DNA of 34,467 bases from an uncultured Bacillota bacterium (lineage in GTDB: Bacteria > Bacillota_I > Bacilli_A > RF39 > UBA660): the NCBI GenBank assembly GCA_947165005.1, contig CAMUYN010000008.1, forward strand, positions 1 through 34,467, written 5' to 3'. Shown here in pieces: positions 1 through 34,467 of the stretch. Both the position numbers and the translations under genes were made by a program. Numbering within the stretch: position 1 is the first letter of the stretch; each line of letters starts with the position of its first letter. The notes below the pieces were generated by a model. That model saw only the letters and a list, made by a program, of their open reading frames with translations, did no database searches and was not told the origin of the DNA.

Positions 1-1308
1 TTCTCTAATATTAAATACTATAAAATTAGATTTTGGAGTAATTGTTGTATGCCCATCAAAATAATGTTCCAATCCTCCATATGTTAATGGTCTTACTTTT
101 AATTCAAGTTTTTCCATTAAATCTCTTTCTTTAGTTTGTTCTCCATAAGAAAGAATTCTTCCCCTAATAGTTTTATAAACATCACTAAATGTTGGATAAT
201 CTTCTGATTTTAATTGAGTAAAATCAGTATTAACATTTATGTTAAATCTTTGATATGTTTCTATTACTACTTCATTAAATAAATTTAAAACATCTTCTTC
301 AATTGATGGATCATAATACATCATAAATGTTTTTAATGTTTGAATTGCACTAATAAATACTGATTTACCAACTTCTGCTCCAGCTTCTTCTTTATCAACA
401 TCTACTATTATTTCAAGTGGGTTGATCATACCATATTCACCGCCAAGACCTAAGTTGATAAAATCTCCATCATATAACTTAGTCATATCTTCAAGTTCAC
501 CTTCAGGGTCAATTGCTACAATCTTATACTCATTTCTAATATGAGTTCTAAGCATTAATTTAGCAGCAGTTGATTTACCTGAACCTGAAGTACCAAGTAA
601 TATCATATTCGCATTGTTTCTATTATGCTCTTTCTTTATTTGATATAAAAATTGGTTAAATAGAATGATACCACCAGAGAAATCTACACCAAGTAAGCAA
701 GATAAACCTGGATCTTTAATACAATCAAATACAAATGGATACATAGCAGCAAGTGTAGGAGATGGAATTGGTGTACCAATTCTATCTTCAATATCTTGTC
801 TTTCAAATATAGGTAAACAAGATTTTAATACTTTTTCTTGTTCAAATCTAAGAGGAATAGCTCTCATTTGCATTCCTTCTAATGTATCTTTAACTTGTGT
901 TTTTCTTTGTTCTAATTGTTCTTTTGTCCCAGCAGTTATCATTATATGTAATTGGAAATCAAATACTCTAGATTGATTATTTGTAATTGTTGTTATAAAG
1001 TCATTTAATGAATCATAATCCTGTCTTAGTTTTTCTTGAACAGTAACATCATTTTCTCTTTGATATCTATCTTGAATATCAGCAAGTTGTCTATTAAGCA
1101 TTTTAGCAAGTACACTAAATGCAATAGGTATATGCTTAGCAACTATTTTAACACCAGATAACCCTGATATTAGTGATGCTAAATATCCAGGATATATAGC
1201 ACCAGGGTAAGATACTACTGTTAAAACTGTTGCATATGTATCACTAATAAAGAAATCATTAGCATTAAATGTAATCCCTTTTGGGGCAACCTCTTTTCTT
1301 AAGCTCAC
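1..1308 (-). CDS. VirB4/TraE-like conjugation ATPase (3' end truncated by window edge)
   Basis: Reverse-strand reading from a GTG at 1308 (GTGA overlap with the upstream stop) gives VSLRKEVAPKGITFNANDFFISDTYATVLTVVSYPG...; Walker A LLGTSGSGKST lies around 555-600. The ORF runs off the left edge, so it is missing from the ORF track. Confidence 0.85.
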   Translation of the reverse strand, partial: MSLRKEVAPKGITFNANDFFISDTYATVLTVVSYPGAIYPGYLASLISGLSGVKIVAKHIPIAFSVLAKMLNRQLADIQDRYQRENDVTVQEKLRQDYDSLNDFITTITNNQSRVFDFQLHIMITAGTKEQLEQRKTQVKDTLEGMQMRAIPLRFEQEKVLKSCLPIFERQDIEDRIGTPIPSPTLAAMYPFVFDCIKDPGLSCLLGVDFSGGIILFNQFLYQIKKEHNRNNANMILLGTSGSGKSTAAKLMLRTHIRNEYKIVAIDPEGELEDMTKLYDGDFINLGLGGEYGMINPLEIIVDVDKEEAGAEVGKSVFISAIQTLKTFMMYYDPSIEEDVLNLFNEVVIETYQRFNINVNTDFTQLKSEDYPTFSDVYKTIRGRILSYGEQTKERDLMEKLELKVRPLTYGGLEHYFDGHTTITPKSNFIVFNIRE

Positions 1309-1847
1309 TGAGTAGTCACTGTCCTTTCTGTAAATGTTTTACCCCCATTTAAGAAATTATCAAGAATCATTCTTAAATCTTCATTTGATGTTTGTACACC
1401 AATTAATCCTGATTGAGCAAGATTACTAATTAAAGTTCTATTATTCTTACTAATTTCTTCAGGTGTTGATGCTTGGAATAAAATGTAATATTCTGTATCA
1501 ACAACATCATTTTGAACAAAATTATCAGCTTTATTAATATCATCAATTATTAGTTTTCTAATTGCTGGTTTACTAACATTATTTAATTGTAATTCTAATT
1601 GAGAAATATACAAATCAATATTAGTAGGTCTATCAGCAACTATTAGCCAGAATTCAAAATCAATTTGATTATAGAATTTTCTTAATTCATCAATAACACG
1701 ATTTTGAGATATTTCATCCATAATGAAGATATTTCTTGGTAATACCTTTATTCCAGATACTAATTTATTATTATCTAGAACAATCATATTATTGTTTATT
1801 TCTTTAACTGTAATCCAGTTTTCTGTACTTGAACTATTCTGATTCAT
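1305..1847 (-). CDS. VirB4-associated conjugal transfer protein (TrsD/TraC-like)
   Basis: 180-aa ORF directly upstream of and overlapping the VirB4-like ORF; 'WITVKEI..NMIVLDNNKLVSGIKVLPRNIF' resembles the N-terminal pattern of VirB4-linked proteins. Confidence 0.55.
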   Translation of the reverse strand: MNQNSSSTENWITVKEINNNMIVLDNNKLVSGIKVLPRNIFIMDEISQNRVIDELRKFYNQIDFEFWLIVADRPTNIDLYISQLELQLNNVSKPAIRKLIIDDINKADNFVQNDVVDTEYYILFQASTPEEISKNNRTLISNLAQSGLIGVQTSNEDLRMILDNFLNGGKTFTERTVTTQ

Positions 1848-2145
1848 CTTTCTTCACACTCCATCCTTCCCATTTATAATTCCTTCTGTTTGAAAAAAAT
1901 CTTATTGTTTCTTGTATAACAACTAAAACATTATGATAATTTGGTATTGGTATAACCAAAAATCCACATATTATTGCTGGTGCTAGGCATATTACAACAC
2001 CAAGTAATGTACTAGGAGCTGCTATTAATATAATTAATACTGAAGTTAATAACCCAGCACTTGATAATATCAAATCGAATGGTCTAAATATATTGAATAT
2101 TAATTTACCACTCTTTGGATTAGCTGGTATTATAAATAAATTCAT
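1834..2145 (-). CDS. PrgI/VirB3-like small membrane protein of T4SS
   Basis: 103 aa with two hydrophobic segments, directly upstream of the VirB4 module; 'YHNVLVVIQETIRFFSNRRNYKWEGW' tail. Confidence 0.6.
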   Translation of the reverse strand: MNLFIIPANPKSGKLIFNIFRPFDLILSSAGLLTSVLIILIAAPSTLLGVVICLAPAIICGFLVIPIPNYHNVLVVIQETIRFFSNRRNYKWEGWSVKKDESE

Positions 2146-2166
2146 CTAATATCACACTCCTTTATT

Positions 2167-3840
2167 CTAAAAAATCCAGCTTCCGTTAACTAAACGTAAT
2201 CCCAATGCCTGTGCTTTACTTTGAAAATTGCTTATAGCATTAGTGCTACCATTTCTACTTACGCTTTCATACATCTTAGTAACATAGGATGCAAAAGTTG
2301 TATTATCTGCTATTCGATTTCTTAATTTAGATAATATTTCTCCTGGATCACTTTTCGTATTTGTTATTAAATCTATTGCATCATCCGAAGTAGAATTAAT
2401 CAAATCGGGATTAGTAGTGGCTTTTAAATGGGCTCCAAAATCAGGAGTACCTATTTCTGTGCCATTAGCTTTTTCACTTTCGACAAATGAAGAAAAGGCT
2501 TCATAAGCAGTTTGATTATCAGGTGCAATTCCATAATCTGTATAATTTGGTGTTATTATTCCTTCCATCATATCTAACAAATAATTACTTGGAATTACAC
2601 TAGTAAAATTACCATTTCTATCGGTATAATTAGAAAATGAGGATGTATTTTTAACTGCACCAGCCATTTTTAAATCCATTGTTTCATTTTCGTTATCCAA
2701 TTCTTCTATAGCTCCTTTTGCTATTTCAGACATAGTTGATTCTTTAACCTTAATCTTATTGCTCATCTGATTAATTGCACTATCTTGTTTTCCAACAGCA
2801 TTTTGCAAACCAATTTTTGAAACATCGCCACTAAACACATCTGTTCCGTAGTTATTTTCAACATACGCTTGAGCGTTTTCCGCTTTTGCTATAGCTTCTT
2901 TAGCTAATCTAACAAAAGCATTACCGCTATTTTCTTCTAAAAACTTTCTATCGTCACTTGTAAGCGCTTTTCCTTTGTTAAAGTAATCAACTGCCATATT
3001 ACCCGCATGTATACCTGCAAGTTTTTCTTGTGGATCCTGACTAGCAGTTACGCTTTGAGCATATGCAGCTAATTGTTTGGAAGCTTCTTCTCTATTATCA
3101 GCAATAGCTTTTAACATTGCTTTTCTTGTTTTTGCTTCTGCTCTCTCTTTAGCAAAACCGCCTACCTCGCCATAATTATCATAGCCTTGATTTTCTGCCT
3201 TTCTAACTGTTTTCCATTGATTTTCTGAAAGGAAAAGTCCATTTGAATCTTCTCCATTTATTCCGCCATCTTCTGTTATAATGTTAGCATATTTATTGTT
3301 ACCACCAAGAGCAGTCTGAACTCTTTTTCTATTGCTATCAATATTTGCTTGACGTGCTTTAACTCTTTCAGTAGTAGTATAAGTTGGTGGAGCACTTGCA
3401 GTTTCATATTCTTTATAAGCGCCGAGTAAATCTCCAGTTTTTAATGCCTTTCTACCAGCGGATAACCATCCCTTTCCTTCTCTAAATGCCTTTGACTCTC
3501 GTATACTTGCTCCATCGTGTTTTTTTCTATACATAGCATTAGCGCCAAGATAAGCTCCCGCAATAGGTGCTGCCGCAACTAATTTTCCAATATTCTTTGC
3601 AGTTGTTCCAAGTGAAGTCCATGCTTTTTGTGCAAGGCCACCAACTGCAGCCATTTCACCAAGACGTCCTTTAATTCCACCACGGTCTTTAATTTGTGTT
3701 CCAAAAATAGTATTTATTATATCAGGGATTTTTTTAACTAATTGTAATATTGCTATCATTATAAGTATTTTGATTAACCCAGCAGCCATAACATCATAAG
3801 CTAAATATCCACCTGTTTCAAAAAATTCTAAAAAATACAT
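2167..3840 (-). CDS. VirB6/TrbL-like C-terminal half: TM segment plus large soluble domain
   Basis: N-terminal TM 'AAGLIKILIMIAILQLVKKIPDIINTIFGTQIKDRGG' followed by ~480 aa of soluble, Ala/Lys/Asn-rich sequence; RBS AAAGGGGG before ATG. Confidence 0.55.
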   Translation of the reverse strand: MYFLEFFETGGYLAYDVMAAGLIKILIMIAILQLVKKIPDIINTIFGTQIKDRGGIKGRLGEMAAVGGLAQKAWTSLGTTAKNIGKLVAAAPIAGAYLGANAMYRKKHDGASIRESKAFREGKGWLSAGRKALKTGDLLGAYKEYETASAPPTYTTTERVKARQANIDSNRKRVQTALGGNNKYANIITEDGGINGEDSNGLFLSENQWKTVRKAENQGYDNYGEVGGFAKERAEAKTRKAMLKAIADNREEASKQLAAYAQSVTASQDPQEKLAGIHAGNMAVDYFNKGKALTSDDRKFLEENSGNAFVRLAKEAIAKAENAQAYVENNYGTDVFSGDVSKIGLQNAVGKQDSAINQMSNKIKVKESTMSEIAKGAIEELDNENETMDLKMAGAVKNTSSFSNYTDRNGNFTSVIPSNYLLDMMEGIITPNYTDYGIAPDNQTAYEAFSSFVESEKANGTEIGTPDFGAHLKATTNPDLINSTSDDAIDLITNTKSDPGEILSKLRNRIADNTTFASYVTKMYESVSRNGSTNAISNFQSKAQALGLRLVNGSWIF

Positions 3841-3841
3841 A

Positions 3842-4780
3842 TTAAATTACCCCCTTTGCTTTTAATGCTTGAATAGCTATAACCATAAAACCTATTGCCA
3901 ATATTTTTAAGAATACTATTAGGTATGTTGAAATAAATTCTTTTGCCCATTTTTTAAGAATATCGGCATTAAATACGAATGCTCCCAAGACAATAGGTAG
4001 CATAAGTTCAAGTATTGCTAATTTAGCAGCTCTGAATATTGTATCCATACATAGTAATAGCATTTCATAAGCTACTAAGCATCCTGCTAAAGGACATAGT
4101 ATAGGATGGTATTCATATCTTATATGTGCTACTCCATCATTCGCCATATTTGTTGCACGAAAGATTTCTTCAGCTAGAGGTATTTCTTCGATTATACCGC
4201 CCATCCATAATTCTGTATCTAGATTTCTTATGTTATCTATATCTTTTTCTGTTCTATAATAATCTGTGTAATATGAATTTTTGCTGTTAGACATATCAAC
4301 AGCAACGCCAGTACTATCATCAACTAGTGTACAAAATGCACTAAATGTCTCCCATGCCATAGATTGTCCAACATCACCTTTCACTTTATAACCATATATA
4401 CGAGTTAATAAAGAATTTCCTTGATCTTTTAATAGATCTTTTTGAACGTCAACAACAATCTCAAATAATATAGGAAAAACAAATATTAATATTACTGCTA
4501 TTACTGCTCTTAAATATGCTCCCTTAACTCCTTTTTTATTATCAGTTAAAGTGTCTGGGTTTACCATTGCACTAATTAATTTAATTGCAATAGCAAACAT
4601 AACTACTACACCAACTAATACATATATATTATTCCAAACATCATGTATAAAATTTTCATTGAAGAATTCAAAATCTGCAAAATACATGAATATATCATAT
4701 AATCTAGGAATAACTGGATATACATATTGTGTAATAGATATACTTAATGCTAGAAATAAAAGTTTTATACCTTCTATCAT
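3842..4780 (-). CDS. VirB6/TrbL-like polytopic membrane protein
   Basis: 312 aa, multiple TM segments, in the T4SS operon between the pilin-like and VirB4 modules. Confidence 0.6.
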   Translation of the reverse strand: MIEGIKLLFLALSISITQYVYPVIPRLYDIFMYFADFEFFNENFIHDVWNNIYVLVGVVVMFAIAIKLISAMVNPDTLTDNKKGVKGAYLRAVIAVILIFVFPILFEIVVDVQKDLLKDQGNSLLTRIYGYKVKGDVGQSMAWETFSAFCTLVDDSTGVAVDMSNSKNSYYTDYYRTEKDIDNIRNLDTELWMGGIIEEIPLAEEIFRATNMANDGVAHIRYEYHPILCPLAGCLVAYEMLLLCMDTIFRAAKLAILELMLPIVLGAFVFNADILKKWAKEFISTYLIVFLKILAIGFMVIAIQALKAKGVI

Positions 4781-4782
4781 AA

Positions 4783-5628
4783 TTAGTCACATCCCTTCTC
4801 GCTTTGATCGTTTGTAGCAATACATTTAATTAAACATGTATTCTGAGAACCATAAGTTCCAACATGGCTAAAAATGAATTGAACTACAAATGGTAATATT
4901 ATTAATAATAAAAATGCAATTAATCTCTTTATAGCTTTTCCTCTTGCTTGTTTCATTTGTTTTTCATCGCTTGCAACCATTGCTTTAAAGAAATCAAGAG
5001 ATCCAAATAATATTATTATAAATGGAGCAGCTATTCTGATAAGTAACCATGTCATTGTTAGATATTTAACATCAGCGCAAGTAAAATCCGGATCAACTTC
5101 GATTAGATTTTCATCGTTCGTATTATTACACTTTGTTTTATACTCATTTTTTAATTGTTCATAAGCTTCTTTGTCAGATTGTAAATTTGTTGATTGATAA
5201 GTTATACGTTTTTCTTTTGCCTTTTGGTATAGTTCTGTACAATACTCCTTATTAGCTGTCCCTGTTAGACATTCTTTATGATTGCTTAACTCCTTAACTG
5301 CCTGGTCAAATTTGCTTTTATTCTCGTCAGATGAATCCAATTCATAAGCCTTACGTGTTTCATTAACATTTTGTATAAGGCTACTACAATCAACATAAGA
5401 ACTTGCAGAATTACCGCATTCCTCGTTATACTTTTGTAATGCCTCTTTATACTTGGCCTCATCGTTAGAATCACCAGTACTTCTATATGTCTTATATTTA
5501 AGAAGCGCATCGCTCATAAGTGAATTGCATTTATCACTATCAGGTTCTGCTAATACATTACTAGTAAACAGCATTGATACTGCTAGTGTAATAAATAAAA
5601 ATAATAAATATTTTATAGTTTTTTTCAT
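4783..5628 (-). CDS. Pilin-like (Mbov_0395/VirB2-like) protein with secreted N-terminal Cys-pair repeat region
   Basis: Track ORF begins at 5664, but RBS AGAAAGGAG precedes MKKTIKYLLFLFITLAVSMLFTSNVLA (signal peptide) at 5628. C-terminal module 'LIRIAAPFIIILFGSLDFFKAMVASDEKQMKQARGKAIKRLIAFLLLIILPFVVQFIF'. Confidence 0.7.
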   Translation of the reverse strand: MKKTIKYLLFLFITLAVSMLFTSNVLAEPDSDKCNSLMSDALLKYKTYRSTGDSNDEAKYKEALQKYNEECGNSASSYVDCSSLIQNVNETRKAYELDSSDENKSKFDQAVKELSNHKECLTGTANKEYCTELYQKAKEKRITYQSTNLQSDKEAYEQLKNEYKTKCNNTNDENLIEVDPDFTCADVKYLTMTWLLIRIAAPFIIILFGSLDFFKAMVASDEKQMKQARGKAIKRLIAFLLLIILPFVVQFIFSHVGTYGSQNTCLIKCIATNDQSEKGCD

Positions 5629-5746
5629 AAAAATTCTCCTTTCTATTCTCATAAATAGAAACAATTTCTTATCATATAATATTTTATCATAAATTTGTTG
5701 AAAATAAAAGAATTATTAACAATTATTTATTAATTTTTTTAAGCAA

Positions 5747-5772
5747 AAAAAGCAATAAAAATATTGCTTTTT
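5747..5772 (-). terminator. Intrinsic terminator after the Cys-rich pilin-like gene
   Basis: AAAAAGCAATA-aaaa-TATTGCTTTTT hairpin with U tract on the minus strand. Confidence 0.8.
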
Positions 5773-5786
5773 AAAACGCTTTATTC

Positions 5787-6929
5787 CTATGGATTAACGC
5801 AGTGTCCTCCGCCAGAAACTGTAACCCATTTGCATTGTTTTCCAGAGCGAGGGTCTTTTGTTAATTTACAATCACTTTCCCTTGTTATATTTACATCAGT
5901 GCATTTTGGTTGTGCACCGCAATAATCACCTTTTCTTGACCCAGTAATCCAAATGCAAATATCTCCACCAACTGTTTCTGATCCATCGCATTCCTCCTTT
6001 GGATATTGACTACAATATGTTTTTAAGTCTTTCTTTTTACAATACCCAGTACTTCCACCTGGAATTGAATACCATTTGCAGACATTGCCAGCTGAATCTG
6101 TGGAACCTTCACAAAGATCCTTAATTGTATATTTTGAACATTCTGTTGTTTCCACTGATTCACCATCGTTATCTATTTCATTAGTGGCATTTGAATCATC
6201 AGTTGTTTGAGTTGTAGAACCTTGGTTATTGTTACTACTATTATTATTTTTTTGATTATATCCTTTATTTGATGGGCTGACATTTCTATTAACGTCACAA
6301 GTATATCCGCCGTTTACTTCTGTCCACTTACATAGATCGCCAGATTTAGCATAATGCCCATCACATGAATCTTCTTCTTTATAATCAGCACAGTTATCTA
6401 ATAACACTTTGGATTTACAATTATATACTGAAGTTTTACCATCTTCAATTACTGCATCACAGCCATACATATGGCATTCTCTAGCAGATACTCCTTTGAT
6501 ATCTTCACATACTATACTTTGAGTTGGTCCAGTATATTCCCATATAGTATCATCTGTTGGTTCAGTATTTTGTTGTAATGAAGTAAAATCTATAACAGGT
6601 CTTGCCTGATGATAGCATGTCCAGAAATCAGCAGTTTCTGATTTACCTGCAATAATTCCCGCAATTAATTGAATAAGCCATGGTAAACACATTATTATAA
6701 TTGCTGCTATTACTCTTGCAATAAACGGTTTTCTTTTCATAATCATTTCTTTTTCATCACGTGCTATTAATGCTTTAAACCAATCTAATGATCCCCATAA
6801 TATTAATGCAAATGGTACTGCTATTTGTATTAGTAAAATAACAAATTTAGCCGCTTGAAATATTGGAAAATATTTAGTGCCTTCACAGCTAGTACTAGTA
6901 ATAAGTGTATCATCTAAAAAATATATCAT
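5787..6929 (-). CDS. Pilin-like protein with C-terminal Cys/Trp-rich repeat ectodomain
   Basis: MIYFLDDTL...FVILLIQIAVPFALILWGSLDWFKALIARDEKEMIMKRKPFIARVIAAIIIMCLPWLIQLIAG followed by repeated C-x(n)-C-x-G..G-x(2)-C-x-W..C units; RBS GGAGGAATT-ATG. Confidence 0.7.
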   Translation of the reverse strand: MIYFLDDTLITSTSCEGTKYFPIFQAAKFVILLIQIAVPFALILWGSLDWFKALIARDEKEMIMKRKPFIARVIAAIIIMCLPWLIQLIAGIIAGKSETADFWTCYHQARPVIDFTSLQQNTEPTDDTIWEYTGPTQSIVCEDIKGVSARECHMYGCDAVIEDGKTSVYNCKSKVLLDNCADYKEEDSCDGHYAKSGDLCKWTEVNGGYTCDVNRNVSPSNKGYNQKNNNSSNNNQGSTTQTTDDSNATNEIDNDGESVETTECSKYTIKDLCEGSTDSAGNVCKWYSIPGGSTGYCKKKDLKTYCSQYPKEECDGSETVGGDICIWITGSRKGDYCGAQPKCTDVNITRESDCKLTKDPRSGKQCKWVTVSGGGHCVNP

Positions 6930-6958
6930 AATTCCTCCATAAGATTTATATATATTTT

Positions 6959-6987
6959 ATTATAATTCTTTTCTATTATAAAAGCAA
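6959..6987 (-). promoter_or_regulatory. Sigma-A-type promoter for the Cys-rich pilin-like gene
   Basis: Minus strand TTGCTT-N17-TATAAT (-35 at 6982-6987, -10 at 6959-6964). Confidence 0.6.
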
Positions 6988-7004
6988 TAAGCCTCTTATA
7001 ACAA

Positions 7005-7036
7005 AAAAAGAATAAATCTTTTGATTTATTCTTTTT
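7005..7036 (-). terminator. Intrinsic terminator after the short pilin-like gene
   Basis: AAAAAGAATAAATC-tttt-GATTTATTCTTTTT perfect hairpin with U tract. Confidence 0.85.
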
Positions 7037-7433
7037 AACTACCATATTTTGTATCTTTGTCTCCGCTAGCTTTCTTTTGCATTTCAGAAAAATCAATTCT
7101 TGGCTTAGCATTGTCATAGCATTTCCAGAAATTACTAGCATTATCACTACCTGCAATTTGTTTTGCTACTAATTTTACGATCCAAGGTAAAATAAGTATA
7201 ATAATTGCTGCAACAAGTCTTGCGATAAAAGGTTTTCTCTTTGCTTTCATTTCCTTTTCATCACCAGCTATTAATGCCTTGAACCAATCTAATGATCCCC
7301 AAATTACTAATGCAAATGGAACTGCTATTTGAATAATTCTAATAACAAATAATGCAGCATTAAATAATGGTTGTACATCCCCACATTCATAATTTTCTAA
7401 ATCTAAAGTATCGTCTAGAAAAAACATATCCAT
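7035..7433 (-). CDS. Short pilin-like (Mbov_0395/VirB2-like) protein
   Basis: MDMFFLDDTLDLENYECGDVQPLFNAALFVIRIIQIAVPFALVIWGSLDWFKALIAGDEKEMKAKRKPFIARLVAAIIILILPWIVKLV. The track start (7466) overlaps the promoter -10; ATG at 7433 has RBS GAGAGGAG. Confidence 0.7.
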   Translation of the reverse strand: MDMFFLDDTLDLENYECGDVQPLFNAALFVIRIIQIAVPFALVIWGSLDWFKALIAGDEKEMKAKRKPFIARLVAAIIILILPWIVKLVAKQIAGSDNASNFWKCYDNAKPRIDFSEMQKKASGDKDTKYGS

Positions 7434-7457
7434 TCTCCTCTCTTTATTTATATTTTT

Positions 7458-7486
7458 ATGATACATTCTTTTTTATAAAATGTCAA
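7458..7486 (-). promoter_or_regulatory. Sigma-A promoter of the T4SS-like locus
   Basis: Minus strand TTGACA (7481-7486)-N17-TATCAT (7458-7463). Confidence 0.75.
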
Positions 7487-7510
7487 TATCTTTATTATAC
7501 TTTACAATTT

Positions 7511-8020
7511 TTACTCTTCTATTATAAAGTCTTCACTTTTATGTGGTTCTTTAAATAATAAATCATTAAAATCTTGCTGTCTTAGTACTTCATATACCAT
7601 AATAGCTACACTATTAGACAAATTAAGTGCCCTTACTTTATCAGTCATTGGAATTCTCATGCAATGATCTAATTCTAATCTTAATATTTCCTTAGGTAAA
7701 CCAGTACTTTCTTTACCAAATACTAAATATATATTTTCATCTTTATCCCCATAATCAAATGAAGTATGTGGCTTCTTTCCATATCTAGTTAAATAATAAA
7801 AAGTACCTATATTTTTTGATTTAAAATCATCCCAATTTTCATAAACAGTATAATCTAAATGTTCTAAATAATTTACTGCGCTTCTTTTAACATACTTATC
7901 TTCTAATGAAAAACCTAGTGGTTTTATTAAATGTAATTTAGAATTAGTAGCAACACATGTTCTCATTATATTTCCAGTATTTCCTGGTATTTCTGGTTCA
8001 AATAAAACAATATTAATCAT
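7511..8020 (-). CDS. trmL: tRNA (cytidine(34)-2'-O)-methyltransferase, SpoU family
   Basis: MINIVLFEPEIPGNTGNIMRTCVATNSKLHLIKPLGF...LVFGKESTGLP...IPMTDKVRALNLSNSVAIMVYE; canonical TrmL motifs. Confidence 0.93.
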   Translation of the reverse strand: MINIVLFEPEIPGNTGNIMRTCVATNSKLHLIKPLGFSLEDKYVKRSAVNYLEHLDYTVYENWDDFKSKNIGTFYYLTRYGKKPHTSFDYGDKDENIYLVFGKESTGLPKEILRLELDHCMRIPMTDKVRALNLSNSVAIMVYEVLRQQDFNDLLFKEPHKSEDFIIEE

Positions 8021-8088
8021 AAAATCACCATAAAAATTATATCATATTTTTTATTATTATTAATATTATTAATTAGAAAGGAAAAAAT

Positions 8089-8412
8089 ATGAATAACAAT
8101 TATTATCCAAATTATAGTATGCCATCTGGATATCCAAATCAAGAATATGCACCTACTGCTATGAATACTAATGAACAATCATATATAGAAAATATATTAA
8201 GATTAAATAAAGGTAAATTAGGTAAATTCTATTGTACTTTTCCTGATTCTAACGAATGGAGAGATACTGTTTTTTCAGGAATAATAGAACAAGCTGCTAG
8301 AGATCATTTAATAATAAGTAATCCTAGTACAGGTAAATGGTATTTAATACAAATGATTTATCTGAATTACTGCGAATTTGATGAAAAAATTAATTATCTA
8401 ACTAACTTTTAG
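8089..8412 (+). CDS. gerQ: Spore coat protein GerQ-like
   Basis: QSYIENILRLNKGKLGKFYCTFPDSNEWRDTVFSGIIEQAARDHLIISNPSTGKWYLIQMIYLNYCEFDEKINY matches the remembered GerQ core. Confidence 0.85.
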   Translation: MNNNYYPNYSMPSGYPNQEYAPTAMNTNEQSYIENILRLNKGKLGKFYCTFPDSNEWRDTVFSGIIEQAARDHLIISNPSTGKWYLIQMIYLNYCEFDEKINYLTNF

Positions 8413-8468
8413 GATTGAATAAATCCTTTTTATTTGCTATAATTTTTTTATGATAGAGGTGTATAAAT

Positions 8469-9014
8469 ATGAAACTATGGATAATCATATTAATTATATT
8501 AGTAGTTATCTTTATAATATTTTTATTACTAAATATTATTTATAACAAATTTCAAGACTTTATTATAAAAATAAATGAAGTTGAAGGTAAAATAGATGAT
8601 ACTTTAAGGGATAAATATGATAATTTATTAAAAATAAATAATATAGTAAAAGAAAAAATAAATACAGATAAAGAAATAATTGATGATTTAGAAAACATAA
8701 AAACGGATGAAAAATCTAGTTTCGAAGTACATAGATTATTAAAAGAAAGTTTTAATAAATTAGACTTTATAAAAAAACAATACAAAGAGTTAAATACAAG
8801 TGAAGATATAAATAAATTATTCTTTGAAGTAAATGAAATGGATGAATCATTAAATGCTTATATAAAATACTATAATGAAAATATAGTAGAATATAATAAA
8901 TATATTAGAAAATTCCCAATTAATATAATCGGCATTATATTAAAATATAAAGAAAAACAATTCTTTGATAATAAAGATTTAAATGATGAAAATATAAAAG
9001 ATTTTAAGATATAA
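8469..9014 (+). CDS. LemA family membrane-anchored protein
   Basis: N-terminal TM, helical body, and 'YYNENIVEYNKYIRKFPINIIGIILKYKEKQFF' LemA signature near the C-terminus. Confidence 0.8.
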   Translation: MKLWIIILIILVVIFIIFLLLNIIYNKFQDFIIKINEVEGKIDDTLRDKYDNLLKINNIVKEKINTDKEIIDDLENIKTDEKSSFEVHRLLKESFNKLDFIKKQYKELNTSEDINKLFFEVNEMDESLNAYIKYYNENIVEYNKYIRKFPINIIGIILKYKEKQFFDNKDLNDENIKDFKI

Positions 9015-9039
9015 AACTAGATTTTATCTAGTTTTTTTT
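9013..9039 (+). terminator. Intrinsic terminator after the LemA gene (partly bidirectional)
   Basis: AAAACTAGAT-ttt-ATCTAGTTTTTTTT. Confidence 0.8.
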
Positions 9040-9051
9040 GTTATTATATAT

Positions 9052-9131
9052 ATGAGAAGCGTTTAGTTTAACCTAAATGTCTACCTTTTGGTTGGTGACA
9101 TTTAAGCCTTTAGCTTAAGTGTCATTTTTTT
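9052..9131 (+). ncRNA. Unassigned structured leader/sRNA with alternative hairpins ending in an intrinsic terminator
   Basis: AAATGTC (9075-9081) pairs with GACATTT (9097-9103); GACATTTAAGC (9097-9107) alternatively pairs with GCTTAAGTGTC (9113-9123), followed by T7. Upstream TATTATATATAT could be a -10 region. Confidence 0.5.
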
Positions 9132-9171
9132 ATTTCTACTATTATCATTAATAGGAGGAATAATAGTATAC

Positions 9172-9234
9172 ATGAAAAGAGAAGAACTCTTAAAACGTAT
9201 TCACGTTTTTTTTACGATACCATCTCCTTTCTAG
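9172..9234 (+). CDS. Possible 20-aa leader peptide/small ORF
   Basis: MKREELLKRIHVFFTIPSPF; AGGAGG at 9153-9158 lies in the loop of an 8-bp hairpin (9138-9145/9160-9167). SD-to-ATG spacing is long. Confidence 0.25.
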   Translation: MKREELLKRIHVFFTIPSPF

Positions 9235-9338
9235 AATTGAAGGTGGGCACTAAGCTCTAAACACCCATATATAATATTCGCGAATATTAAAGAAAATTCC
9301 CCTTTATTTAATAAAAAAATCGAGATTAATCTCGATTT

Positions 9339-9995
9339 TTACCATTTAATTGGGGTTATTTTATGTTTTATTAAAAAGTTATTTGTTTTAGAAAATGGTT
9401 TACTACCAAAGAATCCATTGTTAGCTGAAAATGGAGATGGATGTGCCGATTCTATTACTAAATGATTCTTATTAGTTATATATTTTTTCTTTTCTCTAGC
9501 ATTATTTCCCCACAGTATAAATACTACTGGTTTTTCTCTTTCGTTTAGTTTTTTTATTACCTCATCTGTAAATATATGCCATCCTAAATCTTTATGTGAA
9601 TTTGGTTTATCCTTTTCCACAGTTAAACCTGTATTTAAAAGCATTACTCCTTGTTTAAACCATGGAGTTAAATCTCCATCATTAAAATCTTTTTTTATTC
9701 CTAAATCATCATATAATTCTTTATAGATATTTTTTAATGATGGTGGAATTGGTGTTTTTAATGAGGAAAATGCATATCCATGAGCTTCTCCAGTACCATG
9801 ATATGGATCTTGTCCTAATATAACTACTTTTACATCTTTAAAGCTTAATTTAAATGTATTAAAAACATCTTTTTTAGGAGGATATATCTCTTTTTCTTTA
9901 TATAATTTATTAACATTATTTAATAAATTAATAAAGTATTCTTTACTTATTTCATCTTTAAGAACAATATCCCAATCATTATGAAATTCTAGCAT
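9339..9995 (-). CDS. ung: Uracil-DNA glycosylase
   Basis: VVILGQDPYHGTGEAHGYAFS, PPSLKNIYKEL, VFILWGNNAREKK, HPSPFSA. Confidence 0.97.
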   Translation of the reverse strand: MLEFHNDWDIVLKDEISKEYFINLLNNVNKLYKEKEIYPPKKDVFNTFKLSFKDVKVVILGQDPYHGTGEAHGYAFSSLKTPIPPSLKNIYKELYDDLGIKKDFNDGDLTPWFKQGVMLLNTGLTVEKDKPNSHKDLGWHIFTDEVIKKLNEREKPVVFILWGNNAREKKKYITNKNHLVIESAHPSPFSANNGFFGSKPFSKTNNFLIKHKITPIKW

Positions 9996-10035
9996 AAGTC
10001 CTCCTTATATACATATTATAACATAAAAAAACCTA

Positions 10036-10488
10036 TCATTTATGATAGGTTTCATTATTTATTATTTTATATGATCTATATAATTGTTCTAGTAATATAA
10101 CTCTAAATAACTGATGTGGAAATGTAAGTTTTGAGAACGATAATTTATAATTACTTCTATTTTTTATATCTTCATGTAATCCATATGACCCACCTATTAC
10201 AAATGTAATATTTGGATTATTTAACTGAATATCATTTAGTTTTTTAGATAAAGATACTGAATCTAATTCATTACCTTCAATTTCTAAAGTAATTACATAA
10301 TCCTTATCATCAATATACTTTAATATATTATTTTTTTCTGTTAATAAAGTTTTGGATATATCAAAATCCTCATCTTTTACTTCAATTAAATCTATTTTAG
10401 TATATTTAGATAATCTCTTTAGATACTCATTTACTGCATCAGTATAGTATTTTTCTTTTATTTTTCCAACACTTATTATTTTTATCAT
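10036..10488 (-). CDS. rlmH: 23S rRNA (pseudouridine1915-N3)-methyltransferase RlmH
   Basis: MIKIISVGKIKEKYYTDAVNEYLKRLSKYTKIDLIEVKDE...FVIGGSYG...FPHQLFRVILLEQLYRSYKI. Confidence 0.96.
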   Translation of the reverse strand: MIKIISVGKIKEKYYTDAVNEYLKRLSKYTKIDLIEVKDEDFDISKTLLTEKNNILKYIDDKDYVITLEIEGNELDSVSLSKKLNDIQLNNPNITFVIGGSYGLHEDIKNRSNYKLSFSKLTFPHQLFRVILLEQLYRSYKIINNETYHK

Positions 10489-11252
10489 ATTTCTATTACC
10501 TCTGTAGGTTCATTTTGTTTACCTAATATATAATTAGTAAATTTTATATTATTTTCTACCATCTTTTCATTAAAAGTCTCTATTACTTTTTCTGGTGTAT
10601 TATTCTTTTCTGATAAATGGGCAAATACTATTTTTTTAGTATTTGGTCCTATCCATTCACATAGATAATTAGATGCCTGTTCATTAGACAAATGCCCCTT
10701 ATCTCCGACTACTCTTTGCTGTAAAAAATAAGGATATGGTCCATTTTTAAGCATATATACATCATGATTACTCTCTAATACATACATTGTTTTATTTGAT
10801 AATTCTTCAAAATATTTTTTATTAATATATCCAGTATCTGTAATATACACTAAAGATTTTTTACCCTCTTTAATAATAAAACCAATAGATCCTTTAGCAT
10901 CATGGCTTGTTTTTATATAATTAACTTCCAAATCATTAATTATTGCTACTTTATCCTGATACAATTCATAATCAAAGGTACCAATCTCTTTTTCAAGTAA
11001 TTCTTTTAATGTTTCAGTAACATATATTTTAGTATGATACTTCTTTATAAAAGATTTAATACCATTAATATGGTCCACGTGGGTGTGTGTTAATAAAATC
11101 GCATCTATATCATGTGGATTTATGCCTAATTTATCTAATTCATTACATACATATTGACTAGAAGTACCAAGATCAATCAAGATCTTGGTACTTTTTGTAC
11201 ACACTAAACAACTATTCCCTTTACTTCCACTAGATAATAAACATATTTTCAT
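10485..11252 (-). CDS. walJ: MBL-fold metallo-hydrolase, YycJ/WalJ-like
   Basis: MKICLLSSGSKGNSCLV...LIDLGTSSQYV...ILLTHTHVDHINGIKSF; WalJ neighbourhood next to rlmH. Confidence 0.88.
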   Translation of the reverse strand: MKICLLSSGSKGNSCLVCTKSTKILIDLGTSSQYVCNELDKLGINPHDIDAILLTHTHVDHINGIKSFIKKYHTKIYVTETLKELLEKEIGTFDYELYQDKVAIINDLEVNYIKTSHDAKGSIGFIIKEGKKSLVYITDTGYINKKYFEELSNKTMYVLESNHDVYMLKNGPYPYFLQQRVVGDKGHLSNEQASNYLCEWIGPNTKKIVFAHLSEKNNTPEKVIETFNEKMVENNIKFTNYILGKQNEPTEVIEI

Positions 11253-12877
11253 CGATATAATGTTAACGGATTAAATGCCGTTCCTCCACCATATGAACCA
11301 TATTGTTTTCCACCATAGAATGTTCCAAAATGTAAATGACACGCAGACGATGATCCTGATGAACCCATATATCCAATTACTTGCCCCTTAGTTACCTGTT
11401 GTCCTGGATAAACAGTAACATTACTAGACATATGTGCATAAATCGCATATACATTTTCAGGATGTGCTATCCATACATAATTACCATAACCAGAACCACA
11501 GTAATCACCGGCCCCATAGCTGATATCCGCACATCCAGCATTTGTCTCTAATACAGTTCCCGATTCAATGGCATAAATAGGAGAAAAGCATCCTGATAGT
11601 GCAATATCTAGTCCATAGTGCATTCCACCATGCCAATCATCATAACCATAATAAGTAGTTATATATGAAGATACTGATGGCCATCCCCATGAACCTGAGA
11701 ATGATGGTGGAACAAAACCGCCTGTATAAGTTGATGTTCTTCTTGTCCCTTTAACAATAACTTCATCTACCGGTTCTTTAATAACATCAGTTTTTGTAAT
11801 ATAAACTTTATCTACTTTACCATTTAGGTATCTAACTTTTTCTGTTTGTCTAGATATTCCATTAACTCCTTCTGTTTCAACCTTTGATGTTCCATATGCC
11901 ATTGTATTATCTTCCTTTTCAACTGTTTTATAAACGGTTGAAACATCTTCTACAACGTGTTTTTCAACAGCTAATTCTAATACAGGATCCATACGAGCAA
12001 CGTTCACCACTTGTCCTGGTTTGAGAAGGTTGTCTGCACTAGTAAACTCCGGATTAACAATTAAAAATGCCCTTGTAGAAATCTCATTTTTAAATGCTGC
12101 GCTTTCAATTGTATCTCCTGGTTCTATAATATATTCCTTCTCAGAAACATTTTCATTAAAACTAAAGAATTTTGTCAAATCCTCAACTGTAGTATATATC
12201 GTTTCATCCGTAGGAATTAAAGCTTCCTTTATGGTTACATCCTGATCTAAATATATATTTTCAATCATACTTCCAGTCGAAACAATTTCTGGTTGTCTAT
12301 TGCTAGTATATGTGCTTACTTCACTTTCACTAATAAATAGATACATAAAATTTTTTACAGCTTCATCAAAAATATCTTTTTTTGTAATATATATTACTAT
12401 TTTTTCTTCTTCTGTTTCTTCTGATTCATTATTTTTCATTTCTTCTTCAGTTAATTCTCCGGAATTAATTTTCTCTGCTATTTCAGTTTCATTACTTATT
12501 CTACTGTTTTTAGCCTTTGAAATAGTTACTACATATCCCTTTATAGAGAAGCTTTTATTCTCTTTTATTTTTTTATATATATCTTTTTCAGACATTATTT
12601 TACCTTTAAAGGTAATTGCCTTTTTTATATCTATACCATTAGGTATATATACTTTTTTTACTTCATATTCATCTTTTAATGCTCTTTGTTCATTATCAAT
12701 ATAATTCTCTAAAGCCTTTTTTGATTTTATTGCTCCGATAAATTTCCCATCAAGATATACTTTATATACTTCTTTAGGATTTTTATCTACAGGTTTAGTT
12801 ACTTGATAAACAAATATTATTAATCCTGAAATTAATAATGCAATAACAAAAGGAATATATGCTTTTATATTCTTCAC
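11249..12877 (-). CDS. M23 peptidase with LysM- and G5-like domains, N-terminal TM anchor
   Basis: TM anchor, LysM-like 'YIIEPGDTIESAAFKNEISTRAFLIVNPEF', G5-like segment, and M23 motifs HYGLD and HLHFG. Confidence 0.88.
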   Translation of the reverse strand: MKNIKAYIPFVIALLISGLIIFVYQVTKPVDKNPKEVYKVYLDGKFIGAIKSKKALENYIDNEQRALKDEYEVKKVYIPNGIDIKKAITFKGKIMSEKDIYKKIKENKSFSIKGYVVTISKAKNSRISNETEIAEKINSGELTEEEMKNNESEETEEEKIVIYITKKDIFDEAVKNFMYLFISESEVSTYTSNRQPEIVSTGSMIENIYLDQDVTIKEALIPTDETIYTTVEDLTKFFSFNENVSEKEYIIEPGDTIESAAFKNEISTRAFLIVNPEFTSADNLLKPGQVVNVARMDPVLELAVEKHVVEDVSTVYKTVEKEDNTMAYGTSKVETEGVNGISRQTEKVRYLNGKVDKVYITKTDVIKEPVDEVIVKGTRRTSTYTGGFVPPSFSGSWGWPSVSSYITTYYGYDDWHGGMHYGLDIALSGCFSPIYAIESGTVLETNAGCADISYGAGDYCGSGYGNYVWIAHPENVYAIYAHMSSNVTVYPGQQVTKGQVIGYMGSSGSSSACHLHFGTFYGGKQYGSYGGGTAFNPLTLYR

Positions 12878-12889
12878 GAATATCCCTCC

Positions 12890-14221
12890 CTATTCTTTTT
12901 GATAATTAGTAAATGTGACAGTACTACCTTTAAATATAAATTCTACTGTCTTAGTAGGACCATTTCTGTTTTTACCAATTATAAATTCAGTAATACTAGC
13001 TTCTTTATTCATTGCTTCTTTATTATAGTAATCATCTCTATATAAGAAACCAACAAGGTCGGCATCTTGTTCTATAGATCCTGATTCTCTTAAGTCACTC
13101 ATTAATGGTCTTTTATCAGGTCTTCCTTCTACAGCACGAGAAAGTTGTGCAAGTGCTATAACAGGGCATTTTAATTCCATTGCCATTGTTTTAAGTCCTC
13201 TTGAAATTTCAGCAACTTCTTGTTGACGATTAGCTTGGTTTCTTGATGAACCAGTAATCAACTGCAAATAATCGATTACTACTAAACCAAGGCCATTTTC
13301 TTTAGAAGCAAGTCTTCTACATTTACTTCTTATATCTGAAATAGTTGCTCCAGGGGTATCATCTATTTTCAAATTAGTATCTGCAAGAATAGTTACTGCT
13401 TCACTTAATCTTTTCCAATCATTATTATCAAAATTACCATTTCTAAATCTAGCAAAATTTATTTGACCTATTGAACTTAACATACGATTAACTAATTGTT
13501 CCGCACTCATTTCAAAGTTAAATATTGCAACATTCTTATTAGTATTTCTAGCTACATATGTTGCAATATTAAGAGCAAATGCAGTTTTACCCATACCAGG
13601 ACGTGCTGCTATTATATATAGTTCATTTTCATGTAATCCGCTGGTCAATTTATCAAATTCATAAAAGCCTGTAGCATATCCAGTTATTTCACTCTTATTT
13701 TCACTTAATTTCTCTAAGTCTGATTGTGCTTTAAAAACAACATCCTGTATATTTCTAAATTCTGCTGTCTTTCTTTTTTGTACAACATCAAATATTTTTG
13801 CTTCTGCTTGATCTAATATATCATTTACTGGTGAATTTTCAGTATATGAAGAATTAGATATCTCATTTGATGCATTAATTAATTTTCTAAGTACTGATTT
13901 ATCATGAACAATACCAATATAATAATCTATATTAGCTGCGCTAGGTACAAAATTAGCTATTTCTACTAGATACTCTATATTACCTACAGAAGATAACTCT
14001 TTTGCACTTTCTAATCTATCAGTAACAATAGTGATATCTACTGGTATACCCTCATTATTTAAATCAGATAATACTCTAAATATTTTTTGATTAGCTTCTA
14101 AATAAAAATCTTCTTCACTTAGCTCATCACATATCTTTTGAAGAGCATCTTTAGATAAAAATGCTGATCCTAAAACTGATTGTTCTGCTTCTTTACTATA
14201 TGGAATATTTCTTTTATCCAT
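12890..14221 (-). CDS. dnaB: Replicative DNA helicase DnaB (B. subtilis DnaC)
   Basis: N-terminal MDKRNIPYSKEAEQSVLGSAF, Walker A AARPGMGKTAFALN, VVIDYLQLITG. Confidence 0.97.
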   Translation of the reverse strand: MDKRNIPYSKEAEQSVLGSAFLSKDALQKICDELSEEDFYLEANQKIFRVLSDLNNEGIPVDITIVTDRLESAKELSSVGNIEYLVEIANFVPSAANIDYYIGIVHDKSVLRKLINASNEISNSSYTENSPVNDILDQAEAKIFDVVQKRKTAEFRNIQDVVFKAQSDLEKLSENKSEITGYATGFYEFDKLTSGLHENELYIIAARPGMGKTAFALNIATYVARNTNKNVAIFNFEMSAEQLVNRMLSSIGQINFARFRNGNFDNNDWKRLSEAVTILADTNLKIDDTPGATISDIRSKCRRLASKENGLGLVVIDYLQLITGSSRNQANRQQEVAEISRGLKTMAMELKCPVIALAQLSRAVEGRPDKRPLMSDLRESGSIEQDADLVGFLYRDDYYNKEAMNKEASITEFIIGKNRNGPTKTVEFIFKGSTVTFTNYQKE

Positions 14222-14229
14222 AGATCCTC

Positions 14230-14670
14230 CTACTTCTCTAATTTAATGTTTATATTTGCTATAACCTTTGGATGAAGAATAACTTCAACTTTATGAAACC
14301 CAAGTGTAGTTAAACTTCCATCTAAAACTATCTTTTTCTTATCTACTTTAAACCCATTCTTATTTAATTCTTCTTCTATTTGCTTTGAAGAAACTGAACC
14401 AAATACCTTATCTTCTTTACCTGTCTTAACTTTAAAAGTATAAGTTTTCTTTTCCATTTCTTCCTTTATTTTATTACAATTCTTTATTAATTCTTTTTCG
14501 TTTTCATTCCTTATTTCAATTTGATTATCTAGTATTTCTTTACTTCTAGTAGTATATTTAATTGCATATCCATTTTTAATTAAGAAGTTCTCTGCATAAC
14601 CATCTTTAACTTCTTTGATTTCATCTTTTTTTCCTTGACCCTTTAAATCTTTTAAAAATATTACTTTCAT
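14230..14670 (-). CDS. rplI: 50S ribosomal protein bL9
   Basis: [40 protein letters not shown]. Confidence 0.97.
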
Positions 14671-14740
14671 AAGAGACCTTCTTTCATAATAGTATTATTA
14701 TACTATAATTTTAATAGAAAAAAAAGCGAACAAGTTTATC

Positions 14741-16204
14741 TTATTTCACTTTTTCATATAAAACATAATACTTATCACTATATATTTTTTTATACTTTTC
14801 ATCATAACTAATATAATTACATAATGGATCAATTTTTTCTAATAGTATGTGTGTAATTTTATATTTATCTATTAAAACATTATAATTAATTCTTCCAATC
14901 TTCATATTGCCATATTCCTCTAAAGCATTAGTATTATTAAATTCTTTGCAATATATCTCTGATCTTGAATCAATAAATACTTTTATGCCTCTAAATTCTA
15001 AATATGCCCCATTATTAAAATCATTTAATAATCTCATTTCATCAGTATTAATATTATCTAATATATAATCTGCTGCTTTAACTGGATATATGCTTTCATT
15101 AATATAATTTCCTCTATTACATGCCACAAAATTAATTGTTGTTAAAAATATTATAGGAATTAACAAAATCATACTAACTAATTTATCTGTTTTAAAATAA
15201 TTTACAACTTTTTCTATTTTGTCTTCATATGGCTTTGTCCAAATAATAAATAATCTACTAAGAATAAAAGGCGATGCTATATATAAAAATGCATTATTTC
15301 TTACTGAAATGGTACCCATAACAAACAATCCAAGTAACATAAATAAATCTGATATTTTTATCTTAATTCTTAAATATACTAGTAATATTATATAAATAAC
15401 TATATATGCTAAAAATGCATAATTAGTTAATATGTTTGTTGGTTGTAATTCAATAATATATTCTGATGATACACCACTCATTGTTTTAAACATATATGTA
15501 TATGGAGTTAACCCAAGTGGAGTTAATAATCCTGATAAAGAAATGATAATAAATGTAATTATTAATAATTTAATATTAATATTTTCATAATATAATTTAT
15601 CTGTTTTATTAATTAATTTTATTTTAGATAATATATATTCAGCTATATATGGTAAAAAGAATACTAAAGTCATTGGCCATACAGTAGTATGGATATTAGC
15701 TACTAATACTGAACAAATTAGAATAATAAAAATATATCTTTTTTTATTAGTACTAACTAATTTATCAATAGAAAATATTTCTATTAAGAATAATAAATAA
15801 GATATAGTTTGTGCTCTTGCACAAATATAACCACCCAAAGATTCCATAGTAAATATAGTTAAAATAAATGATAATATTAAATTATTATTTTGTTTTTTTA
15901 ATAAATTAAAAATAGTTAATCCAAGTATTGATGATAAACCAAATACAAAAGCATGTATTCCTACAAAACCAAAAGCATTATAAATTAAAGCTACTATAAC
16001 ATTAAATAACCATCTTGCATTATGCCATATAAGTGTATTATCTATATTAAAATGCTCTATAAAATCTATACCATTATGTAATATATAATCACCTATTTTA
16101 ATCGCAGTAAAAGTGTCATTTTTTAATTCCTTAATGACTATAGAGGAAGAAAAAATGATAATTAAAATAGTGAATATAATATATAGTTTTTTATTATTTT
16201 TCAT
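14741..16204 (-). CDS. Polytopic membrane protein (glycosyltransferase-like), paralog of the next ORF
   Basis: ~10 TM segments; shares IKIGDYILHNGIDF(I/V)EHFN, TPLGLTPYTYMFKT, KVF(I/V)DSRSEIYCKEFNNT and YVLYEKVK-type end with 16262..17698. Confidence 0.7.
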   Translation of the reverse strand: MKNNKKLYIIFTILIIIFSSSIVIKELKNDTFTAIKIGDYILHNGIDFIEHFNIDNTLIWHNARWLFNVIVALIYNAFGFVGIHAFVFGLSSILGLTIFNLLKKQNNNLILSFILTIFTMESLGGYICARAQTISYLLFLIEIFSIDKLVSTNKKRYIFIILICSVLVANIHTTVWPMTLVFFLPYIAEYILSKIKLINKTDKLYYENINIKLLIITFIIISLSGLLTPLGLTPYTYMFKTMSGVSSEYIIELQPTNILTNYAFLAYIVIYIILLVYLRIKIKISDLFMLLGLFVMGTISVRNNAFLYIASPFILSRLFIIWTKPYEDKIEKVVNYFKTDKLVSMILLIPIIFLTTINFVACNRGNYINESIYPVKAADYILDNINTDEMRLLNDFNNGAYLEFRGIKVFIDSRSEIYCKEFNNTNALEEYGNMKIGRINYNVLIDKYKITHILLEKIDPLCNYISYDEKYKKIYSDKYYVLYEKVK

Positions 16205-16261
16205 ATGCTTCCCTCTTTATAAATTATACTATATTTTAAGTATAAAAAAAAGTGAATAAAT

Positions 16262-17698
16262 CTATTTCACTTTTTCATATAAAACAAAATATTGATCCAT
16301 ATATATTACTTTATAGTCTTCATCACTAGAAACATAATTATTTAATGGCTCTGTCTGATATAATAAGACATAATTAAAATCATATTTATTGAAAATACTT
16401 TTATAATTAGCTTTTAATCTATTAACATTATACCAATCTACCAATATGGCAGTATTATTAAATTCTTTGCAGTATATTTCTGACCTTGAATCAACAAATA
16501 CTTTAATACCCTTAAATTCTAGATATGCACCAGTATCAAAATCATTATATAATCTTAAATCTTTTAAATCTAAATTTTTAACTATATAATCAGATGCTTT
16601 AGTAGGATACATCTTCTCATCAACATAATTTTTCTTATATGTATTTTTAAATAAGAATACTAAAGATAATAATATAACAAGTATAGGTATTAAGAATATG
16701 AATATCTTACTTTCAAATACAATATCAAATATTTCAAATTTAATATTATCTTTAAATAATCTAGATAAACATATAAATCCAAGTATTATAAATAAAGGTA
16801 TATTTCTAATTGCCATTATAGACATTATAAATAAACCTAGTACCATAAAAAAATCTGATATTTTAATTTTATTCCTTTTATAAACAAATAAATATATATA
16901 AATTAGAAATGGTATTAATAATGAAAAATTAAAGAATACATTACCCTTTTGTAATTCAAGAATAAATGTTGATGAAAATCCAGATAATGTTTTAAACATA
17001 TATGTATATGGAGTTAAACCAAGTGGAGTAAGAAAACCAGATACTGCTATTACTATAAATGAAATAATTAATAATTTTATATTATTTTTATTTGAATAAA
17101 ATACTTTTGTTTTTTTAGTTATTTTAGATATAAAATACTCTGCAAAATATGGTAAAAATAATATAAGAGTCATTAACCATATTGTTGTATGAATATTAGC
17201 TATTAAAATAGATATTGGTAAGAGTATAAATAAATATTTAATTCTGTTTTCATCAAGCATCTTCTCTACAAAAATAATTTCTAATAATAGTAATATATAT
17301 GAAATTGTTTGTGCTCTTGGAACAATTGCTGTTCCCGCAAATTCCATAGATATTAATGTTATTAAAAATGAAACTAATAGATTTTTAGTACGTTTATACG
17401 AAGCATTAAACATTATTAACCCTAGAATAATGCTATTAATAATAGTAAATATATATATACCAAAAAAATTAAATTTATTATAAATAAGTGTCATAATAAC
17501 ATTAAATAACCATCTTGCATTATGATAAACTAGTTCATTAAAATTAAAGTGTTCAACAAAATCTATACCATTATGTAATATGTAATCACCAATTTTGATT
17601 GATGAAAAAGTATCATTAGGTATAGTTTTAGATACTAATGTTATACAAAAAATTGCAATTAAAATACTAAATAATATATATATTTTCTTATTTTTCAT
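16262..17698 (-). CDS. Polytopic membrane protein (glycosyltransferase-like), paralog of the previous ORF
   Basis: Same motifs as above in a tandem arrangement. Confidence 0.7.
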   Translation of the reverse strand: MKNKKIYILFSILIAIFCITLVSKTIPNDTFSSIKIGDYILHNGIDFVEHFNFNELVYHNARWLFNVIMTLIYNKFNFFGIYIFTIINSIILGLIMFNASYKRTKNLLVSFLITLISMEFAGTAIVPRAQTISYILLLLEIIFVEKMLDENRIKYLFILLPISILIANIHTTIWLMTLILFLPYFAEYFISKITKKTKVFYSNKNNIKLLIISFIVIAVSGFLTPLGLTPYTYMFKTLSGFSSTFILELQKGNVFFNFSLLIPFLIYIYLFVYKRNKIKISDFFMVLGLFIMSIMAIRNIPLFIILGFICLSRLFKDNIKFEIFDIVFESKIFIFLIPILVILLSLVFLFKNTYKKNYVDEKMYPTKASDYIVKNLDLKDLRLYNDFDTGAYLEFKGIKVFVDSRSEIYCKEFNNTAILVDWYNVNRLKANYKSIFNKYDFNYVLLYQTEPLNNYVSSDEDYKVIYMDQYFVLYEKVK

Positions 17699-17753
17699 AT
17701 ATACCTCATAATAAAAATTATATTATAAACAAAAAAAATAAGCAATAACTTGC

Positions 17754-17972
17754 TTATTTTGTAAATGGTAAAACTGCCATCATTCTAGCTCTTTTTACTT
17801 CTCTAGCTACTATTCTTTGATGTTCTGCACATGTTCCTGTAGCTCTTCTTGGTAATATTTTACCTTTTTCATTTATATATTGTTTCATGTCTTCTTCATT
17901 TAAGAAATCTAATTTCTTACCTTCACAAAGAGCGCAAACTTTTTTTCTTCTTCTTGGTTTGAATTCTGCCAT
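17754..17972 (-). CDS. rpsR: 30S ribosomal protein bS18 (Cys-containing, C+ type)
   Basis: KVCALCEGKKLDFLNEEDMKQYINEKGKILPRRATGTCAEHQRIVAREVKRARMMAVLPFTK. Confidence 0.97.
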   Translation of the reverse strand: MAEFKPRRRKKVCALCEGKKLDFLNEEDMKQYINEKGKILPRRATGTCAEHQRIVAREVKRARMMAVLPFTK

Positions 17973-17993
17973 ATTTTCCTCCTTATTTAAATT

Positions 17994-18470
17994 TTAAAAT
18001 GCAATGTCATCATCACTAATTTCTACTGAATCGCCAAAATTAGCAAATACTTCATCAGACATATCTGATTCTTTAACTTCTTGATTTACAAAATCTTGTG
18101 GAGTTACATCTTGGGAATAATCACTATTATCTGAACTCAATCTATTTTCACTTTGTGATTTGCTTTCTAAGAATTGAACTGAATCTGCTACAACATCAGT
18201 TGTATAAACTCTTTGTCCATCCTTTTCATAACTACCAGTTTGAATTCTACCTTCAACAGCAACTAAACTTCCTTTAGTACAATATTTTTTAACATTTTCT
18301 GCTTGTTTTCTCCAAACAACTATATTAATAAAATCTGTACCTTGTTCTCCGTTTTGACCTTGAAATGGTCTATTAACTGCTAATGTAAATCTTGTAGTAG
18401 CAATATTACTACCTGTATATCTAAGTTCTGGATCTCTTGTTAATCTACCTATTAATTCTACTCTATTCAT
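17994..18470 (-). CDS. ssb: Single-stranded DNA-binding protein
   Basis: [36 protein letters not shown]...; acidic tip DDDIAF. Confidence 0.97.
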
Positions 18471-18479
18471 ATTTACTCC

Positions 18480-18761
18480 TTATAATTTGATAATTATATG
18501 TCTTAAAACGTTTTCATCTAAAGTTGCTAAACGGTCAAATTCGTTGATAGCAGCATCATTTGCTTCTACATTGATTAAATAGTAATAACCAGTTTTTTGT
18601 CCCTTTATAGTATAAGCTAATTCTTTTTGGCCTAATTCTTTAGAACTTAATACTTTTGCCTTATGATTAACTAAAACTTTTTCATAACTTTTAGCTAATT
18701 TTTCAACTGCATCCTTTTCTAAATCAGGTCTTACTATAAATGAAATTTCATAATTTTTCAT
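18480..18761 (-). CDS. rpsF: 30S ribosomal protein bS6
   Basis: MKNYEISFIVRPDLEKDAVEKLAKSYEKVL...GQKTGYYYLINVEA. Confidence 0.96.
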   Translation of the reverse strand: MKNYEISFIVRPDLEKDAVEKLAKSYEKVLVNHKAKVLSSKELGQKELAYTIKGQKTGYYYLINVEANDAAINEFDRLATLDENVLRHIIIKL

Positions 18762-18830
18762 TTTTTACACCTCCCTTTGGACTAATGGTCTATATAAATA
18801 GACAGAGAGTAATTAAATACTCGCAGTGAT

Positions 18831-18859
18831 ATTATAACAAAACCCCCATAAAAAGTAAA
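18831..18859 (-). promoter_or_regulatory. Promoter of the rpsF-ssb-rpsR operon
   Basis: Minus strand TTTACT (18854-18859)-N17-TATAAT (18831-18836). Confidence 0.65.
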
Positions 18860-18913
18860 CAATTATTTGATTTAATTTGTAAAAAATGATATACTTTTTT
18901 TGTGGGTGGTTTT

Positions 18914-19210
18914 ATGGTAAAAAAAGCATTAATTTTCTCTGCTTGTTTAATTATTATTACTATAATTGTATGCATTATTATATCCATAGTTAATATGAAT
19001 AAAACTGTGGATTTTAAGAGTGTAGTATCATATGATTCAAATATAAATGTTATTACAACTGCACCTACTTATGAAGCAAGTAGTAATGATGATGATTTGG
19101 CTTTTTTAACAAATCTACTAAAATATGAAAAAACAATAATGATATCATCATTATTCTTTGTATTACTATTTGCATTTTTATTTCACGGAACTAAAAGAAG
19201 TAAGAGTTAA
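18914..19210 (+). CDS. Small two-TM membrane protein, unknown function
   Basis: MVKKALIFSACLIIITIIVCIIISIVNMNK...TIMISSLFFVLLFAFLFHGTKRSKS; the track start at 18902 uses an upstream GTG. Confidence 0.55.
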   Translation: MVKKALIFSACLIIITIIVCIIISIVNMNKTVDFKSVVSYDSNINVITTAPTYEASSNDDDLAFLTNLLKYEKTIMISSLFFVLLFAFLFHGTKRSKS

Positions 19211-19230
19211 TCTTACTTCTTTTTTATTTT
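19200..19230. terminator. Bidirectional intrinsic terminator between convergent genes
   Basis: AGAAGTAAGA-gttaa-TCTTACTTCTTTTTT. Confidence 0.8.
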
Positions 19231-20565
19231 TAATTCTTGAATATAATTTATGCCTAGAGTAGCTAGAGCAAATACTGCTACATGTATGAAATATAAATAT
19301 CTAGGTTGTATCTCAATAAATAAATATATACCAAATGTTATTAAAATCATTATTAGTAAGAATAATACCTCATTTTTTATATTCTTTCTATTAACAATTA
19401 AACCTAATAACATTAATGCTATTATTATTATATTAATACCTTTATTTAATGTAATTGCAATATTTTTTATCATTGAGAACTTAATATTTATTCCAAGTAT
19501 CTTGAAAGACTTGTCATTGAAGCTTCCCATTTCATTTTCAAGTCCTGATGATAACCAAAATCTATCAACCTTACATACCATTAATTTACCAGTTCTAGGT
19601 ATATCTTCAAATGCTCGTCTTTTGATTTCGTTAATTTCTGTAGTTTTATCTACTTGGTATATTGCATCATCATCAGTATAGTATCCACAAGTTTCATAGT
19701 TAAACCCTAATAAGAATTTCCATAAAGGATCCTTATTCTCTAGTCCTGATGGATTTATATTACTTGCTTTTACTAAGAATGAACATGTATTACAAATAAT
19801 AAAATATGATGATAAAAATATTAATAAAGATATTATTATCTTTTTTATATTTTCTTTTTTTAAGGTTATTAATTTATATATTATTAATGTTAGTACTATT
19901 ATTATACCTTCTGGTCTAATTATATTTCCAAATGCAATTAAAATACTTCCTATTAAATACTCTTTATATTTAGCTTCATTTTTAAGTATAAAGAATATAC
20001 CTATATAACTAAGTAATGTTGCTAAATGTGAATTTAATAATACTGAGTTTAAAAACAAATAGAATGGAAAAATCATATATAGTAATGATACTATTCTAGA
20101 TGATTTTTCATTTTTACTAATCTTTAAACCTAGTTGATATACTATTACTACAATCAAGGATGAATAAATAATATTAAGTAATTTTAATATAAATATACTA
20201 TTAAATAGTTTTAATAATACTCCTTGATATATAACAAATGCTGTTTGATAACCCCAAGTATAAAAATGAAACCATGTATTAAAACTATAATCACCTTTTG
20301 CAAACATTTCTGATGCATCTAGTAGTGTTTTAAAGTCATATACTTGAGGAAAATTAGCAACTAATATGAATATTAATCTTATTATAAAACTAACAATAAA
20401 TAGGATTAATCCAAAGTGTTTTATTTTTCTAGTGGATATAAATATAGATATTACACCTGCTAATATTAACACTAATATATTATTTGTACATAAATATATA
20501 AATAGTAAAACAGATAATATAATTATTCCAATATAAGTTAATATTTTAGATAATTTTTCGCTCAT
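19213..20565 (-). CDS. GT39-type glycosyltransferase-like membrane protein
   Basis: ~10 TM segments; FKTLLDASEMFAKGDYSFNTWFHFYTWGYQTAFVIYQGVLLKLF and NIIRPEGIIIV motif. Confidence 0.7.
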   Translation of the reverse strand: MSEKLSKILTYIGIIILSVLLFIYLCTNNILVLILAGVISIFISTRKIKHFGLILFIVSFIIRLIFILVANFPQVYDFKTLLDASEMFAKGDYSFNTWFHFYTWGYQTAFVIYQGVLLKLFNSIFILKLLNIIYSSLIVVIVYQLGLKISKNEKSSRIVSLLYMIFPFYLFLNSVLLNSHLATLLSYIGIFFILKNEAKYKEYLIGSILIAFGNIIRPEGIIIVLTLIIYKLITLKKENIKKIIISLLIFLSSYFIICNTCSFLVKASNINPSGLENKDPLWKFLLGFNYETCGYYTDDDAIYQVDKTTEINEIKRRAFEDIPRTGKLMVCKVDRFWLSSGLENEMGSFNDKSFKILGINIKFSMIKNIAITLNKGINIIIIALMLLGLIVNRKNIKNEVLFLLIMILITFGIYLFIEIQPRYLYFIHVAVFALATLGINYIQELKIKKK

Positions 20566-20573
20566 AAATACTC

Positions 20574-21671
20574 CTATACATTAAATCTAAAGAAAACTAT
20601 ATCTCCATCTTGCATTAAATAATCTTTACCTTCAAGTCTCATTTTACCAGCTTCTTTAGCACCTTTTTCTCCCCCATATTGTTTATAATCTTCAAATGAA
20701 GTTACTTCTGCACGTATAAAACCTTTTTCAAAATCAGAATGAATAATACCTGCGCATTCTGGTGCTTTCATACCTTTTCTAAATGTCCATGCCTTGCATT
20801 CATCTTTACCTGCAGTAAAGAATGTAGCAAGTCCAAGCAAATCATATGTAGCTCTTATTAATTTATCTAATCCTGATTCTTCTATACCTAATTCTTCTAA
20901 GAATAATTCTCTATCTTCATCAGGTAATTCACTTAATTCACTTTCTACTTTAGCACTAAGCATAACTACTTTAGCATTTTCTTTAGAAGCATGTTTTTTT
21001 ACTTGTTCTACGTATTCATTACCTGTATTTATATCTTCTTCTGATACATTTGCCATATATATAATAGGTTTTTTGGTTAATAAATTAAAGTTTTTAAGTA
21101 TTCTATCTTCTTCTTCAGTATAATCTAGTCTTCTAGCTGGAATATTTTGTTCTAATACATATTTTACTTTTCTTAAAGCACTTACTTCCTCTAAAGCTTC
21201 CTTATCTTTTGAGGTAACTGCCTTCTTTTCTATCTTATCTAATCTATTATTAACTATGTCTAAATCACTTATAATTAATTCTAAATCTATTATTTCTATA
21301 TCTCTTATAGGATCAATATCTCCTTCTACATGAGTTATGTTAGAATCTTTAAAACATCTAACCACTTCACAAATAGCATCTACTTCTCTTATATGAGATA
21401 AGAATTTATTTCCTAGTCCTTCACCTTTTGAAGCCCCTTTTACTAGTCCTGCTATATCAATAAATTCATATGCTGTTGGTATAACTCTTTCTGGAGTTTC
21501 CTCTTTTGCTAGGTATTCTAACCTTTCATCTTTAACTGTAACTATACCTACATTAGGTTCAATAGTTGCAAAAGGATAATTAGCTGCTAATATATTCTTT
21601 TTTGTTATTGCATTAAATAAAGTTGATTTTCCTACATTTGGAAGTCCAACAATTCCTGCAGTTAATCCCAT
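20574..21671 (-). CDS. ychF: Redox-regulated ATPase YchF (Obg-family GTPase-like)
   Basis: MGLTAGIVGLPNVGKSTLFNAITKKNILAANYPFATIEPNVGIV; the track start at 21707 is probably too far upstream. Confidence 0.97.
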   Translation of the reverse strand: MGLTAGIVGLPNVGKSTLFNAITKKNILAANYPFATIEPNVGIVTVKDERLEYLAKEETPERVIPTAYEFIDIAGLVKGASKGEGLGNKFLSHIREVDAICEVVRCFKDSNITHVEGDIDPIRDIEIIDLELIISDLDIVNNRLDKIEKKAVTSKDKEALEEVSALRKVKYVLEQNIPARRLDYTEEEDRILKNFNLLTKKPIIYMANVSEEDINTGNEYVEQVKKHASKENAKVVMLSAKVESELSELPDEDRELFLEELGIEESGLDKLIRATYDLLGLATFFTAGKDECKAWTFRKGMKAPECAGIIHSDFEKGFIRAEVTSFEDYKQYGGEKGAKEAGKMRLEGKDYLMQDGDIVFFRFNV

Positions 21672-21736
21672 TATGTATCCCTCATTTCTATATATCAAGT
21701 ATAACATTAATAAATAAAAAAAGCATCAATTGATGC

Positions 21737-23251
21737 TTAAATTGTTGGATTTATTTTAGGTCCTATTGGTGCTCCTAAAGCATACCATGCTATTACTATA
21801 AATAAGAATAATACTATTATACCTATTAAATATGGTAATAATAAACTATAGCATTTCTTTAAGCTAAAATCATTCTTATTATATAATCCCATATATCCTA
21901 CATATATTGCAAAATATGGAAATACTGGAGTAACTATATTAGATATTCCAGATGCTAATCTAAAAATAGCACCGACAAATTCTGGAGTTATATTAGATTT
22001 CATAAACTGTGACATTAATGCTGGTGCAAACATACCCCATTTATCTGCAAATGAAGATACAAATAATCCAGATAACATAATAGCTATAAATGAGAACACA
22101 ATAAGTAATATAAATGAGAAATTAGCACTTCTTACTAGACTAAATAATATAGCTACAAATACTTCTCCTATATTACTATATTTAAATAATGCGATCCATA
22201 ATGATGCAAAGAATATTATTAATAATAATTCCCCAATATTATTTAAATTACTAGTTAAAATCTTAATTATATCTTTATCAGATTTTAATTGTTTAGTTAT
22301 ATATCCATATACGATTGATGCTATAAGACCTGCAAATGATATTATAAATAATATACCATTAACAAATGGAGAATTTGCTCCAAATAACTTATTAACATAT
22401 AGTTCTTGACTATTATCAAGAAGTGCTCCTGATAATGGTAATTTTGGAATAATCGCATATATTGATAGCACTGCTATTACACCTACTACTATTAATACTG
22501 CCTTTAATCCTTTTTTCTTTAATTTTTCATCTATTACTATTTCATCATCGCTTATTCTAACTGGTTTTCTTCTTGAAACAAATTCAGTTATTAATGCAAT
22601 TAATACTGCAAGAAGTAAACTAGAAACTACTATTAAGAATAAATCTCCACTATATCCATATGAATAATCATTATTTATAGTTTTAACACTGTTTCTAGCA
22701 AGTTCTACTATACTATAATCAAGTGATGTAATAAATAAATTTATATTTGCTCCTGCTGCTACTGATACAAATGCCATTGTCATTCCAATAACTTGGCTCC
22801 TTTTATATTCAGTAAATAAAGCAAATGATACAGGAATCATAATAACGAATGCCAAGTCTTGTGAAAATCCCATTACAATGCATAACAATGAAAATAAAAA
22901 GAACATAACAAGTCTAGGTACTTTTTTAGATATTCTACTAAATATTTCATTAATTAATCCTGTCTTTATTAATGATCCCATACCTATTAAACCAATAATA
23001 ACTGTACCAAGTGGAACAAATTTTAAGAAATTGTTAATAGTCTCTCCTAAAATAAATCTTAATCCTTTAAAAGTTAATAAAGATTTAACTGTAATAATGG
23101 TAGTAGTTACTGTACCACTTTGATTAACTTGATACTCTATACCTTGTAAGTTTATTAATGAGAATATAAAACTTAACACTATAACTCCAACGCTAAGTAA
23201 TATAAAGAACCATACAGGATGTAATCCTCTTTTTTTCTTTGCTTCATCCAT
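21737..23251 (-). CDS. AbgT-family (p-aminobenzoyl-glutamate type) transporter
   Basis: Polytopic; 'HPVWFFILLSVGVIVLSF', 'MGFSQDLAFVIMIPVSFALF', 'SGISNIVTPVFPYFAIYVGYM'. RBS GGAGG upstream of MDEAKKK. Confidence 0.85.
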   Translation of the reverse strand: MDEAKKKRGLHPVWFFILLSVGVIVLSFIFSLINLQGIEYQVNQSGTVTTTIITVKSLLTFKGLRFILGETINNFLKFVPLGTVIIGLIGMGSLIKTGLINEIFSRISKKVPRLVMFFLFSLLCIVMGFSQDLAFVIMIPVSFALFTEYKRSQVIGMTMAFVSVAAGANINLFITSLDYSIVELARNSVKTINNDYSYGYSGDLFLIVVSSLLLAVLIALITEFVSRRKPVRISDDEIVIDEKLKKKGLKAVLIVVGVIAVLSIYAIIPKLPLSGALLDNSQELYVNKLFGANSPFVNGILFIISFAGLIASIVYGYITKQLKSDKDIIKILTSNLNNIGELLLIIFFASLWIALFKYSNIGEVFVAILFSLVRSANFSFILLIVFSFIAIMLSGLFVSSFADKWGMFAPALMSQFMKSNITPEFVGAIFRLASGISNIVTPVFPYFAIYVGYMGLYNKNDFSLKKCYSLLLPYLIGIIVLFLFIVIAWYALGAPIGPKINPTI

Positions 23252-23252
23252 A

Positions 23253-23438
23253 CTATTCCTCCACAACCTTTTTAATCTTTTTATTGAATTCAACTCTTGG
23301 AAGCATTATAGTTCTTCCACAGTTAATACACTTTATTTTTATATCTACACCTACCCTAACTATTTCAAACAAATTAGTTTTGCAGGGATGATCTTTTTTC
23401 ATAATTACTTTAGATCCCAATTTATAATTATTTTGCAT
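23253..23438 (-). CDS. DUF951-family protein (YyaB-like)
   Basis: YKLGSKVIMKKDHPCKTNLFEIVRVGVDIKIKCINCGRTIMLPRVEFNKKIKKV. Confidence 0.9.
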   Translation of the reverse strand: MQNNYKLGSKVIMKKDHPCKTNLFEIVRVGVDIKIKCINCGRTIMLPRVEFNKKIKKVVEE

Positions 23439-24231
23439 TATGCACCTCTATTTGAGTATATGGAATACTTATTTTATTTTTATCAAAAGTAACTTTTATT
23501 ACCTTTAATATTTCTCTTTTAGCATTAAGTTGATCTTTAATATTTAAAATAGCACTAATTCTATAAACAACTGATGAAGAAGCAAGTTCTTCAATACCAG
23601 GAACTAATACTATTTCATCAAACATATCATTTTTTTGAAGTTCTTTAACTACTGTTTTTAAAACAGATTCTACTTTTTCATATTCTTCTTCATATGGAGC
23701 ATTAACATTAATAAGTAACATAATTTTATTTAAACTATAATTGGTTACTTCACTAATATTTCTATTAGATATAATTCTTACTTCTTTAGTTAATGATCTT
23801 AATCTAGTGGATTTAAAATTAAAATTAATTACTTCCCCTTTAAAACCATTTATTTCAACATAATCACCTAAAGAAAATGTATCTTCTAATATAATTGATA
23901 TGCCTACTAAAAGATCTTTTAATAAATCTTGAAACACTAAACCTATAACTACAGATAAAGCACCAATACTAGTTATTAAAGCAGTAGTATTAACATGCCA
24001 TATAGCAAGTAAACATATAGAAGTTATAACAATTATTACATATTTAGATATATTCTTAAATAGTACTAAGACTGTTTTTCTTCTGTTTTTTTCATGTTTA
24101 GTTTTTTCTGATTCAATATTAACAATTCTTTTAATAATTGCTTTGATAATAAAATATAATATAAAAGCAATTAATATAACTATTAAACTTTGTATTACTT
24201 CTGATGGAATTTTTTTACCAAGTATTTCCAT
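23428..24231 (-). CDS. Small-conductance mechanosensitive ion channel (MscS family)
   Basis: ALITSIGALSVVIGLVFQDLLKDLLVGISIILEDTFSLGDYVEINGFKGEV. Confidence 0.92.
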   Translation of the reverse strand: MEILGKKIPSEVIQSLIVILIAFILYFIIKAIIKRIVNIESEKTKHEKNRRKTVLVLFKNISKYVIIVITSICLLAIWHVNTTALITSIGALSVVIGLVFQDLLKDLLVGISIILEDTFSLGDYVEINGFKGEVINFNFKSTRLRSLTKEVRIISNRNISEVTNYSLNKIMLLINVNAPYEEEYEKVESVLKTVVKELQKNDMFDEIVLVPGIEELASSSVVYRISAILNIKDQLNAKREILKVIKVTFDKNKISIPYTQIEVHNAK

Positions 24232-24241
24232 AGCTCACCTT

Positions 24242-25138
24242 CTATTCATCTATATCAAAATTCATGATTTCAAGTATTCTATTTAGATCTTGTATATTTT
24301 CAAAACTAATAGTAATTTTTTTATCTGTGATTTTTACTTTAGTTCCAAATTTTTCTTTTAATTTATCTTCTAAAATATCATACTTACTATCTTTTGGTTT
24401 TCTAATAACTGGTGATGTTTTTTTAATATTAGAGTCAGAAGATATCTCTTCTAATTCCCTAACACTTAAATCTTGCTTTATTACTTGATCTGCAAGTTCA
24501 TTAATCTTATCTATATCTTCTAATTTACTAAGAACTCTAGCATGTCCCATACTTATTTTATTGTATAAAACTAGATCTTGTACATTAGTAGGTAGCTTTA
24601 ATAAACCAAGCATATTAGTAATATGACTTCTACTTTTACCTACTCTTCTAGCAAGTTCATCTTGAGTAATATTAGATGCATCTATAATAGTTTTATAAGC
24701 TTTAGCTTCTTCAATAGCAGTTAAATCTTCCCTTTGAAGATTTTCAAGTAAGCTTATTTGCATCATTTCATCATCTGAAAATTCTTCTATAATTGCAGGT
24801 ATTTTAGTTAAACCAGCTTTTTTAGATGCTCTAAATCTTCTTTCACCAGCAACTATGTCATAACCCTTAATAGTCTTTTTTACTATAATTGGTTGAAATA
24901 CTCCATGTTCTTTAATAGAAGCAGCAAGTTCATTTAGTGCTTCTTCATCAAATTTCTTTCTAGGTTGGTAAGGGTTTGGTCTTAATTCATCTAAATTTAG
25001 TTCTACTATAGTATTATTTGCTCTTGCATTATCAACTATATCATTTTCAATATCTTCAAATGTGTTGATATTTTCATCACTAAATAATTGTTCTAGCCCT
25101 CTACCTAGTGCCTTTCTCTTCTCTTGCATTTCTCTCAA
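24242..25138 (-). CDS. parB: Chromosome partitioning protein ParB/Spo0J
   Basis: KALGRGLEQLFSD...LDELRPNPYQPRKKFDEEALNELAASIKEHGVFQPIIV...GERRFRASK. Confidence 0.96.
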   Translation of the reverse strand: MREMQEKRKALGRGLEQLFSDENINTFEDIENDIVDNARANNTIVELNLDELRPNPYQPRKKFDEEALNELAASIKEHGVFQPIIVKKTIKGYDIVAGERRFRASKKAGLTKIPAIIEEFSDDEMMQISLLENLQREDLTAIEEAKAYKTIIDASNITQDELARRVGKSRSHITNMLGLLKLPTNVQDLVLYNKISMGHARVLSKLEDIDKINELADQVIKQDLSVRELEEISSDSNIKKTSPVIRKPKDSKYDILEDKLKEKFGTKVKITDKKITISFENIQDLNRILEIMNFDIDE

Positions 25139-25910
25139 TTACCTCCTTTGCTAAATTAATATAAGCAGTTGATCCTTTACTTTTTGAATTATAGTATGAT
25201 ATTGGTTTACCATGACTTGGAGCTTCTGCTAATACTATTAATCTTGGTACTATTGTATCATAAACTTTCTCTTTAAAGAAACTTCTAATGTTTTCTACAA
25301 CATCTAAACCAAGAATAGTTCTTGAATCAAGCATAGTAAGTACAACACCTTCTATTTCAAGATTTGGATTAACTTTCTTTCTAGCAACTTGAATTGTATT
25401 TAATAATTGCATAATTCCTTCTAGTGCAAAAAATTCACATTGAACAGGAATCATTACTGAATTAGATGCAGTTAATGCATTAGTAGTTATTGTTCCTAAA
25501 CTAGGTGGACAATCTATTAATATATAATCATAATTATCTTTTACTTCATCTAATACTCTTTTTAACTGGGCACCTTTTACTAGTGTAGGATCCTCTTTTT
25601 GCATATTATTTAATTCCATATCTAGTACTGCTAAATTTATACTAGCTGGCATTATATCTAAATTTTTGAACTTAGTTCTTAATATTACTTCAGAAGCTGT
25701 CTTTTTACTTATTAATGCTTCATTAATACTTGCAGCTAATGTACCCTTTTCTATTCCAACCCCAGTGGTAGCATTACCCTGAGGATCTATATCAACTAAT
25801 AATACTTTTTTATTTAATAGGCCTAGGGATGCCGCTAAATTTATACTAGTGGTAGTTTTTCCAACTCCACCTTTTTGATTTACTAAAGATATTATTTTGC
25901 CCATAAACAC
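25101..25910 (-). CDS. parA: Chromosome partitioning ATPase ParA/Soj
   Basis: IISLVNQKGGVGKTTTSINLAASLGLLNKKVLLVDIDPQGNATTGVG; ATG at 25904 is the likely start. Confidence 0.96.
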   Translation of the reverse strand: MFMGKIISLVNQKGGVGKTTTSINLAASLGLLNKKVLLVDIDPQGNATTGVGIEKGTLAASINEALISKKTASEVILRTKFKNLDIMPASINLAVLDMELNNMQKEDPTLVKGAQLKRVLDEVKDNYDYILIDCPPSLGTITTNALTASNSVMIPVQCEFFALEGIMQLLNTIQVARKKVNPNLEIEGVVLTMLDSRTILGLDVVENIRSFFKEKVYDTIVPRLIVLAEAPSHGKPISYYNSKSKGSTAYINLAKEVIERNAREEKGTR

Positions 25911-25995
25911 ACCTACTTTATCTCTTTAATGACTAATATATATTTTATCAAAAAATGACTTTTTTTTAAATGTTTTTCAATTAAAAAAATTAATA

Positions 25996-27183
25996 TTATT
26001 TCAATATTAATTTTTTTGTTGGATTTTCAGTTATTTCATCAAGACCCTTACTATAAATCTTAACCATATCTTCGATATTAGTACCAATATCTTCAAATAT
26101 CTTAAAATCAAATAAACCAAATCTTTTTAACTTAAAATTACTAAATTCTCTATTAAATCTATCTATATCATTTTGTTTTAAATAAGAAAAATAATTAGCA
26201 AGTATTCCACCATAAGAATATATATTAGCTTCATTAAGATTACCAATTGCTTCACTATTAATATACATCATGCCATCATCATCTACTTGAATATGTTCTT
26301 GAAGATAATCTTCATCTTTTCTATATCTCTCATTTTTTAATAAATCATTATCTAATGTAGATAGATATTCAATTGTATTTAAATTATCATATACATCAAT
26401 ATAGAAACGTTTTAACCCAAAACTAGCATTCTCTTTAAAAATATTATTTTTAATCAAATAATTATAAAATAACTTTTCATATAACATCGAATATACTTCT
26501 GGATATCCAGATATCCAATAATATCTAACATTATCTTTTCTTGAAGAATTACCTCTATCAATATTATCTGCAACATGACCAAATTCATGACATATAACTC
26601 TCATAAGATTAACATCTCTAATTGTCTTATCATCAGATATAACAACAAAACTATTATTATTAATATAGTCATACATTGTATATCCAGCTGCTTCAAATGA
26701 ACTATTTTCATCATCAGCAATACCAATTCTAAAGATTTGCTTATTATTTATTAATTCTATAAATTTATCAGCTTGATTAAATTCATCATTTAAAAAATCA
26801 CAAATAATTTCAAACATCTGATTCTCTTTTAAATATAATGATTTAGGTAAATAATGTTTAAAATCACGATTATATAAATCCATAATTCTATTTGCAAATT
26901 CTTGGTGTGTTTCTTTGTTTTCTATAAAGTTATTAATGTTCTTTTTATGTAGTACATTTCTTTCTCTTGCTTTTAAATCCCTAATTTTTTTATTTTTTAA
27001 TAAGATTTCAGTAGCCTCTAAATCTTCTTCACCACCGATTTCATACAAAATTTGATAAAAGCCTTCAAGTATTTCAAAACTATCTTTTATTCTTTTAGGA
27101 CTACTTTTTATAAAACTATCTTTTATTAATTCTAATTCATGTCTTATTGATTCAATGTCATCACTAAATATATTCATAGGCAT
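25996..27183 (-). CDS. Uncharacterised putative zinc metallopeptidase (HEFGH)
   Basis: 'LMRVICHEFGHVADNIDRG' HExxH motif; no signal peptide. Confidence 0.55.
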   Translation of the reverse strand: MPMNIFSDDIESIRHELELIKDSFIKSSPKRIKDSFEILEGFYQILYEIGGEEDLEATEILLKNKKIRDLKARERNVLHKKNINNFIENKETHQEFANRIMDLYNRDFKHYLPKSLYLKENQMFEIICDFLNDEFNQADKFIELINNKQIFRIGIADDENSSFEAAGYTMYDYINNNSFVVISDDKTIRDVNLMRVICHEFGHVADNIDRGNSSRKDNVRYYWISGYPEVYSMLYEKLFYNYLIKNNIFKENASFGLKRFYIDVYDNLNTIEYLSTLDNDLLKNERYRKDEDYLQEHIQVDDDGMMYINSEAIGNLNEANIYSYGGILANYFSYLKQNDIDRFNREFSNFKLKRFGLFDFKIFEDIGTNIEDMVKIYSKGLDEITENPTKKLILK

Positions 27184-27222
27184 CCCCCATAAAGTAATTA
27201 TATCAAAAAAAAGACTAAATTA

Positions 27223-28044
27223 TTAGTCTTTTTTTATTTTTACTGGTTTAATAAAACCATTATTAGCATCATTTTTTATTTTTAATAATCTATTCATCTC
27301 AGATATTAGTTTTATATCTCTCATATTTATTAGTTTTGCCTTTTTATTATCAATTGTTTCTGGATTATATATATCTGATGTATTAATTATTTCATCTAAC
27401 TCTTCTGGACTTGTATCTTCCATTACATAATACTTCTTGAATAAATCAATCATATCATTTTCTTTAAATATATGAATTAATATATCTAATTTGGAACGAG
27501 TACATTTTTTACCATTCATATTGAAATATAAATCCAAACTATTTATTATTTCATCAAACATTTCTTTTTCCATTTCATAATCTCTCCAGTTTTCTATAAC
27601 TGAATCTAGGAAATAGTTTAATGAATTTATTTCAGAATTTGATATAATAAAATCTGCTAGATCTTTATCATGTTTAGAAATAATATTAATTAAATATGCT
27701 TTAGGATTATCATTTTCTAAATCTGAGAAAGTTTTATATTTCTCATGTAACAAACGTTCCCCATCTTCTTTTCTAGTTAAGATTTCTAAAGTCATTTTAG
27801 ATGAAAAGAATTCTAAACATCTTTCTCCTTCTCTATGATTTTTAAGATTATTAATATAATACATAAAACCTAGAGAGTTTTCATTACCTTTCGCATAATC
27901 TTTTGCACTATTACTTGCAAACTCATATATCATATTTATTGATTCAAGCAATTTAATTTTTTCTTGTTCATTTTTAGTTTCATCATATTTTCTTAAAAAG
28001 AAACCAAGCATATTACCAAAACCATTATCTACTATTGTTGTCAT
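27223..28044 (-). CDS. Hypothetical protein, helical, unknown function
   Basis: 273-aa ORF with flanking terminator (27204-27236) and start context; no family recognised. Confidence 0.5.
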   Translation of the reverse strand: MTTIVDNGFGNMLGFFLRKYDETKNEQEKIKLLESINMIYEFASNSAKDYAKGNENSLGFMYYINNLKNHREGERCLEFFSSKMTLEILTRKEDGERLLHEKYKTFSDLENDNPKAYLINIISKHDKDLADFIISNSEINSLNYFLDSVIENWRDYEMEKEMFDEIINSLDLYFNMNGKKCTRSKLDILIHIFKENDMIDLFKKYYVMEDTSPEELDEIINTSDIYNPETIDNKKAKLINMRDIKLISEMNRLLKIKNDANNGFIKPVKIKKD

Positions 28045-28112
28045 ATAACCCCTCTTTCAAAAGAATATGCATAATAGAATAACACTAATAATATAATTAG
28101 TCAAATATATGA

Positions 28113-28118
28113 TATAAT
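28113..28118 (+). promoter_or_regulatory. -10 element upstream of the SAM riboswitch
   Basis: TATAAT 9 bp upstream of the aptamer start. Confidence 0.45.
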
Positions 28119-28126
28119 ATTTTTAC

Positions 28127-28210
28127 ATCTTATAAAGAGAAACGGAGGGACTAGCCCAATGATGTTTCACCAACCTATTGAGTTAGGTGGTAAAGCTAGA
28201 TCTATAAGAT
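28127..28210 (+). ncRNA. SAM-I (S-box) riboswitch aptamer
   Basis: ATCTTATA-AAGAGAAACGGAGGGACTAGCCCAATGATGTTTCACCAACC...AGGTGGTAAAGCTAGATC-TATAAGAT: canonical S-box order (CTTAT..AGAG, GAGGGA, GCCC, TGA, CAACC, GGTG) with a perfect 8-bp P1. Confidence 0.93.
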
Positions 28211-28218
28211 ATCTATAA

Positions 28219-28243
28219 AACTCAAGATGTCTTGAGTTTTTTC
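28219..28243 (+). terminator. SAM-controlled intrinsic terminator
   Basis: AACTCAAG-atgt-CTTGAGTTTTTT. The competing antiterminator AAGATAT (28207-28213)/ATGTCTT (28228-28234) takes the P1 3' strand. Confidence 0.88.
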
Positions 28244-28272
28244 TTTTCTAATAAGATGTAGAAAGGAGTAAT

Positions 28273-28509
28273 ATGAAACAATATATAGTTAACTGTACAA
28301 AGGAAGAAAGAGTTATACTTTATAATTATTTGATAAATAATGGTTATAAGCCATATTTTAATCAAGAATATATAAATAATACTTTCCCTTTTGTAATTGA
28401 ACCAAATAAAACATTTTGGATTTGTGAAAGTATAACATGTTGTGCTTGTGCTACACAAACAGGTAATATGCTTACCTTAGATGAATATATGAAAACAAAA
28501 GGGTATTAA
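28273..28509 (+). CDS. Orphan 78-aa protein under SAM-I riboswitch control
   Basis: MKQYIVNCTKEERVILYNYLINNGYKPYFNQEYINNTFPFVIEPNKTFWICESITCCACATQTGNMLTLDEYMKTKGY; RBS AGAAAGGAG; followed by a bidirectional terminator. Confidence 0.8.
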   Translation: MKQYIVNCTKEERVILYNYLINNGYKPYFNQEYINNTFPFVIEPNKTFWICESITCCACATQTGNMLTLDEYMKTKGY

Positions 28510-28525
28510 TTATACCCTTTTGTTT
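28497..28525. terminator. Bidirectional terminator between convergent ORFs
   Basis: AAAAGGGTAT-taatt-ATACCCTTTT. Confidence 0.8.
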
Positions 28526-29240
28526 TATTATTACCTAATTCAATATCATAGAATAAAAATGCTTGATTTATAACGTTATATCCATATCTAAGTATTCTAT
28601 TGCTATCTTTTATTAATAACTTAAAGTTATCAAAACCTAATCTATCATATATGTTTTTCACAGCTAATAAACTTAGATCATATCCATTATAATCATCTGT
28701 TTTAAAGTCTAATCCATGTGATAAGTTATTTAATTCTGGAATCTTTTTAGTATTGGATCTAACATTATTATACCAATCATTGAAATCATCATTTAATTCT
28801 TTCTCTTTTTCTCCGGAAAAGAACTGTGCACAGCCTTCATTAAACCAAGTTAATTTTTCCATTCTAATTTTATTAAATACTAGTTCCTCGTACATGATAT
28901 GAAATAATTCATGTGAAGCCATATGTACTCTCTTATTAAATAAAGGATCACTTTCATTTATGCTAGGATCTATATAAGCGTTTATCATTCCTTTATCATA
29001 AGTACCTACTGCATAAGATGGTAATGAATCTTTTTCTCCGCGCATATTATATATAAAATTCTTGAAATCATCTATATTATCAAAATAATTAATTGTCACT
29101 TTCCTAAAGTCTTCTACATCAAATATTTTTTTGTATAATTCTAATGATTCATTAAGAATCATTTCTAAATCTTTATAGACATGTTTTAAACTATCTGGTG
29201 CATATAATTCAAAATTATTATTATCAAATTGTTTTTTCAT
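28506..29240 (-). CDS. Putative gluzincin-like metallopeptidase (HELFH...NEGCAQ)
   Basis: 'HMASHELFHIMYEEL' followed by 'LTWFNEGCAQFFSGE', as in peptidase MA/M1-like folds; no signal peptide. Confidence 0.65.
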   Translation of the reverse strand: MKKQFDNNNFELYAPDSLKHVYKDLEMILNESLELYKKIFDVEDFRKVTINYFDNIDDFKNFIYNMRGEKDSLPSYAVGTYDKGMINAYIDPSINESDPLFNKRVHMASHELFHIMYEELVFNKIRMEKLTWFNEGCAQFFSGEKEKELNDDFNDWYNNVRSNTKKIPELNNLSHGLDFKTDDYNGYDLSLLAVKNIYDRLGFDNFKLLIKDSNRILRYGYNVINQAFLFYDIELGNNKTKGYN

Positions 29241-29270
29241 AATTCATTCCTCAATTTAATTATAACAAAA

Positions 29271-29290
29271 AAGTTCGCATTTGCGAACTT
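29271..29290 (-). terminator. Intrinsic terminator of the HELEH protein gene
   Basis: AAGTTCGCA-tt-TGCGAACTT with U tract on the minus strand. Confidence 0.85.
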
Positions 29291-30218
29291 ATTCTATACT
29301 ATATCTATTAGTAGTTACTAACCAATCTACTTTATCATCAAATTCATTACGAGTTACAGGTAAACCTAAAATTAATCTTCTGGTTACGCTATGTTTTTCC
29401 ACAGCATTATCAATAAGTTTTTGTCTATCAGGATCATAGAAATCTAATTCTTTCCATGCTTTTCCTCTACCTATAACATTTAGATATACTTCTGTAGGGC
29501 ATATTCCTCCCCTTTCCCATGCTTCTAAATGTCCATTTAAAGTTTCCTCAACTAAAGATGATAATTGGAATTCATATAAAGCAGGAATACGTGTTTTATA
29601 TATTTCTAATGACTTAATTAGTGTTTGATATGAATGAATTTGGGCTAATCTTTCCATTGGATCTAAATTATAAAATTCTAAATAACATGCATTTTTAAGT
29701 GCTTGTGTACTTAAAATTTCTAATAATTCTGATAGTCTTAGAGGATTATCTTTATTATCTTCTATTTCTTGTTCTAAAGTTCCTTTTTTTAAATAATATT
29801 CATATGCATAACAAGTCTTTATTAATTTTGTCTCTATTGTGCCATCATCTACACCATCAGACACTTTATTCTGGTAAGCATGCTCTAATTCGTGTAATAT
29901 AGCTTGAGTTATAGTAGAATTCTTAAACATTGTAATTTCATATCCATCAAATAGGCAATCATATTTACTTGAGTGTTTTAGCATAATATCTAATGATTCT
30001 GTATCAATAAATATATTCATTTCTAATGGATTATAATTTGCAAAACATACATCATCTTCTGATTTAATCAATTCACTAGTAAATTCAATTTTCTTAACAT
30101 AATCATCTAGATTATATTCTTTAACAAACATTTCTACTAGTTTATCAATATATTCCTTATCAACTAGTTTGTTTTGTTGAGAATAATCATACATTAATTT
30201 TAAAAGTTTAAATTGCAT
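29289..30218 (-). CDS. Putative metalloprotein (HELEH...PMERLA)
   Basis: 'ITQAILHELEHAYQNKVSDG' HExxH motif and a downstream 'DPMERLAQIHSYQ'. Confidence 0.6.
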   Translation of the reverse strand: MQFKLLKLMYDYSQQNKLVDKEYIDKLVEMFVKEYNLDDYVKKIEFTSELIKSEDDVCFANYNPLEMNIFIDTESLDIMLKHSSKYDCLFDGYEITMFKNSTITQAILHELEHAYQNKVSDGVDDGTIETKLIKTCYAYEYYLKKGTLEQEIEDNKDNPLRLSELLEILSTQALKNACYLEFYNLDPMERLAQIHSYQTLIKSLEIYKTRIPALYEFQLSSLVEETLNGHLEAWERGGICPTEVYLNVIGRGKAWKELDFYDPDRQKLIDNAVEKHSVTRRLILGLPVTRNEFDDKVDWLVTTNRYSIE

Positions 30219-30243
30219 AACATCCCCCTTTTGATAGCTTTAT

Positions 30244-30272
30244 ATTATAACAAAGTAGATTATTATTGTCAA
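30244..30272 (-). promoter_or_regulatory. Perfect sigma-A consensus promoter for the HELEH gene
   Basis: Minus strand TTGACA (30267-30272)-N17-TATAAT (30244-30249). Confidence 0.85.
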
Positions 30273-30275
30273 AAA

Positions 30276-30295
30276 AAGTTCGCAGATGCGAACTT
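30276..30295 (-). terminator. Intrinsic terminator of rplM-rpsI
   Basis: AAGTTCGCA-ga-TGCGAACTT with T7 on the minus strand. Confidence 0.85.
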
Positions 30296-30308
30296 TTGAA
30301 ACACAATA

Positions 30309-30725
30309 TTATCTCTTTGAGAATTGTGGTGCTTTTCTAGCTTTCTTTAATCCTGGTTTCTTTCTTTCTTTAACTCTAGAATCTCTAGTTATTAATCCTT
30401 TTGCTTTTAAAATTCTTCTGAAAGAATTTTCTGATGTTGGATCAGTATTAATATCATATTCTAATAAAGCCTTAACTATACCTAATCTAGTAGCTCCAGC
30501 TTGTCCTGAGAAACCTCCACCATTAACTACTACTGTAATATCAAATTTATCTTCAGTATTAGTATAAGTTAATGGTTGTTTTAAATCCATTACTAATGTA
30601 GGGAATGGAAAATATTCATTAACATCTCTTCCGTTAACAGTGATATTTCCTTTACCAGAAACCATTGTTACTTTAGCGATAGAAGATTTACGATGTCCTG
30701 TACCAGTATATATCTTATTTGCCAT
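30309..30725 (-). CDS. rpsI: 30S ribosomal protein uS9
   Basis: [27 protein letters not shown]...[24 protein letters not shown]. Confidence 0.97.
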
Positions 30726-30734
30726 ACTTTCCTC

Positions 30735-31160
30735 CTATTTTAATTCCTTAGGTTGTTGAGCTTGTTGTTTATGTTCGCTACCAGCATAAACAAATAATTT
30801 CTTAATCATAGCTCTACCTAACCTTCCTTTTGGAAGCATTCCTTTAACTGCACGAGTAATCATTTCTTCAGAGTAATTAGCTCTCATTTCTTTAGCTGTT
30901 CTTAATCTTACTCCTCCTGGATAATCACTGTGGTTAAAATAAACTTTATCTTCAAGTTTATTTCCAGTTAAATTAACTTTAGAAGCATTGATTACGATTA
31001 CGTAATCACCACAATCTACATTTGGTGTATAAATTGCTTTGTGTTTTCCACGTAAAACTGTTGCTACTTTTGAAGCTAAACGTCCTAAATTTTGTCCGTC
31101 AGCATCAATAACATACCATTCACGTTTTACATCTGACTCTTTTGCCATAAATGTATTCAT
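30735..31160 (-). CDS. rplM: 50S ribosomal protein uL13
   Basis: [47 protein letters not shown]. Confidence 0.97.
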
Positions 31161-31183
31161 TTTCTTTGTCCCTTTCTTTATTA

Positions 31184-31210
31184 GAATTAATATTTCCCGG
31201 GTATTAATTC
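31184..31210 (-). promoter_or_regulatory. Hairpin in the rplM 5' UTR, possible L13 leader
   Basis: Perfect 9-bp stem GAATTAATA/TATTAATTC with CCCGGGAAA loop between promoter and RBS of rplM. Confidence 0.45.
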
Positions 31211-31244
31211 CTTTTTGTGGGGTTTTTTAAATGTACCGATTAAA

Positions 31245-31273
31245 ATAATACTAAATTTTAGTAAAATAGTCAA
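31245..31273 (-). promoter_or_regulatory. rplM-rpsI promoter
   Basis: Minus strand TTGACT (31268-31273)-N17-TATTAT (31245-31250). Confidence 0.75.
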
Positions 31274-31303
31274 TATAATTATGTAAAATATTGTTATTTT
31301 TAC

Positions 31304-31332
31304 TTGATTATACATTAAAAACAAGATATAAT
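31304..31332 (+). promoter_or_regulatory. Promoter of the 41-aa basic ORF
   Basis: TTGATT (31304-31309)-N17-TATAAT (31327-31332). Confidence 0.75.
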
Positions 31333-31355
31333 TATTTTTGTTTGGAGGTCTTTAG

Positions 31356-31481
31356 ATGAGAGTAATAAAAGCAAATTTACCAGATGGTGTTAGAAAAAGA
31401 TTCGAAACAAGAATAGGTAAAAAGGTAAAAGTAGTTAATAAAAAGTATTGTAAAAAGAAAAATACAGTAAAAGAAAAATAA
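31356..31481 (+). CDS. 41-aa highly basic small protein, unknown function (not in the ORF track)
   Basis: MRVIKANLPDGVRKRFETRIGKKVKVVNKKYCKKKNTVKEK; RBS GGAGG 7 nt upstream of ATG; own promoter and terminator. Confidence 0.75.
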   Translation: MRVIKANLPDGVRKRFETRIGKKVKVVNKKYCKKKNTVKEK

Positions 31482-31503
31482 TCTCGAAAGAGATTATTTT
31501 TTT
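31480..31503. terminator. Terminator between the basic ORF and cdaR
   Basis: AATCTC-gaaa-GAGATTATTTTTTT. Confidence 0.75.
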
Positions 31504-32900
31504 ATTATAATTATTTTTACTGTTGAAATTTTTGGTTCATATATAACTCTACTATCGCTACCAACAACCTTTACTTTTACTTCATGTGTTCCTTCTTCGT
31601 AGCCTTTTAGATCAACATATGCCTCTATTTCACTAGCTCTTATATTTGTAATAACTGATTCAGTACCTTTTAGAATAACTGGTATTTCATTAACACTATC
31701 ATTAGATACTTGAACAACGTAATCACTACCCAAATTTCTAGCACTTAATCTAACACCAGAAACTTCTTTTGATGATTCATCACCTAAAGTAACATCAACA
31801 TTAATTGTAGTAACAGATAATTTTCTAATGTTCTTTGGTTTCTTTAATGTTTCAGTAAATTTTTTATTACCATTTAAATTAGTAACATCAATTTCAACTT
31901 CAATATTATCAATATTATCTAATGCTTCTTGTTTACCATATAAAGTTACTTTTTCAGAACTTTGTGTTATTCTTTCAATTGATTTACCAAATACTATGTC
32001 TTCAATTCCTTTAGGTACTACTAATATTGGAACTTCCTTACTTGGTGATTCAATATTAACAACAGCACGAACTGTTGATGGTACTAATTCAACATCTAAT
32101 CTTTTACCATCAGAATCAAAAGCTGCAATTGGAACTTCATTAGCTCCTCTAAGTAAGTTTTCTCCAACTTGAGGATCAGTTAATTTATTAACATCAACTA
32201 ATGCTTTAACTGAAGCCACTTTATTTATTGTTTCTTCTTTACCTTTAACTATTACTTCATTAATAGTTATTCTATCTTCTGCATTTTCCTTAGTTCCAGT
32301 TTCTTCTTCATTTGTTTTTAATTTATATAATTGTACTGATTTAACTGCTAATTCTGAGTCTAAATCAGATAGATTCATTACTTCTTCAGTAACACTCATA
32401 GTTCTTGATTTCTTAGGGCTGATAGTTACTCTAACTGATGATGGATCTAGTTTATATTGTACTGATGTAATTGCTTGTTTATATTTTAAGTTAACATCAT
32501 AAGATCCAACTCCTAAATCACTTAAATCTACTACTACTGTTTGTTTAGGTAATTGATTTGCTAAATATAGATTTGCTTTATTACCTATCATTGTAATATC
32601 TACAGTTTCAGGTATTCCTTCAACTACATATTCTTCTTCATTATAATTTGCTACAACTGGTTGGTCATATAATACTTTAGCATTTGTTTCAAGTAAAGAA
32701 TTACTTCTTCCTTGTATATAATAACAAATTGCTACTGCCATTATTAATGAAACAATTATGATGCCTTTTTTTGATTTTGTTACTATTTCTAATGGTTTTC
32801 CTATATTTTTAATTTTATCACCAAGTCCTACAAAGAATTTAGTAATAGGAATTATAACTTTCTTATCAAAAAACTTGTATATCTTCTTAATTAATTTCAT
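31494..32900 (-). CDS. cdaR: YbbR-domain protein CdaR (regulator of c-di-AMP cyclase)
   Basis: N-terminal TM, repeated YbbR-like segments (e.g. 'VVANYNEEEYVVEGIPETVDITMIGNKANL'), adjacent to cdaA. Confidence 0.88.
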   Translation of the reverse strand: MKLIKKIYKFFDKKVIIPITKFFVGLGDKIKNIGKPLEIVTKSKKGIIIVSLIMAVAICYYIQGRSNSLLETNAKVLYDQPVVANYNEEEYVVEGIPETVDITMIGNKANLYLANQLPKQTVVVDLSDLGVGSYDVNLKYKQAITSVQYKLDPSSVRVTISPKKSRTMSVTEEVMNLSDLDSELAVKSVQLYKLKTNEEETGTKENAEDRITINEVIVKGKEETINKVASVKALVDVNKLTDPQVGENLLRGANEVPIAAFDSDGKRLDVELVPSTVRAVVNIESPSKEVPILVVPKGIEDIVFGKSIERITQSSEKVTLYGKQEALDNIDNIEVEIDVTNLNGNKKFTETLKKPKNIRKLSVTTINVDVTLGDESSKEVSGVRLSARNLGSDYVVQVSNDSVNEIPVILKGTESVITNIRASEIEAYVDLKGYEEGTHEVKVKVVGSDSRVIYEPKISTVKIIIIKK

Positions 32901-33711
32901 CTATATCATCCTCCTCATTCTCTTTTTCTACAACGAATGTATCAGATTTAGGCATTAATTCATCTAATATAATTAATTTAACTTCATCTACTGATAAATT
33001 ATAATTTAATTTGCCTCCTACAGCTACTGAAATTCTACCAGTTTCTTCAGATACTATTATTGCAATAGCATCACTTTCTTCTGATATACCAATAGCTGCT
33101 CTATGTCTTGTTCCTAATCTCTTACTAAACTTCATATCTACTGTAGTAGGAAATACTGCACCAGCACATGTTACTTTATCTCCTTGAATAATTACACCAC
33201 CATCATGTAGTGGATTATTTGGGAAGAATATAGAGCATAATAATTCGTTAGATATATCTGCATATATCTTCTTAGCTTTATCTATATAACTAGATAAACT
33301 AGTATCTCTTTCAAATACTATTAATGCACCTATTCTATTTTTTCTTAAATAATCTAACGCAATACCCAATTCTGAAATAACTCTTTCTCTTTCATTAACA
33401 GTTAATGTTTTATGTCTTCCTAGTAAATTTGTTTTACCTAACTGTTCTAATGTATTACGTATTTCTGGTTGAAATATAATTATTATTGCTAAAGGTCCCC
33501 AAGTAATTAAATACTCAAATAATAATCCTATAGTAACTAAACCAAAATAATCACTTATTAGTTTAATTATTATTACTACTATTATTCCCTTTACTAGCAT
33601 AGATAATTTAACATTTTTTCTTATGCTTCTTAATAGGTAATATAAAATAACCCAAACTATACAAATATCAATAATTTTTTTAATAATTGATAAGACTGAA
33701 TCTAATGACAT
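32887..33711 (-). CDS. cdaA: Diadenylate cyclase CdaA (DisA_N domain)
   Basis: Three TM segments; PLHDGGVIIQGDKVTCAGAVFP and LGTRHRAAIGISEESDAIAIIVSEETG. Confidence 0.96.
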   Translation of the reverse strand: MSLDSVLSIIKKIIDICIVWVILYYLLRSIRKNVKLSMLVKGIIVVIIIKLISDYFGLVTIGLLFEYLITWGPLAIIIIFQPEIRNTLEQLGKTNLLGRHKTLTVNERERVISELGIALDYLRKNRIGALIVFERDTSLSSYIDKAKKIYADISNELLCSIFFPNNPLHDGGVIIQGDKVTCAGAVFPTTVDMKFSKRLGTRHRAAIGISEESDAIAIIVSEETGRISVAVGGKLNYNLSVDEVKLIILDELMPKSDTFVVEKENEEDDIDEIN

Positions 33712-33721
33712 ATAATCCTCC

Positions 33722-34420
33722 TTAAATCCTATTATTCTTTTTATTTCTCATATATACAAATAAAACTATCATAAATATTATTAATGCTAAAGCTACTGCT
33801 ACTAAAACAGAATATTTAATATTTATTTCAAAAAAACCAAAATTAAATTTTCTTGAAGTATTAGTTTCTTTTGTATTAAATTTAACCTTAATATTTTTTA
33901 AATTATCATCTTTTTTAATATACCAAGTATAGGTATTACCATTAACTTTATCAGCATTATTCTCTGTTACCTTAAATGGTATTTCTATATTTATTTCTAT
34001 ATCATCATATATTAATGATTTACTAGCATAACTAGATAATGGTACATCCTGATTGTATTCTAGTGTAATATAACTATCTTTTTTAGTTAAATTCACTTCT
34101 TTAATTATATCACTTTTAAAATAGCTTTCATAATCTTCTAATGTTTTAAAAGAAGTTGATGCATAAGATGTAATTGAATTGCTGCTTTCTGTTGTTCTAA
34201 AATTATATTTAACTCCATCTATCTTATATAATTTATATAAAGAATTAGCAGTTACTTTTGGTTCTTCACTTGATCTTGTTTTTAAAACATTTAAGTTTTC
34301 TGTTGCTGTTACTTTTTCATTTACTGTTAAATCTTCGTTAATATTTAAATTATATTTAACTGAACATCCACTAAATAAAAGCATTACTAGTATTAATAAT
34401 ATAATCTTCTTATTTTTCAT
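33722..34420 (-). CDS. Putative lipoprotein with C-terminal TM anchor
   Basis: MKNKKIILLILVMLLFSGCSVKYNLNI (lipobox FSGC) and a C-terminal TM followed by a basic tail. Confidence 0.7.
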   Translation of the reverse strand: MKNKKIILLILVMLLFSGCSVKYNLNINEDLTVNEKVTATENLNVLKTRSSEEPKVTANSLYKLYKIDGVKYNFRTTESSNSITSYASTSFKTLEDYESYFKSDIIKEVNLTKKDSYITLEYNQDVPLSSYASKSLIYDDIEINIEIPFKVTENNADKVNGNTYTWYIKKDDNLKNIKVKFNTKETNTSRKFNFGFFEINIKYSVLVAVALALIIFMIVLFVYMRNKKNNRI

Positions 34421-34467
34421 ATATCTCTCCTAGTACTATAAAATTATATCATAATTTTTGATTTTTA

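Follow-up and report, generated by a model that had tools for sequence, protein, structure and literature searches.

A candidate VirB2-type pilin array with variable ectodomains in a chromosomally fixed type IV secretion locus of monoderm Bacilli

In an uncultured Bacillota bacterium (GTDB lineage Bacilli_A; RF39; UBA660), three neighboring genes encode pilin-like proteins (P1, P2, and P3) that we take, on balance and with modest confidence, to be the VirB2-type pilin array, with variable ectodomains on show, of a domesticated type IV secretion system (T4SS) that occupies a fixed chromosomal site in monoderm Bacilli. The genes lie on a stretch of 34,467 nucleotides (GenBank assembly GCA_947165005.1, contig CAMUYN010000008.1), here called the window, which is a complete contig (C8) of its genome. 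In the mechanism that we propose, each protein would form a VirB2-type two-helix hairpin whose short basic turn lies in the cytosol and whose two tails lie outside the cell, their cysteines joined in a disulfide clamp. The main structural role would fall to the bare subunit, as the body of a short pilus or of an extension of the channel; the decorated subunits would co-assemble with it and expose their variable ectodomains, through which other cells or host surfaces would be contacted. Assembly would be powered by VirB4 and VirB6, the wall would be opened by an M23 or SpoIID-type protein encoded in the locus, and the substrate would be delivered by VirD4, whose presence implies continued transport. 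The genes of this machine adjoin those of a Tad pilus in most genera; the genus of the window would have kept the T4SS alone.

Anatomy and topology of the pilin-like module

The three ORFs of the preliminary description lie where it had placed them, all on the minus strand (Table 1), and the plus strand across the region is riddled with stops. Positions 5628 and 7433 are internal ATGs; from the first, P3 begins with a good signal peptide (MKKTIKYLLFLFITLAVSMLFTSNVLA), and from the second, P1 begins with MDMFFLDD. The division of the trio into a bare, a C-decorated Cys-rich, and an N-decorated member with signal peptide and repeats also held, for P1, P2, and P3, respectively. P2 contains 23 Cys, with four Cys-rich repeats of ~35 aa C-terminal to the module, and direct reading of the P3 sequence gives three Cys-flanked repeats of ~45 aa N-terminal to it. 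The module that they have in common is a hydrophobic hairpin around PFxxxxxGSLDxFKAxxAxDEKxMxxxRxxxxxRxxAxxxxxxLP. Its paralogy is well above chance: in a search of its own genome, P1 matched P2 with 57% identity over ~127 residues (E 1.2e-45) and P3 with 42% identity over ~85 residues (E 1e-16), and a profile from the three window modules retrieves dozens more. A fourth module of the same genome is found outside the trio (C1:80736-80969), within a 387-aa protein.

Table 1. Coordinates of the T4SS genes, the pilin-like proteins, and the border gene in the window
Feature	Position	Strand	Remark
VirB4 ATPase part, cut by contig end	1..1308	minus	NF045975, E 1e-71
VirB4 N-terminal part, separate ORF, 180 aa	1305..1847	minus	NF045975 positions 98-277, E 4e-14
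VirB3/PrgI-like protein, 103 aa	1834..2145	minus	NF045975 positions 2-97, E 0.003; conserved place
VirB6 soluble C-terminal part, separate ORF, 557 aa	2167..3840	minus	52% to equivalent ORF in L052
VirB6/TrbL-like membrane part, 312 aa	3842..4780	minus	PF19597 TrbL_4, E 0.02; VirB6 of relatives
P3, signal peptide, three Cys-flanked repeats, and C-terminal pilin-like module	4783..5628	minus	281 aa from ATG at 5628; profile match
P2, pilin-like module (residues 25-94) and Cys-rich C-terminal ectodomain	5787..6929	minus	380 aa; profile match
P2 Cys-rich repeats, four (residues 180-377)	5799..6392	minus	short helix and beta-hairpin each, modelled
P1, bare pilin-like module	7035..7433	minus	133 aa from ATG at 7433; ORF open to 7466
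TrmL-like tRNA methyltransferase, left border of T4SS locus in genus	7511..8020	minus	sequence and neighbors

Over 248 modules, mean net charge is -1.6 for the N-tail, +0.6 for the loop, and -1.3 for the C-tail; the loop exceeds the N-tail in positive charge in 195/248 modules and the C-tail in 187/248, and 83/87 N-decorated members have a signal-peptide-like start. The basic turn, the acidic tails, and these signal peptides argue for both tails lying outside, as had been predicted from the charge of the loop. A Cys is found shortly before and another shortly after the module in 244/248 cases (Cys frequency in the other ORFs of the window, 0.8%), and these two near-invariant residues, one per tail, are probably linked as a disulfide clamp. 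VirB2/TrbC pilins undergo head-to-tail closure, which the clamp would recall, by analogy, through other chemistry.

Modelling of P1 by AlphaFold (89 sequences) gave two long helices, at residues 32-67 and 70-104 (mean pLDDT 75, pTM 0.50). Together with the charge pattern, they describe the two-helix membrane hairpin with a short, predicted cytosolic basic turn that characterizes T4SS_pilin/VirB2-like proteins, which are also characterized by VirB3, VirB4, and VirB6 encoded alongside, as is the case here. The pilin-like character first read from the sequence found support in the Pfam family T4SS_pilin (PF18895), which matches 19/24 bare relatives at E<=1, one of them over the curated cutoff; the homologous bare pilin of L046 scores 30.2 bits (cutoff 26.6), and all window modules score under the cutoff, P1 with 14.1 bits and E 0.05. 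The Mbov_0395 pilin-like family (NF045849) gives weak matches in 7/24 bare relatives, and NF045889 (Mbov_0396 transmembrane protein) matches three pilins, at best with 7.8e-5. In whole genomes, most matches of NF045849 outside mycoplasmas are at noise level and were discarded. The structural match to VirB2 that the preliminary description had made its own test did not appear, Foldseek searches of the PDB with the P1 and P2 models returning nothing at E<=0.001 (best E 3.1 and 0.93), although a two-helix hairpin leaves such a search little power; we therefore infer polymerization into a pilus from sequence and context. Matches of P2 to Pfs25-like structures (E about 1) and of P1 to ATP synthase subunit c (E 4.9) in the same searches were taken as noise, as were the gap-junction proteins that alone matched the pilin profile in a PDB sequence search, and Pfam matches of P3 to TAS2R/7tm are hydrophobicity artefacts.

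Regarding the ectodomains, AlphaFold modelled each P2 repeat as a short helix and a beta-hairpin, with low overall confidence (pTM 0.27), and phmmer searches of the P2 and P3 ectodomains against PDB sequences gave no match. In the sister species G005, the N-terminal part of P3 has Cys repeats of the CxxY...C...C...C type, which is also that of the repeats at the C-terminal end of P2 (profile E 9e-4; reverse 8e-3). If these repeats are homologous, one repeat type occurs at either end of the module, so both ends would face one side. Swapping of repeats between P2 and the sister's P3 is a further suggestion from the same reciprocal profile matches, which are weak.

The hairpin may also have relatives within the secretion machine. 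Residues 43-112 of the window's VirB6, its N-terminal hairpin, resemble the pilin module, and when a profile made from pilins only is used, the class that ranks after the pilins is that of the VirB6 N-terminal hairpins, whose alignment covers almost the full module (E 1.1e-3 for the window's VirB6). In hhalign the pilin and VirB6 hairpins were paired with 68% probability (E 5e-5); as controls, the middle region of VirB6 and eight further sets reached 0.3-5.4%. An E of 1e-17 for the VirB6 hairpin in the first iterative profile was rejected as inflated because VirB6 hairpins had joined that profile; the pilin-only profile gives 1e-3 at best, and so the likeness is suggestive of a shared origin of the pilin and the VirB6 N-terminal hairpin. 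Module proteins dispersed elsewhere carry a C39-like domain (PF13529) or an NlpC-like domain (the latter read by eye) and adjoin a homologue of a T4SS-locus gene (hhalign 99.7%). Both the dispersed proteins and the rank of VirB6 hairpins as closest other class to the pilin profile would fit a non-polymerizing module that serves as a T4SS-docking membrane hairpin, with the bare protein as a channel subunit and the decorated ones as surface enzymes or adhesins docked on VirB6. We regard this as possible, if rather unlikely, given that up to six modules per locus form arrays that resemble those of the Patescibacteria T4SS pilins (PMC12102498), and given the matches to Pfam T4SS_pilin. Docking and the VirB2-type pilus that we prefer are compatible with each other. 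As to the pilus itself, the hairpin could also be a plain membrane anchor or docking domain, the dispersed relatives having peptidase-like domains, and bulky N- or C-domains may hamper helical packing.

The T4SS operon and its chromosomal site

The gene order of the locus is pilin array, VirB6, VirB3, VirB4n, VirB4c, peptidoglycan (PG) hydrolase, and VirD4. VirB4 is split into two ORFs in 57/57 loci examined, and the C-terminal part of VirB6, separate in the window, is fused to VirB6 in most relatives, where the protein measures 550-1050 aa. The end of the window overlaps contig C2 of the same genome (G000:C2) by 55 bp, and C2 holds the remainder of VirB4, followed by a 1034-aa M23-type protein, homologous to the M23-peptidase protein of a sister species (PF01551 in L052; profile match), and by VirD4 (PF02534, E 1e-61). 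The set of a monoderm T4SS (MPF_FATA-like) is present, with VirB4, VirB3, VirB6, a coupling protein, and a PG hydrolase; no VirB8-like subunit stood out among the operon's genes. The T4SS extends over contigs C8 and C2, from TrmL on one side to Hsp20/pyruvate kinase on the other. Past VirD4 on C2 are genes that we take, from their sequences, to encode Hsp20, pyruvate kinase, and an MFS protein; those of the other flank, named from sequence and established knowledge, are presumably TrmL, UDG, RlmH, an MBL protein, an M23 protein, DnaB, and L9. With ordinary genes on both flanks, the T4SS sits within the normal chromosome. TrmL forms the left border in loci of the genus that are long enough to reach it, and the right border, Hsp20-Pyk, is common to the window's genome and its sister species G005 (two species).

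Core and exposed parts of the locus differ in their rate of change. Between the window and G005, VirB4 is 88-92% identical (dN/dS 0.09-0.10) and TrmL, UDG, and RlmH are 90-95% identical (TrmL 95%; dN/dS 0.05-0.09); identity is 69-86% for the pilin modules, 32-35% for what P2 and P3 carry beyond the module, and 30% for the VirB6 C-terminal ORF, a contrast that does not amount to positive selection, all dN/dS values being <1, the ectodomain alignments unreliable, and dS near saturation. Within the genus, VirB4 and TrmL distances correlate (rho 0.42, p 0.03). The pattern is the one expected of a resident machine with fast-changing parts that are predicted to be exposed.

A search for relaxases of the PF03432 class found none in the window's own genome (88.6% complete); the few in relatives are on other contigs or far from the T4SS locus, some of them by a second VirD4 or a fused VirB4. 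These results bear on whether the locus could be a degenerate or dormant conjugative element (ICE), with the trio as its mating-pair apparatus, a view to which the relationship of VirB4 to the mycoplasma ICE ATPase (NF045975), the VirD4 coupling protein, and the separate ICE-type T4SSs that family members also hold lend some weight. However, such an element would be expected to have a linked relaxase and a mobile, variable insertion site; here, the position is fixed between housekeeping genes, by the TrmL border across the genus and the Hsp20-Pyk border in two species, and relatives have no PF03432 relaxase beside the locus. Presence across 26 genera and strong purifying selection on VirB4 argue in the same direction, and we rejected the ICE as very improbable on the fixed site and the missing PF03432 relaxase. 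The domesticated surface apparatus that the preliminary description had offered as one option is favored by the fixed chromosomal site, by the genome's lack of a PF03432 relaxase, and by the housekeeping-like evolution of the core.

Arrays across the family and linkage to Tad genes

All genomes compared are MAGs or drafts. The module was present in 37/37 family genomes searched (own included; 26 genera), and 23 genomes outside the family gave one weak match. In a class-wide draw, VirB4 of the window's type had strong scores in about 34/38 family genomes; it was not found in G060 (98% completeness) and G212, and two further genomes had weak matches only. Conservation of the module beside VirB6, VirB3, and VirB4 holds across the family. 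In 57 distinct upstream-anchored loci, arrays contain one module (3 loci), two (27), three (11), four (10), five (3), or six (3), the commonest being two bare-length modules (15/57) and a bare followed by an N-decorated one (12/57). C-decorated or doubly decorated members make up 6/163 of those beside the T4SS, mainly in the window's genus. Conservation of the trio, which the preliminary description had named as a check, thus stands for arrays of one to six modules, which occur family-wide, often with a bare module first and an N-decorated one last, but not for the exact trio, seen in only part of the window's genus; from the counts in the 57 loci, the trio is a genus-level variant of a family-wide pattern.

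In 44/52 loci with at least 6.5 kb of upstream sequence, Tad genes (CpaB, TadA, TadB, TadC, TadE/F, and TadZ-like) lie directly upstream of the T4SS, and 6 of the 8 loci without them carry TrmL there instead, as in the window's genus. TadA (E<=1e-20) was found in 0/12 genomes of that genus and in 15/16 genomes from the family's other genera. Over 32 loci, Tad distances are correlated with those of VirB4 (rho 0.67, p 0.002). Open-access papers yielded no description of a combined Tad and T4SS locus. More tentatively, as a model that we put forward with considerable doubt, disulfide-clamped hairpins with interchangeable, fast-diverging ectodomains at either end might build a modular VirB2-type pilus forming one evolutionary unit with Tad, and a pilin-derived VirB6 hairpin could template its first layer.

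Comparison with known systems

The preliminary description had assumed that T4SSs usually encode one major pilin. This is true of diderm systems and does not extend to monoderm ones, which are described with none: Gram-positive T4SSs are described without VirB2 pilins, Patescibacteria excepted (PMC12857230, PMC12102498). In the Patescibacteria T4SS, VirB2-like pilins come in arrays of 2-11 and a relaxase is usually lacking; this system is essential for epibiotic growth in Southlakia epibionticum (PMC12102498, PMC12857230). It is the closest system to the one described here; both are found in monoderms with small genomes, are chromosomal, include VirB3, VirB4, VirB6, and VirD4, encode divergent two-helix pilins in arrays (2-11 in Patescibacteria, 1-6 in the Bacilli), are usually relaxase-free, and co-occur with type IV filament pili. 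Unlike it, the Bacilli system has large N- or C-terminal pilin ectodomains, a flanking Cys pair, Tad genes in the locus, a PG hydrolase, and VirB4 in two ORFs. The Bacilli would be, by their sequences, a second monoderm lineage with VirB2-like pilin arrays, after the Patescibacteria, with polymerization a presumed property; to the Patescibacteria arrays they add decorated subunits, the cysteine pair, and Tad linkage.

The closest named VirB4 family is that of the Mycoplasma ICE (Mbov_0397, NF045975). The order pilin, VirB6, VirB4 is shared with this element, and there are weak profile matches to pilins and VirB6-like hairpins; however, the equivalents of VirB3, VirB4n, and VirB4c are fused in one protein there and split in the window, and the ICE is mobile whereas the Bacilli locus is fixed. 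The Mycoplasma and other Bacilli ICE-like pilins inspected have no Cys pair, and those of the Mycoplasma ICE are bare. The Bartonella Trw T4SS has multiple copies of VirB2 and VirB5 (PMC12857230). Its variable VirB2 paralogues, proposed to form variable host-binding pili, parallel the several variable pilins found here, but Trw is a diderm system without VirD4, which is present here, and domains appended to VirB2 are not described there. In most genera the locus has the genes of the Tad/Flp pilus as its upstream half, but they encode a separate filament machine, and they were not found in the window's genus.

It is very unlikely that the T4SS serves to take up DNA in concert with ComEC, on the model of Helicobacter ComB, where T4SS-based uptake is known (PMC12857230): ComEC occurs in 24/25 family genomes, including the Tad-less genus, but is near-universal outside the family too, VirD4 suggests export, and the essential Southlakia T4SS does not work via ComEC (PMC12857230).

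For the VirB2-type array that we favor, several implications follow. The origin of the Patescibacteria pilins is stated as open (PMC12857230, PMC12102498), and a family-wide fixed array in Bacilli that profiles link to both T4SS_pilin and the Mycoplasma ICEs opens the question to phylogenetic testing. Pilin hairpins with ectodomains at either end would represent a new route to protein display on a T4SS, and a locus common to Tad and T4SS suggests that monoderm gut bacteria may have coupled pili. The likeness to machinery that Saccharibacteria need on other bacteria raises the question of whether small-genome gut Bacilli may also depend on cell contact. The named relatives are mostly MAGs of uncultured Bacilli, Erysipelotrichaceae, or Bacillales, many of them from rumen, ruminant gut, or rabbit-labelled ("Lapin") samples.

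Split VirB4 and VirB6 genes

VirB4 is encoded by two ORFs in all 57 of the related loci examined, with median lengths of 187 and 595 aa, whereas ICE-type VirB4 from genomes of the same bacterial class is mostly a single ORF. VirB6 is likewise divided, into a membrane and a soluble ORF, both in the window and in two relatives (L052 and L088), and over its soluble part the window's genome and the sister species share just 30% identity.

An inverted repeat in a pilin pair

In a relative (L235), two divergent N-decorated pilin genes lie 3′ of VirD4. An inverted repeat (337 nt, 96% identity) covers the module of both genes, and the ectodomains, which lie between its arms, differ. The two genes are candidates for an inversion switch or for gene conversion with each other.

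Coordinates of T4SS-associated and pilin-module features
Feature	Location	Position	Detail
VirB4, two ORFs	window	1-1847	
VirB6, two ORFs	window	2167-4780	
LppM-domain protein	window	33722-34420	PF21946, E 2e-6
Pilin-module protein with NlpC/P60-like C-terminus	L051 (G000:C1)	9389-10552	3′ of hpf
Tandem large pilin-module proteins	L031 (G006:C9)	7865-12500	575 and 938 aa
Tandem large pilin-module proteins	L035 (G010:C21)	5118-9731	
Inverted-repeat arms	L235 (G271:C11)	11588-11924 and 13843-14179	337 nt, 96%
897-aa protein and bare pilin gene pair	L221 (G104:C17)	7177-9870 and 13757-14053	

Pilin modules and T4SS genes at other loci

The pilin-NlpC/P60-like gene elsewhere in the window's genome (L051) recurs at the same position in L032, L034, L036-L041, and L049. 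On its 3′ side are a gene whose 259-aa product has a homologue encoded in a T4SS locus (hhalign, 99.7%), an ORF resembling a lipoprotein, and one of 830 aa, a length like that of SecA. One of the large tandem pilin-module proteins carries a Peptidase_C39_2 domain. Proteins resembling the window's LppM-domain protein recur near T4SS loci and near these dispersed pilin-peptidase loci.

In another Bacilli family, an ICE-like T4SS (L221) includes a 98-aa bare pilin and an 897-aa protein with a weak module match at its end (E 6e-3). A genome from another family (L238, G041:C17) has TadA/TadC-like genes near separate VirB4c and VirB4n ORFs, in reversed order.
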